In this document: piece by piece, positions 1-64,000 of the stretch
Numbering within the stretch: position 1 is the stretch's first letter
How the letters are laid out: each line of letters opens with the position of its first letter
Source: Nitrospira sp.
GTDB lineage: Bacteria > Nitrospirota > Nitrospiria > Nitrospirales > Nitrospiraceae
Length of the DNA: 64,000 nt
Assembly (NCBI GenBank): GCA_035968315.1
Contig: JAVYIN010000005.1
Span: 62,001 to 126,000 of the forward strand
Direction of reading: 5' to 3'
The notes under the pieces: model-generated
Told to the model about the DNA's origin: nothing
What the model saw: only the letters and a program-made list of their open reading frames with translations
Databases searched by the model: none
Position numbers and translations under genes: made by a program

Positions 1-26
1 GGAGATTGTTTTCGGGGCTGGTTCCC

Positions 27-56
27 TTGCGCCCATGAAAGCGGCTCACCTATAGT
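27..56 (+). promoter_or_regulatory. Sigma70-type promoter for the NNP carrier
   Basis: TTGCGC at 27-32 and TATAGT at 51-56 are separated by 18 bases and lie about 26 bases before the GTG start of the carrier. The -10 box matches the consensus at five of six positions. This is read from sequence alone. Confidence 0.45.
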
Positions 57-82
57 GAGAAGTTCATGTCGGAGGCTGGTTT

Positions 83-1279
83 GTGTCTGATATCTGGCAG
101 ATTCTGAAAAATGGCCACTGGCCCACGCTGGTGGGAGCCTGGTTGCATTTGACCGTGAGTTTCATGGTGTGGCTCTTGATCGGCGCCTTGAGCCTGCCGT
201 TGGCGGCAGCGTTGCACCTGACCGAGACCGATCTGGCTCTGCTGGTCGCGCTGCCATTGCTGGGCGGGGCCATCTTGCGTGTGTGGGGCGGGTGGAGTTG
301 CGATTGGTTTGGCGCTAAGAAGACGGCGGTGATGATCCTGCTGGGAGAGGGGGCCGTCTTATTGTGGGGCTGGCTTGCCGACCCGTCCCTGGCCGGTCTT
401 TGGTGTCTGGCTCTCTTGTTGGGGCTGGGCGGCGCGAGTTTTGCGGTGGCGTTGCCGCTGGCCGGGCAAGCCTATCCGCCGTCCTCGCAGGGCCTGGTAC
501 TGGGGCTGGCGGCTTCCGGCAACATCGGCACCGTGCTGGTATTCTTTCTCGCGCCGCGATGGGCCGAGCAGCTGGGATGGCAGCAGGTGTTTGGCGTCAT
601 GGCGGGCGTGGTGGCGGCCACGCTTGGCTTGTTCATGATCCTGGTGCGAGATGGAAGGCCGGGAGACCGGCATCGCCGGGATGTCGAATGGTGGCATCAT
701 GCTGCCGGGTTGATTCGGGAACGGTCGGCCTATTGGCTCTGTTTTCTCTATGCGATCACGTTTGGCGGCTTTGTCGGGTTGTGCAGCCTCTTGCCGTCGC
801 TGCTCCATGAGACCTATCAATTTGACGCCGTGACCGCAGGATCGACCGCCGCGCTCTGCGGCTTGGTTGGCAGCGTCATCCGCCCATTGGGAGGTTACGT
901 TGCCGACCGGCAGGGCGGAGTGCGGACGCTCTATATCGTGTTTCCGCTCATCGTCGGGACGGTGGTGGCGGTGACCAGTCCCTCTCAAATCATGGCGATA
1001 ACGATGATGATCGTCACCATCGGAGCCATGGGATTCGGCAATGGCGTCGTGTTTCAGATGGTGGCTGAGTGGTTCCCGAAGCAAATCGGGCTGGCTTCCG
1101 GGATCATCGGGGCGGTCGGAGGGCTTGGCGGCTTTCTCTTCCCCTTGGGCGTGGGAGGGCTGAAAAGCCTGACGGGAAGCTACGACTTGGGGCTGTGGTT
1201 CTTTGCCGGGCTGGGGGTCTGCGCCTGGGGCACCGTCTTCATCAGCCTGCGAGCCGGGGGATTCACCCGCTCGGCGTGA
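83..1279 (+). CDS. Nitrate/nitrite transporter, MFS (NNP/NarK-like)
   Basis: A 398-aa polytopic inner-membrane protein with about 12 hydrophobic segments. Near residues 61-80 it has GGAILRVWGG followed by a short basic loop, which fits the NNP-family TM2 with its conserved anion-binding arginine (R66 here). Late in the protein, GFGNGVVFQMVAEWFP followed by a glycine-rich segment fits the second NNP signature. It would move nitrate and/or nitrite across the inner membrane. The GTG start is set by GGAGG eight bases upstream. It is monocistronic or the last gene of its unit, and the next gene follows after 114 bases. Substrate and direction cannot be settled from sequence; another MFS anion carrier remains possible. 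Confidence 0.8.
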   Translation: MSDIWQILKNGHWPTLVGAWLHLTVSFMVWLLIGALSLPLAAALHLTETDLALLVALPLLGGAILRVWGGWSCDWFGAKKTAVMILLGEGAVLLWGWLADPSLAGLWCLALLLGLGGASFAVALPLAGQAYPPSSQGLVLGLAASGNIGTVLVFFLAPRWAEQLGWQQVFGVMAGVVAATLGLFMILVRDGRPGDRHRRDVEWWHHAAGLIRERSAYWLCFLYAITFGGFVGLCSLLPSLLHETYQFDAVTAGSTAALCGLVGSVIRPLGGYVADRQGGVRTLYIVFPLIVGTVVAVTSPSQIMAITMMIVTIGAMGFGNGVVFQMVAEWFPKQIGLASGIIGAVGGLGGFLFPLGVGGLKSLTGSYDLGLWFFAGLGVCAWGTVFISLRAGGFTRSA

Positions 1280-1393
1280 GGCCGGTTCCCCGGTTCAAAA
1301 ATAGGGGTAAAAAAACAATGTTAAATGGTCGATGTTCAATGATAAATTGACCGTTCAAGACACGGGCATCCCTGAACCTTCAGATTGGAATTT

Positions 1394-2602
1394 ATGGCGA
1401 GTCCATTCAACAGCATTCAAGACGCGCTCAAAGACATCCGGAAGGGCAAGTGCATCATTCTCGTCGATGATGAAGATCGCGAGAATGAAGGCGATCTGGT
1501 CATTGCCGCCGAAAAAGTCACCCCGCAAATGGTCAATTTCATGGCCAAGCATGCGCGGGGGCTAATCTGCCTGGCCTTAACCCCCGAGCGGGTTGAAGAG
1601 CTGCAACTTCCGCCGCAGGCCATTGAGAATACGGCGACCTTCGGCACGGCCTTCACCGTATCGGTCGATGCGCGAAAAGGGATTACGACGGGCATCTCGG
1701 CCGCCGATCGTGCGATCACCATTCAAGTGGCGGTCGATCCAAAGTCAAAGCCGAGCGACTTGGCAAGGCCGGGACATATTTTCCCGCTCAAGGCGCAACA
1801 AGGCGGGGTGCTCAGGCGTGCGGGGCAGACGGAAGGGTCCGTCGATTTGGCCCGGCTGGCGGGGCTGCAACCGGCCGGTGTCATCTGCGAGATCATGAAC
1901 GAAGACGGGACGATGGCGCGCGTGCCGGAGCTGGCCAAGTTCGCCAAGCTGCATAAGCTGAAGATGGTGACGATCAAGGCGCTCATCGAATATCGCATGC
2001 AGCGGGAGACGTTTGTGAAGCGCGCCGCTACCGCGCGCATGCCCACGATTTTTGGCGATTTCGAAGCCGTGGCGTTTGAGAATGAAGTCGATGGCGCGAC
2101 GCACATCGCGCTTGTCAAAGGCAAGGTGGATACCGGAGAGCCCACGCTGGTGCGGGTCCACTCGGGCTGCCTGACGGCGGACGCGCTCGGCTCGCTTCGG
2201 TGCGATTGCCGGGATCAGCTGCATCGCGCCATGAAGATCATCGAGGCCGAAGGCCGCGGCGTGCTGCTCTATCTGAATCAAGAAGGGCGCGGCATCGGCC
2301 TGCTCAATAAGCTGAAGGCGTATGGATTTCAGGACGAAGGCAGCGACACGGTGGAGGCCAATCTCAAGCTGGGGTTCAAGGCCGACTTGCGGGATTACGG
2401 GGTCGGGGCGCAGATCCTGGTGAATCTGGGATTGCACGAGATCAAGCTCATCACCAACAATCCGCGCAAGATCGTCGGCATCGAAGGTTACGGGTTGAAA
2501 GTCGTCGAGCGGGTGTCGATCGAGATTGCGCCCCGCGCGGCGAACGTGCGGTACTTGCGCACGAAGAAAAATAAGATGGGGCATTTGCTCAAGAAAGTGT
2601 AG
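1394..2602 (+). CDS. ribBA: Bifunctional DHBP synthase / GTP cyclohydrolase II
   Basis: Cytoplasmic enzyme that supplies both riboflavin precursors: 3,4-dihydroxy-2-butanone 4-phosphate from ribulose 5-phosphate, and the pyrimidine from GTP. The N-terminal half (about 1-200) has the [12 protein letters not shown] motif and RPGHIFPL. The C-terminal half (about 205-400) has [14 protein letters not shown], whose three cysteines are the expected zinc ligands, and [12 protein letters not shown]. The length of 402 aa is normal for RibBA. The frame opens at a TTG at 1385, but the ATG at 1394 gives the usual N-terminus. The ribosome-binding site is weak. Riboflavin genes continue at 3027 with ribH; ribD and ribE are not in the window. 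Confidence 0.95.
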
Positions 2603-2616
2603 AGAGGATTTCAGGG

Positions 2617-3030
2617 GTGGGACGCGAGTCGCTGATTGCGCGGTGGTTAATCGGAGTGCTGGTGTATTTCACTGCCTTCGTCATCGTACTGGATGTGTTT
2701 TTGTCAGGCGCAGATTTTTCCCTGATTCTTCAAGGGGCGGTCCTGTTCTCTTTGCTTGTCAGCACGGTTTGCGTTCTCCTGATGTGGAAGCACAAGACTC
2801 GGTCGCTTCCTTATTACGATGCGATATTTGCCGCTGGAATTGCCGGGCTTCTTTTGATCGGAGCCATGCCGTCGGATGGAGGGAGTAGTGGCAGTTGGTC
2901 TGTCGCTTCTCTGATGCTGCTCGCTTTGAGTGTTCTGGCGGGTGTCGCAGGGCGATGGGGGTATGCGGCACTGATGGGTTTGGTGCGGGGGGCCATACGG
3001 AGGCTGTCCCCGCAGAATGGTGGTGCATGA
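2617..3030 (+). CDS. Small four-TM membrane protein between ribBA and ribH
   Basis: I do not recognise this 137-aa protein. It shows four hydrophobic segments at about residues 8-28, 34-56, 68-83 and 92-115, a basic loop (MWKHKTRS) after the second, and a basic C-terminal tail. It starts at GTG 14 bases after ribBA, with AGAGAGGA upstream, and its TGA overlaps the ATG of ribH in an ATGA junction, so it is translationally coupled to riboflavin synthesis genes. A role in flavin transport is conceivable only from position; nothing in the sequence shows it. Confidence 0.75.
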   Translation: MGRESLIARWLIGVLVYFTAFVIVLDVFLSGADFSLILQGAVLFSLLVSTVCVLLMWKHKTRSLPYYDAIFAAGIAGLLLIGAMPSDGGSSGSWSVASLMLLALSVLAGVAGRWGYAALMGLVRGAIRRLSPQNGGA

Positions 3031-3563
3031 AGCTTCGCAAGGGTTCTCAGGATGCGACGGGGTTGCGGTTCGGGATCGTCGTCGCAAAGTTCAATAAATT
3101 TGTCACGAGCAAGCTGCTGTCGTCTTGCATCGAAGGGCTCTCCGCGCACGGAGCGAAGGCCGAGGCGATCGATGTGGTGCGGGTGCCGGGGGCCTTCGAG
3201 ATTCCGATGGTCGCGCGGCTGCTCGCCAAGTCCGGGCGGTTCGACGCGGTGATTTGTCTGGGCGCCGTCATTCGCGGGGATACGCCGCATTTCGACTACA
3301 TCAGCGCGGAAGCCAGCCGGGGCATCGGTCAGGCCATGCTCGATACCGACATTCCCATGATTTTCGGGGTGCTCACGACGGACACGGTGGCGCAAGCCAT
3401 CGAGCGAGCCGATCCGGCCAAATTCAATCGGGGCGGCGAGGCGGCGAAGTCGGCCATTGAGATGGCGACGGTGGTGAAGCAGCTCAAGACACTGGCGCCC
3501 GATCCGGTCCCGGTGAAGCCGAAGCCGCGCGCCAAGCGGATCGTGCGAAAGCGTGGTCGCTAG
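3027..3563 (+). CDS. ribH: 6,7-dimethyl-8-ribityllumazine synthase
   Basis: Joins the butanone phosphate and the ribitylamino-pyrimidine to make lumazine, the penultimate riboflavin step. The family core is clear: FGIVVAKFN near the N-terminus, [25 protein letters not shown] with the catalytic-region histidine, and FGVLTTDT. The 178-aa length exceeds the usual roughly 155 because of a basic tail rich in Lys, Arg and Pro (about 155-178). The start at 3027 overlaps the preceding stop by four bases; the frame extends upstream to 2895, but that part lies inside the membrane-protein gene. It is followed two bases later by nusB, a common ribH-nusB pairing. Confidence 0.95.
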
Positions 3564-3565
3564 CG

Positions 3566-4018
3566 ATGGGATCGCGCCATGAAGCACGCGAGCGCGCGTT
3601 GCAGATCTTGTTTCAGTACGACATCCATGGAAAGAAGGGGCTCTGGCTCGATGAGTTCTGGAAGCCGCTGGAATCGGATGAAGAGACGAAAGCCTTTGCC
3701 GAGCGGCTGGTCGCAGGGGTGCTGGAGAAAAAGCGGGACCTTGATGCGCTGATGGGGCACTACGCGACGAACTGGAAAGTGAGCCGCATGCCGATCGTGG
3801 ACCGCAACATTCTCCGTGCGGGGCTCTACGAGCTGTTTTGGATGGATGACGTGCCGGCGAAGGTGACGCTGGATGAATCCGTCGAGCTGGCCAAGAGTTT
3901 CGGCGACGATGAGGCCTCGAAGTTTGTGAACGGCATTCTGGACAAGGTGCTGGCGACCGAACCGAAGCTGGAGCTGAAGCGCAAGACGCCGGACAAGCCG
4001 GTGTGGAAGCGAACCTGA
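3566..4018 (+). CDS. nusB: Transcription antitermination factor NusB
   Basis: Small all-helical RNA-binding protein that with NusE (S10) binds boxA in rRNA leader transcripts. The N-terminus [17 protein letters not shown] and the segment [19 protein letters not shown], followed by DEAVELAK-like [11 protein letters not shown] and [10 protein letters not shown], are typical. The length of 150 aa is normal. It starts two bases after the ribH stop, so it is in the same transcript as ribBA and ribH. Confidence 0.95.
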
Positions 4019-4029
4019 GATTTTTGTGA

Positions 4030-4147
4030 GGCTGCTCAAAATGGCCTTCAGCAAGGCCGAAGGGAGTGTAGGGCCCGAGGCGTACAGAAAAAGTACGTTG
4101 AGGGACACACGCAACCGAGAACGAAGCTGTAGGGCATTTCAGCAGCC
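4030..4147 (-). repeat. 118-bp intergenic element with inverted ends (copy 1)
   Basis: The ends GGCTGCTCAAAATG and CATTTCAGCAGCC are near-perfect inverted repeats. Read on the minus strand, the body shares several blocks with the element at 59563-59665: CAGYTTCGTKCTCG, CRACGTRC, CGGCCTTGC and TTTGAGCAGYC, in the same order. It fills the gap between nusB and purB. I recall similar sequences scattered through Nitrospira genomes. It could be a MITE or REP-like element or a structured 3' end. Confidence 0.75.
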
Positions 4148-4164
4148 GACTAGGAGAGTCGAAC

Positions 4165-5502
4165 GTGATTGAGCGATATACCCGTCCCCAGATGAAGGCC
4201 ATTTGGGACCTGAAGCATAAGTACGAAATCTGGTTGGAAGTGGAATTACAGGCGTGCGCCGCGTTCGAGAAGGCCGGACAGGCGCCGCGCGGCACCGCCG
4301 CGAAGATCCGCAAGAAAGCCAGGATTAACGTGGAGCGGATTGCCGAGATCGAGAAGGTCACGAAGCACGACATCATCGCCTTCCTTGAATCCTTGATGGA
4401 CACGGTGGGGCCGGAGCACCGCTTTCTGCACATGGGGCTGACATCGTCGGACATCGTCGATACGTCGCTGGCGGTGCAGATGACGGAGGCGCTCGATCTG
4501 ATCCTCGAAGGGCTCGATGGGTTGCTCGCGGTGCTGAAGAAGCAGGCGCTGCGCCACAAGATGACGGTGATGGTGGGCCGCTCGCATGGCATTCACGGGG
4601 AGCCGATCTCGTTCGGGTTCAAGCTGGCGATCTGGTACGAAGAGTTCTGCCGGCATCGGAACCGGCTCACGGCGGTGCGGCAGGAAATCGCCGTCGGCAA
4701 GCTGTCCGGCGCGATGGGCACGTTTGCGCATCAGGGGCCGGAAGTCGAAGAGTATGTCTGTCGGCAGATGGGGCTAACGCCAGATCCGGTGTCCAATCAA
4801 GTCGTCCAGCGGGACCGGCATGCGGCCTATGCCACGGCACTGGCGCTGCTGGCGGCGAGCATCGAAAAAATCGCGGTCGAGGTTCGGCATCTCCAGCGGA
4901 CCGAAGTGCTGGAGGCGGAGGAGTTTTTCTCTGCGGGGCAAAAGGGCTCGTCGGCCATGCCGCACAAGCGGAATCCGATCGTGTCGGAGAACCTCTGCGG
5001 CCTCGCGCGCATCGTCCGGGCGAACAGCCTGGCGGCGATGGAAAACGTCGCCCTCTGGCACGAGCGGGACATCAGCCATTCCTCCGTCGAGCGGGTCATC
5101 ATGCCGGACAGCACGATTCTCGTCGACTATATGCTGGCGAAGGCGACCGATCTGATGAAGGATCTGATCGTCTATCCCAAGAACATGCAGCGCAACCTCG
5201 ATTTGACCGGCGGTCTGGTCTATTCGCAGCGGCTCTTGCTGACGCTGGTCGAAAAAGGCGCGCAGCGCAAAGAGTCCTATGAAGCCGTGCAGCGGAATGC
5301 GATGGCCTCCTGGAAGGGCGCCGGTGGGCTGCAAGATTTGGTGAGCCAGGATCCCTTCATCTCGCAGCATCTCAAGAAGAGCGAGATCGCCGCCTGCTTC
5401 GATCCGACCTATTATCTGCGGCATCTGGACCAGATTTACCGCCGGGTATTTTCCGGCCGCGCGGCCAACGCCGCGCGTGGCAGGAAACGAGGAGGACGAT
5501 GA
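4165..5502 (+). CDS. purB: Adenylosuccinate lyase
   Basis: Releases fumarate in two purine steps (SAICAR to AICAR, and adenylosuccinate to AMP). The fumarase/aspartase-superfamily signature GSSAMPHKRNP is at residues 261-271, with the mobile-loop serines, and GRSHGIHGEP at 138-147 carries the catalytic histidine region. The length is 445 aa. The GTG start is supported by AGGAGA eight bases upstream and by family alignment (IERYTRPQM). It opens the purine operon, just after the repeat element, and its TGA overlaps the start of the chlorite dismutase gene. Confidence 0.97.
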   Translation: MIERYTRPQMKAIWDLKHKYEIWLEVELQACAAFEKAGQAPRGTAAKIRKKARINVERIAEIEKVTKHDIIAFLESLMDTVGPEHRFLHMGLTSSDIVDTSLAVQMTEALDLILEGLDGLLAVLKKQALRHKMTVMVGRSHGIHGEPISFGFKLAIWYEEFCRHRNRLTAVRQEIAVGKLSGAMGTFAHQGPEVEEYVCRQMGLTPDPVSNQVVQRDRHAAYATALALLAASIEKIAVEVRHLQRTEVLEAEEFFSAGQKGSSAMPHKRNPIVSENLCGLARIVRANSLAAMENVALWHERDISHSSVERVIMPDSTILVDYMLAKATDLMKDLIVYPKNMQRNLDLTGGLVYSQRLLLTLVEKGAQRKESYEAVQRNAMASWKGAGGLQDLVSQDPFISQHLKKSEIAACFDPTYYLRHLDQIYRRVFSGRAANAARGRKRGGR

Positions 5503-6290
5503 TGCATATCTGGCGTGGGCTCATGATGGCCTGTGTCCTTGTCGCGCTCGGCTGCGTGACGGCGCTGCCGGCTCCTGCCGCCGATCGCGACAAGCTGTTG
5601 AGCGAGCCGGGCGTCTATGGCACCTTTGCCGCGTTCCGGTTCGATGCCGAGTGGGGGAAGCTGGATCAGGCGACGCGGATCGCGCATTTGACCTCGTTTC
5701 GAGGGGTGGTCGAGCAGCATCGCGAGAAGCTGGCCATCGATACCTACCTGCTGCGGGGCTTGTCCGACCACGCCGACTTTTTGCTGCGCGTGCATGCGGC
5801 GGAATTGAAAGATACCCAACAGTTCCTGGTGGATCTCCAGAACAGCGTCTTCGGCAAGTATGTGACGAGTGTGGTGGTGTTCAACGGGCTGACGAAGAAG
5901 GCGAATTATGTGCCGGGTTTTTCCGAGCAGCTGAAGTCGGATCTCAAGGCGCCCAGCGAGTCCGGCCCCTATGCCATCGTGATTCCGATCCGCAAGGATG
6001 GCGAGTGGTGGTCGCTGCCGCAAGAGAAGCGCGCCGCGATGATGCTGGAGCATACCGAAGCGGCCTTGCCGTACCACAAGACGGTCAAGCGCAAGCTCTA
6101 CCATGCGACCGGTCTCGACGACTTCGATTTCATCACCTATTTTGAGACGGCCAAGCTGGACGATTTTCATGCGCTGGTCTTGGCCTTGAATAAAGTCAAA
6201 GAAGCCAAGCACAACCGGCGGGTGGGGAACCCGACGCTGGTGGGCACAGTGCGGTCGCTGGATCAGTTGATCGAAGTGCTGGCGCAATAG
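5499..6290 (+). CDS. cld: Chlorite dismutase (chlorite O2-lyase), exported
   Basis: Heme b enzyme that converts chlorite to chloride and O2. The active-site set of the characterised Nitrospira enzyme can be read directly: DGEWW with K166 and the Trp pair 170-171, proximal heme ligand H185 in MLEHTEAALPY, distal R198 in KTVKRKLYH, and E235 near the C-terminus. Segments LLRGLSDHADFLLRVHA and FDFITYFET are also family-typical. An N-terminal signal peptide ending near PAPAADR (about residue 27) predicts export to the periplasm. There are two adjacent ATGs (5499 and 5502), and GAGGAGGA favours the second. It overlaps purB by four bases and precedes purC by 23, so it rides in the purine operon although its function is unrelated. 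Confidence 0.93.
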   Translation: MMHIWRGLMMACVLVALGCVTALPAPAADRDKLLSEPGVYGTFAAFRFDAEWGKLDQATRIAHLTSFRGVVEQHREKLAIDTYLLRGLSDHADFLLRVHAAELKDTQQFLVDLQNSVFGKYVTSVVVFNGLTKKANYVPGFSEQLKSDLKAPSESGPYAIVIPIRKDGEWWSLPQEKRAAMMLEHTEAALPYHKTVKRKLYHATGLDDFDFITYFETAKLDDFHALVLALNKVKEAKHNRRVGNPTLVGTVRSLDQLIEVLAQ

Positions 6291-6313
6291 CGCCTGAATC
6301 GCGGGAGAGACAT

Positions 6314-7018
6314 ATGACAACCGGAACATTGCTCTACGAAGGCAAGGCCAAGAAGATTTTTACCGCCGAACGGGCGGACGAGGTGGTGCAGTATTTCAAG
6401 GACGATGCGACGGCCTTCAATGCGCAGAAGCGCGGCACCATCGTCGAGAAGGGGATCATCAACAATAAGATCTCCGAACGGCTCTTCCTCCTGCTCGAAG
6501 ACGAAGGCATCCGGACGCATTTTGTGAAGCGTTTGAGCGACCGGGAAATGCTCACGAAGAAAGTCACCATCGTGCCGGTCGAGGTGGTGGTGCGGAACAT
6601 TGTCGCCGGCAGCCTGGCGAAGCGGTTGGGGCTCAAAGAGGGCGATGCCATCGAGCCGGCCATTGTGGAGTTCTATTACAAGAATGACGCGCTCGGCGAT
6701 CCGCTCGTGAATGACGACCATCTGCGTGTGATGAATATCGCCACGCCGGCGCTGCTCAAGGATCTCCGGGAGCTGGGGCACAAGGTGAATGCCGTCTTGA
6801 AGCCGTTCTTTGCCGACCGGCAGATGCAGTTGGTGGATTTCAAGTTAGAGTTCGGCGTTTTCCATAACAAGCTGGTATTGGCCGACGAAATTTCCCCGGA
6901 CACCTGCCGACTTTGGGATGTGTCTACCGGCGAGTCGATGGACAAGGACCGGTTCCGCAAAGATATGGGCAAAATCGAAGAAGCGTATCAGGAAGTGTTG
7001 AAGAGGGTATGCGGGTGA
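6314..7018 (+). CDS. purC: SAICAR synthase
   Basis: ATP-dependent ligation of aspartate to CAIR. Family motifs are LYEGKAKKIF at the start, TIVPVEVVVRNIVAGSLAKR in the middle, VDFKLEFG and LADEISPDTCRLWD. The length of 234 aa is standard. GGGAGAGA lies just before the ATG. The stop codon lies inside the left arm of the palindromic element at 7014-7134. Confidence 0.97.
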   Translation: MTTGTLLYEGKAKKIFTAERADEVVQYFKDDATAFNAQKRGTIVEKGIINNKISERLFLLLEDEGIRTHFVKRLSDREMLTKKVTIVPVEVVVRNIVAGSLAKRLGLKEGDAIEPAIVEFYYKNDALGDPLVNDDHLRVMNIATPALLKDLRELGHKVNAVLKPFFADRQMQLVDFKLEFGVFHNKLVLADEISPDTCRLWDVSTGESMDKDRFRKDMGKIEEAYQEVLKRVCG

Positions 7019-7134
7019 GACGGGGTTGCTGCGCTTCTTGCTCGCGCCCCGCGCATCCGGGATTCAATTGGAAATGAGATTGCGGGCGATGCTCGGTGCA
7101 TGCGCGCAGGAAAGCGCAGCAACCCCGTCTCACC
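7014..7134 (+). repeat. Palindromic element A with 23-bp perfect arms
   Basis: The arms 7014-7036 and 7112-7134 are exact reverse complements. They enclose a 75-base core containing GCTCGC, CCCGCGCA, GGATTCAATTG and GCTCGGTGCATGCGCGCA. The left arm starts within the last codons and stop of purC. The core is related to that of element B at 7399-7514, while the arms differ. It could act as a structured RNA, an attenuator or processing site, or a mobile palindrome. Confidence 0.8.
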
Positions 7135-7171
7135 TGCGAAGGGTAAGGGGAGAGAAAAGGGGAAAAGAGCT

Positions 7172-7390
7172 GTGAGACGCTTCGTGATGTTTGTGCGCGA
7201 TAACGGCCCCATTATATCCTTGGGGATCGGGACGACGTGCGTGGCGGCCTTTGCGGTGCTGACGGAGTCTCTGCTGCATAAGGTGGGCTTCATTGCCTTG
7301 ACCCTGTTGGGCGTGGGGCTGATCGCGGGCATTACCTGGGCTCGGAAGCACATGACGGAATTGTCGAAGCCGCCGGATACGGGAGCATAG
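7172..7390 (+). CDS. 72-aa membrane protein between purC and purS
   Basis: I do not recognise this protein. From the GTG at 7172 it reads a short basic N-terminus and two hydrophobic segments (about residues 13-30 and 38-53), then a basic-to-polar tail ending KPPDTGA. AGGGGAAAAGAG lies just upstream of the GTG; the frame can be extended to 7100, but that part lies within the palindromic element and has no ribosome-binding site. It is bracketed by two related palindromes inside the purine operon. Confidence 0.55.
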   Translation: MRRFVMFVRDNGPIISLGIGTTCVAAFAVLTESLLHKVGFIALTLLGVGLIAGITWARKHMTELSKPPDTGA

Positions 7391-7398
7391 GGGAGAGT

Positions 7399-7514
7399 GG
7401 AGCGGTGACGGGTACTGCCTGTGCTCGCTGCCCGCGCACGCAGGATCAATTGTAAGGGGACTCATGGAAGGTGCTCGGTCAATGCGCGCAATAGGCAGCA
7501 CCCGCCACCGCTCC
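7399..7514 (+). repeat. Palindromic element B, paired with element A
   Basis: The arms 7399-7420 and 7493-7514 match in 20 of 22 positions as an inverted repeat. The core again contains GCTCGC, CCCGCGCA, GGATCAATTG and GTGCTCGGT followed by ATGCGCGCA, as in element A. The arm sequence is different from A but self-complementary. It lies between the 72-aa membrane gene and purS. Confidence 0.8.
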
Positions 7515-7549
7515 TTTGGGAAAGAGGACGAGAAGAAGAGGGGAACGGT

Positions 7550-7792
7550 ATGAAAGCGAAGATTCATGTGACGTTGAAGCAGGGCATTTTGGATCCGCAG
7601 GGGAAGGCCATTGAGCATGCGCTGGATTCGCTGGGGTTCAAGAATACGGCGAATGTGCGGGTGGGCAAGTATATGGAAGTGGAGTTGAAGGAAACGGACA
7701 AGGCCAAGGCCGACGCGCAAGTGAAGCAAATGTGCGAGAAGCTGTTGGCAAACACGATTGTTGAAGAATATCGGTATGAACTCACGGCGTAA
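7550..7792 (+). CDS. purS: FGAM synthase subunit PurS
   Basis: Small subunit of the three-part FGAM synthase (PurS, PurQ, PurL), which bridges PurQ and PurL. It is 80 aa, the usual length, with [24 protein letters not shown] near the start and [11 protein letters not shown] following. The frame opens at 7421, but the ATG at 7550 has GGGGAACGG upstream and gives the family N-terminus. It is followed by purQ and purL. Confidence 0.95.
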
Positions 7793-7818
7793 AAGGTGAG
7801 ACGAAAAGGCCGCGGACT

Positions 7819-8517
7819 ATGAATGTTGGAGTGCTCGTTTTCCCAGGCAGTAATTGCGATCACGATTGCCAGCACGTGTTTCAGCATGTGTTGGGGCAAT
7901 CGGTGCAAATGATTTGGCACAAGGAGACCTCGCTCAAGGGGATCGATCTTGTGATCCTCCCCGGCGGGTTTTCCTATGGCGACTATCTTCGTACCGGCGC
8001 GATCGCGAGATTTTCGCCGGTCATGGGAGCGGTGAAGGCGTTTGCCAAGGACGGCGGCGCCGTCATCGGCATCTGCAACGGGTTTCAGATCCTCCTCGAA
8101 GCGGGGCTGCTTCCCGGCGCGATGCTGCGGAATAAGTCGCTCCATTTTATCTGCAAGGATGTGTATGTGAGGGTCGAGAATGCCGCCACGGCCTTTACGG
8201 AGGCCTGTCAGCCTGGCCAGGTCTTGAAGATTCCCGTCGCCCATGCCGACGGCAATTACTACACCGACCCGGTCACGCTGGCGGCTATGCAGGCGAACGC
8301 GCAAATCGTGTTCCGGTATTGCACGCCGGATGGCAAGGTCACGCCGGAGGCGAATCCGAACGGCTCGCTCGACAACATCGCCGGGATCATCAATCCGGAG
8401 GGCAATGTGCTGGGGATGATGCCGCATCCGGAGCGGTGCGCGGAAGATATTTTGGGGAATCAGGACGGGAAGCTGATCTTCCAATCATTGCTCAAGGCGA
8501 TGAAGGTCAAAGCCTAA
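7819..8517 (+). CDS. purQ: FGAM synthase glutaminase subunit PurQ
   Basis: Class I glutamine amidotransferase that feeds ammonia to PurL. The nucleophile is C86 in [14 protein letters not shown], and the His-Glu pair is in [14 protein letters not shown] near residue 200. The N-terminal FPGSNCDHD and [10 protein letters not shown] are PurQ hallmarks. Length 232 aa. Confidence 0.97.
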
Positions 8518-8547
8518 GCCTGTAATTGCCAATAGAGGAATCTCTCG

Positions 8548-10788
<2,241 letters not shown>

Positions 10789-10812
10789 GCTGTACCGAAC
10801 ATTGCGAGTATC

Positions 10813-12243
10813 ATGACAAAAGAATTACCGCTCATCACGCCCGATAAGTTTCACGACGAATGCGCCGTCTTCGGCATCTATGGCCACGAAGAGTCGGCGA
10901 ATCTGACCTATTTGGGTTTGTACGCGCTCCAACATCGCGGGCAGGAGGCCTCGGGCATCGTGTCCGGCGACGGGGAGCAGTTCTATGTCCAGAAGGGGAT
11001 GGGGCTGGTCGCCGATATCTATCATAAGTCCGTTCTGGAGAAGCTGCCCGGGCATATGGCGATCGGCCATAATCGCTACTCCACCTCGGGCGGCAACGAT
11101 TTGAAGAACGTGCAGCCCTTGATCGTCAACTTCGCCTTCGGGAACCTGGCGCTCGCGCATAACGGCAATTTGATCAATGCGCAGTTTCTGCGCAACGAAC
11201 TGGAAGCTTACGGCGCGATCTTTCAATCCACCTCGGACACCGAAGTCATTATTCACCTGATCGCCCATTCGCGCGCGAGCACCTTTTTGGCGCGGGTGAT
11301 GGATGCGCTCAACCAAGTGCGCGGCGCCTTCTCCATCGTGCTGATGACCGACAACGGGTTGATCGCCGTCCGTGATCCGCACGGGTTGCGGCCGCTCTGT
11401 CTCGGGCGAGTGCGGGGGAGCTGGGTCGTGGCCTCGGAGACTTGCGCCTTCGATTTGCTCGACGCCGAATACGTGCGGGAAATCGAGCCGGGTGAGTTGG
11501 TTGTAATCAGCGAACAGGGCATCGACAGCCACCGGCCTTTTCCCAAGGTCGATCCGGCCATGTGCGTGTTCGAGTATGTGTACTTCGCCCGGCCCGACAG
11601 CCGCATCTTCGGGGCCAACGCCGTCTATGCCACGCGCAAGGCGCTGGGTCGCCAGCTGGCGCAGGAATCGTGGGTGCCGGCCGATATCGTGATTCCGGTT
11701 CCTGACTCCGGTGTGCCGGCGGCACTCGGGTACAGCGAAGGCGGAGGCGTGCCGTTTGAGACCGGGCTGATTCGCAATCACTATGTCGGGCGGACGTTCA
11801 TCGAGCCGGAGCAGTCGATCCGCCATTTCGGGGTGAAGGTGAAGTTGAACGCGGTGCCGGAAGTGCTGGAGGGCAAGCGCGTCGTCGTGGTGGACGATTC
11901 GCTGGTGCGCGGCACGACCAGCCGGAAGATCGTGAAGATGTTGCGGAACGCGGGCGCGAAAGAAGTGCATATGCGCATCAGTTCGCCGCCCATCGTGTCC
12001 CCCTGTTTTTACGGGATCGACACGCCGACGAAGAAAGAACTGATCGCCTCCAATCATTCGATCGAAGAAATCCGCAAATACATCACGGCGGATTCCTTGG
12101 CCTATCTCAGCCTGGACGGCATGCTCAAATCGGCGCCCGGCGTGCCGGGCCAGTATTGCAACGCCTGCTTCACGGAAAAGTATCCGATCGCCTTCACGCG
12201 CGCGGAAGAATTGCAGCTCGGGCTCTTTGAACCGTCGCACTGA
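10813..12243 (+). CDS. purF: Amidophosphoribosyltransferase
   Basis: First committed step of purine synthesis: PRPP plus glutamine gives phosphoribosylamine. C17 in [12 protein letters not shown] is the N-terminal nucleophile, so a 16-residue propeptide must be removed. The PRPP loop is [14 protein letters not shown]. Cysteines in VSPCFYGID and QYCNACFTE fit the iron-sulfur cluster type known from Bacillus. The length of 476 aa fits that class. It ends the purine run. Feedback inhibition by nucleotides is a known property of the family. Confidence 0.97.
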
Positions 12244-12293
12244 GCACGGGGTCAGTGACGGAATATTGTCGGCCTCAAGGGAGGGCCAGTCGC

Positions 12294-12614
12294 ATGCAGC
12301 CAAGAGGCCGGGATCGAATCGGCGTCGATTATCCTGTGACCGTGAGCGGAGAGCAGGGGAGCGGGGACGGCATCCTCAGCAATCTGACCATCACCGGCGG
12401 CGAGATCAATGGCCCGCTGAATGTCACGGTCGGCCAATCCCTCCGGATTCATATCCGTCTCACCGGCGCACGGAACCCGATCGACATCGCCGTTGCCGCG
12501 GTCCGCTGGAAGCAAGACTTTCGGTTCGGTGTCGAGTTCGTGCGGTTCGAGGGCAATGCCAAAGCCCAGCTTCAAGAGATGCTCAATCAGAGCGATAGCG
12601 CTTCCTCCTCCTGA
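12294..12614 (+). CDS. PilZ-domain protein (c-di-GMP binding, probable)
   Basis: A 106-aa single-domain protein. An arginine-rich start (MQPRGRDRIGVDYPV) and the following LSNLTITGGEING resemble the two PilZ c-di-GMP contacts (RxxxR and D/NxSxxG), although the second is imperfect (N-L-T-I-T-G-G). The tail WKQDFRFGVEFVRFEG fits the last strand. The frame opens at GTG 12255, but GGGAGGG eight bases before the ATG at 12294 supports the shorter form. It follows purF by 50 bases. Confidence 0.65.
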   Translation: MQPRGRDRIGVDYPVTVSGEQGSGDGILSNLTITGGEINGPLNVTVGQSLRIHIRLTGARNPIDIAVAAVRWKQDFRFGVEFVRFEGNAKAQLQEMLNQSDSASSS

Positions 12615-12632
12615 ATCCTCTTCCCGGCCCTG

Positions 12633-12662
12633 TTGCCCCTGAAAAAATTCGCATGCTAGGAT
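12633..12662 (+). promoter_or_regulatory. Sigma70-type promoter for the thioredoxin-fold gene
   Basis: TTGCCC at 12633-12638 and TAGGAT at 12657-12662 are separated by 18 bases, with TGC just before the -10 as an extended element. It lies about 90 bases upstream of the gene at 12752. Confidence 0.4.
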
Positions 12663-12751
12663 GACCGCGGAAGTGCTGCGTGCGGAGTGCGGACGATCTG
12701 CCCGGCACTCATGCGCAAGGCGCGGCACGGCGAAGAAGGAAGGAGGCTTTG

Positions 12752-13282
12752 ATGAAGCGAGTGCTATTCATACTCGGTGCTTTGCTGGCTCCGGCGTTGG
12801 CCGCGCAGCTGGTATTGGCGGCCGGATTGTTCAAGACCGGTGAAAAGGCCCCGTCGTTCACGCTCACGGCGATCACCGGTGAAACGGTGTCGCTGGATGC
12901 CTATAAAGGGAAAGTCGTGGTGCTTGGGCTCTTCCATATTTGCGATCCTTGCATGATGCAGGGCTCGACCCTTCAAAAAGTGTCCGAGATGACCAAAGGC
13001 AAAGAGGTCGCGGTCATCGGGGTTAATTCGTCCGGCAATTCCAAGAAAGATGTCGGGGAATTCTTGTCGGCGTTTCCGGTGAAGGTGACCTATCCCTACC
13101 TGCTCGATCCCGGGAAGGTGACGGATAAGCTCTATGGCGGCGGCAAGTTCATTCCGAATGTGTACGTCATCGATCAGCAAGGCATCATTCGCTGGCAACG
13201 GGTCGGCAATATGGACCTGGCTGGGGCCGATGTCATTACGGCAGAGGTGGAAAAGCTGTTGGCGGGTTCGTCAAAAATGTAG
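12752..13282 (+). CDS. Exported thioredoxin-fold (TlpA/redoxin-like) protein
   Basis: A 176-aa protein with a signal peptide (about residues 1-24, cut after LVLAA). The AhpC/TSA-type fold begins GEKAPSFTLTAITGETVSLDAYKGKVVVLGLF, followed by the redox pair C64-D-P-C67. FIPNVYVIDQQGIIRWQRVG holds the cis-proline strand region. It likely acts as a periplasmic disulfide reductase, for example in cytochrome c or copper-site assembly. The ATG at 12752 has AAGGAGG six bases upstream; the frame opens earlier at 12680 without one. Confidence 0.8.
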   Translation: MKRVLFILGALLAPALAAQLVLAAGLFKTGEKAPSFTLTAITGETVSLDAYKGKVVVLGLFHICDPCMMQGSTLQKVSEMTKGKEVAVIGVNSSGNSKKDVGEFLSAFPVKVTYPYLLDPGKVTDKLYGGGKFIPNVYVIDQQGIIRWQRVGNMDLAGADVITAEVEKLLAGSSKM

Positions 13283-13283
13283 A

Positions 13284-13338
13284 GCTGACAGGCTGACAAG
13301 ACGACAAGCTGACAGGAGATTTATGTCAGCCTGTGAGC
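13284..13338 (+). repeat. Hairpin of CTGACAGG words
   Basis: GCTGACAGGCTGACA at 13284-13298 pairs with 13324-13338 with one mismatch. Between them the word is repeated (GACGACAAGCTGACAGG). It starts two bases after the stop codon of the preceding gene and ends 13 bases before the next start. Confidence 0.65.
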
Positions 13339-13351
13339 GAAGGGGTGCTTC

Positions 13352-13591
13352 ATGGATGAATTGGAAGCCGGCAAACAGACGTTTCTGGATCTGGTGAAGG
13401 GCGTGGATGGGGCTGTGCAGGTCGTCATTCCCGTGACTCCGTCGAACAGCATGTTTCTGATTTCGCTGACGAAAGGGCCGAATCGGAAGTTTATCACGGT
13501 GCCGGAAGACGACATTCTGGACCTCCCCAACGAAGCCGGCATTCTCGCCAAAGTGACGAAGACCGTCACCGATGCGGTCGCGGCGTTATAA
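13352..13591 (+). CDS. Small acidic protein of unknown function
   Basis: I do not recognise this 79-aa protein. It has no signal peptide or membrane segment. The middle SNSMFLISLTKGPNRKFITVPEDDILDL looks like a compact alpha-beta domain. GAAGGGGTG lies eight bases before the ATG. It follows the thioredoxin-fold gene in the same direction, separated by the CTGACAGG hairpin. Confidence 0.65.
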   Translation: MDELEAGKQTFLDLVKGVDGAVQVVIPVTPSNSMFLISLTKGPNRKFITVPEDDILDLPNEAGILAKVTKTVTDAVAAL

Positions 13592-13708
13592 ACCGGCGCG
13601 ATAAGCGAGCTATACGCGAAAGGCGTGAAACACAATGCCTACGAGCCTGAATACATTCTTTCCCGCGAGTCACGCTTGTCGAGCCAGTCTCGCGCGTCTC
13701 GCAAAGCT

Positions 13709-14302
13709 ATGAAACCCCTTCTACCCGGCATCTGGCAGTGGTCCTGGTTCTCTGACGAGAAGCAGATGAACTTTAACGGTCTGTTTCTCACGGTGGGGGA
13801 ACATAAGATCCTCGTCGATCCCCCTCCCATGACCGCCGAGGCTAGTACCTTCATTCGCCGAAACGGCCCGGTCGATTACCTCATCGTGACCAACCGCGAC
13901 CATGTGCGCGAGGCGGCGGCGGTTCGGACGGAGTTCAAGTGCCAGGTGTTCGTGCCGGAGGCCGATGCGGCGCAGATGGAGCTGCCTCCGACGAAAACGT
14001 TCAAGGATCAGGAGCTGCTTCCCGGCGGGATTTGGGTGGTGCAGCTCAAGGATCAGAAGTCTCCGGGAGAGTCGGCGCTCTTCATCCAGCAGGGCAAGGG
14101 CATCCTGATTCTCGGCGATGCACTGATCGGCAAGCCGGCCGGCGCCTTGTCGATGCTGCCGGCGGAGAAGTATGCGGATCGGGAAAAGGCGAAAGAGGGA
14201 TTGCGCCGGCTGCTCAAGTACCAGTTTGATGCGGTGATCGTCGGCGATGGCGCGTCGATTATGACCGGCGCGAAGCCGGTCCTTGAACAGGCGCTGCAAT
14301 AG
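13709..14302 (+). CDS. Metallo-beta-lactamase-fold protein, degenerate metal site
   Basis: A 197-aa protein with an MBL-like layout: GLFLTVGEHKILVDPPPM at the start, VDYLIVTNRDHVREAA, where the usual THxHxDH is replaced by TNRDHVRE, and a late GDALIGKPAGALSMLPAEKY plus VIVGDGASIM. The reduced metal motif suggests loss of one metal or no hydrolase activity. The frame extends to GTG 13625; the ATG at 13709 gives the family-like start, but neither has a strong ribosome-binding site. It is followed by a TPR gene 12 bases on. Confidence 0.6.
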   Translation: MKPLLPGIWQWSWFSDEKQMNFNGLFLTVGEHKILVDPPPMTAEASTFIRRNGPVDYLIVTNRDHVREAAAVRTEFKCQVFVPEADAAQMELPPTKTFKDQELLPGGIWVVQLKDQKSPGESALFIQQGKGILILGDALIGKPAGALSMLPAEKYADREKAKEGLRRLLKYQFDAVIVGDGASIMTGAKPVLEQALQ

Positions 14303-14314
14303 AAAGCGTGCCGC

Positions 14315-15139
14315 ATGGCGTTGCGCAACGGGCTGTCAGAAGAATTGAATCGCCAGGGGAATGAGCATTTCTCCCGCGGGTTCTACACGGATGCCTATAC
14401 CTGTTATGCCAAGGCACTCGAGTGCGACCGGATCACCGGCGATCAGCGGGCGATGGCGGCGACGCTCGGCAATCTCGGGAATATCTGCGCGGTCAGCGGC
14501 CGGCGCGAGGCGGCGCAGGCCTATTATCAGGAAGTGCTGGAGTTGCAGAAGATCCTCGGGGACGAGAAAGGCATTGGGACGACGCTGGCGAACTTAGGCA
14601 ATCTCCGGGCCGATGCGGGTGAATGGGATCGCGCGCGCGCCTACTATCTGGAAGCGCTGGATCTCATGACGAAGGCCCATGATGAAGCCGGGCAGGCGGT
14701 GCTCTTCTCCGATCTTGGGCTGGTCGCGCGGGAGACGGGGCAGTTCGATCAGGCGGTCCAGCTGTACGAGCAGTCGCTCGCGTTGATGCGGCGCCTCGGC
14801 AATCAGGGCGGAGTCGCGGATGCCTGGCGCATGATCGGCCGGACCTTTCTGGTTCAACGGCGCTATGACGATGCGATTGCCTGCTGCCAGACAAGCCGGT
14901 CGATCGCCGAGCGTTTGCGCGATGAGCTGCGTGCCGGCGGCGCGCGCTATGTGCTGGCACAGTGTTATGAAGAAACCGGCCGGCTGCAGGACGCCGCCGA
15001 TCTTCTCGACCAGGTGGTCGCGATGGACCGCAAGTATCAGCTTCCCAAGCTGGAAGAAAACACAAAACGCCTGGAATCGCTGCGGGCCCGATTGAGCGGT
15101 TCGCCGGCCTCTGAGCCTTGGCGGGAGACGCACGCATGA
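14315..15139 (+). CDS. TPR-repeat protein
   Basis: A 274-aa soluble protein made almost wholly of tetratricopeptide repeats. About six units can be read, for example ALGNLGNICAVSGRREAAQAYYQE and TLANLGNLRADAGEWDRARAYYLE, with the A/G and Y/A positions of the TPR consensus. Such proteins are scaffolds, so no partner can be named. Its stop overlaps the next start in an ATGA junction. Confidence 0.85.
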   Translation: MALRNGLSEELNRQGNEHFSRGFYTDAYTCYAKALECDRITGDQRAMAATLGNLGNICAVSGRREAAQAYYQEVLELQKILGDEKGIGTTLANLGNLRADAGEWDRARAYYLEALDLMTKAHDEAGQAVLFSDLGLVARETGQFDQAVQLYEQSLALMRRLGNQGGVADAWRMIGRTFLVQRRYDDAIACCQTSRSIAERLRDELRAGGARYVLAQCYEETGRLQDAADLLDQVVAMDRKYQLPKLEENTKRLESLRARLSGSPASEPWRETHA

Positions 15140-15573
15140 CCGATGCCGTCTCGTCCTCGTGGACGTCTCTCACGCAGTCGCTCCGTCAGACCTTCCCGCA
15201 ACTCGTTGAGCTGGCGCCGGGCGGATCACTGACGATGGAGTTGGGCTCCGATGGCTGGTTGTTTGAATTGACGCCGGACGGGCGGGTGCTCTGCCAATAC
15301 GGGATCGCCATGGATGATGTACGAAGTCTGATGTCGGACGGCACGACCGAGGATTTGGGGTCGGACGAATTGGCCAAACAGGCCAAGTATTTTATTCAGC
15401 CGGCTGTGTCCAAATATCGTCAAATACTCCTCCAGTCAGGGTTTTCCGAGCAGACGGAGATGAATGACGAGTTTGTGGCCGCGACGTTCGAGCGCGGGGT
15501 CGATCTCGCCAATCCTGCCGCGGTCCAGTCTCTTACCACCTGGTGCGCGCGGACAATCGGACGGGCGGGATGA
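15136..15573 (+). CDS. Unknown 145-aa protein coupled to the TPR gene
   Basis: I do not recognise this protein. It is soluble, without a signal peptide, and contains GGSLTMELGSDGWLFELTPDGRVLCQYGI, which looks like a small beta sheet, followed by a helical C-terminal half. The ATG at 15136 overlaps the TPR stop by four bases, implying co-translation and perhaps a joint function. Confidence 0.65.
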   Translation: MTDAVSSSWTSLTQSLRQTFPQLVELAPGGSLTMELGSDGWLFELTPDGRVLCQYGIAMDDVRSLMSDGTTEDLGSDELAKQAKYFIQPAVSKYRQILLQSGFSEQTEMNDEFVAATFERGVDLANPAAVQSLTTWCARTIGRAG

Positions 15574-15619
15574 GCCTCTGTTCGGCGGTACCGGACTTTG
15601 TCGGCGGGCCGCAGTGGGG

Positions 15620-16042
15620 TCAGGGGGTAGCGCCTGAAACAGGGGACGGAGGAGTGGGTGGAGGGGATCCTGGAGGCGGAGGCGCCAGGGAAATGTCCAG
15701 GAACGCCCGCCCGCCAAACGCAATCACGAGGAAGTTCAAGAGCCCGCTGAATCCGCTGGTCGTCAGCATGGCCAGTGTCGGCTGGTCTTTCGTGATCAAT
15801 TGCACCATCGTTGAGAGATCGAGCGCCAGCCCGACGGTGCTGTAGATCACACTCGCCATCAGTGCCCACCGAAATCCCAGCCGGACTGTCACGACCAATC
15901 CGATCGGTATCCCGATCAGAAATCCGATCCATAGGTGGCTGGGTTCCGGCTGTCCCGGCTGGGACTGCAAGGCGAAGAGCGTGGCGACGCCCACGGCGAT
16001 GAGTCCGATCAAGCTGGCGAGTAATCCCCACGGTTGTGTCAT
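15620..16042 (-). CDS. Small integral membrane protein with Pro-rich tail
   Basis: A 140-aa protein of unknown function. Hydrophobic segments lie at about residues 7-26, 37-55, 59-80 and 91-112, followed by a cytosolic or periplasmic proline-rich tail (PPPPGSPPPTPPSP). It has no ribosome-binding site. Instead a good promoter on the minus strand places the predicted +1 on the A of the ATG, so a leaderless mRNA is likely. It converges with the gene ending at 15573. Confidence 0.65.
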   Translation of the reverse strand: MTQPWGLLASLIGLIAVGVATLFALQSQPGQPEPSHLWIGFLIGIPIGLVVTVRLGFRWALMASVIYSTVGLALDLSTMVQLITKDQPTLAMLTTSGFSGLLNFLVIAFGGRAFLDISLAPPPPGSPPPTPPSPVSGATP

Positions 16043-16048
16043 GTCGGC

Positions 16049-16077
16049 ACTATAGCCTGCCGTGGGCGCATCGGCAA
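16049..16077 (-). promoter_or_regulatory. Promoter placing +1 on the ATG at 16042
   Basis: On the minus strand TTGCCG (16077-16072) and TATAGT (16054-16049) are 17 bases apart. Exactly six bases separate the -10 box from the ATG at 16042, the usual distance to +1. Confidence 0.5.
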
Positions 16078-16084
16078 TGGCCGC

Positions 16085-16114
16085 TTGAGCGGCTGATTGG
16101 CCGGATGGTAGCCT
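16085..16114 (+). promoter_or_regulatory. Promoter next to the ATG at 16123
   Basis: TTGAGC at 16085-16090 and TAGCCT at 16109-16114 are 18 bases apart. Only eight bases separate the -10 from the ATG at 16123, giving a transcript with no or a one-to-two base leader. It diverges from the minus-strand promoter at 16049-16077. Confidence 0.4.
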
Positions 16115-16122
16115 GCGGGGTC

Positions 16123-16551
16123 ATGACCGGCGTGGAAACTTCGTGCCCGTTGGATTCGCATCGTCCCAGCCTGCTCATTTATGACGGGCAGTGCCGGCTG
16201 TGTGTCACGGCGAAGCAGGGCCTGGAGCGAGCTGGCTTGGGAGCGGCCGGGTCCGGCTTGCGGATGATTCCCTACGAGAGTGCGGAGGCGTCGGCCGTCT
16301 TGGGGGACCGGTATCGTCCTGGTCCTCCCGCTATGGCCCTGTTGGTGCATCCGTCTGGACTGGTATCACAGGGAATCGAGGCCTTTCTCCCGCTCGTTCC
16401 GGGGATTCCTGGCGGGCGGACTGTTGGCTGGATGCTGCGGTGGACGGTGGTGCGGGTATTGGCCGAGCGAGTCTATCGCTGGATGGCCAGACACCGGTAT
16501 CGGCTCTTCGGTGCGGTGCAATCGTGCGGTTCACGTTCTCTTTCTCGATAG
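16123..16551 (+). CDS. DCC-family thiol-disulfide oxidoreductase (DUF393)
   Basis: The 142-aa protein has LLIYDGQCRLCVTAKQ near residues 17-32, containing the D-G-x-C-x-x-C motif (D21, C24, C27) that defines the DCC family. Later segments LVSQGIEAFLPLVP and RVYRWMARHRYRLFG fit the family. The frame opens at 16036, but residues before the ATG at 16123 are not family-like and lie upstream of the predicted transcription start. Reaction partners are unknown. Confidence 0.75.
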   Translation: MTGVETSCPLDSHRPSLLIYDGQCRLCVTAKQGLERAGLGAAGSGLRMIPYESAEASAVLGDRYRPGPPAMALLVHPSGLVSQGIEAFLPLVPGIPGGRTVGWMLRWTVVRVLAERVYRWMARHRYRLFGAVQSCGSRSLSR

Positions 16552-16585
16552 TGTTCCCCTCTTCCGTCTAGCGTTGCGTGTCTTC

Positions 16586-16607
16586 TTCCCCCTCTTTCCG
16601 GGGGGAA
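16586..16607 (+). other. Hairpin in the gap after the DCC gene
   Basis: TTCCCCC at 16586-16592 pairs with GGGGGAA at 16601-16607. A second weaker hairpin (TTCCCAC/GTGGGGAA) follows at about 16610-16625. There is no T run, so a factor-independent terminator is not certain. Confidence 0.45.
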
Positions 16608-16676
16608 TCTTCCCACAGTGGGGAATGTACGTGACAGCGCAGAGGCAGGCAGAATGCCCCATATCACGGAGGGCTC

Positions 16677-17561
16677 ATGCCACTATTTCGCCAGGGCGCT
16701 CAACGGCATCAATCGGACGTCTGCGGGAAGTCTGTCTCAGGGCAGGGGGTGAGCCGCTCAACGCCATTGCCATCACGTTCCCATTCGCTCAAGTCTTTTG
16801 CATGGGTCCTCGGCTGGTGTCTGCTGGGGCCGGCCTTCGCCTGGGGCGGGACCAATCCTGGGGCGGGAACGATTGTGGCGGCGGGGTTTGGCTATCAGGC
16901 CGGTGACGCTTCGACCATCACGGTGAAGACCTACGATGCCGAGAGCGGAGAGGTCTTGTCCGACGAGACCTATGAATTGAACGTGAAGGAAGAGGGGATT
17001 GCCAAGGGCATGCGGCCGGACGAGCGGATTTTCGCCGGAGGCGTAGGCCCTGGCGCGACCGATCTCTCGAATTTCGTGCTGCGCGTGTATGACGCCAAGA
17101 CCGGGAAGTTTCAGTGGGAAGGCAACCTCAATTTGACGCCGCAGGATGCGGCAGGCCCAGGACAACGGGTCTCCACGCTTGAGCCTCGCCGGGCGACGGT
17201 GACGAGAATCGCTTCGACGTCCCCTTCCGCCTCCGCACCGTCCTTCCTCCTGCGCGCGCTCGATTCGTCAACGGGCGGATTGATGTGGGAGGATGAATTT
17301 ACAACGGACGGCCGCCTCCGCATGGATCGGATCGCCAACCGGCTGGTGTCGGAGGGGCGTCGCGCGGCCTTGGCGCGTCCGTCGTTTGAGCTCCATATCC
17401 GCATGTTTGAGCGCGATGGCCGCCGTCTGCTGTGGGAGGACCAGGTGGTGCAGGGTGACGAGGATGAGGAACCGCAGCTGGAGCCTGTGGAAGATGAAGC
17501 GCGGGTGCTGCCGACCTGGCCGGGAGGGCATGAGCGGCATAGGTCAGAGGAGAAAATCTAG
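16677..17561 (+). CDS. Exported protein of unknown function
   Basis: A 294-aa protein. A polar N-terminus of about 38 residues is followed by a hydrophobic stretch (SFAWVLGWCLLGPAFAWGG), so a long signal sequence is likely. The body has two similar beta-rich segments, one around STITVKTYDAESGEVLSDETYELN and one around SFLLRALDSSTGGLMWEDEF and FELHIRMFERDGRRLLWEDQ, as in repeated lipocalin-like or WD-like strands. The C-terminus is acidic. GGAGG five bases before the ATG supports the start. It overlaps the convergent peptidase gene by four bases. Confidence 0.65.
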   Translation: MPLFRQGAQRHQSDVCGKSVSGQGVSRSTPLPSRSHSLKSFAWVLGWCLLGPAFAWGGTNPGAGTIVAAGFGYQAGDASTITVKTYDAESGEVLSDETYELNVKEEGIAKGMRPDERIFAGGVGPGATDLSNFVLRVYDAKTGKFQWEGNLNLTPQDAAGPGQRVSTLEPRRATVTRIASTSPSASAPSFLLRALDSSTGGLMWEDEFTTDGRLRMDRIANRLVSEGRRAALARPSFELHIRMFERDGRRLLWEDQVVQGDEDEEPQLEPVEDEARVLPTWPGGHERHRSEEKI

Positions 17562-18985
17562 CCGCGTTTCTGTAGAAACGTATCCAGCCATTGCTGGTGG
17601 AATTGGTCGTAGGAGAGAAAGAGTTTCTCTTGCAGGGCCGTCGCGACGGTGGCCTTCGCTTTGAACGCGTTGAGGAGCTCGCCCACACGGCTCATGCCGA
17701 ATCGGTCAATCAAATAGTGCGTCGCGGAGTTGGCCTCGAGGTACGCGAGCGTCGCGGCGTTGTGCGGTAACCGCCCCCAGCCCCCTTCCAAATATTTCAA
17801 GTGAATGACGGAGCCGCCATTCGGCATGGCCTGGTCGAGGTCCGGCCAGGGATCGCCGGCCAGTTGCATGGCCAGCCCTTCATTGAGCCAGACGGGCAGC
17901 GATGTGATCTGGCCTTCGAGACGGTCATGGAGGAGCGCGTGCACGTATTCGTGGCGGAGGACATGCGTCAGCCACTGCGTATCGGTGGTGGCGCCCTGTG
18001 TCGGAATCTGAATGCGGCCGAGGACCGGATCGTAGAGGCCATCGGCCCAGGCCGGACTCCCGGTGGCCGATTGGAAGGTGTCTTTGGTGTGGAGCACGAC
18101 GACGATGGGTTTGGCCGGAAAGTGGTTCAAGCGCTGGCCGACGTCGCGATAGGCATCTTCCAGAATTTCCAGCACGGTCGTCCAGGTGCCTTGGTCCTCT
18201 CCCCCATCGTATTTGACCATGAAATGGGTGCTGTTCCGTGCCGTCATGCGTGATTCCACTGCGTCCGTATGGCGCACTTTGGCCGTGACCGTGGCCAGGT
18301 AGGACTGCACGCGGGGATCTTTCCCGGCCCGCTCCGTCGCCTGAGCCAGATGTGTGGCGGCTTCGGCCAGGTGATCCTGCTCGTAGAGAAGATCGGCCAT
18401 TGCGAGGTGGGGAAAGGCTTCATGGGGAGCGAGACCGATCAACGTGGTGAGAAAGGTCTGATCGAGAGCCGGGTCGCGCAGTTCCCAATAGGCGTGGGCG
18501 AGATTCAGTTGGATGACCGGGTTGGTGCGGTCCAAGATGGCGGCCTTCTTGAAGGCTTTGACGGAGACTTTCGTGCCGTCGATTCGTTCCTGTTCAAGGC
18601 CCAGGTTGTTCCAGAGGATGGCGACATAGGGCACGGCTGTTTCGTCGGACAACAGGGAAGGGGACAGCTCGGTCAGTTTGCGTTCTGCCAGGGCGAAGTT
18701 CTTTTTCTCGATCTCGTCGCGAATCGCTTCCAGCAGCCGGCTGGAGGGGGAGTCCGGGACGATGGCCGGGTCGATCGTTCTGGCCTCTTTGAGTTCTTCA
18801 TCGGTCGGGCCGGCCGGGGTTTGGGAGGCTGCCGGTGTCGCGGGGGAGGGCTCGCTGTCAGCAGCAGGCGAGACGGCCTCCGGGATGGTGGTCCAAAGCT
18901 CCTTCAAAAAGAGCTGATAGGCAATGAAGATCCCCAAGCAGAGGGCTAGGGGGATGAGAATGGGCGTAATGTTTCGGCGATACAT
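17558..18985 (-). CDS. Membrane-anchored TPR and HExxH peptidase (MA-like)
   Basis: A 475-aa protein. An N-terminal membrane anchor (about 8-27) is followed by a Pro/Ala-rich linker, TPR-like helices (about 85-240) and a C-terminal zinc-peptidase domain. The motif HEYVH is at 345-349 and the third ligand is probably E369 in PVWLNEGLA, as in gluzincins of the MA clan. It should act in the periplasm. Its start is preceded by GAGGTTAC on the minus strand, with a promoter about 17-44 bases upstream. Substrate unknown. Confidence 0.8.
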   Translation of the reverse strand: MYRRNITPILIPLALCLGIFIAYQLFLKELWTTIPEAVSPAADSEPSPATPAASQTPAGPTDEELKEARTIDPAIVPDSPSSRLLEAIRDEIEKKNFALAERKLTELSPSLLSDETAVPYVAILWNNLGLEQERIDGTKVSVKAFKKAAILDRTNPVIQLNLAHAYWELRDPALDQTFLTTLIGLAPHEAFPHLAMADLLYEQDHLAEAATHLAQATERAGKDPRVQSYLATVTAKVRHTDAVESRMTARNSTHFMVKYDGGEDQGTWTTVLEILEDAYRDVGQRLNHFPAKPIVVVLHTKDTFQSATGSPAWADGLYDPVLGRIQIPTQGATTDTQWLTHVLRHEYVHALLHDRLEGQITSLPVWLNEGLAMQLAGDPWPDLDQAMPNGGSVIHLKYLEGGWGRLPHNAATLAYLEANSATHYLIDRFGMSRVGELLNAFKAKATVATALQEKLFLSYDQFHQQWLDTFLQKRG

Positions 18986-19001
18986 CGTAACCTCGTGGCT
19001 G

Positions 19002-19029
19002 AGTGTAGCACCCGAGGCACGTACGACAA
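19002..19029 (-). promoter_or_regulatory. Promoter for the TPR-peptidase gene
   Basis: On the minus strand TTGTCG (19029-19024) and TACACT (19007-19002) are 16 bases apart, and GAGG lies between the -10 and the ATG at 18985. Confidence 0.4.
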
Positions 19030-19093
19030 AGAATTCGGTGTATTCGCACGGGTGTGCGGTGAGAAGAGGCGCTGGGCCTGGCGCCCGGCTTCA

Positions 19094-19122
19094 TTGAGTG
19101 CGTGGCGGGGGTATGTTACGAT
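19094..19122 (+). promoter_or_regulatory. Promoter that fixes the recG start
   Basis: TTGAGT at 19094-19099 and TACGAT at 19117-19122 are 17 bases apart. The predicted +1 (about 19129) lies downstream of the in-frame GTG 19098 and ATG 19113, leaving ATG 19134 as the first usable start with a leader of only a few bases. Confidence 0.45.
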
Positions 19123-19133
19123 CCGCGCCAGTT

Positions 19134-21665
19134 ATGCAGACTCCCTCCGAGTCCAGCGTGCCAGCGACGTTTCAGGAATGGCTCGACCGCCTGGCCAGGC
19201 CGATTGAATTCGCGACCAAAGACGCCTGCATCCACGCCGGCGCGGTAAAAAATCTGAGCTGTTTCGTGTCGAGCCAGGTGCAGTTGGCCTTGGCGCAGGA
19301 GGGGGTTCCCCCCGTCATTGAAACCCGTCTGCAATTTCTTCGCGAATTATTCATCGACTTTCAGCCCGGGCTTCCGCTGGCCGAACAGCAGCGGCGTCTT
19401 CGTGCCGCCTGTTCCATCTTAACCTTGCTGCGCGAGGCGGTGCGCGAGCCTCGATTCGGCCGTGCGGAGCCGGTCGAGCCGAGTCTGCCACCTGAGCGTC
19501 ATGAACGGCAGGATCTGTGGAATCTGCCCATCCAGTTTGTAAAGGGCGTGGGGCCGAAACGGACCAGCCTGCTCCAGCGGCTGGGGATCGCGACGGTGGA
19601 AGATGCGTTGTGGACCGTCCCCTGGCGCTATGAAGACCGGTCGGTGATGACGCCGATCGGCAACCTGGTGCCGGGCATGGTGGCCTCGATTTGTGGCACG
19701 GTCGCCAAGTGCGACGCCAAGAAAACCAAGAATCGCCGCCTGTCGGTGCTGGAAGTCGGCATCGAAGATGAGACGGGGCGGATGCAGGTGGTGTTTTTCA
19801 ATCAGCCGTACCTGGAAGAAGTGCTGGCAGTGGGGAAGCGTGTCATGCTGAGCGGGCGGGTGATTGCGGGACAGCAGGGCTGGATGGTGCCGCGCATGGA
19901 TGTGGCGCAGTATGAGGTCGTGGGCGAGGCTGCGGAATCGGCGCTTCATGTGGGCCGCATCGTGCCGATCTATCATGAGACCAAAGGCTGGACCGCCCGC
20001 CAGTCGCGGGTGCTGGTGAAGACCCTCCTGGATGCGCATGCGCGGGACTTGCGGGATCCTTTGCCAGTCACGCTGCGGGCCCGCCAGCGGCTCATTCCGA
20101 TTCAAGAAGCCATCCACGATGTGCATTTCCCCAAAGCCGGAGTGGACGCGCAATTGTTGGAGCGGGGCAAGACGCCTGCGCACCGGCGCCTGGCCTTCGA
20201 AGAATTGTTTCTCTTGCAGATGGCCCTGGCGGCCAGGCAGCGGTCGGTGCAGGAACAGCCGAAAGGGCTGACGTTCAATCCCCGGGCGCCGATCGTCGGG
20301 AAGTTAAGCGGGTTATTGCCGTTTAAGCTGACAGCGGCCCAGGATCAGGTCATCCGCGAGGTCTTTCGTGACATGGCTTCGCCGCGGCCGATGAATCGGC
20401 TGGTGCAAGGCGATGTTGGTTCGGGGAAGACGGTCGTGGCGCTGCATGCCATCGTGATGGCCTGCGGGTCTGGTTACCAGGCGGCCCTTATGGCACCGAC
20501 GGAAATTCTGGCCGAGCAGCACTACCGCAACCTCAAGGGCACGTTGGAAGCGCTAGGGGTGAACGTTGCCTTGCTGCGCGGGAGCGACAAGGCGGCGGTG
20601 AAGAAGGCCCAGGCGGCGCAGCTCGTCTCCGGTGAGGTGCAGGTGGCCATTGGGACGCATGCGTTAATTCAGAAGGGCGTGGGCTTCAAGAATCTGGGGC
20701 TGGCGGTGGTCGATGAACAACACAAGTTCGGGGTGCTGCAGCGGAAGTCGCTGATCGACAAGGGCTACAAGCCGGACGTGCTGGTGCTCACGGCGACGCC
20801 GATCCCGCGTACCTTGGCGATGACCGTCTATGGCGATCTGGATGTGTCCGTCATCGACATGCTGCCGCCGGGGCGCCGGCCGGTGCGGACCTTTCTCTTC
20901 AGCGAATCGCAGCGCCGCCGGGCCTATCAGATTCTGAAAGATGAACTGCGCAACAAGCGCCAGGCCTATGTCGTGTACCCGTTAGTGGAAGAGTCGGAGA
21001 AGAGCGATTTGCAGGCGGCGATTCAAGGGGCCGAGCAGTTGCAGAACGGCGAGTTCGCCGAGTTCAGAGTCGGGTTGTTGCATGGGCGCATGAAGCCTGC
21101 TGAGAAAGACTCGGTCATGGCCGATTTCAAGGCCGGGAAGATTCATGTGCTGGTGGCCACCACGGTGATTGAGGTCGGGGTGGATGTGCCGAACGCCACG
21201 ACGATGATGATCGAGCATGCCGAGCGATTCGGATTGGCGCAGCTGCATCAATTGCGTGGACGGGTGGGGCGCGGGGCCGAGCAATCCTACTGTTTGCTTA
21301 TGGCAACGTGGCTCGCACGGAGCCGTCCGAAACTCGGGCGCCAGCCGCCCGGTGGGGAGGAGCCTGGTTCCAACGCGCGGGAACGGCTGGATGCCCTGGT
21401 GCAATCGAACGACGGGTTTGTGATCGCGGAAGAAGATTTGCGCATCAGAGGGCCGGGGGAGTTCTTCGGATTCCGGCAATGGGGCATGCCCGAGTTTCGC
21501 GTGGCCAACATCGTGCGGGACAGCGATCTCTTGCAGCAGGCGAGGCAGGAGGCGTTCGCTCTGTTGAAGCAGGACCCGCACCTGAGCGCACCGGGGCATC
21601 AAGGCCTGAAAGAGGCGATGCTCAGAAAATGGGAGCAGAAATTGGAACTGGGGTCGATCAGCTAA
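19134..21665 (+). CDS. recG: ATP-dependent DNA helicase RecG
   Basis: Branch-migrating helicase that regresses stalled forks and processes junctions. From the ATG at 19134 the protein has 843 aa, about 150 longer than E. coli RecG, the excess being an N-terminal helical region before the wedge domain (which starts near NLPIQFVKGVGPKR). Motifs are GDVGSGKTVVA (Walker A, about residue 426), DEQHKFG (DEQH box, about 526), TATPIPRT, and a C-terminal HQLRGRVGRG with FFGFRQWGMPEFRVA. Start choice follows the promoter; 19098 and 19113 are alternatives. A coiled-coil gene follows. Confidence 0.93.
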   Translation: MQTPSESSVPATFQEWLDRLARPIEFATKDACIHAGAVKNLSCFVSSQVQLALAQEGVPPVIETRLQFLRELFIDFQPGLPLAEQQRRLRAACSILTLLREAVREPRFGRAEPVEPSLPPERHERQDLWNLPIQFVKGVGPKRTSLLQRLGIATVEDALWTVPWRYEDRSVMTPIGNLVPGMVASICGTVAKCDAKKTKNRRLSVLEVGIEDETGRMQVVFFNQPYLEEVLAVGKRVMLSGRVIAGQQGWMVPRMDVAQYEVVGEAAESALHVGRIVPIYHETKGWTARQSRVLVKTLLDAHARDLRDPLPVTLRARQRLIPIQEAIHDVHFPKAGVDAQLLERGKTPAHRRLAFEELFLLQMALAARQRSVQEQPKGLTFNPRAPIVGKLSGLLPFKLTAAQDQVIREVFRDMASPRPMNRLVQGDVGSGKTVVALHAIVMACGSGYQAALMAPTEILAEQHYRNLKGTLEALGVNVALLRGSDKAAVKKAQAAQLVSGEVQVAIGTHALIQKGVGFKNLGLAVVDEQHKFGVLQRKSLIDKGYKPDVLVLTATPIPRTLAMTVYGDLDVSVIDMLPPGRRPVRTFLFSESQRRRAYQILKDELRNKRQAYVVYPLVEESEKSDLQAAIQGAEQLQNGEFAEFRVGLLHGRMKPAEKDSVMADFKAGKIHVLVATTVIEVGVDVPNATTMMIEHAERFGLAQLHQLRGRVGRGAEQSYCLLMATWLARSRPKLGRQPPGGEEPGSNARERLDALVQSNDGFVIAEEDLRIRGPGEFFGFRQWGMPEFRVANIVRDSDLLQQARQEAFALLKQDPHLSAPGHQGLKEAMLRKWEQKLELGSIS

Positions 21666-21670
21666 AGATA

Positions 21671-21744
21671 GGCGAGGGGTGCGAGGCTAGAGGCAAGGAG
21701 GATCGGAGTATTTTCCTCTCGCCACCTGCCCCTGACCTCTAGCC
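21671..21744 (+). repeat. Hairpin of GAGGC/AGAGGC words between recG and next gene
   Basis: The left arm (21671-21701) consists of GAGG-type words and the right arm (21715-21744) of their reverse complement, with GGCTAGAGG in both. The pairing is imperfect. Similar hairpins lie at 40508-40610 and 53309-53376. Confidence 0.6.
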
Positions 21745-21754
21745 GGGAGTTCTT

Positions 21755-22078
21755 ATGGGACTATTACAACGAATCAAAGATGATCTTCGTACAGGCATCG
21801 CCACGCTGCGATTGGGCACAGCGCATGCTGCCAGCCGGGCGCTGGAAGAAACGGAATTGCTCCGGATGCGGCTGGAGGTCCGGAAGATCGATCAGCAATT
21901 ATCGGATCTCTATAAAGACATCGGCGAGCGGGCGGTCGAGATGAAAGAGCGGGGCGAGACGGCGGAGCGTGTCATGTACGACGAAGATATCGGCCGGGTG
22001 GTGCGCGAGATTCAGCAGCTCAAAGAGGCCCGGAAGAAACTCGAAGCTGAAATGGACGAGATTCGGAACGAGCAATGA
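21755..22078 (+). CDS. Coiled-coil protein of unknown function
   Basis: A 107-aa, mostly helical and highly charged protein with heptad-like spacing through residues 28-105 (ETELLRMRLEVRKIDQQLSDLYKDIG and REIQQLKEARKKLEAEM). No membrane segment is present. Its TGA overlaps the ppx ATG by four bases, so it is co-translated with the phosphatase. Confidence 0.75.
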   Translation: MGLLQRIKDDLRTGIATLRLGTAHAASRALEETELLRMRLEVRKIDQQLSDLYKDIGERAVEMKERGETAERVMYDEDIGRVVREIQQLKEARKKLEAEMDEIRNEQ

Positions 22079-23028
22079 CTCAATCGCCTGCCCGCACCCT
22101 TCGATTGGCCGGCATCGATATTGGCACGCTGACCTGCCGGCTGCTCATCGCTGATTTGCCGACCGGCACTCCTCTGAAAGAACTTTATTCAGACCGGCGC
22201 ATCCTTCGCCTGGGCGAAGGCGTCGATCAGGCGAGGCGGTTGAGCTCTGCCGCGATGGATCGGGTGATTCACTGTTTGCGGGAGTGGAATACGATTATTG
22301 AGAGCTACCATGTAGATGGCATTGCCGTCGTGGCCACGAGCGCCGTCCGCGATGCGGCCAATCGCGCTGAGTTTTTGGATCGTGTGAAGCGCGAAGCCGG
22401 ATTCGATGTCGAAGTGATCAGCGGCGATGAAGAAGCGAAGCGCACCTTGCTCGGCATTCGCTCCGGTCTTCCTGCCGGCGTGACTGATATGCTGGCGCTG
22501 GACATCGGCGGCGGGAGCACCGAGTTCATCCTGGATCGGCCAGGCCAGGCCCCGATCGTCCGCTCCATCGACATCGGTGTGGTGCGTCTGTGCGAGAGGC
22601 TGCTTCACCATGATCCTCCAACGAGCGAAGAGCTTCAGCAGGCAAGGGACTGGGTGGCACGGGAAACCAAGGCCGCTGTCGCCGAGATGAAGGGCTACGA
22701 GACCGCCACCTTCGTGGGAACCGCCGGAACCATTACCTCCCTCGCCGCAATGGCGCAGAGGCTGCCCGCCTACGAACCGGCCCGCATCCACAATTATCGC
22801 CTGACGCTCTCAACCGTTCAGGAACTCGAACAGACTCTGCTGAGCCGTAAGAAGGCCGACCGTATGGGCCTGCCTGGCCTGGAAAAGAACCGCGAAGAAG
22901 TCATCGCCGCCGGCGCCATCATCATCTGCACGATCATGGAGACGCTGGGGATGGCGAGCGTACTGGTGAGTGACTTGGGGTTGAGGGAAGGGGCGTTGAT
23001 TAATGTGGCAATGCGAGGGTCTATTTAA
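22075..23028 (+). CDS. ppx: Ppx/GppA exopolyphosphatase family protein
   Basis: ASKHA-fold enzyme that degrades polyphosphate and/or pppGpp. The phosphate-1 segment LAGIDIGTLTCRLLIAD is at residues 9-25, VATSAVRDAANR is the usual motif near 83, and the second phosphate loop LALDIGGGSTEFIL is near 140. GTAGTITSLAA follows at about 222. The 317-aa length corresponds to the short form lacking the C-terminal HD domain. Polyphosphatase versus pppGpp hydrolase cannot be decided. Confidence 0.9.
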   Translation: MTQSPARTLRLAGIDIGTLTCRLLIADLPTGTPLKELYSDRRILRLGEGVDQARRLSSAAMDRVIHCLREWNTIIESYHVDGIAVVATSAVRDAANRAEFLDRVKREAGFDVEVISGDEEAKRTLLGIRSGLPAGVTDMLALDIGGGSTEFILDRPGQAPIVRSIDIGVVRLCERLLHHDPPTSEELQQARDWVARETKAAVAEMKGYETATFVGTAGTITSLAAMAQRLPAYEPARIHNYRLTLSTVQELEQTLLSRKKADRMGLPGLEKNREEVIAAGAIIICTIMETLGMASVLVSDLGLREGALINVAMRGSI

Positions 23029-23059
23029 ATAGTACTTCAATGGGCCAGCCCTTTGCCTC

Positions 23060-23089
23060 TTGCTAGCGGTTATCGAGGTTCGATAACAT
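23060..23089 (+). promoter_or_regulatory. higBA promoter with overlapping palindromic operator
   Basis: TTGCTA (23060-23065) and TAACAT (23084-23089) are 18 bases apart. A perfect palindrome, GTTATCGA-GGT-TCGATAAC, at 23069-23087 covers the spacer and half of the -10, the expected place for autorepression by the HigA antitoxin. Six bases separate the -10 from the GTG at 23096, so the toxin mRNA would be leaderless. Confidence 0.6.
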
Positions 23090-23095
23090 AGCCCC

Positions 23096-23386
23096 GTGAT
23101 TGAATCCTTTGCTAACAGACTTGCGGAAGACCTTTTCGATGATCGGCGATCGAAAGCCGTTCTACGATTCCCACCAGATTTGATACGAACGGCCCGTCGT
23201 AAGCTGCTCTATTTGCACGATGCTTCGGAGGTCGGCGACCTTCGTCAACCTCCGGGGAATCGATTGGAAGCGTTGAAAGGTGAATGGAAAGGCTTTCACT
23301 CCATTCGGATCAACGATCAATGGCGGATGGTTTTTCGTTGGCATGACGGCAATGCCTACGAGGTTCAAGTAATTGATTATCATTGA
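23096..23386 (+). CDS. higB: HigB-type RelE-superfamily toxin
   Basis: A 96-aa ribosome-dependent mRNA interferase by family. It has the HigB layout: a short N-terminus, LIRTARRKLLYLHDASEVGDLRQPPGNRLEALKGEWKGFHSIRINDQWRMVFRW in pieces typical for the family, and a final strand YEVQVIDYH. The basic and aromatic residues in IRINDQWRMVF are those expected at the active surface. The GTG coincides with the predicted transcription start. The antitoxin gene follows 27 bases downstream, toxin first as usual for higBA. Confidence 0.88.
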   Translation: MIESFANRLAEDLFDDRRSKAVLRFPPDLIRTARRKLLYLHDASEVGDLRQPPGNRLEALKGEWKGFHSIRINDQWRMVFRWHDGNAYEVQVIDYH

Positions 23387-23413
23387 GGTTCCAGATATCT
23401 GGAGGAGAGAGCC

Positions 23414-23680
23414 ATGAGACTTCCTAAAAACCCTTTTCACCCCGGCGAGATGTTGCTCGAAGAGTTTCTTGTTCCCGGAAAGATGACTCAAACCGCGCTG
23501 GCGCAAAAGCTTGGCTGGACGCGAGCACGTCTGAACGAGCTGATCAAAGGGAAACGCGACATCACGGCGGATTCCGCCCTGGATCTAGCGCGAGTTCTTG
23601 GCACTTCGGCCAAACTCTGGATGAACCTTCAGGCCACGTTCGATCTCGACAAGGCGATGCGCCGGAGAAAGATTGCCTGA
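23414..23680 (+). CDS. higA: HigA-type XRE antitoxin
   Basis: An 88-aa helix-turn-helix protein (HTH in about residues 25-62, MTQTALAQKLGWTRARLNELIKGKR in part) with the HigA features HPGEMLLEEFL at the start and ALDLARVLGTSAKLWMNLQ after the HTH. GGAGGAGAG is close to the ATG. It should neutralise HigB and repress the promoter at 23060-23089. Confidence 0.9.
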   Translation: MRLPKNPFHPGEMLLEEFLVPGKMTQTALAQKLGWTRARLNELIKGKRDITADSALDLARVLGTSAKLWMNLQATFDLDKAMRRRKIA

Positions 23681-23806
23681 CCTGTCTGTGTCGTCAAGGA
23701 ATATGAAAATTTAAGGGGGATGTATGTTGGAGCTTAGCGGTTGGCGGAGAACCTCATGAATAAAGACGCCAGGCGCATTTCCTTTTATCCCCATCATGGA
23801 AGTGTG

Positions 23807-25558
23807 ATGCATCGAATAATCCTGACAGTGGTGTTGCTGGGTTCCAGTACTACAGTGGGCGCAACAGCCGCTGACGATGGCCCGCAATCAAGCGGAACCG
23901 GCTTTGTTGTAAGTCGCCAAGGCCATATCCTGACCAACCATCATGTCGTGGAAGGGTGCATATCAGTTCGAGCCACCGTAGAAGGTATCCAGAAGGAATT
24001 AGCGGTTATAGGGACCGATCCGAGAAATGATCTCGCCGTCCTCAAACTACCTGGCGCCATGCCGAGCACTGCTCATTTTCGTGAAGGGCGGAATATTCGG
24101 GCGGGGGACAGTGTGGTCTTGGTCGGATTCCCCTTACATGGAGTGTTGGCCTCTGAAGCTAATATAACGACGGGAACGGTGAGTGCCCTGGCTGGGCTAG
24201 GCAACGATACGCGTTTCCTTCAAATGACCGCTCCTGCTCAGCCAGGCAATAGCGGTGGCCCCGTCTTCGATCAGAGTGGCCAGATCGTGGGTGTTGTCGT
24301 GAGCAAGTTGGACGCCTTGAAGGTCGCCAAAGTAACAGGGGACATTCCACAGAATATTAACTTTGCCATTAATGGTGCCGTGGCCAAGGCATTTCTTGAC
24401 TCCCACGGTGTTGGCTATGAAACAGCTGCTTCAGGGAGGAAATTGGAGTCCGCGGAGATTGGGGCAGCGGCAAAGCAGTTCACATTCCTGCTGGAGTGCT
24501 ACTCCGAAAAGATTGGTGCAGAACATCGTGCTCTTGAGGCGGAGCGTCGTTCCTTGGAAGCAGAGCGGCGAGCCTTGGATGATGAACGTCGAGCCTTAGC
24601 AGAGGCACGTCGGACCGACCAGGAGGCCCGTGAGCGAGCACTTCGCTTGGATCAGGAAGAGCGTGTCCGGAAGGCACAAGTAGCTGCAGAACAACAACTC
24701 CTGCAGCGTCAGAAAGAATTGGCAGAGGCGCAAGCCGCTAGCGAGCGAGTGATCCGGTTTCATCAAGAAGAGAGTGAACGGGAAGCCCGAGAGAACGCGC
24801 AGTCGCAGATGGAAGTTGAGCGTCTAGCCCAGGAAACTGCAGGGCAGGAGCAGCGCGATCGAGCCGACCGTATGCTTGAGCAGACGAAGCAGAGAAAGCC
24901 GATTGTGGCTGTTCGCATCAATGGCAATGACGGTGCGCCGATGATATTGGTGCCAGAGGGGGAGTTCCTTTATGGGGAAGATAACCAGAGATTGTCACTG
25001 CCAGGCTTTTATCTAGACACATTCGAGGTAACCACCAAGGCGTATGCTGCGTTCATGGAGGCGACTGGTCATAGTAAACCTGAACATTGGGGTGATGTCA
25101 GCCTTGATAGACATGGGATGCTACCCGTGATTGGAGTCGAGTACGCGGACGCTGTGGCGTATTGCCATTACTATGGCAAACGCCTTCCGACCGAATAGGA
25201 ATGGGAGAAAGGGGCAAGGGGGACAGATGGGCGGATGTATCCGTGGGGGAACACGGAACCCACTAAGGATTTGGCTAACTATTGGGGGCAATTCTGCAAC
25301 TTCTTTTGTAACGTATATGCGGAAAAGCTTAAGCCGGTAAATAGCCATGTGAGTGGTCGAAGTCCGTACGGTATCCATAATATGGCAGGGAATGCGTGGG
25401 AATGGGTGGAAGGAAGACAGCTTCGTGGAGGCTCGTGGTTGAGCAATACATATACACCAGGGCTTGGCTTGAAGATTTGGGAGCGGACAGGGGAAGTCGG
25501 CGTGACTTATGGGAAACGGTATCTTCTTGGCTTCCGCTGTGCCCAGGATGTCCGCTAG
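23807..25558 (+). pseudogene. Trypsin-coiled coil-FGE-sulfatase protein with in-frame TAG
   Basis: A three-part exported protein. The signal peptide begins at ATG 23807 (the frame opens at TTG 23741). A trypsin-like domain has H46 in LTNHHVVEG, D75 in NDLAVL and S149 in PGNSGGPVF. A charged coiled coil runs over about residues 236-365 (EAERRSLEAERRALDDERRA and similar). A formylglycine-generating-enzyme-like domain starts at about 375. Inside that domain GKRLPTE is followed by TAG (25196-25198) and then, in the same frame, EWEKGARGTDGRMYPWGN to a stop at 25558. The usual motif is LPTE(A/E)EWE, so one codon has become amber. As written the product is 463 aa and lacks half the last domain. Confidence 0.8.
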
Positions 25559-25760
25559 TTCTGCTGGTTTAGCTTCAATTATTTTTGCTTCGTTGCCGGG
25601 ATTATCATCACGAATCGTGTTGCCTTGTTGGAGTGTTCATCGTGCTTGTGAGCGACTTGGGAATGCAGGCTGGGTGTTTCAATTTGTGACTCCAACAGGA
25701 TGAAAGCAAGGGGCAGATATGATCAGGCTATAGGATATAAGGGAGCAGTTTGGTAAGACG

Positions 25761-26492
25761 ATGACGCCAGATGAATGCAATAAATGGCTTGAATGGGTGC
25801 GTGTCACGAGTATTCCGCTTAAGCGGATAGGGCCAGACAATACTCCTATTGATATTGCGTCGGGTTGCTTTGTTACCTGCCAAGACCGGAGGTTTATCTT
25901 AACCGTATCCCATGCAGTAGAATTGGGTTCGTCAGACTGGGTCATTGAGCTAGGCTACGACAATACTAGGGGAGCCGAATTCTACCAAGGGGCCCGATTC
26001 TGCTATCCTGGCGAGATTAATCGACGAACAGGCGAGAGCGCTGGAGCTGATTTTGCTTTTGCCGAGGTTCCTGCTGATCTTGAATCAGCGTTCCATCTTC
26101 TGACACCATTTGGACTAATGTCGGCGAAACGACAGCGCCATGTGTTTGACCTGGAGTCCGCAGGAAATCCTGATGTGGATGAACTGTATGCGTTCACTGG
26201 TGAGATCTATCCAAGGCTAGATTCATCCGGTCTAACTACCCAACCAGTCATTTATCCCGGGCTGCGGTATGTTGAAAGCGCCGGCGCCTATCATATGTTC
26301 AGATTGCCTGTGCCTCACCCTGGGCACGATGATTTTGGTGGTTGCAGCGGCGCCCCGATTGTAGATACCAAGGGAAATTTGGTGAGTCTTGTCTCCGGCG
26401 GAATCATAGAAAAGAACGTTATCTTAGGAATAGCGTTGTCTCGTTATAAATTCGCAGTTGAATTCTACTGCAAAAATATTCGTCCCGCTTAA
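25761..26492 (+). CDS. Trypsin-like serine peptidase, cytoplasmic type
   Basis: A 243-aa protein without a signal peptide. A trypsin-fold triad can be read as H51 (ILTVSHAVE), D97 (GADFAFAEV) and S196 (FGGCSGAPIVD), with a terminal strand region GNLVSLVSGGII. It lacks any PDZ or extra domain. GC is clearly lower than in the flanking housekeeping genes. With the truncated trypsin-FGE gene 200 bases upstream and antitoxin-like genes downstream it may belong to a conflict or defence system; that is inference. Confidence 0.65.
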   Translation: MTPDECNKWLEWVRVTSIPLKRIGPDNTPIDIASGCFVTCQDRRFILTVSHAVELGSSDWVIELGYDNTRGAEFYQGARFCYPGEINRRTGESAGADFAFAEVPADLESAFHLLTPFGLMSAKRQRHVFDLESAGNPDVDELYAFTGEIYPRLDSSGLTTQPVIYPGLRYVESAGAYHMFRLPVPHPGHDDFGGCSGAPIVDTKGNLVSLVSGGIIEKNVILGIALSRYKFAVEFYCKNIRPA

Positions 26493-26623
26493 AATGGCTC
26501 CAAGGTCTGAGGCCTGTTGGATTATTGTTTGACTGTTGTGAATGAGAGGGGCCTTCTGCTTTTCACGGCTGCTGCCTGACCATCACGGTCTGCAATTTCG
26601 CGTGGTTTTTATAGGGAAATATT

Positions 26624-26806
26624 GTGGATCAGGAATCGGTAGTTCAAATTCACCAGCTCGTTGGCACGGTGGCCGAAGCCCTTCGAGCCGACAGCGCCGA
26701 TGCAAATCGACAAACTAACGTATTGACTGAAGGACTGAGGAGTGAGCTTCAACTTATCGCTGAAGGGTTCCAAATACATCTCGACCGGCGTCATGCCGAT
26801 GATTGA
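26624..26806 (+). CDS. Short helical ORF, possible gene remnant
   Basis: A 60-aa helical sequence from a GTG (VVQIHQLVGTVAEALRADSA and VLTEGLRSELQLIAEGF) that resembles the repeated VAEGLR-type helices of larger coiled-coil proteins. It probably represents a fragment. There is no convincing ribosome-binding site. Confidence 0.3.
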   Translation: MDQESVVQIHQLVGTVAEALRADSADANRQTNVLTEGLRSELQLIAEGFQIHLDRRHADD

Positions 26807-26888
26807 GCGTATCTAGATGAGCAATTCGGAGAAACCCGCTCGGTCGCATCCCAACGTCACTTGCGCGACGAATGAGCATAGTTCGAGC

Positions 26889-27173
26889 ATGAAAAAGAAA
26901 ACGACAAAGTCGAGCGGCAATGTCTTTGCGGACCTCGGGTTCGATCCGGCTGAGGCGGTCGTGCTCCAGATGCGCTCCAATTTGATGAGCGATCTTCGCC
27001 TCTACATCGAGAAGCAGAAACTCACCCAGGCGGAAGCGGCCAAGCGCTTGGGTATCGCACAGTCCCGCGTGTCCGATCTCGTGCGCGGCAAATGGGATAA
27101 GTTCAGCCTCGAAATGCTGATTACGCTCGAAGCCCGTCTGGGGCGTACTGTGCGGGTTGAATTTGCAGCCTAA
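26889..27173 (+). CDS. XRE-family regulator, orphan antitoxin-like
   Basis: A 94-aa protein. A short lysine-rich start is followed by FDPAEAVVLQMRSNLMSDLRLYIEKQKLTQ and a helix-turn-helix AEAAKRLGIAQSRVSDLVRGK. This arrangement is typical of XRE antitoxins of the COG5606 kind that normally sit downstream of a RelE-like toxin. No intact toxin precedes it. The frame opens at 26817, but the ATG at 26889 gives the family start. Confidence 0.75.
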   Translation: MKKKTTKSSGNVFADLGFDPAEAVVLQMRSNLMSDLRLYIEKQKLTQAEAAKRLGIAQSRVSDLVRGKWDKFSLEMLITLEARLGRTVRVEFAA

Positions 27174-27205
27174 CGAGTCGGGGTTTCCGCTATAGTTGAG
27201 GGGGT

Positions 27206-27508
27206 ATGGTGAGAGCACGTATCACCCCAGTACATCCTGGTGTCTACCTTAGGGAGATCCTTGAAGAGCTATGCTTGTCGCAGTATCGACTGGCTCAGGA
27301 ACTTGGCGTTCCTGCTATGCGCATTAGCCATGTGGTGCGTGGGCAGCGGTCTATGACGGCAGAGTTGGCGTTACGCCTGGGCCGCTATCTCGGCCAGAGT
27401 CCGCAGTATTGGCTTCACTTGCAGAGCCGCTACGATCTTGAAGTTGCTGAGGATCAGATCGGACTCCGCGTAATGAAAGAAGTGCGGAGGTCAAAGGCTG
27501 TTGCGTAG
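27206..27508 (+). CDS. HigA-like XRE antitoxin without adjacent toxin
   Basis: A 100-aa HigA homologue: HPGVYLREILEELCLSQYRLAQELGVPAMRISHVVRGQR and LRLGRYLGQSPQYWLHLQSRYDLE. GAGGGGGT precedes the ATG. No toxin gene is found on either side within the island, so it is either a solitary regulator or a remnant of a lost pair. Confidence 0.8.
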   Translation: MVRARITPVHPGVYLREILEELCLSQYRLAQELGVPAMRISHVVRGQRSMTAELALRLGRYLGQSPQYWLHLQSRYDLEVAEDQIGLRVMKEVRRSKAVA

Positions 27509-27555
27509 AGGGGCGATTCTTGCTGGCGCTGCTTCACAGCACTCCAAGCCAATTT

Positions 27556-27586
27556 TTACGCCTCACGCCTTACATTTCACGCCTTA
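27556..27586. repeat. ACGCCTYA-type word repeats
   Basis: Three short copies of TTACGCCTCACGCCTTACATTTCACGCCTTA-like words (ACGCCT, ACGCCTTA, ACGCCTTA), reading GGCGTGAA on the minus strand, run into the stop codon of the methyltransferase gene. They resemble the words in the other intergenic hairpins but lack a clear second arm. Confidence 0.45.
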
Positions 27587-29074
27587 TTTCTGCGAATACC
27601 ACCGATAGCCCTTGGTCTCGGTGAATTGGGCTTTCGGGGCTCCGCCGGGCTTTTCCAGCAATAGCACTTTGAAGTCGATGAGGCCGAACCAGGCGGGATC
27701 GACCACGTCGTGGTAGTGCGCGCCGTGGATTTTGGGGAGTATGTCGCCGAGCGCCTGCTTCAGCTCGCTTTCGGTGTAGGCGCGGACAGTGAAGGGCTTG
27801 TTCATGGCCTGGCAGAACCGCTGAATAGTATAGGCCGCGCCGGTGCAGAGCACCTTCGTGTCCGGCTTGATCGCCAGGAATTGGGGGAGCGAGAGGTAGC
27901 GCTCTTGGAAGCCCAGCCAGCGCACGGCCTGTTTCAAGTGGGAATATTGCACTTCATACTCGGTATGGCCCGGCAGCTTCACCGGGGCGGGCCAGCCTTC
28001 TTCAATGCCGAATTCGGTCAGGAAGGCATGGCCTCCTGGTTTCAGCACCCGCCAGAGTTCGGCGACGAAGCGGATGGGGCCTAAATTGAAAATCACCTCG
28101 TCGGGTGGATTCGTTTCGATCGGAAGGCGGAGCCGTCTGATCCAGTCCAGGGCTTCCTGGTGCTGCTCGGTCTCACCCTTGTTGGTGAGCAGCTCCTGGC
28201 GCGTCAGTTTGACCGGCGTCATGTCGGCCATATTTTCGTTGTCGATGACGAGATCGACGGAGTTGTCCGTGAAGGGCAGCGCTTCGGCATTCGCTCGCGT
28301 GCCGAGTCCGCCCCAGCCGCCTTCTTGGGCCCGCTTGGTCTGGAGCTTCAGGAACGGACTGGTGATGTCGAGTGAGATGTATTTAATGGACTGTCTTTCG
28401 AACGGAAGCAGTTCTTTGCCCAGTTCGCGCGCAACATAGCCGAGCCCGCCGCCGATTTCGAGGATGACTTTCGGTTTGGGATTGAACCAGCCCAGCTTGC
28501 GGAGTTGCCGCATGAGGAGCCGGCCATAGGTGAGCCCGGCGAGCGCGTCGTTCGGCTCACGGAACAGGTGTGAGACGGTGGTTTCGATCAGGTCGAAGTG
28601 GCCGTCGTCCTCTGCGCTGTGGGTCAGCTCGTGATGATGGAAGTCTTCCAGGTGCTCTTCTCCCTCGAACCCTTCCTGCCCGGACCAGCCTTCGCGGATC
28701 TGCTGGAGGAGAATATCCCACTTGGCCTTGTGCCGGTGGCCGCCCGGCGGCTCGGTGCCGAAGTAGCAGAGGGAGTAGTTCGGAGTGGCCCAGCGTTCCA
28801 GGTGCCATTGGCCCGGCTGGCCGTCCGGCCCGCAGACTTTGTTGCCGTATTTTTCGAGCAGGGCGCCAACGGTGATGTGGCCGTTCATCGACTTGAGCAT
28901 TTCGATGCCGGTCAGGTTCAGCCGGATGAGCGGGAAATTGTCGTCGAGCGGCGCCAGCCAGTATTCGTCTTCGCGATGCTGATAGGCGACGAGGTCGGGA
29001 ATGTGCCAGGCGAGGAGGTTCAGCGTCTCGCCGGTCAGGTGGAGCGGTTCTTGAACTGCAGCTACGGGCTTCAT
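27584..29074 (-). CDS. SAM methyltransferase fused to a PqqD-like domain
   Basis: A 496-aa protein. Residues about 35-75 (FPLIRLNLTGIEMLKSMNGHITVGALLEKYG in part) look like a PqqD-type peptide-binding domain. A class I methyltransferase domain follows, with motif I VILEIGGGLGYVARELG near residue 205 and a later VLKPGGHAFLTEFG. PqqD domains bind RiPP leader peptides, so methylation of a peptide or a related small substrate is possible. No precursor peptide or radical SAM gene is visible nearby. It is transcribed alone. Confidence 0.7.
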   Translation of the reverse strand: MKPVAAVQEPLHLTGETLNLLAWHIPDLVAYQHREDEYWLAPLDDNFPLIRLNLTGIEMLKSMNGHITVGALLEKYGNKVCGPDGQPGQWHLERWATPNYSLCYFGTEPPGGHRHKAKWDILLQQIREGWSGQEGFEGEEHLEDFHHHELTHSAEDDGHFDLIETTVSHLFREPNDALAGLTYGRLLMRQLRKLGWFNPKPKVILEIGGGLGYVARELGKELLPFERQSIKYISLDITSPFLKLQTKRAQEGGWGGLGTRANAEALPFTDNSVDLVIDNENMADMTPVKLTRQELLTNKGETEQHQEALDWIRRLRLPIETNPPDEVIFNLGPIRFVAELWRVLKPGGHAFLTEFGIEEGWPAPVKLPGHTEYEVQYSHLKQAVRWLGFQERYLSLPQFLAIKPDTKVLCTGAAYTIQRFCQAMNKPFTVRAYTESELKQALGDILPKIHGAHYHDVVDPAWFGLIDFKVLLLEKPGGAPKAQFTETKGYRWYSQK

Positions 29075-29272
29075 GATGTGCGATCGTCCCCCGTGGGAAG
29101 GCGCAGCCTACAGGAGCGACCGGTGCTCTCGCAAGACCAAATGGCGTGACACGTTACAAGAGGCAGGTATCAAGTGGAGGCGGCCCCCTCCATGCAGTTG
29201 CCATTCTGTCCCTTGCGGCTTGTCCCTTGTGGCCGGAAGGGAGAATGCCGCTGGGAAGATTTTACTATCCTT

Positions 29273-29650
29273 CTAGAGTTGAGAGGGACCTAATGCCGCG
29301 TCTGTCACCGTGAGCACGCCCCGCATAATGGGGTGAATGCGGCAGTGGTAGGCGTAGCGGCCCGGGGGGAGGCCCTGAAGATCGAACTGCTCTCCCGGCG
29401 GGATTGTTCCGGAATCGAAGAAACAGGGGCTGCCGTCTTCGATGCAGCCATTGTGGGTCACGGTATGGTGCGTCGGCGTGGGGTTATCCCAGCGGACGGG
29501 GCTGCCGCTGGCGACGGTGGCCCGAACCGGCGCGAAATAGGGTGACCCGTCCTCGATCATAATCAGGGTATATGGCGGCGTCGCAGAGATTGGCCAGGCT
29601 AACCCCCCGACGAGAAGACTGCTCATGACGATGCTCAGTGACCACTTCAC
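29273..29650 (-). CDS. Exported cupredoxin (plastocyanin-like)
   Basis: A 125-aa protein with a signal peptide (about 1-23) and a blue-copper fold. Ligands are H61 or H62 in THHTVTH, C103 in YAYHC, H106 and M109 in RIHPIM. The GTG start has AAGGAGCG upstream on the minus strand. It likely acts in periplasmic electron transfer or copper handling. Confidence 0.85.
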   Translation of the reverse strand: MKWSLSIVMSSLLVGGLAWPISATPPYTLIMIEDGSPYFAPVRATVASGSPVRWDNPTPTHHTVTHNGCIEDGSPCFFDSGTIPPGEQFDLQGLPPGRYAYHCRIHPIMRGVLTVTDAALGPSQL

Positions 29651-29985
29651 GGGATCGACGCTCCTTTTCTTGCTCTACGGATGAGCCGTTATTTCGGCCT
29701 TGTAAGACTCGTTTTCGCCATGTTCTCACTTAATCAGTGTATCACGGAGGGAGCCTTGCCCGGCTAGTCTGCCGGGCTGTTACTGTTTTAGGCTGACGGC
29801 TCGACGATTGTGTGACCGGGGAGGCGGCATCGGCGTGATGCCGGCCGTTTCCCCGCTCTCATTAGGGGAAATATCGGGGGCGGGAGTCCGGCGAATATGC
29901 TGGTTGCAAGAGGCTATAGGTTCATGCTAGATGGAGGCCGCAATGCGAGACGCCAGGCGTTGTGGACTCTAGAGGAGGAATACTG
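29651..29985. other. 335-bp divergent intergenic region with two hairpins
   Basis: It lies between the cupredoxin (minus) and histone-like (plus) genes. GCCCGGC/GCCGGGC at 29758-29777 forms a seven-base stem followed by a T-rich stretch on the plus strand. A second hairpin, GGCATC/GATGCC inside GGGGA/TCCCC, spans 29818-29854. A promoter for the histone-like gene is at 29904-29933. No further gene is seen. Confidence 0.5.
29904..29933 (+). promoter_or_regulatory. Promoter for the histone H1-like gene
   Basis: TTGCAA at 29904-29909 and TAGATG at 29928-29933 are 18 bases apart, about 50 bases before the ATG. Confidence 0.35.
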
Positions 29986-30498
29986 ATGGCGAAGGTCAAG
30001 AAGAAAGCCGCAAAGAAGTCGTCGGGAAAGGCCAAGGCCAAGCAGCCGGCTAAGAAGACGGCGGCGAAAAAGGCGGTCAAGAAACGGGCTGCCGTGAAGC
30101 GCGCCAAGCCGGCGACGAAGAAGCCCGCCGCCAAGAAGAAGCCTGCCGCGAAAAAGCCGGTGGCCAAGAAGAAACCGGTTGTGAAGAAGCCGGTGGCCAA
30201 GAAAAAGGCCTCGGCGCCGAAGAAGGCTGCCGCGCCTGCCGCGAAGGCGGCCGCTCCTCAGGTCGAGGAGGCTCCACGAAAGCCCGTTGCCGCGATCCCG
30301 GCAGCCATTGAGGCGCCCAAAGAGGTCGAGCTCGATGAGGACATCGCCGACGATGAGTTGGAGATGGAAGGTGAGATCGAAGAGGATATGCAGGAGGAAG
30401 ATCTCGCCCTCGATGCTAATGACGATGACGAGGATGTGGATTTCCTCGATAAATCCGAAGACCTGCTCGACGACACCGACGATTATCGGAACAATTAG
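29986..30498 (+). CDS. Histone H1-like protein with acidic tail
   Basis: A 170-aa low-complexity protein with two opposite halves. Residues 1-90 are Lys/Ala/Pro repeats (AAKK, PAAKK, KKPVAKK) as in histone H1 tails and bacterial H1-like proteins. Residues 115-170 are strongly acidic (DEDIADDELEMEGEIEEDM and further Asp/Glu runs). It probably binds DNA through the basic half; the acidic half may self-mask or contact partners. AGGAGGA seven bases before the ATG is a strong ribosome-binding site, suggesting abundant expression. Confidence 0.8.
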   Translation: MAKVKKKAAKKSSGKAKAKQPAKKTAAKKAVKKRAAVKRAKPATKKPAAKKKPAAKKPVAKKKPVVKKPVAKKKASAPKKAAAPAAKAAAPQVEEAPRKPVAAIPAAIEAPKEVELDEDIADDELEMEGEIEEDMQEEDLALDANDDDEDVDFLDKSEDLLDDTDDYRNN

Positions 30499-30591
30499 CG
30501 ATCGTCTGGTCTGCCCAAGGTTGTGTGCGTGGAGTGGGCCGGCGTTTGAGAAGGGTGTTTGTGTCTTGCCGAAGGGGCCTCAGCTAGCCGC

Positions 30592-31044
30592 ATGAGTCAT
30601 TTCATTTTTGTGGCTGGCACGCTCCGAGAGCGGAGTTCGATCGAGAGTGCGGAACTGCAACTGTCCCATGGGCTATGGGGTTGTTGCACGGCTCTGATTC
30701 GTGACAATCTGGCCAAGTTGCTGACGCCGGATTCCCATGCGTTGATCTATGTATTGAAGGCGGGGATCTGTGCGGATGTGGCCATTACCTCGCCGGTCTT
30801 GCCGCTTCATGACATGGATGAGTTTCTGCGGGACGATTTTAAGACCGAAGCACGCTTCGGTTTTGTCCGTGTCGCGTTGACGAAGCAGTGGGCCTCTTCC
30901 CCCCAGGACACCCATGCGCTGTTGCAGCGGGTCTTGCAGATCCCGGATCAGGCGGAACTGAGCCGGCGATTGAGCCTCGGCATGCACGGGTTGACGGAGG
31001 AGGAGTATCGGGCCATCGTTGAGGGGCTGGTGACGGTCTCGTAG
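30592..31044 (+). CDS. Unknown 150-aa protein
   Basis: I do not recognise it. It is soluble with mixed alpha-beta character, starting SHFIFVAGTLRERSSIESAELQLSHGLWG. No catalytic motif is evident. The ATG at 30592 lacks a clear ribosome-binding site; the frame extends to 30559. It follows the histone-like gene by 93 bases. Confidence 0.6.
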   Translation: MSHFIFVAGTLRERSSIESAELQLSHGLWGCCTALIRDNLAKLLTPDSHALIYVLKAGICADVAITSPVLPLHDMDEFLRDDFKTEARFGFVRVALTKQWASSPQDTHALLQRVLQIPDQAELSRRLSLGMHGLTEEEYRAIVEGLVTVS

Positions 31045-31143
31045 CTCCCCATTGTTCGCGCCTCTTCTGTTTGCATCGCGCTCTGCTACTCACACCAATC
31101 GCTCACCTTGCCTTGGCAGGGGGCATTTCGAATCACGGCGGTC

Positions 31144-32250
31144 ATGACTATGTTGAAAACGCGGTTTCTTCGATCGGTTTGTGTTGTGGCGGCTGTCGTT
31201 GCCGTGGGGGTGGCGGTGTTTCTCCCGGCAAGCCTGGCGGCCGCGGCCTGTACGGTCGAGTCCTCACCAGCCGGGAAACCTGGCCCGCTCATGGTGCATC
31301 TTGGCGCCGACTGTACCGGCTCCGACCGGGAAGCGAATGCGGTGAAGGCGGCCGCTATTCTCAAGACCATCGCGCAGGGGCAGGCCGTCGATCTCGTTGG
31401 GGTCGTAGTGCAGGGCGATCTCATCGTCGATCAACTGCCATTGTATCAATCGCAGGTGCCGAAGGGGCTTACCCCTGAGCAGCAGGCGGCGCTCAATTCC
31501 ATCGAGGCGGATGAGTTACGGGTCATCCAGGGACCGATCACGATTCGCGATTCGATTGTGGAGGGGGCCCTGCGCCATCAGTCCGCGAAGGGCACGGTGC
31601 AGTTCGCCGGTCCCGTCGATCTTCAGGGCACGCAGTTCAAGGACGGGGTGGATCTTTCGCGGGCGGTGTTTCAGGGAGTAGTCACCATCGATCGGGCGGT
31701 ATTCGAGCGCGAGTCCTATTTTATCCGGGGGCAATTTGCCGAGGCGTTCCACTGTGTCGACACGCGGTTTGGTCCGCATACGAGATTTCATCGGTCGGTC
31801 TTCCGGGGAGCGGTTGATTGTCAGGGGAGTCTCTTCAATGGCATGGCCGAGTTCTTGGAGGTGGTTTTTGAACAGCCGGTTCAGTTTGACCGGGCACGGT
31901 TTGGGCTCGGGACAGGGTTTTCCGGAGCGCAATTCAAGAAGACCGTGAGCTTTGCCGATGCCATTTTTAGCCGGGAGGCCTTCTTCGGGTTTGCGGTGTT
32001 TGCCGGGAACGTCCAGTTTGCCGGCGCCCAGTTTCTTCAAACCGCCGATTTCTCCAATGCGGAGTTCAAGCGAGGAGAAGATCTTGCCAAGGTGCGATTC
32101 GATCAGGCGCCGACGATGACTGGCGCAAAAGGGGTCTCGCCAGAGGGGCAGGGAAAGGGGGGGCAATCCCCTGCCATGCAGTATGGTGTGACGCTATTTT
32201 TTCTCCTGATGGCCGCTGTGTTAGTCGCCTATGCCCTCAAGCTGAAGTAA
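31144..32250 (+). CDS. Exported pentapeptide-repeat protein with C-terminal anchor
   Basis: A 368-aa protein. A signal peptide (about 1-33) precedes a globular part and then a run of degenerate pentapeptide repeats from about residue 170 to 320 (for example VDLSRAVF, VTIDRAVF, FSGAQFKKTVSFADAIF, VQFAGAQFLQTADFSNAEF) that should form a right-handed beta-helix. A C-terminal hydrophobic segment (VTLFFLLMAAVLVAYALKLK) would anchor it, so the helix faces the periplasm. The start at 31144 gives the best signal peptide; the frame opens at 31108. Function unknown. Confidence 0.8.
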   Translation: MTMLKTRFLRSVCVVAAVVAVGVAVFLPASLAAAACTVESSPAGKPGPLMVHLGADCTGSDREANAVKAAAILKTIAQGQAVDLVGVVVQGDLIVDQLPLYQSQVPKGLTPEQQAALNSIEADELRVIQGPITIRDSIVEGALRHQSAKGTVQFAGPVDLQGTQFKDGVDLSRAVFQGVVTIDRAVFERESYFIRGQFAEAFHCVDTRFGPHTRFHRSVFRGAVDCQGSLFNGMAEFLEVVFEQPVQFDRARFGLGTGFSGAQFKKTVSFADAIFSREAFFGFAVFAGNVQFAGAQFLQTADFSNAEFKRGEDLAKVRFDQAPTMTGAKGVSPEGQGKGGQSPAMQYGVTLFFLLMAAVLVAYALKLK

Positions 32251-32290
32251 ATCAGTATCTTAGCTCGACCCACCATATATAGTTTCAGGC

Positions 32291-32320
32291 TTGCCCCACC
32301 CCCCTATAACTTGGTATAAC
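32291..32320 (+). promoter_or_regulatory. scpAB promoter next to the GTG start
   Basis: TTGCCC (32291-32296) and TATAAC (32315-32320) are 18 bases apart. Seven bases separate the -10 from the GTG at 32328 and there is no ribosome-binding site, so the scpA message is predicted to be leaderless. Confidence 0.55.
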
Positions 32321-32327
32321 GCCACCC

Positions 32328-33137
32328 GTGGAGCAACACACCGACGGGTTCGCACAGACTGAGCTTCCCTACCAGGTCCGCATCGAGAATTTCGAGGGGC
32401 CGCTGGATCTGCTGCTGCATCTCATCAAGAAAAGCGAAATCAATATTTACGATATTCCCATCGCCATGATTGCCCAGCAATACCTGGAGTATGTCGAGGC
32501 GATGAAGGAGTTGAATCTGAACGTGGCCGGGGAATTCCTCGTCATGGCCGCGACGCTGTTGCAGATCAAGTCAAAGATGCTGCTGCCGGCCGATGAAGCG
32601 GCGGAGGATGAAGAGGACGGCCCCGATCCGCGGGAAGAATTGGTCCGGCGCCTGTTGGAGTATAAGACGTATAAAGAAGCGGCCCGCCAGCTCGATGGGC
32701 AGGAAAAGATGTGGCGCGAGATCTTCAGCCGGGAGCCGGGCCCGCCCGTCGAAGTCGAGTCCGATGAAACCCTGCTCGAAAATGTGAGCCTGTTCGATCT
32801 CGTGGACGCGCTGAACGGCATCATGCAGCGCAATCCCGCGGGGAAAAAACTGATCGAGATCATCCCGGATAATTTGACGGTTCGTGAGCGGATGAATGTG
32901 ATTCTGGAAACGCTCGAGGGCAAGGATTCCGTGGCCTTTGCCGCGTTGTTCGAAGAATCCTGCCACCGGCTGGTGATCATTGTGACATTCTTGGCCTTGC
33001 TGGAGCTGATCAGGCTGCGTGTCGCACGGGTGTTTCAAGGAGAAACGTTCGGGCCGATCCTGGTGTCGCGGGCGTTTTCTCTCGTGCCGGACCCTGCCGA
33101 GCTGGATGATTCGGATGCTGAATGGAGGGGGACATGA
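32328..33137 (+). CDS. scpA: Segregation and condensation protein A
   Basis: Kleisin subunit of the SMC-ScpAB condensin. The N-terminus has YQVRIENFEGPLDLLLHLIKKSEINIYDIPIA, a clear ScpA signature that contacts the SMC neck, and the C-terminal FVTFLALLEL-like IVTFLALLELIRLRVARVFQ is the winged helix that binds the SMC head. Length 269 aa is normal. The GTG start is supported by the promoter position. It overlaps scpB by four bases. Confidence 0.93.
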   Translation: MEQHTDGFAQTELPYQVRIENFEGPLDLLLHLIKKSEINIYDIPIAMIAQQYLEYVEAMKELNLNVAGEFLVMAATLLQIKSKMLLPADEAAEDEEDGPDPREELVRRLLEYKTYKEAARQLDGQEKMWREIFSREPGPPVEVESDETLLENVSLFDLVDALNGIMQRNPAGKKLIEIIPDNLTVRERMNVILETLEGKDSVAFAALFEESCHRLVIIVTFLALLELIRLRVARVFQGETFGPILVSRAFSLVPDPAELDDSDAEWRGT

Positions 33138-34150
33138 CGCCCATGACCGACGAAATGACCGACGTGATCGCCGCGCCGGAAGCCAGCCCTGGTACGGACG
33201 CTCCGGAGACGTTCGAGCTCAGTGCCGGTGAAGCGCCGGTCGAGCAGAGCGCGGCCGTCCAAGCGATCGCAGAGCGGGAGCTGAAAGGCATTCTGGAATC
33301 GCTGCTGTTTATCTCGCCGGAACCGCTGTCCGTCCAGCGGCTGCTCGCCGTGATCGGCGATGTCAGCAAGGCGGAGATCGTGCGTGCCTTGCAAGCACTG
33401 GGGCAGGATTTGGAGCACGAGGGCCGGGGCGTCCGGCTGGCCGAGATCGCCGGCGGCTATCGCCTGGTGACGAAGCAGGAGTATGCCTCCTGGATCAAGC
33501 GGTTGGACAAGGCCAAATCCGCGGCCAAGCTGTCCAGGTCGGCCCTCGAATCGCTCGCGATCATCGCCTACAAGCAGCCGATCGTGAAATCGGAAATCGA
33601 GGAAATTCGCGGGGTGGAAACCTCGGGGGTCGTGCGGACGTTGCTGGAGCGGAAATTGGTCCGCATCGTGGGGCGCAAGGAAGTGCCGGGCCGCCCGATC
33701 ATGTATGGCACCACGAAATTCTTCCTTGAGCATTTCGGGCTGAACGATCTCTCGCAGCTTCCGCCCTTGCGCGAGTTCAAAGAGCTGGGCGAGTCGGAGC
33801 AGTCGATGCTGCCGATCGGTGAGGCGGATGTGCTGGCCGTAGAGGGCGAAGTACCGCCGGCCGATAGGGTGGAGCAGGTGGTGGAACAGCAGGTGGTGTT
33901 AACCGGGCAGGATGGCGCATCGGGCGAAGCTGCCGATCTCCTGATAGCGGAAGATCGCGCGAGTGGCGGGCCGATCGACGCGGCCGCCCAAGAAACCCTG
34001 AGCGATCAGGGCGACAGCGAGGTCCTCGCGGAAACAGCGGCGGAGGAAACGCTCTGCGCCCAGGGCGGTATGCCCGAAGAAGCGGCTGAGGGCGCTCATC
34101 CTTCGAGGGGCAATGGCGAATTGGCCGATGAGCCGCTCGAGCACGCCTAG
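33134..34150 (+). CDS. scpB: Segregation and condensation protein B
   Basis: Winged-helix partner of ScpA. The core (about residues 40-210) has LKGILESLLFISPEPLSVQRLLAV, ALESLAIIAYKQPIVKSEIEEIRGV and GRPIMYGTTKFFLEHFGLNDLSQLPPL. At 338 aa it is much longer than the usual roughly 200 because of an N-terminal leader and a C-terminal acidic, Ala/Glu-rich tail of about 120 residues. GGAGGGGG supports the ATG at 33134 over the one at 33122. Confidence 0.92.
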   Translation: MTPMTDEMTDVIAAPEASPGTDAPETFELSAGEAPVEQSAAVQAIAERELKGILESLLFISPEPLSVQRLLAVIGDVSKAEIVRALQALGQDLEHEGRGVRLAEIAGGYRLVTKQEYASWIKRLDKAKSAAKLSRSALESLAIIAYKQPIVKSEIEEIRGVETSGVVRTLLERKLVRIVGRKEVPGRPIMYGTTKFFLEHFGLNDLSQLPPLREFKELGESEQSMLPIGEADVLAVEGEVPPADRVEQVVEQQVVLTGQDGASGEAADLLIAEDRASGGPIDAAAQETLSDQGDSEVLAETAAEETLCAQGGMPEEAAEGAHPSRGNGELADEPLEHA

Positions 34151-34162
34151 CCGTGTGAACTG

Positions 34163-34185
34163 GCGCCGGGCGCCTCTGCCGGCGC
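34163..34185 (+). terminator. GC hairpin after scpB
   Basis: GCGCCGG (34163-34169) pairs with CCGGCGC (34179-34185) 12 bases after the scpB stop. There is no T run, so termination would need assistance. Confidence 0.4.
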
Positions 34186-34251
34186 ATCGAGATAGCCAGT
34201 GTGTGGTGGTGACGACGGGGGAACGCGCAGATTCCACGGCAGTCCTCGCCT

Positions 34252-34281
34252 TGACTCTGTTTCAAGCCCTTTGTTAGACTC
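34252..34281 (+). promoter_or_regulatory. Promoter for the NHL-repeat gene
   Basis: TTGACT (34252-34257) and TAGACT (34276-34281) are 18 bases apart, giving a leader of about 70 bases before the ATG at 34358. Confidence 0.5.
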
Positions 34282-34357
34282 GCCAGTCCAATCCTAAGTT
34301 ATTGAAAGAACCATTGTTCTTGGCACGGGACCGCTTTAGCAACACGAGGCAACACCT

Positions 34358-37327
34358 ATGATGAAGGCATGGCTTCTCGACGAGATGTTCCGGTTCGATC
34401 GGCTGGTTTTATCTGCCGAAGGCACTCAGAGTGAATGGGGTGCCGGCGATTCGGTCGCCGCGGATGAAGAGCTGCCGCCCCCCCCGCAAAACGTGCAGGC
34501 GAAACCCGGGAATGGCCGGGTCACGATCACGTGGGATCCGGTGCCCGATGCCATGTACTACAACCTCTATTTCCAGACGACAAAGGGCGTGCAGATCAAG
34601 TTCTCCGAACTCACGCGCCCGATTGCCAGCGCTGAAGATTTCAAGGCGGTCATCGGGGTGAAGAAGGAGAAGGCGAGCTGCCTGGAGGGATCGACCTCGC
34701 CGTTCGTGCATGACGATTTGGCGAACGGAACCTGTTACCACTATGTGGTGACGGTCGTGACGCAAAAGGGCGAGAGTCCGGAATCGCAGGAAGTCATGGC
34801 CATTCCATCGCCCTATCTGTTGGCCATGGTCATCGGCCAGGAAGGGCCGGATGACGGCGAATTCAGCTCTCCCACCGGCATTACGCTCGACAAAGACGGC
34901 AACATCTATGTTGCCGATACCGATAATCATTCGATCCAAAAGTTCTCGAAGGACGGGAAGTTCCTGGCCCGGTGGGGCAGTGAACCGAGTTCGCAGGAAG
35001 GGTGCTTCTATTATCCCCGCGGATTGGCCGTTGGGCCGGACGATGTGCTCTACGTCGCCGATAGCGGCAACAACCGCGTGCAGAAGTTCGATCTCGAAGG
35101 CAACGTGATGAAGGCCTGGGGCAAGTTCGGCTTCGCCTGGCGCGGCGCCGACATGGGCAAGTTCGATGTGCCCTGGGGGCTCACGACGGATCAAGAGGGC
35201 AACGTCTACGTCTCCGATACGAGCAACGCCCGCATTCAGAAGTTTCAAGCCGACGGCCAGCCGCTCTTGAAGTGGGGGCGTGACGGGAGCTTCGACGGCG
35301 CGTTCTTTTTCCCGCGCGGCGTGGCGGTGGATTTCGTCGGCAATATTTATGTGGCCGACGAGAGCAACAACCGCATTCAGAAGTTCGATGCGCGCGGCAG
35401 CTTCCTCACCAAGTGGGGGCGTGAAGGCAACGGCCCCGGACAATTCAAGTCGCCCTGGGGCATTGCCTGCGACTCCCTCGGCAATGTCTACGTGGTCGAT
35501 AGCGGCAATCACCGGATTCAAAAGTTCGACGGCAACGGCACGTTCCTCTGCTCCTTCGGCAATCGCGGCAAGACAAAGGGGCAGTTGAATTTCCCCTACG
35601 GCATTGCGGTCGATAAAGAAGGCGCGGTGTATGTCGTCGATAGCGGCAACAACCGGGTCGTCAAGTATGTGCCGACCGAGGAAGAAATCTCGCGCGGGAA
35701 AGAACGGTCCGCCAAGGCGCCGGCGGCCGGCACGGTGCAGCCTCCGCGCAGCGTCGCGGTGAAGCCGGGCGATACGGAAATTTTCTTGAGCTGGATGGAT
35801 GTGCCCGGGGCGGTCTCCTACAACCTGTATTTCGGGACCGTGCCGAATCTGACGCTGCAAAGCGGAACCAAGGTCGAGGGGGTTACCAACCCGTACACCC
35901 ATACAGGACTGACCAACGACACGCCCTACTTCTATGCGATCAGCGCCGTGTTTGAAGACGGAGCCGAAAGCGAACTGTCCGAAGAAGTGACGGCCATCCC
36001 GGTGCTCATCGATATCACGGCGCCGCAGAATCCCTATGCGGTCATCAATCATGGCGCGTTCATGACGAATTCGCCTGAAGTGGTGGTGACCATTTCGGCC
36101 ACCGACTTGGATACCGGAGTCGGCGCCTACTTCATCTCAGAAAGTCCGTTGACACCGATGGCGGGCACGCCCGGCTGGGTCGAGGTCACGTCGGCGGTCA
36201 AGTTCGGCGCGACGATTCCGTTCATTCTGTCGCCGTCCGACGGGCAGAAGACGATTTATGTCTGGTTCAAGGACGTCGGAAACAACGTTTCGACGCCCGC
36301 CAGCGCCACGATTCTGGTCAATACCTCGGGCTATCTCTGCGTCTCCAAGTGGGGCAAGCCGGGCCGCGGCGCGTCGCTGCTGCATGGCGGCGAGTTCATG
36401 GCCCCGATGTATGGCTTGTGCGTGGACCAGCAGGGGTCGCTGTTCGTCGTCGATAACGGCAACAACCGCATTCAGAAGTTCGACAATGCCGGGAACTTCA
36501 TTATTCTCTGGGGCAATTTCGGATCGGCCAACGCCAATTTCCACAATCCCACCGGCATCGCCTGCGACGGCAAGGGCGATGTGTGGGTGGTCGATACGAA
36601 CAACCACCGCGTCCAGAAATTCGACGGCAAGCTCGGCGGGTACCTGATGAAGTTCGGATCGCGCGGCAACGGCGAAGGCCAGTTCAATGCCCCCTGGGGC
36701 ATTGCGGTCGATCGCGTGCGCGGCTTCGTCTATGTGGTGGACAGCGCCAACTTCCGCGTGCAGAAGTTCGACATGGCCGGCGAGTTCGTCATGGCCTGGG
36801 GCAGCTTCGGCAGCGGCGACGGGCAGTTCTACTTCCCGCGCGGCATCGCCGTCGATCAGAACGACGGCGCCGTCTACGTCGTGGACATGGGTAACCACCG
36901 CATCCAGAAATTCGACACCAGCACGAACGTGCTGCCGCAGTTGCTGACCAAGTGGGGCGGCAGCGCCGAAGCGGGGCACGCGAGCAGCGCCTTGGCCCAG
37001 GAGGCGGGACAGCTGCGGAATCCCTGGGGCGTGGCGGTGGACGGCGCGGGCGATGTGTATGTGACCGATGCCGGCAACCAGCGCATCCAGAAGTTCGACA
37101 AGGAAGGCAATTACATTACGCAGTGGGGCGGCTACGGCAACAGCGACGGGCAGTTCAACTTCCCGTACGGCATCGCGGTCGATGCCAAGGGCAGTGTGTT
37201 TGTCGTCGATAGCGGGAACACCCGCGTGCAGCAATTCATGCCGGCCGACGAAGGCAGCGAGCGGCTGCAGGAAGACGCCGAAGCCATGGCGGAGCTCGAC
37301 AAAGGGCAGAACGCGCAGCGGGCCTAA
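34358..37327 (+). CDS. Double NHL beta-propeller with fibronectin III domains
   Basis: A 989-aa modular protein. FnIII-like domains occur at about 40-150 and 460-549. Six NHL repeats lie between about 165 and 440 and six more between about 675 and 960, each with GIAVD and IYVVDSGNNRIQKFD-like strands, so two six-bladed propellers are predicted. An Ig-like segment at 555-655 separates them. No signal peptide or anchor is visible at the N-terminus, which is unusual for this extracellular-looking architecture. It stands just before guaB, separated by 32 bases. Function unknown; carbohydrate, protein or RNA binding by the propellers is possible. Confidence 0.85.
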   Translation: MMKAWLLDEMFRFDRLVLSAEGTQSEWGAGDSVAADEELPPPPQNVQAKPGNGRVTITWDPVPDAMYYNLYFQTTKGVQIKFSELTRPIASAEDFKAVIGVKKEKASCLEGSTSPFVHDDLANGTCYHYVVTVVTQKGESPESQEVMAIPSPYLLAMVIGQEGPDDGEFSSPTGITLDKDGNIYVADTDNHSIQKFSKDGKFLARWGSEPSSQEGCFYYPRGLAVGPDDVLYVADSGNNRVQKFDLEGNVMKAWGKFGFAWRGADMGKFDVPWGLTTDQEGNVYVSDTSNARIQKFQADGQPLLKWGRDGSFDGAFFFPRGVAVDFVGNIYVADESNNRIQKFDARGSFLTKWGREGNGPGQFKSPWGIACDSLGNVYVVDSGNHRIQKFDGNGTFLCSFGNRGKTKGQLNFPYGIAVDKEGAVYVVDSGNNRVVKYVPTEEEISRGKERSAKAPAAGTVQPPRSVAVKPGDTEIFLSWMDVPGAVSYNLYFGTVPNLTLQSGTKVEGVTNPYTHTGLTNDTPYFYAISAVFEDGAESELSEEVTAIPVLIDITAPQNPYAVINHGAFMTNSPEVVVTISATDLDTGVGAYFISESPLTPMAGTPGWVEVTSAVKFGATIPFILSPSDGQKTIYVWFKDVGNNVSTPASATILVNTSGYLCVSKWGKPGRGASLLHGGEFMAPMYGLCVDQQGSLFVVDNGNNRIQKFDNAGNFIILWGNFGSANANFHNPTGIACDGKGDVWVVDTNNHRVQKFDGKLGGYLMKFGSRGNGEGQFNAPWGIAVDRVRGFVYVVDSANFRVQKFDMAGEFVMAWGSFGSGDGQFYFPRGIAVDQNDGAVYVVDMGNHRIQKFDTSTNVLPQLLTKWGGSAEAGHASSALAQEAGQLRNPWGVAVDGAGDVYVTDAGNQRIQKFDKEGNYITQWGGYGNSDGQFNFPYGIAVDAKGSVFVVDSGNTRVQQFMPADEGSERLQEDAEAMAELDKGQNAQRA

Positions 37328-37359
37328 CGGACGCGCAGCGGGGATAGGGCGAGGAGAGC

Positions 37360-38826
37360 ATGCTGGATAAAGAGCCGCGATTGGGTCTCACCTACGACGA
37401 TGTGGTCCTGATCCCATCGAAGTCGCAGGTGTTGCCGAATGAAGTCGAGACGCACACCAATGTGACGCGCAACATCCGGATCCATATTCCGATGGTGAGC
37501 GCGGCCATGGATACGGTCACCGAGTCGCGGTTGGCCATTGCCATGGCCCGTGAAGGCGGCATCGGCATCATTCATCGCGTGCTGTCTCCGGCGGATCAGG
37601 CCACGGAAGTCGACCGGGTGAAGAAATCCGAGAGCGGGATGATTCTCGACCCGATCACCATCTCCCCCGATCAGACCATTCGCGATGCCCATGCGCTCAT
37701 GGCGAAATACCGGATTTCCGGCATTCCCGTGACGAAACAGGGGAAGCTGGTCGGGATTCTGACGAACCGTGATTTGCGGTTTGAAACCCGGATGGATCTG
37801 AAGGTGTCGCAGGTGATGCGGCGGGAGAAATTGGTGACGGCGCCTGAAGGCACCAGTTTGGAAAAGGCCCGCGAGATCCTGCACGAGCACCGCATTGAAA
37901 AACTGCCGGTCGTGAACAAGCATTTCGAGCTCAAGGGGCTCATCACGATCAAGGACATCGAAAAGCGGATCAAGTATCCCAATGCCTGCAAGGATGCGCA
38001 TGGGCGACTCCGCGTCGGCGCGGCGCTGGGCGTGGGACCGGACACCGATGAGCGGGCGAGTCTGCTGAAGAAAGCCGGTGTGGATCTGGTGGTTGTGGAT
38101 ACGGCGCACGGCCATTCCCAGGCGGTGCTGGATACCGTCAAGCGCCTCAAGAAGAATCATCCCGATTTGGAATTGATCGCCGGCAATATCGCAACGGCGG
38201 CCGCGGCGAAGGACCTGCTCAAGATGGGGGTCGATGCGGTGAAAGTCGGCGTGGGGCCCGGGTCGATTTGCACCACGCGCATCGTATCAGGCGCGGGCAT
38301 GCCGCAGTTGACCGCGATCGCCGATTGCGCCAAAGCCTTGCGCGGAACCGGGGTGCCCATCATTGCCGACGGGGGGATCAAGTTCTCCGGCGATATTGTG
38401 AAGGCCTTGGCGGCCGGCGCTTCGTCCGTCATGTTGGGCGGATTGTTGGCGGGCACGGAAGAGTCGCCCGGCGAGACCATATTGTATCAAGCCAGGACCT
38501 ATAAGATGTATCGCGGCATGGGCTCGATCGGCGCCATGGAACGGGGAGGCGGAGATCGCTACGGTCAAGGCGGGCGTCCGGTGCAGAAGCTGGTCCCCGA
38601 AGGGATCGAAGGCCGCGTGCCGCATAAAGGCCCGTTGTCGGCGGTGGTCTATCAGCTGGTCGGCGGGGTCCGGTCCGGCATGGGCTATTGCGGGTGCAGG
38701 ACGGTTGCGGATCTTCAGCAGAAGGCGACGTTTATTCGACAGACGGTGGCCGGCCTGCGCGAAAGCCACGTGCATGACGTGATCATCACCAAAGAAGCAC
38801 CGAACTACCGGATGGATTGGGAGTGA
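37360..38826 (+). CDS. guaB: IMP dehydrogenase
   Basis: NAD-dependent oxidation of IMP to XMP, the first step to GMP. The catalytic loop [13 protein letters not shown] places the nucleophile at C304. Two CBS domains lie at about residues 95-205 ([24 protein letters not shown] and [29 protein letters not shown], given here in part) and regulate the enzyme in other bacteria. GSIGAME and [18 protein letters not shown] complete the flap. Length 488 aa. guaA follows after 118 bases. Confidence 0.97.
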
Positions 38827-38838
38827 GCCGGAGCGAAT

Positions 38839-38934
38839 GGCCGATGGCGCATAGCTGATAGCAGAAGCGCCGGATGCCGATTCTTCACGACCTGCCGAAT
38901 CCTCTTTCTGAACTATCAGCCATCAGCGATACGC
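38839..38934 (+). repeat. Imperfect hairpin of GCTGATAG/GATGGC words
   Basis: The gap between guaB and guaA holds GATGGCGCATAGCTGATAG at about 38843-38861 and the reverse-complement words CTATCAGCCATCAGC at about 38913-38927. It fits the word-repeat hairpins in other gaps of this window. Confidence 0.5.
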
Positions 38935-38944
38935 TCTTTAAACC

Positions 38945-40501
38945 ATGGAACTTTGGCACAATAGAATTCTGGTTCTCGATTTCGGTTCGCAGTATACCCA
39001 GCTGATCGCCCGGCGGATTCGCGAGGCGCAGGTCTACTCGCAGATTCTGCCTTGTACGGCGTCGCTGGCGACGATTCTCGCCTATCGCCCGCAGGGCATC
39101 GTCCTGTCCGGCGGGCCGTCGAGCGTCTACGAAAAGAAGGCGCCTTCCGTTCCAAAAGAGTTATTCGAGCAGGGCATTCCCATCCTCGGCATTTGTTACG
39201 GGATGCAGCTGGTCACGCATCTGTCAGGCGGGAAGGTCGTGAAGGCGCCGCATCGTGAGTATGGCCGGGCGGATCTGCTGATCGATGACCGCAGTGATTT
39301 GTTCAAAGGCATCGGCGAGGGAAAATCGACGGTCGTCTGGATGTCCCACGGGGACCGGATCGAGCGCATGCCGTCGGGCTTCCGCTCCATTGCCCATACG
39401 AGCAATTCGCCTGTGGCGGCGATGAAGCGGGTTGACGGCGATCAGCGTATCTACTGTCTCCAGTTCCATCCGGAAGTCGCGCACACGCCGGAAGGGGCGG
39501 CGATTCTCAAAAACTTCGTCTACGAAATCTGCGGATGCACCCCGACTTGGACCATGCAGTCCTATGTCGAAACGGCGGTGCAGCAGATCAAGGAGCAGGT
39601 GGGGAAAGATCGTGTGATTTGCGCGCTGAGCGGCGGCGTGGATTCGTCCGTGGCGGCAGCCTTGACCCATCGGGCCATCGGCAATCAGCTGACCTGCGTC
39701 TTTGTCGATAACGGACTATTGCGGGCGGGCGAGCGCGAGCAGGTGAAGAAGACCTTTGCCTCGCAGATGCATCTCAATATGCGGATCCTCGACCGGACCG
39801 AGCCCTTTCTGGCCGCCCTCAAGGGCGTGTCCGATCCTGAGCGGAAGCGCAAGATCATCGGCCGGCAGTTCATCAAGAATTTCGACGAAGAGTCCAAGAA
39901 GCTGAAGGGCATCAAGTACCTGGTCCAGGGCACGCTGTATCCGGACGTGATCGAAAGCGTGAGCTTCAAAGGCCCGTCGGCTACGATCAAAACGCATCAC
40001 AACGTGGGCGGGTTGCCGGCTCGCATGAAGTTGAAGCTCATTGAGCCATTGCGCGAACTGTTTAAAGATGAAGTCCGTGTGCTGGGCAAGGAATTGGGCT
40101 TGCCGGATGAGATCGTCTGGCGGCAGCCGTTCCCCGGTCCCGGTCTCGCGATTCGGGTGCTCGGCGCCGTGACGAAGGAACGACTGGCGATCCTGCGTGG
40201 GGCGGAAACGATCGTCGATCAGGAAATCCGTGGTGCGGGTCTCTACCGGGATATCTGGCAATTCTTTGCCGTGCTGTTGCCGATCCGGACTGTCGGCGTC
40301 ATGGGCGATCAACGGACCTATGACAACGTCGTGGCCATTCGTGCGGTGACCAGTGTGGACGGCATGACCGCCGACTGGGCCAAGATTCCGTATGAGGTCC
40401 TGGGCCGCATGTCGAACCGGATTATCAATGAAGTGAAGGGCGTGAATCGGGTCGTCTACGACATTAGTTCGAAACCCCCGTCCACGATTGAGTGGGAATA
40501 A
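38945..40501 (+). CDS. guaA: GMP synthase (glutamine-hydrolysing)
   Basis: Converts XMP to GMP. The class I amidotransferase half has [10 protein letters not shown] with the nucleophilic cysteine and [12 protein letters not shown] with the His/Glu pair. The PP-loop ATPase half has [20 protein letters not shown] near residue 225, followed by the C-terminal dimerisation domain ending IEWE. Length 518 aa. It has no visible ribosome-binding site; the upstream region is the GCTGATAG hairpin. Confidence 0.97.
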
Positions 40502-40507
40502 TGAGAT

Positions 40508-40610
40508 GGCAAGAGGGCCGAGGCGAGAGGCAAGGGGGTAGCAGGAAATGACGGAGAAGAATAGAGCAAAGATTCTGAACCGCTCGCCTCGTGCCTCTGG
40601 CCCCGCGCCT
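40508..40610 (+). repeat. Hairpin of GAGGC words that runs into rluB
   Basis: The left arm 40508-40542 is made of AAGAGGGCCGAGGCGAGAGGC-like words. The right arm 40582-40610 is their reverse complement (GCTCGCCTCGTGCCTCTGGCC) and lies inside the first codons of rluB. Confidence 0.6.
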
Positions 40611-41462
40611 GAAGGCAGTGTGCGGCTACAGAAAATTATCGCGACGACCGGTCTGGCATCCCGCCGGAAGGCCGAGGAGCTGATCGCGAGCGGCCATGTG
40701 ACCGTCAACGGCAAGGTGGTGACCGAACTCGGCACGAAGGTCGATCCGGAACGCGATCACGTCAAGGTGGATGGCAAGCATCTGACCAACGTCCAGCCCT
40801 TCGTCTATCTCATGCTGAACAAACCGAAGCATGTCATGTCTACCCTGGACGATCCGGGAGGCCGGACGACCGTGAAGGACTTCCTGCATGGTGTCTCCGT
40901 GCGCGTGTTTCCCGTCGGCCGCTTGGACTTCGATAGCGAAGGCTTGATGCTGCTGACGAACAACGGCGATCTGGCGCAGGCCCTGCTCCATCCGCGCTAT
41001 CACGTGCCCAAGACTTATCTCATCAAGGTGAAGGGCGTGCTGACAGACGACGAAATCGCCGAACTGCAGCAGGGCGTGAATCTCGAAGACGGCATGACCA
41101 GCCCGGCGACCGTGAAAAAGATCCGCAAGGCCGAGGCCAATTCCTGGGTGGAAATTACGATTCACGAGGGCCGGAAGCATCAGGTGAAGCGAATGCTGGA
41201 AACCGTCGGCCATCCGGTGATCAAGCTCACGCGGGTTAAGATGGGCCCGTTGTCGCTGGGCGGATTGACGTCCGGCGAGTTCCGCTTCTTGACGGATCGG
41301 GAGGCCAATGCCTTGCGCGAGGTCGTCGAGCAGCGGCGGACATTGGAACAAGAAGGCAAAGATCCCGGTGTGCGGCCCCCGCGCCCCAAGCGGCGCGCAG
41401 GCTGGGCCAAGCCCGGGAAGACGAAACGGTACGTGCCGAAGAAAGCGAGACGAGTGGCATGA
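40548..41462 (+). CDS. rluB: 23S rRNA pseudouridine synthase, RluB type
   Basis: It isomerises uridine to pseudouridine in large-subunit rRNA. An S4 RNA-binding domain ([31 protein letters not shown], in pieces) precedes the catalytic motif [19 protein letters not shown], whose Asp is the catalytic residue. The C-terminus is basic. The N-terminal 23 residues are encoded by the right arm of the GAGGC-word hairpin and are not family-like. It overlaps aspS by four bases (ATGA). Exact target (RluB versus RluF or RsuA) is inferred. Confidence 0.88.
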
Positions 41463-43222
41463 AGGCGAGAACGCATCGCTGCGGTGAATTGAACAAGGCC
41501 CATGTCGGGCAGACGGTCGTGTTGAACGGATGGGTCCAGCGGCGGCGCGACCACGGCACGGTGATGTTTGTCGATTTGCGCGACCGCACGGGATTGACGC
41601 AAGTCGTCTTCAATGCCGAACGCAACAAGGCGGTGCATGACAGCGCGCATGTCCTCCGCAGCGAATGTGTGGTGTCGGTGACTGGCCAGGTCATGGCACG
41701 GCCGGATGAGTCGAAGAACCCGAATCTGCCGACCGGCGAGATCGAGATTTTTGTCGATGCCGTTGAGGTGTTGAACGAATCGAAGACGCCGCCGTTCCTG
41801 ATCGAAGACGATGCCGAGGTCACGGAGTCGATTCGCCTCAAGTACCGGTATCTGGACTTGCGCCGTCCCCGCATGCAGAAGCTGGTGAAGACCCGGCACG
41901 ATATCGCCCAAGCCGTGCGTGGCTTTTTGCATAAAGAAGATTTTCTCGAAATCGAGACGCCGATTCTGACGAAGAGCACGCCTGAAGGCGCGCGGGATTA
42001 CCTCGTGCCCAGCCGTGTGAATCCCGGCACTTTCTTCGCGCTGCCGCAGTCGCCGCAGCTCTTTAAACAGGTGCTCATGGTCAGCGGCATGGACCGGTAT
42101 TACCAGATTGCCCGCTGCTTCCGGGACGAAGATTTGCGGAACGATCGCCAGCCGGAATTTACCCAGATCGATCTGGAAATGTCGTTCGTTGACCGGCTGG
42201 ACGTCATGAGCTTGATGGAGCAGATGATTGTCACCGTGTTCCGTGATGCCGGCGGCGTGCAGTTGCCGACGCCGTTTCCACGGATGACCTATGCGGACGC
42301 GATGGGACGGTATGGATCGGATAAGCCGGACTTGCGGTTCGATATGCCGCTGCACGATGTGACGTCGTTCGGGGCGGCTAGCGAGTTCAAGGTGTTTAAA
42401 GAGGCTGCCACGAAAGGCGGCCTGGTCAAGGCCCTCATTGTGAAGGGGGGCGCCACGATGCCGCGCAGCCGCATCGACGCGCTGGGGGAAACGGCCAAGA
42501 CGTTTGGCGCCAAGGGCCTCGCCTGGCTCAAAATTACGGCGGAAGGCCAGTTGGAGTCGGTCATTGCGAAATTCCTCGATGCCAAGGCCTTTGCCGCGGC
42601 CTTGCCGGAAGCCCAGCCGGGAGACCTCGTGCTCTTCGGGGCTGACAAGCCGGCGGTGGTACACGATGTGTTGGGCCGGATTCGTCTGCTGCTGGGCGAA
42701 GAGCTGAACCTGATCGACAAGCAGGCCTGGAAGCCGCTCTGGGTGACCGAGTTCCCGTTGTTGGACTATTCGCCGGAAGAGAAGCGCTATATCTTTATGC
42801 ACAACCCCTTCGCCGCGCCGATGGACGAAGATCTGGCCTTGCTGGACTCCGATCCGCTGAAAGTACGGGCCAAGGCCTACGACATGGTCTTGAACGGCAG
42901 TGAGATCGGCGGCGGGAGCATCCGCAACCACCGGAGCGATATCCAGCTCAAGATTCTCGATCTGCTCGGGATCAACAAGGAGCAAGCGCAGGCCAAGTTC
43001 GGCTTTCTCTTGGAGGCTTTGGAATATGGCGCGCCGCCGCACGGGGGAATCGCCTTCGGGCTGGACCGGCTCATCATGTTGCTGGGCGGAGCGGATTCGA
43101 TCCGCGATGTCATCGCCTTCCCGAAGACGCAGAAGGCGCAGTGTCCGCTCACGGATGCGCCCTCGGCTGTCAGTGCCGAACAGTTGAAGGAACTGAGGAT
43201 CAAGCTGGATCTGGTGGAGTAG
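41459..43222 (+). CDS. aspS: Aspartyl-tRNA synthetase
   Basis: Class II synthetase of bacterial type (587 aa). An OB-fold anticodon domain ([23 protein letters not shown] in part) is followed by the catalytic core with [25 protein letters not shown] (motif 2, in part), a GAD insertion and [15 protein letters not shown] (motif 3). Whether it is discriminating or also charges tRNA-Asn cannot be told here. Confidence 0.97.
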
Positions 43223-43228
43223 AGGGGC

Positions 43229-44356
43229 ATGGCCGGCAATACGTTCGGCAGAATCTTCACGGTCACCTCCTTTGGCGAAAGCCATGGGCCCGCGATTGGC
43301 TGTGTCGTCGATGGATGTCCGCCGGGCCTCGCACTCTCCACCGAAGATATTCAGAAAGACCTGGATCGGCGCAAGCCTGGCACCTCCCGCCATGTCACGC
43401 AACGGCAGGAGTCCGACACCGTCGAGATTCTCTCCGGTGTCTTCGAGGGAAAGACCACCGGCACACCCATCGCTCTCCTCATCCGCAACGAAGATCAGCG
43501 CAGCCGTGATTACGGCAATCTCATCGACACGTTCCGGCCCGGTCACGCCGATTACACCTATTGGCAGAAGTACGGTATTCGCGACCCTCGCGGCGGCGGA
43601 CGATCCTCGGCGCGCGAAACGGCGGTGCGCGTGGCCGCTGCGGCCATTGCCAGGAAGTGGCTTTCGGAAAAATACGGCGTCGTCATTCGTGGCTACCTGA
43701 GCCAGCTGGGGCCGATCGAATTGCCGTTCAAGACCTGGGATGCTGTCGGCACCAACGCCTTTTTCTCGGCCGATCCTGACCGTGTCGCTCAGTGTGAAAC
43801 CTTCATGGATGACCTGCGGAAGGCCGGGGATTCCGTTGGGGCGAAAATCACGACCGTGGCGGAGCATGTGCCGGTCGGGTGGGGCGCGCCTGTTTATGCA
43901 AAGCTGGACTCAGATTTAGCCAGCGCCATGATGAGCATCAATGCGGTCAAGGCGGTGGAGATCGGATCGGGGTTTGCCTCCGTGACTCAGCACGGGTCCG
44001 AGCATGGAGACGAGCTGACACCGGAAGGATTTCTCTCCAACCATGCCGGTGGCATCCTCGGCGGCATTTCGACCGGGCAGGATGTGGTCGTGACCATCGG
44101 GATCAAGCCGACCTCGAGCATTCGTATCCCCCGCAAGTCGATCGACAAACAGGGCAAGCCGGTCACGGTTGAAACCAATGGCCGCCATGATCCCTGTGTC
44201 GGCATCCGGGCCACGCCGATCGCCGAAGCCATGATGGCGCTGGTCCTCATGGATCACGCCTTGCTGCATCGCGCACAGAATGCCGACGTGAAGACGGCGA
44301 CGCCAAAGATTCCAGCCTCTCCGAAAAAGACTCACTCCAATCCCCACGAAGCCTAG
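43229..44356 (+). CDS. aroC: Chorismate synthase
   Basis: FMN-dependent last step of the shikimate pathway. The start [22 protein letters not shown] is diagnostic, with [20 protein letters not shown] in the middle and [19 protein letters not shown] later. Length 375 aa, with a slightly extended Lys/Pro-rich tail. It follows aspS by six bases. Confidence 0.97.
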
Positions 44357-44365
44357 CGGGCTTCT

Positions 44366-45160
44366 ATGTCCTCCATCATCGATATTCACAAAGCGACCGT
44401 CTATCGGGGAGAGACCTGCGTCTTTTCAGATTTTTCCTTTGCGCTGCAGGAAGGCGAGCATGCGGCGATTCTGGGGCCGAACGGCGCTGGGAAATCGACC
44501 CTGCTCAAGCTCCTGGCGGGCGGCGTCCATCCGCTGCCGTTGGAGGAGACCAGGATCAGCCTCTTGGGGGAAGAGGGCGGGAATGTCTGGGACGTGCGGA
44601 AACGCCTCGGTCTCGTCTCGCACGATCTTCAGCGCGACTATCTGATCTGCGCCGAGGGGGTGAACGTCATCCTGTCCGGTTTCTATGCGAGCAATGATAC
44701 GTATGAGTATCAGGAGTTCAGCGCGGCGCAGGTTGCGCGGGCGCGTGAGGTGATGAGAGAGCTTGGCATTGAGTCATTGGCCGGCCGCCGGTTCGGTCAT
44801 CTCTCGACCGGCGAGCAACGCCGCTTTCTCCTCGGCCGCGCGCTGGTGCATGATCCCACTGTGCTGGTCTTGGACGAACCGACGAGCGGACTTGATCTGA
44901 AGGCCTGTTTCCAATACCTGGATCTCCTGCGCGCGCAGATCCGCCGAGGAAAGACGGTGCTCCTGGTTACCCACCATCTGCACGAAATCCCGCCGGAGAT
45001 TGAGCGGGTCGTCTTGCTCAAAGCAGGGCAGATTATCGCCGACGGCAGCAAGGCCAATCTGCTCACAGATGGGAACCTCAGCCGGCTCTTTGACCAGCCT
45101 GTAACGCTTGTTCGGGCCAACGGTTGGTATCAGGCCCTGCCTGCGTCAGCCCCCTCCTAG
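44366..45160 (+). CDS. Orphan ABC ATPase (COG1119-like)
   Basis: A single ABC nucleotide-binding domain of 264 aa: Walker A GPNGAGKSTLLKLL, signature LSTGEQRR, Walker B VLVLDEPTSGLD and switch histidine in LLVTHHLHEIP. No permease or binding protein gene is adjacent. It resembles the ModF/COG1119 group by overall layout (LGLVSHDLQRDY). It starts nine bases after aroC and its 3' end overlaps the convergent protease gene by 15 bases. Confidence 0.85.
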   Translation: MSSIIDIHKATVYRGETCVFSDFSFALQEGEHAAILGPNGAGKSTLLKLLAGGVHPLPLEETRISLLGEEGGNVWDVRKRLGLVSHDLQRDYLICAEGVNVILSGFYASNDTYEYQEFSAAQVARAREVMRELGIESLAGRRFGHLSTGEQRRFLLGRALVHDPTVLVLDEPTSGLDLKACFQYLDLLRAQIRRGKTVLLVTHHLHEIPPEIERVVLLKAGQIIADGSKANLLTDGNLSRLFDQPVTLVRANGWYQALPASAPS

Positions 45161-46180
45161 CGTTACCGTAAAGGTCAAATCCGCATCGATGCGCCGGACT
45201 TTCACCCGAACTTGTTGGCTGGGGGTCGTGCGCTCGATCAAATAGTTCTTCAGATGCGCTGCGTCGTTGATCTCGGTGTCGTCCACCGCGATGATGATGT
45301 CGTGCTTTTGGATGCCGGCTGACTTGGACGGCTCACTCACGTCTTTCACGGCCATGCGCCACTTCGTGCCGTCTTTTACCGCCATCATGTGAATGCCCAT
45401 CTTTGAGAAGGTCAGGGGCTTTCCTTCCAGTGCGGCATTCACAATTCGATTGGCGAGGATCGCCGGGATGGCAAAGGCCATGCGGCTGCAATGGGCGGTG
45501 GAATCGTCGCGCTCGGTTTGAATGATGGCGTGCATGATCCCGACGACCTCGCCCTTGTCATTGAAGAGCCCGCCGCCGGAGTTGCCGCTGCAGGCGGCTA
45601 CATCGGCCTGGATCAGCCTGGTGTCCACCGTTTGCAGAAACGTATTCGTATTGCCCAGGTGTCCGAAGGCCATGGTGGGGCCCCAGCCCATCGGATAGCC
45701 GACGGTGAAGACTGCCTGGCCCGTCTGCACCTCGCCGGAGGCAAACGGGGCGCTGGCGAGCAGCTTCGCCCGATGGGATTCGGCGACGCGATAGACGACG
45801 ACGTCCATGAAGGCGCTGTCTCCGACCAGATCAGCGGGCAGTTCGTGGAGATCGGTCGTGAGGATGCGGATCTTTTTCTCCAGAACGACGCCGGTGGTGG
45901 CATCGTGTTTTTCCGCCGCATGCCGGGCGGTGACGATGTAGCCGTCGCGCAGGTGAAAGCCGGTGCCGCGAACAAGGATTTTCCCAGGCTTGTCCGGAGT
46001 GCGTTGATCCTGCGTGTCTTCCAGAATGCCGACAGTGGCCTGTTTGGCGCGCAGAAACATGTCCTGGTTGAGCGGCGTCGGTTCCGCTCCGGCCTGGGTG
46101 GTCAGCAGGGCGATGCCGGTCCAGGTGCTGAAGAGTAGGAGTCGTGTGAAAACGGAGGATAACAGATTGCCGATACGCAT
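45146..46180 (-). CDS. HtrA-like serine protease with PDZ domain
   Basis: A 344-aa exported protein (signal peptide about 1-32). The trypsin fold has H87 (IVTARHAAE), D126 (AFMDVVVYRV) and S201 (ACSGNSGGGLF). One PDZ domain follows at about 262-340 (GIQKHDIIIAVDDTEINDAAHLKNYL, in part). The frame opens at 46417, but the ATG at 46180 has AAAGGA upstream and starts the signal peptide. It would act in periplasmic protein quality control. TATACT about 40 bases upstream is a likely -10 box. Confidence 0.85.
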   Translation of the reverse strand: MRIGNLLSSVFTRLLLFSTWTGIALLTTQAGAEPTPLNQDMFLRAKQATVGILEDTQDQRTPDKPGKILVRGTGFHLRDGYIVTARHAAEKHDATTGVVLEKKIRILTTDLHELPADLVGDSAFMDVVVYRVAESHRAKLLASAPFASGEVQTGQAVFTVGYPMGWGPTMAFGHLGNTNTFLQTVDTRLIQADVAACSGNSGGGLFNDKGEVVGIMHAIIQTERDDSTAHCSRMAFAIPAILANRIVNAALEGKPLTFSKMGIHMMAVKDGTKWRMAVKDVSEPSKSAGIQKHDIIIAVDDTEINDAAHLKNYLIERTTPSQQVRVKVRRIDADLTFTVTLGGG

Positions 46181-46307
46181 GGATGATCCTTTCGAAAGAA
46201 GCCGCAATGTTCCCCCAGTATAATCAGCCGGCGTTGTTTCCGAAAGAGTGGGAGCGAGACAAATTACGGTTGAAGTGGTAACGTCATAGGGTAAATCGGA
46301 GGATGTC

Positions 46308-46628
46308 ATGAAGCGTATATGGAGGAGCGCCGGATTGAAAATCGGAGTCTTCTTTGTGGTGTTCGTCTGCGGGGCGGCCACGGGAGCTTTGGCCGTGGAG
46401 CCTGAAGGGAAGGGCAAGGAGTCTGCTGGCGTGGTCGATCAGATCGGAACGTCGGTGAAGAGTCTGGCGGAAAAGATCGAAAAGGAAGTGACCGGCGCGG
46501 TCAAAAAGCTGGAAGACAGCGAGACGCCGAAGAAGGTCGGCACTGAGTTGAAGCGCTCGGCCAATTCGCTTGGCGAAAAAGCTGGACAGGCCGGGCAGAA
46601 ACTGAAAGAGTCGTTCAAGTCCAATTAA
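46308..46628 (+). CDS. Small exported helical protein
   Basis: A 106-aa protein with a signal peptide ending near ATGALAVEP (about residue 30). The mature part is charged and helical with repeats of SVKSLAEKIEKEVTGAVKKLEDSE type, similar to small periplasmic stress or LEA-like proteins. CGGAGG lies before the ATG. It converges on the OmpA-like gene with a strong hairpin between. Confidence 0.65.
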   Translation: MKRIWRSAGLKIGVFFVVFVCGAATGALAVEPEGKGKESAGVVDQIGTSVKSLAEKIEKEVTGAVKKLEDSETPKKVGTELKRSANSLGEKAGQAGQKLKESFKSN

Positions 46629-46683
46629 TCCCGCCCGCTTTCGCTCGTATCCGTTCAGCTGGTGTGTGCTAAACAAGCTCGGG

Positions 46684-46721
46684 CCGGGGCGGCCACCATG
46701 CCTCCATGATGGCCGCCCCGG
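46684..46721. terminator. Strong bidirectional hairpin between convergent genes
   Basis: CCGGGGCGGCCA and TGGCCGCCCCGG form a 12-base perfect outer stem, with CAT/ATG extending it around an ACGCCTCC-like loop. It lies between the stop codons of the genes at 46308-46628 and 46733-48115. No clear T run follows. Confidence 0.6.
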
Positions 46722-46732
46722 TCGCGGACGGG

Positions 46733-48115
46733 TTACTTTCCGTCCGAACCGGCGGCCCCCAGCTGTCCCGAGATTTTCGAGAGGTCTTTCGGATGGAGGA
46801 CGATTTCGATGCGCCGGTTGGCGCTCCGTCCTTCTTCGGTTTCGTTCGGGCCTACGGGGCGGGTTTCGGCATAGCCGACCGCTGAGAGATATTGGCGGTC
46901 CACGCCGCCCTGATCGATCAGGTAGCGCACGACGGTGGTCGCCCGGGCCGTGGACAGCTCCCAATTCGTTTTGAATTTATCCTGCAGCTTCGTGCTGATG
47001 GGAACGTTGTCTGTGTGCCCTTCGATCCGGATTTGTTTGTCGGTAATCTTGTTGAGCACGTCGCCAACCTGCTTCAGGACTTTCATGCCGGCCGGTTTTA
47101 CCTGCGCCTGGCCGGAATCGAACAGGACCCGGTCCACCATGTTGATGGTGAGCTGATCGCGAACTTGCTGGATGGTGATGTTGCCTTTGGCGATTTCGTC
47201 CTGCAATGACTTCGAGAGTTCTTCCTGCGTGCGTGTCAATCGGGCAATCTCGGCTTCCTTGGCCGCCCGCTCTTGTTCAAGGCGGGCTTTCTCGGCCTCT
47301 TCCGCCTTCAGGCGCTGGCGTTCCTGTTCGAGGCTGGCCGTCAGCTGAGTCTGTTCCTGCGCCAGCCTGGCCTTCTCTGCTTCCTCTTTCTTGAGCCGCT
47401 GGCGTTCTTCCTCGAGGCTGGCGGCGAGCAGGGCTTGCTCCTTCGCAAGGCGGGCTTTTTCCGCCTCTTCGGCTTTGAGCCTCGCGCGCTCCTGGTCGAG
47501 CGTAGCGGCGAGTTGCGATTGCTGCTGGCGCAGTTGCTCCCGCTCCCTGGCGACTCGGGCCGCTTCCGCTTCCAGGTCAGCCGCGCGCTGCCGCAGTTTG
47601 GCAATCTCTCCCTGCGCGGCAGCGGTTTTGCCGGTCAGCTGCTCGTTGTTCTGCTCCAGGGTGCTGACCTGGGCCGTTTCATCGGCCAGCTTCTTCTGGA
47701 GTTGTTCGATCTGTGCGCGGACCTCGCTCAGGTCTGAGCCCAGTTGCCCCTTTTCCCGTTCCAGCCCATCCAGCTTGGCTTGCAGCTCTGCGGAGCGGGC
47801 TTCCAGGGCTTCGCGTTCTTTGGCGATCGCCGCGGCCGCGTCCTCCGCCGTTTTTCTTTGGGCCGCTTCTTGCTCAAGGCTCTGCTGGAGATCCGCCAGT
47901 TGCTGTTTCAAGTGATCGGCTTGCGCCCGCAACTGCTGTTTGAGTGCGTCCAGTTCTGTGGCTTGTTCCGTGGAGAGTTTTTTCGCGGCATCCAGTTCCC
48001 CGAGTGTCTTGATGTGGGTGTCTTTTGTGACACATCCGACTGGCGTGATGGCGCATAGCAGGATCAGAGAGGCGGTGCGGAGTGAGAGGGCTGGAAATAG
48101 TGTGTGTTGGCGCAT
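46733..48115 (-). CDS. OmpA-family protein with long coiled coil
   Basis: A 460-aa envelope protein. The N-terminal signal ends in ILLCAITPVGCVTKD, whose cysteine could be lipidated although the lipobox is imperfect. A coiled coil of nearly 300 residues follows, with an internal repeat of about 27 residues in three copies (EEAEKARLAKEQALLAASLE and similar). The C-terminal OmpA/MotB peptidoglycan-binding domain has VLFDSGQAQVKPAG, IRIEGHTDNVPI and LSTARATTVVRYLI. AGGAGGAGATC supports the ATG at 48115 rather than 48169. It probably tethers the outer membrane or a complex to peptidoglycan. Confidence 0.85.
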   Translation of the reverse strand: MRQHTLFPALSLRTASLILLCAITPVGCVTKDTHIKTLGELDAAKKLSTEQATELDALKQQLRAQADHLKQQLADLQQSLEQEAAQRKTAEDAAAAIAKEREALEARSAELQAKLDGLEREKGQLGSDLSEVRAQIEQLQKKLADETAQVSTLEQNNEQLTGKTAAAQGEIAKLRQRAADLEAEAARVAREREQLRQQQSQLAATLDQERARLKAEEAEKARLAKEQALLAASLEEERQRLKKEEAEKARLAQEQTQLTASLEQERQRLKAEEAEKARLEQERAAKEAEIARLTRTQEELSKSLQDEIAKGNITIQQVRDQLTINMVDRVLFDSGQAQVKPAGMKVLKQVGDVLNKITDKQIRIEGHTDNVPISTKLQDKFKTNWELSTARATTVVRYLIDQGGVDRQYLSAVGYAETRPVGPNETEEGRSANRRIEIVLHPKDLSKISGQLGAAGSDGK

Positions 48116-48324
48116 GATCTCCTCCTGTGAAGGATGACGGACGAATAGAATGTGAGTGAGCAAACTCAATGCCCAGGGTTCAGCGCAGGGGAGGTGCGTG
48201 GAATTGCTCCCTTCTCAATGCGTTACGCGAGGGAAGGGATTTGTGTAGAAATGCCTGGTGTAGTCTGTGGCGATGGGCTTGTAGGGTTTTCCCTACGAAT
48301 GACGAAAGGATGCGGGGCCGAGGC

Positions 48325-48348
48325 GGGGCGCAGCACTCGCTGCGCCCC
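48325..48348 (-). terminator. Hairpin after the 58-aa secreted protein gene
   Basis: GGGGCGCAG (48325-48333) pairs with CTGCGCCCC (48340-48348), nine perfect base pairs with a six-base loop, 10 bases past the stop on the minus strand. No T run is seen. Confidence 0.5.
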
Positions 48349-48357
48349 GAAATGCGC

Positions 48358-48534
48358 TTACTTGCCGGTCGTGTCTTTCTTCTCGTCCTTCTTCTGCTCA
48401 TCGGCCTTTGAGCCAGCCTGGTCCTTCTTGTCTTTTTGTTCGGCCGGAGCCGGTTCCGCCGCAAAGGTCATCGGGATGCCGAGTCCGGCAGTGAGGAACG
48501 CGGCTAAGGCGAACATCTGTACGATTCGAGTCAT
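48358..48534 (-). CDS. 58-aa exported lysine-rich protein
   Basis: It is short enough to be missed by a 60-residue cutoff. The minus strand reads a signal peptide (MTRIVQMFALAAFLTAGLGI, then PMTFAAEPAP) and a mature part of about 34 residues made of Lys, Asp, Glu, Gln and Ala, ending KKDTTGK. AGGAGG lies seven bases before the ATG. Composition resembles small periplasmic charge-rich proteins; function unknown. Confidence 0.65.
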   Translation of the reverse strand: MTRIVQMFALAAFLTAGLGIPMTFAAEPAPAEQKDKKDQAGSKADEQKKDEKKDTTGK

Positions 48535-48903
48535 GGTAGACCTCCTAGTTGAGAATAGTGGGTGCCATCATCGACACGCCACCTGTACTGTCAGGCAATT
48601 GATCTGATGCAGGAGCAATTGCAGTGCCGTTGAGAGAGGCCTGATGTACCCAACGAGGCGAGCGTTTCCTCAAGGGGCAACTCCCTCATTTCGTGAGCCT
48701 TTTGCGGATGCGGTGTGAGGGGAGGTCGAGCACGGGGACTATCTTCATCGAGAGGAAGATGAAAAGTTGTAGGCGGATCCCTACGCATCGGCTTCTCCTC
48801 TTGGGCCGGATGAGCGTTCCTGTCAGAGGTCTATGTTGTGGCGAGGTTCTTGCCGCGTCGGCTTGACCTGGACGCATGTGCCTGCCAAGCTGCTCGACAG
48901 GTC
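48535..48903. other. Gene-free stretch upstream of rluE
   Basis: About 370 bases between the 58-aa protein gene (minus) and the RluE start (plus). Short frames occur on both strands, none with a ribosome-binding site or family resemblance. It should hold the promoters of both flanking genes, but I could not pick one with confidence. Confidence 0.4.
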
Positions 48904-49524
48904 ATGGCAATGCCACAATGCAAGACGATCATTTTCAACAAGCCCTATCTAGTGCTGCCGTGTTTTACCGATTCTGATGGGCGTCCGACCTTGGCGGATT
49001 ATATCGGTCTGCCCGGCGTGTATGCAGCGGGCCGGCTCGATCATGACAGCGAAGGGCTAATGATTCTCACGTCCGATGGCGGGCTCGCCCATCGCATTAC
49101 GGATCCCCAGCACAAACTTCAGAAGGTGTATTGGGCGCAAGTCGAGCGAATTCCCGGCGAAGAGGCCTTGCATCAGCTGCGGGAGGGGGTGCTGTTGAGT
49201 GGAACGCGGACCAGACCGGCGGAGGTTCGGTTGCTTCAGCAGGAGCCAGCGCTTCCAGCTCGTCCCGTGCCCATCCGTTTTCGCAAAACCGTGCCGACGG
49301 CGTGGGTGGAGATCACGTTGCGGGAAGGGATGAACCGGCAAGTCCGCCGTATGACCGCTGCGGTCGGGCATCCGACGCTCCGGCTGGTGCGTGTCGCGAT
49401 TGGGCCGATTGTGCTTGCGGATCTTCAGCCTGGCCAGTGGCGGGCGCTCACGGCCCAAGAGACAGCGCAGCTGGCTCAAAGGGGGGAGCAGGGCGAAAAG
49501 CCAAGAGGGGCGACGCGCCGGTGA
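48904..49524 (+). CDS. rluE: 23S rRNA pseudouridine synthase, RluE-like
   Basis: A 206-aa RsuA-family enzyme without an S4 domain, as in RluE. It has IIFNKPYLVLPCFTDSDGRPTLADYI, the catalytic Asp in AGRLDHDSEGLMILTSDG, and REGMNRQVRRMTAAVGHPTLRLVR. The frame extends to GTG 48838, but the family start begins near the ATGs at 48904 and 48910. Confidence 0.85.
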   Translation: MAMPQCKTIIFNKPYLVLPCFTDSDGRPTLADYIGLPGVYAAGRLDHDSEGLMILTSDGGLAHRITDPQHKLQKVYWAQVERIPGEEALHQLREGVLLSGTRTRPAEVRLLQQEPALPARPVPIRFRKTVPTAWVEITLREGMNRQVRRMTAAVGHPTLRLVRVAIGPIVLADLQPGQWRALTAQETAQLAQRGEQGEKPRGATRR

Positions 49525-49565
49525 CGCCGCGTTTCTGCGGGCGATGACATCCCGGGAAATCTGTT

Positions 49566-49931
49566 TTACCGAGGAGGCATCGTGGGGGCGGGCGATCGGT
49601 CGCCTCGATAGAACCGGATCTGGATCTTCTCCATCGTCGCAAGGAGGCCGGAGTGGATGTGTTGTTCGACAAACGAGAGGAAGGCCTCCAGCTTTTCCGA
49701 TGCATCGACCAGCTCGATGATGATGGGAAGGTCTTCCGACAACCGTTCGATCTTGAAGGTGTGGATCACGCGCGTGTTGGCGCCGAACCCCATTAGGCCG
49801 CGCAAGACGGTGGCACCCGCGAGCCCCTGCGCCCTGGCTTGGGCCACGATCCATTCGTAGAGCGGTTGTTTGTCATATTTGTCGGCCTCGCCGACGAAGA
49901 TCCGAAGCAGGGAGCCGTCCGTCGGAAGCAT
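49566..49931 (-). CDS. DUF190 protein
   Basis: A 121-aa PII-like-fold protein (DUF190): GSLLRIFVGEADKYDKQPLYEWIVAQARAQGLAGATVLRGLMGFG and an IIELVDASEKLEAFL segment are family hallmarks, quoted in part. It follows crcB by three bases. DUF190 genes commonly sit with crcB; its role in fluoride resistance is not defined. Confidence 0.88.
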   Translation of the reverse strand: MLPTDGSLLRIFVGEADKYDKQPLYEWIVAQARAQGLAGATVLRGLMGFGANTRVIHTFKIERLSEDLPIIIELVDASEKLEAFLSFVEQHIHSGLLATMEKIQIRFYRGDRSPAPTMPPR

Positions 49932-49934
49932 ACG

Positions 49935-50318
49935 TTACCTCCAAATCGCATAGGCCAGTGTATAGCCGAGCCATACGGCGCCAAGCCCGAGCACGATATG
50001 TGCGCCGACATTCATGAGCGCCAGCGCCGGTTCTCCGCTCCGGATCAAGGCCATCGTTTCATTGCCGAAGGCGGAGAAGGTGGTAAACCCGCCGAGAATG
50101 CCGACGATCAAAAAGGCTTTGGCGTCCGGGGTCAAGAGGCCGCGGTTCTCCGAAAGTTCCGATAGGACGCCGATGCAGAGGCAGCCCAGCATATTCACCG
50201 TCAGGGTGCCATACGGAAAGGCAATGCTCTGGCTGAACGATTGCGCTGCCCCGCTGAGAAGGTAGCGAAAGATGGAGCCGATAAATCCGCCGGTCCCGAT
50301 TAAGAGCAGTTTGAGCAT
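49935..50318 (-). CDS. crcB: Fluoride channel CrcB/Fluc
   Basis: Dual-topology channel that exports fluoride. The 127-aa protein has four membrane segments and the signatures GGFIGSIFRYLLSG, GTLTVNMLGC and GGFTTFSAFGNE, containing the pore Asn and Phe residues. It is transcribed ahead of the DUF190 gene. Confidence 0.93.
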   Translation of the reverse strand: MLKLLLIGTGGFIGSIFRYLLSGAAQSFSQSIAFPYGTLTVNMLGCLCIGVLSELSENRGLLTPDAKAFLIVGILGGFTTFSAFGNETMALIRSGEPALALMNVGAHIVLGLGAVWLGYTLAYAIWR

Positions 50319-50479
50319 GGCCTACGTCTGGAATCCGGTTGTCTGCTGCCCGAGTGTATACCAAGTCCCATATAAATCGCACGCCCTCTCCTCTGCCGGT
50401 GAGGGGGGGGAGACAGGAGATACCGTTGATTTCTCTCAGGTAAATCCACTAAGACAATCATGTTGACGGTGGGCTTGTG

Positions 50480-50508
50480 TTGAAACGGCGGCTGTATTAG
50501 TCTATAAA
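50480..50508 (+). promoter_or_regulatory. Strong promoter for the RHH gene
   Basis: TTGAAA (50480-50485) and TATAAA (50503-50508) are exactly 17 bases apart. A second -10 (TATAAT, 50572-50577) lies five bases before the ATG at 50583 and could give a leaderless message, but it lacks a good -35. Confidence 0.55.
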
Positions 50509-50517
50509 TTGTCAATC

Positions 50518-50544
50518 GCAAGGAAGTGCCGATCACCTCCTTGC
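50518..50544 (+). promoter_or_regulatory. Leader hairpin or operator upstream of the RHH gene
   Basis: GCAAGGA (50518-50524) pairs with TCCTTGC (50538-50544), extended by GTG/CAC after one mismatch. It begins at the predicted transcription start. It may be an operator for the ribbon-helix-helix protein it precedes, or an RNA hairpin. Confidence 0.45.
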
Positions 50545-50582
50545 AAGGCCAACAACCTTTCAATCGGTAGTTATAATACATC

Positions 50583-50822
50583 ATGAAAGCTATTCGCCCT
50601 GCAAAACCAAAGACCCGAATTACCTTGTCGTTGCCGACGGTCCTGATCGAGCGCATGCGCACCGTCGTCTATTGGACTCCCACGCTCACGCTCACCAGCA
50701 TCGTGGAATCCGGCATCGAGTCTCAGCTCAAGAAGCTTGAGAAGGGCCGGCGCTTCCGGGCCAGAAAGGGCAAGATCCGCGTGGGCCGCCCTCCCAAGCA
50801 TCTGGCAATCCGCCGCAAATAA
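50583..50822 (+). CDS. Ribbon-helix-helix-like basic protein
   Basis: A 79-aa basic protein. TRITLSLPTVLIERMRTVVYWTPTLTLTSIVESGIESQL (quoted in part as TRITLSLPTVLIERMR) matches a strand-helix-helix DNA-binding fold as in ParG and CopG-like regulators. The tail is rich in Arg and Lys (RRFRARKGKIRVGRPPK), with an AT-hook-like GRPPK. No toxin or partition gene is adjacent. It is likely a small DNA-binding regulator. Confidence 0.55.
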   Translation: MKAIRPAKPKTRITLSLPTVLIERMRTVVYWTPTLTLTSIVESGIESQLKKLEKGRRFRARKGKIRVGRPPKHLAIRRK

Positions 50823-51123
50823 TACATCCAGCAGCCCGTTCACTTGCATGGGTATTTTCAAGGGTGTCGTGTGTGCACAGCGCGCAAGCGCAAAGTGCAC
50901 ACTCGGCGCCCAATGAATTGTGCCCGCCCACGCCCTGTGGTCATCCCCCTTAGCAGGCCGTTGGTTCTGCGTCGTTGCCTTCGGTGTCTGCCTTGTGCAG
51001 CGCGAAAAGGGCGGTCGTGAAAGATCGGTGAAGAGGACGGAGCGTCCTCCCTAAATTGACTCTCACCTGCCCCCTTCCTATAATGCCCCTCCATAACTGT
51101 TTTGACTGCCTTTCCACATACTT
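50823..51123. other. 300-bp gap before the MutL-DUF6754 cluster
   Basis: It contains a hairpin with GTGTGCAC (50871-50878) and GTGCACAC (50895-50902), a second hairpin with GAGGACG (51032-51038) and CGTCCTC (51042-51048), and the cluster promoter at 51055-51083. No gene is seen. Confidence 0.5.
51055..51083 (+). promoter_or_regulatory. Near-consensus promoter of the MutL-DUF6754 cluster
   Basis: TTGACT (51055-51060) and TATAAT (51078-51083) are 17 bases apart, one mismatch from the sigma70 consensus. The leader to the ATG at 51124 is about 34 bases and lacks a ribosome-binding site. Confidence 0.65.
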
Positions 51124-51474
51124 ATGGCTTCCTTTACCAAGGCATCGCTGGCGGAGACATGGGGCAAGGTTCGTGCGGAATGGTCTCATGCCTTTTCGAC
51201 CAAGACCGATGCCGAGGTCTTTACCATTGAAGATCTTGCCTTGCTTCAGCGGGTTGCCGATGCGGTGGTGACGCGGGGCATGGCGGCGCCGGCCATCGTG
51301 TTCCTGGAATCCCTCGGTCCTATGAGTTTCCTCGGCAGCCAGGCGCTGCATTTCTTCAGGCCGATCATCGAATGGGCGTTCAATGCCTCGGAGGTCGAGC
51401 AAGTGGCTCGGTTGCTTGAACGGCGTGACACGCTCGCCCGCCTGATCACCCTCATTGAGGCGCAGACTGTGTGA
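51124..51474 (+). CDS. Unknown 116-aa helical protein, first gene of the cluster
   Basis: I do not recognise it. It is soluble and mostly helical, with hydrophobic but not membrane-spanning stretches such as MAAPAIVFLESLGPMSFLGSQ. It starts the run that leads directly into the MutL-type ATPase, overlapping its start codon region. It could be a small regulator or subunit of that protein. Confidence 0.7.
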   Translation: MASFTKASLAETWGKVRAEWSHAFSTKTDAEVFTIEDLALLQRVADAVVTRGMAAPAIVFLESLGPMSFLGSQALHFFRPIIEWAFNASEVEQVARLLERRDTLARLITLIEAQTV

Positions 51475-53309
51475 TGAGTGCTTCAGCTCACGCCTCCGAC
51501 AAACCCAAGATCGACTATCCGTTGAATGTCATCGTGGCGACTGACTGCGGCAGCACGACGACCAAGGCCATTCTCATCGAGAAAGTCGGCGACGAATACC
51601 GCCAGACCTATCGCGGTGAAGCGCCGACGACGGTCGAGGCGCCCTTTGAGGACGTGACACGCGGCGTGCTGAACGCCATTGCCGAAATCGAAGAGCTCTC
51701 GGGCCGCAAGATTCTGGACGGCGACAAGATCATCACCCCCTGCCGAGATCAGAAGACTGGCGTCGATATCTACATCTCCACCAGCAGTGCGGGCGGCGGC
51801 CTGCAAATGATGGTGACCGGCGTGGTGCAGAACATGACCGGCGAAAGCGCGCAACGGGCCGCCCTCGGCGCCGGGGCGATTGTGATCGATGTCCTGGCCT
51901 CGAACGATGGCCGTCTGCCGCACGAAAAGATCGAGCGGATTCGCTCCATGCGTCCGGACATGATTTTGATGTCCGGCGGCACGGACGGCGGTGCTGTGAC
52001 CCATGTCGTGGAGATGGCCGAGTATGTGGCGGCGGCAGAGCCGCGGCCGCGGTTCGGGGCGACGTATAGGCTGCCGCTGATCTACGCGGGCAACAAGGAT
52101 GCGCAGGGGCAGGTGAAGAAGATTCTAGGCGAGAAGGCCGCCCTTGAAATCACGGAAAATATCCGGCCGGTGCTGGAGCGGGAGAACCTGGCGCCGGCCC
52201 GCAACAAGATTCACGACCTCTTTCTTGAACATGTCATGCAGCAGGCGCCGGGCTATAAGAAGCTGATGGAGATGGCCGGTGCGCCGATCATGCCGACGCC
52301 GGCGGCGGTCGGTGTCATCATGGAGACCATCGCGAAACGCGAGCACCTCAATCTGATCGGGGTCGATATCGGTGGCGCGACGACCGACGTGTTCTCGGTC
52401 TTCGAGGGGGTCTTCAATCGCACGGTCAGTGCCAATCTGGGCATGTCCTACAGCATCTCGAATGTGTTGGCTGAGGCGGGGCTCGCGAACATCATGCGGT
52501 GGGTGCCGTTCGAGATCGACGAGCAGACGCTGCGCAACCGTATTAAGAACAAGATGGTGCGGCCCACGACGATTCCGCAGACCCTCGACGAATTGCAGAT
52601 TGAACAGGCCATTTCCCGCGAGGCGCTGCGCCTGGCGCTGATCCATCACAAGTCGCTGGCGACCGGGCTCAAAGGGGTGCAGCAGGAACGGACGATTTCC
52701 GACGTGTTCGAACAGGGGGCGTCCGGCAAAACCTTGATCGACATGCTGAAGCTGGATCTCATTGTCGGCAGCGGCGGGATTCTCTCCCATGCGCCGCGCC
52801 GAATTCAGTCGATGCTCATGATGGTGGACGCCTACGAGCCGCTTGGGTTCACGAGGTTGTCGGTGGATAGCATCTTCATGATGCCGCATTTGGGCGTGCT
52901 CTCGACGATCAACGAGAAGGCCGCGACCGATGTGTTCGTGCGCGATTGCATGGTCTATCTTGGGACCTGCGTGGCCCCGATCGGACAGGCCAAGGCCGGT
53001 GACCGGCTGGCCGACTACGAACTGACTTTCCCGGACGGACGTGTGGTAAAGGACCAGTTGAACATGGGAGAGTTGCGGCTCTTCCCTCTGGGCGTGAATG
53101 AACAGGCGACGTTGACGATGCAGCCGGCGAAGGCGATCAATCTGGGTCAGGGAGCCGGCGTGCCGGTGACGCGCGAGGTGCAAGGCGGGGCGGTGGGCGT
53201 CATGCTGGATGGCCGCGGCCGGCCGCTGCAATTGCCCGCCGATTCACCGGCCCGCGTGGCCGCGCTCACAAAATGGTTTAAGGCGGTGGAGCTGTATCCG
53301 AGATTATAG
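51471..53309 (+). CDS. MutL/GlmL-type ASKHA ATPase
   Basis: A 612-aa actin/Hsp70-fold protein. Phosphate-1 loop VATDCGSTTTKAILIEK is at residues 22-38, a Gly-rich STSSAGGGLQMMVTG at about 103, phosphate-2 VDIGGATTDVFSVFEG at about 298, and adenosine motif GSGGILSHAPRRIQSML near 430. This is the family named after the accessory protein of glutamate mutase. No mutase subunit is present, and the gene sits instead with membrane proteins, so another role is likely. The start may be GTG 51471 or ATG 51474; both overlap the preceding stop. Confidence 0.88.
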   Translation: MMSASAHASDKPKIDYPLNVIVATDCGSTTTKAILIEKVGDEYRQTYRGEAPTTVEAPFEDVTRGVLNAIAEIEELSGRKILDGDKIITPCRDQKTGVDIYISTSSAGGGLQMMVTGVVQNMTGESAQRAALGAGAIVIDVLASNDGRLPHEKIERIRSMRPDMILMSGGTDGGAVTHVVEMAEYVAAAEPRPRFGATYRLPLIYAGNKDAQGQVKKILGEKAALEITENIRPVLERENLAPARNKIHDLFLEHVMQQAPGYKKLMEMAGAPIMPTPAAVGVIMETIAKREHLNLIGVDIGGATTDVFSVFEGVFNRTVSANLGMSYSISNVLAEAGLANIMRWVPFEIDEQTLRNRIKNKMVRPTTIPQTLDELQIEQAISREALRLALIHHKSLATGLKGVQQERTISDVFEQGASGKTLIDMLKLDLIVGSGGILSHAPRRIQSMLMMVDAYEPLGFTRLSVDSIFMMPHLGVLSTINEKAATDVFVRDCMVYLGTCVAPIGQAKAGDRLADYELTFPDGRVVKDQLNMGELRLFPLGVNEQATLTMQPAKAINLGQGAGVPVTREVQGGAVGVMLDGRGRPLQLPADSPARVAALTKWFKAVELYPRL

Positions 53310-53376
53310 GCGAAGGGCGCGAGGCTAGAGGCGATGGGTGTGATGTTCTCTAGCTCCTTGCCTCGTGCCTCTCGCC
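53309..53376 (+). repeat. Hairpin of GAGGC words after the MutL-type gene
   Basis: The left arm 53309-53338 (GGCGAAGGGCGCGAGGC onwards) pairs imperfectly with 53348-53376. The first 17 bases match the reverse complement of the right arm at 14 positions. It starts inside the stop codon of the ATPase gene and ends 11 bases before the next ATG. Confidence 0.6.
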
Positions 53377-53387
53377 AAGGTTGTTAT

Positions 53388-54515
53388 ATGGCGCATTCCT
53401 ACACCCCAGGGCTGACCGTCACCGAGCAGACCGTCATCAGGCGGCGGCGGCAATTGCCGCTGCCCGGCACCGTGCTGGTCAAGGTCGGCGATCGCGTGCA
53501 ATCGAATCAGCCGGTGGCCAAAGCCGAGTTGCCCGGCAAGGTCTATCCCCTGAATCTCGCTAACCAGCTGGGCGTCGCGCCGGACGAGATTCCGGACTAT
53601 CTCGTCAAGAAAGCGGGCGAGCCGGTGCAGAAGGATGAGATTCTCGCGGAGAACAAGCCGCTCATTAAATGGTTTAAAACGGAGATCCGCTCGCCGATCA
53701 CCGGGGTGGTGGAGTCGCTCTCGACGGTGACGGGGCAGGTCTTGTTGCGCGAGCCTCCGCGCGTGCTGGACGTCTTGGGCTATGTAGATGGCACGGTCGT
53801 GGACGTGCAGCCGCAGCAGGGGGTGACGGTCGAAGCGGTCTGTACGTTGATCCAGGGCATCTTCGGTATCGGCGGCGAGACCTGGGGGACGCTGGCGATG
53901 GCGGCTCAGTCACCTGACGAGGTGCTGACACCGGCGCATCTCACAGCTGACATGAAGGGGAAAATCGTCGTCGGTGGATCCTTCCTTCCGGCTGAAACGC
54001 TGGCGAAGGCCAAAGAGGTGGGGATTGCTGGCTTGGTGGTCGGGGGGATTCATGATAAGGATCTCCGGGCCTTGCTTGGATATGATCTGGGTGTGGCGAT
54101 CACCGGTACGGAGCAGGTCGGGTTCACCCTGATTTTGACCGAGGGGTTTGGCACAATTCCGATGGCGCAGAAGACGTTCAAGTTGTTATCGGCGCATGCC
54201 GGGCAGAAGGCGGCCATTTCAGGAGCGACGCAAATTCGCGCCGGGGTCATCCGTCCGGAGATCGTCATTGCCAAGCCGGTTGGCACCCTGTCCGCAGGCC
54301 AGGCCGCCGCGCCGCAGCGTGAGGGCATCCAGATCGGCGATCCGGTGCGCATTATCCGCGATCCCCTGTTCGGCAAGATCGGCGAAGTCTCCGCGCTCCC
54401 GTCGGATTTGCAGAAGATTCCGACCGAAAGCAACGTGCGGGTATTGGAAGTGCGGTTTCCCGACGGCCAGGTGGCGGTGGTGCCGAGGACCAATATCGAA
54501 GTGATCGAAGGTTGA
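53388..54515 (+). CDS. KOW-tailed protein with lipoyl-like N-terminal part
   Basis: A 375-aa soluble protein of unknown function. The N-terminal half has biotinyl/lipoyl-like hairpins (PLPGTVLVKVGDRVQSNQPVAKAELPGKVYPL and IRSPITGVVESLSTVTGQVLL, given in part). The middle resembles a Rossmann-like domain with IVVGGSFLPAETLAKAKEVG. The last 60 residues (GDPVRIIRDPLFGKIGEVSALP, then VRVLEVRFPDGQVAVVP) look like a KOW motif. Its stop overlaps the first possible start of the next gene. The frame opens at 53334, but that part is repeat sequence. Confidence 0.7.
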   Translation: MAHSYTPGLTVTEQTVIRRRRQLPLPGTVLVKVGDRVQSNQPVAKAELPGKVYPLNLANQLGVAPDEIPDYLVKKAGEPVQKDEILAENKPLIKWFKTEIRSPITGVVESLSTVTGQVLLREPPRVLDVLGYVDGTVVDVQPQQGVTVEAVCTLIQGIFGIGGETWGTLAMAAQSPDEVLTPAHLTADMKGKIVVGGSFLPAETLAKAKEVGIAGLVVGGIHDKDLRALLGYDLGVAITGTEQVGFTLILTEGFGTIPMAQKTFKLLSAHAGQKAAISGATQIRAGVIRPEIVIAKPVGTLSAGQAAAPQREGIQIGDPVRIIRDPLFGKIGEVSALPSDLQKIPTESNVRVLEVRFPDGQVAVVPRTNIEVIEG

Positions 54516-54541
54516 AACACGTGAAATGTGAAACGCCAAAC

Positions 54542-55804
54542 GTGAAACGTGGCCAAACGTGGGTTGCCAGTGTGGCCGTCTTTGCGTGTGCTGCTGCTTT
54601 GGGGTGGTGCCCGCCCGCGATTCTTGCAGAGGACCAGCTTGTGCCGCCGGCGCAGGTGCAGGTGTTCGATACGCCCAATGACGGAGGCAAGAGCCTCACG
54701 GTTGTCTGGGCGTCGGGGAGCCAGGACCGGGACGATGTCCGTTACGAAATCTGGTTCGGAGAGGCCGGCGACTCCACTGAAGCAGGTCCGCTCAAAGTGA
54801 TTGCGGAGTTTTCTGCCGCCTCCCACTATGTGCGCGAGTCCAAACAGGGCTGGTGGACGAGAGTCGGCGCCTTGGCCGATCACCGCTTTATCGTGCGGGA
54901 CGGGAAGGGGATCGAGCTCAAAGACGGCGTGCGCTACCAGGTCGCGGTGGCGTCCGTGCGCGGGGCGGAGCGCCTGATGGGGCCGACGATCCTCGCCACC
55001 CCGCAGCCGAATTGGTTCAATTGGAATGCGGTGAACAACCTGGTGCTGGCGGTGCTGTTCGGCGGCCTGGTGTTCTACAGCATCAGCCAGGCGAAGAAGA
55101 AAGAGATCTTCCTGCGGCGGATTCCCGGCCTCGATGCGGTGGATGAGGCCATCGGCCGGGCGACCGAATTAGGCAAGCCAATTCTGTATCTGACCGGCGC
55201 GCATGACATGAGCGATCCCTCCACGATCGCGGCCGCGGTGATTCTCGGGCGCGTCGCCAAGCGCACGGCGTCGTATGAAACCGAGCTGATGGTGCCGCAT
55301 CGCGATCCCATCACGATGGCGGTGTGCCAGGAAATCACGAAACAGGCCTATCTCGAAGCGGGCAAGCCGGATCTGTTCAAGGAAGATTCCAACTTTTTCA
55401 TCACCAGCGATCAATTCAGTTATACGGCGGCCGTAGACGGCATCATGTTGCGCAAAAAGCCAGCGGCCAATTTTTTCATGGGCGCGTACTTTGCCGAATC
55501 GCTGCTGCTCACGGAGACCGGCGCCAGCACGGGGGCGATCCAGATTGCCGGGACCGACTCCGATCACCAGCTGCCGTTTTTCGTGACGACCTGCGATTAC
55601 ACCTTGATCGGCGAGGAGCTGTACGCCGCCAGCGCCTATCTCTCCCGGGAGCCGGTGCAGATGGGGACGCTGCGCGGGCAGGATCTCGGCAAGGCCGTCC
55701 TCCTGACGGCCATCGGAGTGGGGACGGCGTTGGCCACGCTGGGAGTGATCTTCCACGCGGAGTGGCCGCAGTTGTTTCTCGAATTATTTAAGGATGTGAA
55801 ATGA
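54542..55804 (+). CDS. DUF6754-type membrane protein with periplasmic FnIII domain
   Basis: From the GTG at 54542 a 420-aa protein. It shows a signal sequence (VASVAVFACAAALGW), a periplasmic fibronectin III-like domain (about 30-155, VVWASGSQDRDDVRYEIWFGEAG in part), a transmembrane helix near 168-188, a cytosolic domain with KPILYLTGAHDMSDPSTIAAAVILGRVA and TGAIQIAGTDSDHQLPFFVTTCDYTLIGEELYAASAYL (both in part), and a C-terminal helix. These are DUF6754 features. The frame can start at TTG 54512, but the first ten codons are GTGAAACG-word repeat. Confidence 0.75.
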   Translation: MKRGQTWVASVAVFACAAALGWCPPAILAEDQLVPPAQVQVFDTPNDGGKSLTVVWASGSQDRDDVRYEIWFGEAGDSTEAGPLKVIAEFSAASHYVRESKQGWWTRVGALADHRFIVRDGKGIELKDGVRYQVAVASVRGAERLMGPTILATPQPNWFNWNAVNNLVLAVLFGGLVFYSISQAKKKEIFLRRIPGLDAVDEAIGRATELGKPILYLTGAHDMSDPSTIAAAVILGRVAKRTASYETELMVPHRDPITMAVCQEITKQAYLEAGKPDLFKEDSNFFITSDQFSYTAAVDGIMLRKKPAANFFMGAYFAESLLLTETGASTGAIQIAGTDSDHQLPFFVTTCDYTLIGEELYAASAYLSREPVQMGTLRGQDLGKAVLLTAIGVGTALATLGVIFHAEWPQLFLELFKDVK

Positions 55805-56451
55805 TCTTTCTGCGCCGGCAGCTGCCGCTGTTGATCACGATGATCACCGGGCTGGTGTTCGCGGGGCAATATTATGTCCCGCACCCGGCCTCGGAGCAGG
55901 TGCTTACCTCGGCAACCAAGTGGATGCAGATCATCGGCGGGTTCGCGCTGGTGCTGGGCGTGACCAGCCTGTTTCATGTCCATGCCGCCAAGATCCGCCG
56001 GAAAGAAGCGGGGTGGGGCTACAGTGTCGTCCTCTACGGGGGCATGCTTGGCACGATTGCGGTGGGCCTCTGGGCCAACGGGAAAGAAAGTGTCGAGGGG
56101 GTCTCGACGGCGTTCGGCTGGGTCTACAACTTCATGATGGTGCCGCTGCAGGGGACCATGTTTGCCATTCTCGCCTTCTTTATCGCGTCAGCTGCGTACC
56201 GGTCGTTCCGCGCCAGGAGCCGGGAGGCGGCGGTGCTGCTCATCGCTGCGGTGATTGTGATGATGGGCCGGGTGCCGCTCGGCGAGTATCTGATCCCCAT
56301 GAGCGGCGACCTGTCGCAATGGATTCTGAATGTGCTGAACGCCTCGGTGCGGCGCGCGATCCTGATCGGCGTCAGCCTCGGCACCGTGGCCCTGTCGCTG
56401 AAAATCATCTTCGGCGTCGAACGGTCGTATCTGGGGGGAGGCAAGGAATAG
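55801..56451 (+). CDS. Multispanning membrane protein of the cluster
   Basis: A 216-aa protein with about six hydrophobic segments (roughly 8-26, 38-58, 70-88, 104-130, 140-160 and 180-200). It is not recognised as a known transporter. Its start overlaps the DUF6754 stop by four bases, so the two are co-translated and probably form a complex. Confidence 0.75.
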   Translation: MIFLRRQLPLLITMITGLVFAGQYYVPHPASEQVLTSATKWMQIIGGFALVLGVTSLFHVHAAKIRRKEAGWGYSVVLYGGMLGTIAVGLWANGKESVEGVSTAFGWVYNFMMVPLQGTMFAILAFFIASAAYRSFRARSREAAVLLIAAVIVMMGRVPLGEYLIPMSGDLSQWILNVLNASVRRAILIGVSLGTVALSLKIIFGVERSYLGGGKE

Positions 56452-56559
56452 TACGTGAAACGTGAGACGTTAGACGTAAAACGTATGAACTCGTTGTCTG
56501 AATCCGCAGGGTTTTGCCGGTTACGTTTTACCTTTCACGTTTCACCTTTCACCTCTCAC
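56452..56559 (+). repeat. Hairpin of GTGAAACG words
   Basis: The left arm 56452-56490 repeats ACGTGAAACGTGAGACGTTAGACG-like words. The right arm 56519-56559 (TTACGTTTTACCTTTCACGTTTCACC) is their reverse complement. It begins just after the stop codon at 56451. A single arm of the same word occurs at 54512-54550. Confidence 0.65.
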
Positions 56560-56570
56560 AGGGCTTTGGC

Positions 56571-57413
56571 ATGACCTTCGCTGAACGCATGCTCAAGATC
56601 GACCGGCGGATCATCTTTGTGGTGATCGGGCTGTGCACGCTCTTGCCCCTGCTCTATCCGGTCGGGCTGCCGATCAAGATCTCGTCGGAGGTCCGCGGGG
56701 TGTACGACTATATCGAGCAGATGCCGGAGCGGTCGGTCTTTGTCTTATCGATCGACTTTGACCCGGCCTCGAAGCCGGAGCTCTATCCCCAGGCGGTGGC
56801 CATTCTCCGCCACGCCTTCCGCAAGAATCTCCGCGTCGTCACGATGACGCTGTGGGTGTCCGGCACAGGCATGGCCGATCAATTGGTGACGCAAGTCGCG
56901 CAAGAGATGGGCAAAGAGCGCGGCAAGGACTACACGTTTCTGGGATGGAGCCCCGGCGGGACGGCGGTCATCATCAATCTGGGCCAGGACCTCTACAACA
57001 CCTTTCCGAGCGACTACGGCGGGAAGCCGACGAAGGGCCAGCCGGTGCTGGAGGGAGTGCAGAGCCTCAGGGATGTGAACTATCTCGTCAGCCTCGGCGC
57101 GGGAAATCCCGGTGTCGAAGCCTGGTATGTGTTCGGCAAGGACAAGTACAAGTTCGAGCTGGGCGGCGGCTGCACCGGCGTCATTGCGCCCGGCCTCTAT
57201 CCCTTGCTGCGTAGCGGACAGATCAATGGGTTGATCGGCGGACTGCGCGGCGCGGCGGAGTATGAAATCCTGATCGGGCAGAAGGGGCGGGCGGTGGCCG
57301 GCATGGATGCCCAGTCAGCCACGCATCTGGCCATCATTGTGCTGGTTGGTCTCTGTAACATCTTCTATTTTTCAATGCGCAGACAGGCACGCCGGCAAGG
57401 CGAGCGTTCGTAG
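56571..57413 (+). CDS. Membrane-anchored protein with periplasmic domain
   Basis: A 280-aa protein. A transmembrane helix at about 14-33 (IIFVVIGLCTLLPLLYPVGL) and another near the C-terminus (HLAIIVLVGLCNIFYFSM) flank a globular domain with SVFVLSIDFDPASKPELYPQAVAIL (in part) and FLGWSPGGTAVIINLG, which looks like an alpha-beta fold. The frame opens at 56514 inside the repeat; the ATG at 56571 is the natural start. Function unknown. Confidence 0.75.
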   Translation: MTFAERMLKIDRRIIFVVIGLCTLLPLLYPVGLPIKISSEVRGVYDYIEQMPERSVFVLSIDFDPASKPELYPQAVAILRHAFRKNLRVVTMTLWVSGTGMADQLVTQVAQEMGKERGKDYTFLGWSPGGTAVIINLGQDLYNTFPSDYGGKPTKGQPVLEGVQSLRDVNYLVSLGAGNPGVEAWYVFGKDKYKFELGGGCTGVIAPGLYPLLRSGQINGLIGGLRGAAEYEILIGQKGRAVAGMDAQSATHLAIIVLVGLCNIFYFSMRRQARRQGERS

Positions 57414-57428
57414 GAAACGGATCGTACA

Positions 57429-58178
57429 ATGGACGCAACATTGATCGGAGCATGGGTGGCGACGGGGCTGACGCTCTGTATCCTGTCGTTTCTCTACAAG
57501 GATAACCCGCTCTTCAAGCTGGCCGAGCACCTCTATGTGGGCGTGTCGGTCGGCTATACGATCGTGAAGGCCTACGACACGGTTCTCGTGCATCTCATTT
57601 TCAAGCCGATCGTGGAGAACGGGGAGTGGGTGTTGCTGGTGCCGGTGATGATCGGCTCATTGATGCTCACCCGCTACGTGCCCAAGGCGTCCTGGTTGTC
57701 GCGCTATGCGTTCGCTTTCATCGTCGGCGTCGGGTCCGGGCTGGCGATTCCCCGCACGATCTCGTCGTTTATTTTGAAGCAGATTGAAGATACCGTTCGT
57801 CCGCTGTTGATGCTGGGGCCGGGCGGTGGCGTCACGTTTTCCTGGGATTTGCACAACCCCGCCAGCAGCCTGAACGTGATTATCATTCTGGTCGGTGTGA
57901 CCTCGGTGCTGTTTTACTTCTTCTTCTCGGTTGAGCACACAGGCCCTGGGAGGGTGGTGGCGCGGACCGGGGTGATGTTCCTAATGATCTCCTTCGGCGC
58001 GGCCTTCGGCTATACCGTGATGGCCCGCATGTCGCTCCTGATCGGCCGGCTCACCGACTTGATCGAATTCTCCGACGCCTCCTATGGACGCCCGACGGTG
58101 TGGCTGGCGCTCGTGACGATCGGCACGCTCATTTTCTTGAGCCGGCGAGCGCAGGGCGAGCCGCCTGAAGAACGGTAA
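57429..58178 (+). CDS. Seven-segment membrane protein, last gene of the cluster
   Basis: A 249-aa polytopic protein with hydrophobic segments at about 6-22, 37-55, 67-85, 93-112, 140-160, 170-192 and 222-238. A charged cytosolic tail ends RRAQGEPPEER. No transporter motif is recognised. It ends the co-directional run begun at 51124. Confidence 0.75.
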   Translation: MDATLIGAWVATGLTLCILSFLYKDNPLFKLAEHLYVGVSVGYTIVKAYDTVLVHLIFKPIVENGEWVLLVPVMIGSLMLTRYVPKASWLSRYAFAFIVGVGSGLAIPRTISSFILKQIEDTVRPLLMLGPGGGVTFSWDLHNPASSLNVIIILVGVTSVLFYFFFSVEHTGPGRVVARTGVMFLMISFGAAFGYTVMARMSLLIGRLTDLIEFSDASYGRPTVWLALVTIGTLIFLSRRAQGEPPEER

Positions 58179-58261
58179 GTCTGTGTGGTCTGTTCGGTCT
58201 GTCTGGTCGAAGGAGACCGACAAGAGAGACTAGACAGACTAGATAGACCAGAACGACCAGA
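58179..58261 (+). repeat. Hairpin of GGTCTGTC words
   Basis: The left arm 58179-58208 repeats GTCTGT and GGTCTG words. The right arm 58228-58261 (GACTAGACAGACTAGATAGACC) is their imperfect reverse complement. It begins directly after the TAA of the preceding gene and overlaps the -35 region of the next. Confidence 0.6.
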
Positions 58262-58268
58262 TCTCCGG

Positions 58269-58298
58269 TTGCAGCGAGCGTAAACCCTTCGTTACAAT
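58269..58298 (+). promoter_or_regulatory. Promoter of the Memo-like gene
   Basis: TTGCAG (58269-58274) and TACAAT (58293-58298) are 18 bases apart. Between them and the ATG at 58320 the stretch CGCTCC-ATAAA-GGAGCG can fold so that the ribosome-binding site GGAG lies in the stem. Confidence 0.5.
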
Positions 58299-58319
58299 GG
58301 CGCTCCATAAAGGAGCGTT

Positions 58320-59561
58320 ATGACGACCACCACAGCCAAAGATCCCAAGCAATACCCACTCCTGCGCAATCTTCAATTCTCGCCCATTAAAGAAGGCGAG
58401 GAACAATACATCGTGCTCTGGGACCCGACCGGATTGAGCAAAGAAAAGCTGGTCTTGCCGCTCAACTACTTCTTCATCATTCAGCATTTCGATGGCGAAC
58501 ATTCGCTTCAAGAGATTGGCGGGATCTATTTGAAGCGCTTCGGCGAGTTCCTCATGCCCGATAAAGTCGGGCAATTGGTGGCAGATCTCGATACGAAGCT
58601 TTTTCTCGAAGGGGACCGGGCAGAGGAAGCCCGGAAACTCCAGCGGGCGCAGTATCGTGAAAGTCCCTTGCGGACAGCGGTCTTCGCCGGGCGCGCCTAT
58701 GAGGCGGACGGGGCAAAACTGAAAAAGCAGATCGACGGGTTCTTTACCTCCAAGGAAGGGCCGGACTTCAAGCCCTCCGAGAACGCGGGCAAGGCCATCA
58801 AAGGGCTGGTGGCGCCGACCTACGACCTCAAGCAGGCAGGCCCGATCTACGCCTGGGCCTATAAAGAGCTGCAGGAGGCCGCGCAGCCGGATGTGTACGT
58901 CGTCATCGGCACGGCCTACGCGGGGCTCGACAATCTCTTTGCCGTGACGGACAAAGATTTTGAGACACCGCTGGGCGTGGTGAAGGCCGATCAGCCGTTG
59001 CTGGCGAAGATCCGAGAACGGTTCCCCGTGGCCTTTGAAGAAGATCTGTGCCACCAGGCCGAACATGCCATTGAATTCCAATTGCCGTTTTTGCAGGACA
59101 TCGTCGGCCGCAAGAAGCCCTTTACCATCGTGCCGGTCCTCTGTTCCTTTTCCGCGTTGAGCGTGGCGGAGCCGGCGGTATTGCAGCAGGTGGTCGCGTT
59201 TCTGGATGGCGTGCGCGAGATCCTCACCGCGTCAGGCCGGAGCTATTGCGTGATTGCGGCGGGAGAGCTGGCCCATCTCGGGATGCGCTATGGCGACAAG
59301 GAGCCGCCGACCGATTTTTCGTTCCACCGTTCGATGCAGCACGACTTGGAAATGCTCAAGCCGGTGGAAGAACGGAAAGCGGACGAGTTTGCCAACTACA
59401 TCATCAAGGAGAATGATCAGCGCCGGATCTCCGGCTTCGCGCCGATCTTCTCGCTCTTGCGCCTGATCGAGGCCGAGTCCGGCCAGGTCCTCCGCTACGA
59501 CCGAGGCATTACTGATCAGTACAACTCCACCGTCACCTACGCCAGCATGGCGTTCTACTGA
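58320..59561 (+). CDS. Memo-family (AmmeMemoRadiSam B) protein, degenerate site
   Basis: A 413-aa protein. Residues 15-120 form an N-terminal extension (PIKEGEEQYIVLWDPTGLSKE, in part, then a winged-helix-like part), as seen in other extended Memo proteins. The Memo core follows with GLVAPTYDLKQAGPIYAWAY, GTAYAGLDNLFAVTDKDFETPLG and EHAIEFQLPFLQ. In active-type members the first two motifs read APHID and GTAHAG, so two metal-ligand histidines are replaced by T167 and Y200. H249 is kept. It follows the MutL-DUF6754 cluster with its own promoter. No AMMECR1 or radical SAM partner is in view. Confidence 0.8.
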   Translation: MTTTTAKDPKQYPLLRNLQFSPIKEGEEQYIVLWDPTGLSKEKLVLPLNYFFIIQHFDGEHSLQEIGGIYLKRFGEFLMPDKVGQLVADLDTKLFLEGDRAEEARKLQRAQYRESPLRTAVFAGRAYEADGAKLKKQIDGFFTSKEGPDFKPSENAGKAIKGLVAPTYDLKQAGPIYAWAYKELQEAAQPDVYVVIGTAYAGLDNLFAVTDKDFETPLGVVKADQPLLAKIRERFPVAFEEDLCHQAEHAIEFQLPFLQDIVGRKKPFTIVPVLCSFSALSVAEPAVLQQVVAFLDGVREILTASGRSYCVIAAGELAHLGMRYGDKEPPTDFSFHRSMQHDLEMLKPVEERKADEFANYIIKENDQRRISGFAPIFSLLRLIEAESGQVLRYDRGITDQYNSTVTYASMAFY

Positions 59562-59562
59562 C

Positions 59563-59665
59563 GGCTGCTGAAACAGCCTCCCAGTTTCGTGCTCGCCTTG
59601 AACAGGTCTTCGACGTGCCTAGGTGGGGACGCCCCCGGCCTTGCGGGCAGCCTGTTTGAGCAGTC
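59563..59665 (+). repeat. Intergenic element with inverted ends (copy 2)
   Basis: The ends GGCTGCTGAAACAG and TGTTTGAGCAGTC are inverted. Its body shares CAGTTTCGTGCTCG, CGACGTGC and CGGCCTTGC in order with the element at 4030-4147 read on the minus strand. It starts one base after the stop codon of the Memo-like gene. Confidence 0.75.
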
Positions 59666-59771
59666 TGGAGGATTGGACTGTTACCGTGCTACTCGTTCGC
59701 TGTGGCGGTACTGGATGGGTGCTTAGATAGGCCGCGTAATGCGGGGCCCAGAAATGAGGAGGGTCGGTCTG

Positions 59772-59873
59772 CTACGACACCAGCCCCCATGTGCTCCAGA
59801 CAATCAATCCCGCGATCGCCAACATAATCCAGGCTAATTCTCGATCTCCGATCGAACTGATGATCTCTTTCAT
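59772..59873 (-). CDS. 33-aa single-span membrane microprotein
   Basis: The minus strand reads 33 residues beginning MKEIISSIGDRELAWIM and ending WSTWGLVS, with one hydrophobic helix between (about residues 13-30). GGGAGG lies eight bases before the ATG. Such size and topology fit small subunits of membrane complexes. It is not recognised and is shorter than normal ORF cutoffs. It sits between two plus/minus units and could be in the efflux operon's surroundings or independent. Confidence 0.5.
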   Translation of the reverse strand: MKEIISSIGDRELAWIMLAIAGLIVWSTWGLVS

Positions 59874-60033
59874 GACCGGCCTCCCGTAATGAGCGCTGTG
59901 GCGGTGAGCTGTGAAGTGATGGAGCAAGGCTGATGCCGCAGGCAAACCGTGCGATTGGCGGACCCTATCATTGCAGCGGCAGGAAAAATCGAGCGATTTC
60001 GCACGGTGAGCACTGTGCGAATTGTCGGTGAGC

Positions 60034-61563
60034 CTAACGCCGGTCTGGGCCGAACGGCCGCTTACTATGGTCTTGATTGAAGTCGAGTCGAAGGCGTGAT
60101 GGACTGCGTCCCCCTTCCGGTCCCAGCAATCCCGATCCGGGACCGATGGCGGGCGTCAGGGGAGCGACTGAGGTCCCGAGGTCGGGACTGCGCTGTGGAA
60201 CGAATGAGCGGGGAGCAGGAGCAAGGCGTTCAGGGACCATGGCCGAATCAAGCGATCCGCGGGGCTCTTTCACCGTTCGCATGGGATTTCGTGGAAGCGC
60301 CGAGGGGGGACTGCCTCTTTCCTCCTGGGCGATCGGCTCAGGAGCTGGCTCAGCATTGTCCGCGATGACGAGATTGCCGGCCATCACTTCTTTGGCCATC
60401 GATTCTGCCGTGGGCAGCTCGTCGGCATAGATATCGGTGGCATATTCCGCCGTGGCCGGCGCAGCAAAAGACGACCACACGGACTGTCCGGACTCAGCGA
60501 TGTTGATCTTTGTCACGGTCGAAAGACCCGGCCGGATCGGGTAGTCCCGAATCTCCTCTTCCGGCAGCGCAATGCGGACCGGCACCCGTTCGACGATGTG
60601 AATGAAATTCCCCGTGGCATTATCCGGCGGCAACAAGGCAAAGGCGCTCCCGCTGCCGGGCACGAGTCCTTCGACCGTGCCGTGAAAGGTGTGTTGCGAT
60701 CCGTAGAGACTGACGTCCACCAGCGCGGTTTGCCCTGGGCGCACATGCTGCAGTTCCGTTTCCCGCAGATTGGCCTCGATCCATAAATGATCCAGCGGCA
60801 CGATCGTCATCAGCGGCGTCCCCGGTTGCACGCGATCGCCGACCTGGGCCTTTCGTTTCGCCACGTAGCCGGAGATCGGGGCCTTGATCTGCTGGCGGGT
60901 GTATTCCAGATAGGCCTCGATGAGCTGGTGTTTGGCCAATTCGACAGCCGGATGCGCCATGACGGTCGTGCCTCCCACTTGTGCATCGAGCGTATCGAGT
61001 TCGGCCTGGGACTCCCGGACGTCCGCTTCCAGCGATAGGATTTTGTCCGCCGTATTTTGCAGGATTTGCTTGGAGACCGCTCCGCTCGCCGCCGCCGCCT
61101 GATAGCGATCCAGGTCGTGCCGTGCCAGGTTCAAGCGGGCGGTCCGTGACGCCAATTGCTCCGCCAGTTGTTTTCTGGTCATGAACAGGGCGGCGATGCG
61201 CCGCACTTCTTCGCCGAGCCGGCCGCGCGCCCGGCCCAGCGCGGCGTAGGCCTGATGTTCGTCCAGCCGGATCATCACGTCGCCCCGATTCACAAACTGC
61301 GTTTCTTCGGCCAGCACCTGGGTGACAATGCCGGAGGCCTGAGCCGCGACGGGGACCAGATTCCCCGTCACATAGGCGTTGTCGGTGCGAATCCAGAATC
61401 GGTCGTAGGTCCACCAGTAGTTCAGATAGGCTACTGTGCCGAGCAGCACGAGGAGGGCCACGATCAGCAGCCGGCGGTTTCTTCTAGCGCGGATCGCCTT
61501 GGGATGGAGGCGAGAGGCGCTCGGTGCCGGCGGGGTTTCGGATGCAGGTGAGGTCGTGGTCAT
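60034..61563 (-). CDS. HlyD/EmrA-type membrane fusion protein
   Basis: A 509-aa periplasmic adaptor. One membrane helix (about 30-50, RLLIVALLVLLGTVAYLNYWW in part) is followed by barrel-sandwich halves (VPVAAQASGIVTQVLAEETQFVNRGDVMIRLD in part, and ISGYVAKRKAQVGDRVQPGTPLM) flanking a helical hairpin. An unusual C-terminal extension of about 110 residues is rich in Pro, Ser and Arg. It links the MFS pump to the outer-membrane channel and is translated last in the operon, overlapping NodT by four bases. Confidence 0.9.
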   Translation of the reverse strand: MTTTSPASETPPAPSASRLHPKAIRARRNRRLLIVALLVLLGTVAYLNYWWTYDRFWIRTDNAYVTGNLVPVAAQASGIVTQVLAEETQFVNRGDVMIRLDEHQAYAALGRARGRLGEEVRRIAALFMTRKQLAEQLASRTARLNLARHDLDRYQAAAASGAVSKQILQNTADKILSLEADVRESQAELDTLDAQVGGTTVMAHPAVELAKHQLIEAYLEYTRQQIKAPISGYVAKRKAQVGDRVQPGTPLMTIVPLDHLWIEANLRETELQHVRPGQTALVDVSLYGSQHTFHGTVEGLVPGSGSAFALLPPDNATGNFIHIVERVPVRIALPEEEIRDYPIRPGLSTVTKINIAESGQSVWSSFAAPATAEYATDIYADELPTAESMAKEVMAGNLVIADNAEPAPEPIAQEERGSPPSALPRNPMRTVKEPRGSLDSAMVPERLAPAPRSFVPQRSPDLGTSVAPLTPAIGPGSGLLGPEGGRSPSRLRLDFNQDHSKRPFGPDRR

Positions 61564-63074
61564 GGTGCGCTCGTGTTGTAGGGTGATCTGCGTTCGGGAT
61601 CCTGGTTCTGATAGCCTCCGCCCAAGGCTTCGATGAGATCGACGGCGGCCACGAGTTGGTCGCTTTCCAGTGCCCGCAAGGCATATTCCTGTTCCAGGAC
61701 CGGCTGGCGATGCCGCAACACCTCGCGGTCGTCGTCCAGTCCCGTGACCAGCCGCACCTTGGCCAGGCGCCAGTCTTCGCCCAGGGAGGCCAGCAGGCGC
61801 TTGTGCGACTCGATCATCTCGCGCGCCGATTGCCAGGCGCTGAGGCTGTCCGCCACTTCGCGCATCGCATCGAGCAGGGTTTCATTGTAGAGTTCCACGG
61901 CCGCGTCGTATTCTGCCCGTTGCGCGGCGAGTTCGCCCCGCAGCCGGCCGCCTTCGAACCAGGGCATGCGCAGCCCCGGCGCGACGCCGAAGGAGTTGCT
62001 CTGGCCGCTGAACAGCAGGTTGGAGAGTTTGCCGGCATGCCGCATCAGCGTCAGGGCATTGAACCCGACGAATGCCGTGAGATCGATCGTGGGATAAAAT
62101 TGTGTCTTGGCGACCTTGACCAACCGTGCGGCGGCATCGGCCCGGTAGAGGGCCGCGGCCAAGTCGGGCCGATGGACCAACAGTCCCAAGGAGAGATGGT
62201 CGGGCGCCGCGATCTGCTCCGGAATGACGACGGCCGGTTTCGCGAACAGGTGCAGGGCTTGATCTGGGCCTTGCCCGGCCAGCCGCGCGAGGATATGGCG
62301 CTGGATGTCCAATTGATCCCGGAGGCCGGTGTGCCGTTTGATGGCGGCTTCATAGTCGGCTGCGGCGGTTTTTACGGGCTGCTCGTTGTCCAGCCCAAGG
62401 CGGAAGCGGGTCTCCGCCAGCGTGCGCAAGTCGCGGCGGATGCCGACAAGAGTCTTGACCACGGTGAGTTGTTGCTGAAGCGCGTGCCCTTTGAAATAGG
62501 CTCGCGCGATGGCGGTGGTCAGCCTGAGGCGCACTTCGGCCTGTTCGGCTTCTTCGGCGGCAGCCTGTCCCAGGGCCGCTTCAAGCGTGGCCCGGTTTTT
62601 CCCCCAGAAGTCGAACTCGTAGCGGACACTCAACGGATTAAGGATGCCCAGGAGAATCTTGTCTCCCGCGACTTTTGGATTCAATGCCGCGAAGACCCCA
62701 TGTTGGGAAATCCGTTCATAGGTGAGGGAGGCGTCCGCTTCCAGAAAGGGCAGGAGCCGCGCGCCTTCCACCTTCACCAGCGCCTCAGCTTCTCGCAGCC
62801 GCGCCGCCGCGAGTTTGATGCCGGGGTTGTTCTTGAGCGCCAGGTCGATCAGCTCATTCAATTCCGGATTGCCGAATTGCGTCCACCAGCGATCGTCCGG
62901 CCACTGCTGGAGCCGGCTTGTCACCTCGGCCAGCGTCTCGTTCATTTCCGGCGGCTCAAGAAACTCCGCAGGGGGATTGCCGGTGGGAATCCAGGCGCAG
63001 CTGCCGAAGAGCAGCGCGCAACCGATTCCGGCAGCGATCCGCAGGCGATAGGTGAAGCCGGAGCGGGATGTCAT
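61560..63074 (-). CDS. Outer-membrane efflux channel, NodT family
   Basis: A 504-aa TolC-like lipoprotein. The signal peptide has ALLFGSC with a possible lipid-modified cysteine. Two OEP repeats follow, with PDDRWWTQFGNPELNELIDLALKNNPGIKLAAARLREAEA in part and the NodT-type LPFLEADASLTYERIS. It overlaps both neighbours by four bases, so MFS, NodT and HlyD are coupled. Confidence 0.92.
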   Translation of the reverse strand: MTSRSGFTYRLRIAAGIGCALLFGSCAWIPTGNPPAEFLEPPEMNETLAEVTSRLQQWPDDRWWTQFGNPELNELIDLALKNNPGIKLAAARLREAEALVKVEGARLLPFLEADASLTYERISQHGVFAALNPKVAGDKILLGILNPLSVRYEFDFWGKNRATLEAALGQAAAEEAEQAEVRLRLTTAIARAYFKGHALQQQLTVVKTLVGIRRDLRTLAETRFRLGLDNEQPVKTAAADYEAAIKRHTGLRDQLDIQRHILARLAGQGPDQALHLFAKPAVVIPEQIAAPDHLSLGLLVHRPDLAAALYRADAAARLVKVAKTQFYPTIDLTAFVGFNALTLMRHAGKLSNLLFSGQSNSFGVAPGLRMPWFEGGRLRGELAAQRAEYDAAVELYNETLLDAMREVADSLSAWQSAREMIESHKRLLASLGEDWRLAKVRLVTGLDDDREVLRHRQPVLEQEYALRALESDQLVAAVDLIEALGGGYQNQDPERRSPYNTSAP

Positions 63075-64000
63075 GGCACTTCCTCGATCAATACTTCCGC
63101 ACGGAGTTCCTGCAACTCTTCCGCCGGGGTCGGCGAAAGCGGGACGTGGGTTGGGTGCGCGAACCAGACGAGCACGCCGATTACCAGAAACAGGCCGCTG
63201 GCCACCAGGAAGGCATCGTTCAGGCTCAGGATGGCCGCTTCCTGCCGGATCAGCGCACCAAGCTTGGCCTGGATCTGCGAGGGGGCGAGTCCGGCCGCCG
63301 CCAGTTTGGCTGTCAGGTGCCCCACGGGATCGTAGGAGATCGCCAGCCGCCCTCCGAAGTGATCGGCTAAATTGAGTTGATGAAAGTGGGTGCGCCGAAA
63401 GAGCACGATGCCTTGGAACGTGATGCCGAAGGCACCGGCCGCGACACGCAACAGGTTGGCGACCTCGGCGGCACGCATGACCAGCGGACCGGAGAGGCCA
63501 TGCAGCGTCAGGACCGTCAACGGTGTAAAGAACGATCCCAGGAAGATGCCCTCCACGACCATGGGCCAGAAGAGCTGGTCGTACGAGTGGGGATCATCGA
63601 ATAAGCCAATCCAATAGAATGTCCCGGCAAATCCGAGGCTGTTGAGGAAGATCAGCCAGCGCGCGTCAATGTACTTGCAGAGGAGGTGCATGACGGCAAT
63701 GGCGGGAGCGCCCAGGAGGACCAGCGGGAGCAGCGCAAGGCCGGCTAGTTTCGACGAGTATCCGAGAATCAGCTGGATCTGCACGACCAGGAGCGAGAGC
63801 AGTCCTTGAATGGAAAAGAATCCGAGCGTCAAGCAGACGATGCCGATCACGACATTGCGGTGCCGGAACAGCCGGAGATCCAGCGTGGGGTGCCGCTCAC
63901 CGAGTTCCCAGATCACAAAGCAGGGCAGCGCGATGAGCAGCACGACCGCCAGCGCTTTCAGAACGGGAGCGTCCAGCCAGTCAAAGTCGTTGCCCATGTT
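63071..64000 (-). CDS. MFS drug-efflux pump (EmrB/QacA, DHA2), 5' part missing
   Basis: The C-terminal part of a 14-segment MFS pump. The frame is open to the right edge, so the start is outside the window. It has ELGERHPTLDLRLFRHRNVVIG and LLSLLVVQIQLILGYSSKLAGLALLP (both in part), which are typical DHA2 loops after segment 8, and ends in an acidic tail. With NodT and HlyD it forms a tripartite EmrAB-type exporter; substrates unknown. Confidence 0.88.
   Translation of the reverse strand, partial: NMGNDFDWLDAPVLKALAVVLLIALPCFVIWELGERHPTLDLRLFRHRNVVIGIVCLTLGFFSIQGLLSLLVVQIQLILGYSSKLAGLALLPLVLLGAPAIAVMHLLCKYIDARWLIFLNSLGFAGTFYWIGLFDDPHSYDQLFWPMVVEGIFLGSFFTPLTVLTLHGLSGPLVMRAAEVANLLRVAAGAFGITFQGIVLFRRTHFHQLNLADHFGGRLAISYDPVGHLTAKLAAAGLAPSQIQAKLGALIRQEAAILSLNDAFLVASGLFLVIGVLVWFAHPTHVPLSPTPAEELQELRAEVLIEEVP

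Follow-up and report, generated by a model that had tools for sequence, protein, structure and literature searches.

A dispersed repeat family of Nitrospira with covarying arms, whose pairing is preserved on the strand opposite the adjacent gene

The REP/BIME repeats with their RAYT transposases are short dispersed extragenic palindromes, often located directly behind stop codons, and in known cases their folded form is recognised by a Y1 transposase. REPs of the GTAG and CGTC superfamilies are described as palindromes of 20-40 bp whose foot bears a conserved tetranucleotide, GTAG or CGTC (PMC3733652). The attC sites of integrons have an ORF upstream, two inverted boxes, unpaired extra bases and a variable apical part. 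Their canonical R and L boxes read RYYYAAC ... GTTRRRY. The folded and active strand of attC is the bottom strand, opposite the gene (PMC2117344, PMC3053210). MITEs and ERIC-like intergenic repeats are small, non-coding, palindromic and dispersed.

The repeats described here form a dispersed family of the genus Nitrospira with a length of about 95-130 bp; they too are palindromic and lie outside genes, often directly behind stop codons. They differ from REP/BIME in their length, in having a conserved core inside unconserved, covarying arms, in lacking a GTAG-type foot (the feet of the arms are little conserved) and in their one fixed orientation, and a gene for a matching Y1 protein is not present in all Nitrospira carriers. 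As in attC, an ORF lies upstream, two inverted boxes, unpaired extra bases and a variable apical part are present, and the bottom strand appears to be the folded one, judging from mismatch asymmetry and calculated energies; however, the core boxes (TGCTCGC/GCGCGCA and CCGCGCAC/GTGCTCGG) are not canonical R and L boxes, 22-bp arms lie outside them, and the copies are dispersed singly in core operons of a genome without an integron integrase. In contrast to MITEs and ERIC-like repeats, the Nitrospira repeats have no conserved terminal inverted repeats, their ends vary and no target duplication was seen. No description of such repeats in Nitrospira was found in the literature accessible without subscription, and the family is apparently so far undescribed.

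The two palindromes beside purC

The window, the whole stretch of 64,000 nucleotides that was analysed, includes a purine operon with the gene order purC-orf-purS, where the orf (7172 to 7390, + strand, GTG start, stop codon 7388 to 7390) is predicted to code for a 72-amino-acid membrane protein of the two-TM type. It has one palindrome on either side, hereafter called elements 1 and 2, both given here on the + strand. The arms of element 1 (7011 to 7036 and 7112 to 7137) form an inverted repeat of 26 nt with 96 % complementarity, and the left arm overlaps the last codons of purC and its stop codon (7016 to 7018). When aligned to the family consensus, the left core TGCTCGC-GCC-CCGCGCAT (7039 to 7056) carries the 5' sides of boxes 1 and 2, and after a long loop of type A (7057 to 7088), one of three loop types, the right core ATGCTCGGTGCATGCGCGCA (7089 to 7108) carries the 3' sides of boxes 2 and 1, including an AT bulge. 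The left arm of element 2 begins 8 nt past the stop codon of the orf, and its arms (7399 to 7420 and 7493 to 7514) are 22 nt long and 91 % complementary, the two mismatches both being A.C on the + strand. Its left core TGCTCGC-TGC-CCGCGCAC (7422 to 7439), long loop of type A (7440 to 7470) and right core GTGCTCGGTCAATGCGCGCA (7471 to 7490) follow the same plan, with TG paired to CA at 7480 to 7481 where element 1 has GC/GC. Compared with shuffled sequence, element 1 folded with a z-score of -9.15 on either strand, and element 2 with one of -3.62 on the + strand and -7.27 on the - strand. No intrinsic terminator (a GC-rich hairpin followed by a T run) was found in 6950 to 7620, including the regions 3' of both copies.

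The sequence-only reading of this locus had described two related palindromes with common core blocks and unlike arms, and this description holds, with arms slightly longer than first given. It had further offered, as one of two possibilities, that they and the 72-amino-acid gene make up a composite mobile unit, which is not supported, as a similar small membrane ORF is found at the same place in two genomes in which both gaps are empty (G009 and G020). The ORF of these palindrome-free genomes is a weak homologue of that in the window (28 % identity over 60 residues), and the gene is thus context, not cargo. Among the genomes compared at the purC locus, element 2 is present only in the source genome, G014 and G022.

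Elements 1 and 2 are the only strong family members in the window. The covariance model described below gave a third match at 9372 to 9454 (- strand, E = 1.2e-4 for the window), within purL but on the strand opposite to it, which probably arose by chance.

Family structure and range

The pattern TGCTCGGTNNATGCGCGCA, with up to 2 mismatches allowed, occurred at 17 places in the source genome, 15 of which showed the full structure; the reversed pattern occurred at 0. A covariance model built from these 15 copies found 26 copies at E < 1e-5, plus one chance-level match. A search of this kind had been suggested along with the first description of the two palindromes, and its result goes well past a local pair. 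Among 39 relatives searched with the model, 24 gave a match at E 0.1 or better; within the genus, 21 of 23 genomes (the source genome included) were carriers, only G008 and G009 being without a match, while the genomes of family f2 had a few weak matches. A typical Nitrospira genome has about 20 repeats. In a stringent pattern scan of 84,980 bacterial and archaeal species, the listed matches all belonged by name to Nitrospira, Nitrospirae or Nitrospiraceae except for a single record named 'Nitrosospira', which may be a naming slip. The exact pattern had no match in the virus collection.

From the outside inwards, a copy consists of arms of about 22 bp, 2 to 3 unpaired bases, box 1 (TGCTCGC/GCGCGCA), the 2-nt AT bulge, a covarying middle, box 2 (CCGCGCAC/GTGCTCGG) and the loop. 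Boxes 1 and 2 are one mismatched motif, GCTCG/CGCGC, inverted relative to each other. The mismatch itself is conserved: of 111 non-redundant copies, all 111 had the T.C of box 1 and 110 had the C.T of box 2. The loop is either long (type A), of 9 nt (type B) or of the form GGCCTC-GAA-GGCC (type C), and when counted by eye in the source genome the types numbered 12, 9 and 5, respectively.

Arm sequence differs from copy to copy, the termini being the least conserved part of the repeat, and the arms end sharply (of 99 copies, 81 were paired at position 21, 67 at position 22, 39 at position 23 and 18 at position 25). They are nevertheless kept complementary over about 22 bp through double changes. 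In the 15 starting copies, 75 cells were changed on both sides, compared with 26 in shuffles, and in 110 distinct copies from relatives there were 668 double-changed cells, compared with 218 after shuffling and at most 116 in all slid versions, in an alignment that had been fitted to the covariance model. A register test without such fitting, on 111 copies with arm identity below 70 %, gave a Watson-Crick fraction of 0.605 in register +1 and 0.357 ± 0.010 when the right arms were permuted. The earlier suggestion that the differing arms covary so as to keep a folded structure is borne out by these counts. Copying of the arms from the end of the target gene was ruled out, because one subfamily keeps the same arms at unrelated places.

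Strand asymmetry and position behind stop codons

On the gene-sense strand the arms of all copies contained 282 A.C mismatches, compared with 71 G.T. The asymmetry was present in the first 99 copies (137 A.C, 44 G.T) and was found again in 105 held-out copies from other genomes (145 A.C, 27 G.T), whereas 102 other hairpins located behind genes in the same DNA had 88 A.C and 89 G.T (Fisher P about 4e-12 for the difference between family and control). Remaining kinds of mismatch numbered 128-130 in the family and 246 in the controls. Mere breaking of the mRNA helix would raise all non-wobble mismatches equally; since the others were few, and rarer relative to A.C than in the controls, it is A.C that is specifically tolerated. 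An A.C on the sense strand reads as a G.T wobble on the opposite strand, which is therefore the strand that is kept paired. Pairing is thus preserved on the strand opposite the mRNA of the adjacent gene. Calculated stability also favoured this strand, in 188 of 204 copies when DNA parameters were used and in 147 of 204 under RNA parameters, although the sense strand nonetheless folds strongly. Folding of the opposite strand in the cell is suggested by this pattern. Used with control hairpins, the comparison of A.C with G.T can indicate from sequence which strand of a palindromic repeat stays foldable. The A.C mismatches peak at arm positions 6-8 and 16-18, two wobble/mismatch peaks about one helical turn apart.

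Of 180 copies, 111 had the end of a sense gene no more than 15 nt from their left arm, and 1 showed the mirror case, the end of an antisense gene at such a distance from the right arm, with gene ends as called from codon usage alone. The distance from the right arm to the next start codon is typically only 20-50 nt. Host sites in the source genome, named from their sequences, include atpD/atpC, sucC/sucD, folD/metF, yajQ and purC/orf/purS. The repeats occupy about 20 gaps per genome in core operons, those of ATP synthase, succinyl-CoA synthetase, folate and purine genes, in a genus responsible for a large share of the world's nitrite oxidation and for complete nitrification.

Turnover, possible mobility and competing readings

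The purC gap differs between genomes. It is empty in G009 and G020, holds a family member in several others and in seven, G021 among them, a large palindrome (about 230 bp) that is unrelated to the family. Its content is unlike in G018 and G012, two genomes in which purC is nevertheless 95.6 % identical over its last 480 bases. The source genome and G014 have the atpD/atpC copy in common, whereas their folD/metF, SDR-gene and purC gaps contain different family members. Recombination between species in this region may be an ordinary account of such gap swaps. In other lineages, copies of type B from unlinked records and different MAGs are up to 97 % alike, arms included, with unrelated flanks, and some are nested within type C loops. 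These closely similar and nested copies show past dispersal, not an active enzyme. No target-site duplication was seen in the gap comparisons, none of which was a clean empty/filled pair of near-identical strains.

Inverted mismatched boxes, a bulge, one foldable strand, a variable loop and dispersal together resemble sites of folded single-stranded DNA that are read by a protein. On the favoured reading, which we hold at about even odds, the repeat is a dispersed and probably non-autonomous element whose folded single strand is recognised by a putative protein; the enzyme and the biological role are inferred. This protein, probably a symmetric dimer, would use the two inverted boxes to bind the gene's template strand when that strand is single and folded. 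The elements would be spreading, or would have spread until recently, as non-autonomous units that are processed as single strands, much like integron attC sites or REP hairpins. Position and orientation would then be set by where insertion occurs or is tolerated, the observed orientation being the one that places the less stable strand in the mRNA, beside the stop codon. It counts against this reading that, where transcription runs in the direction of replication, the strand opposite the gene does not serve as lagging-strand template, which leaves its becoming single-stranded unexplained. The larger proposal, of a novel single-stranded DNA mobility system of Nitrospira with a template-strand hairpin, two inverted mismatched boxes, placement at stop codons in operons and mutual replacement at gaps, is tentative and less likely than not. 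Taken at face value, the strand bias would imply a Nitrospira protein, still to be found, that binds folded DNA, and a putative route that brings repeats to rest precisely behind stop codons.

A competing reading is that the hairpin acts in the mRNA, where it would stall ribosomes at the stop codon, protect or process the message and set the ratio of neighbouring cistrons. In its favour are the anchoring at stop codons in one orientation (111 to 1), the location of copies between cistrons of core operons and the strong folding retained by the sense strand. There is a precedent in the REPs of E. coli, which act at the mRNA level when within 15 nt of a stop codon (PMC12306157). Control of this kind is nevertheless rather unlikely, as the prevailing mismatch would break the mRNA helix while the opposite strand stays paired, and species differ at orthologous gaps, some having no element there and others unlike ones; the earlier idea of paired RNA control elements is likewise doubtful, the relaxed (wobble) pairing belonging to the strand opposite the mRNA. 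The two views could be combined, in that a selfish element folding on one strand could be tolerated where its weaker hairpin enters the message.

A site read in duplex or cruciform DNA within transcribed operons, for example a BIME-like site for gyrase or a nucleoid protein, would be consistent with the core-operon location and with conserved boxes readable as inverted half-sites. It is improbable, since both strands fold in a cruciform, leaving the strand bias in wobbles unaccounted for, and since the arm sequence is free to vary, unlike in duplex binding sites. Slightly less probable still is a structured antisense RNA from the strand opposite the genes: the wobble bias and the mismatches of G.A type fit an RNA of that strand, but the short distance to the next start codon leaves little room for a promoter and a simple consensus scan saw no promoter-like site on either strand of 6950 to 7620. 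No Rfam family matched the window above the gathering score either, the best sub-threshold match at a looser threshold (E 0.059) being an unrelated microRNA. Nothing was found in favour of chance or local duplication of one palindrome, and this explanation has a negligible probability in view of the genus-wide family and the replication in held-out copies; the outcome of two local duplicates only, named beforehand as the one that would speak against a conserved structure, did not occur.

As for a partner of the putative single-strand element, searches for integrases, Y1 transposases and reverse transcriptases and clustering of neighbouring genes found no mobilising enzyme, which is a point against the favoured reading. 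When genes near the copies were clustered in search of a common transposase, just core-operon genes recurred. An integron integrase above the cut-off was found in only three of the searched genomes, not including the source genome (G018:C2:248337, G002:C266:2268 and G030:C39:839, one with an internal stop), and these have no relation to the copy number of the element. The source genome has no reverse transcriptase and one match to a Y1 transposase-like protein; G005, G014, G015 and G017 have no Y1 match, yet G005 and G017 carry about 20 copies each. None of the three enzymes tracks the element across genomes.

Nesting of type B within the loop of type C was observed at L264, L278 and L237, and at L237 the right arm agrees with the outer copy, as though both copies had recombined at the right box. 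At another locus of the source genome (L191, G000:C7:450000-466000), three type B copies in the same orientation, spaced by about 1.0 and 0.85 kb (7555 to 9520), enclose two small gene pairs that by eye are toxin-antitoxin-like, an arrangement resembling a cassette array. The large palindrome found next to purC in seven genomes (L076, L077, L083, L084, L086, L087 and L088) has its own core (CTCGACCGCAC ... GTGCGG) and the same position at the stop codon. Its pattern occurred once per genome in four genomes of the genus (G001, G006, G010 and G012), and at that stringency it is not a dispersed family. Other hairpins at gene ends, with short internal repeats (GTGAAACGTGA-like and CTGGTCTATTTGG-like), and long palindromes of GGATGCTGAAAA type were seen at window position 56451 and at L193, L194, L214 and L217.
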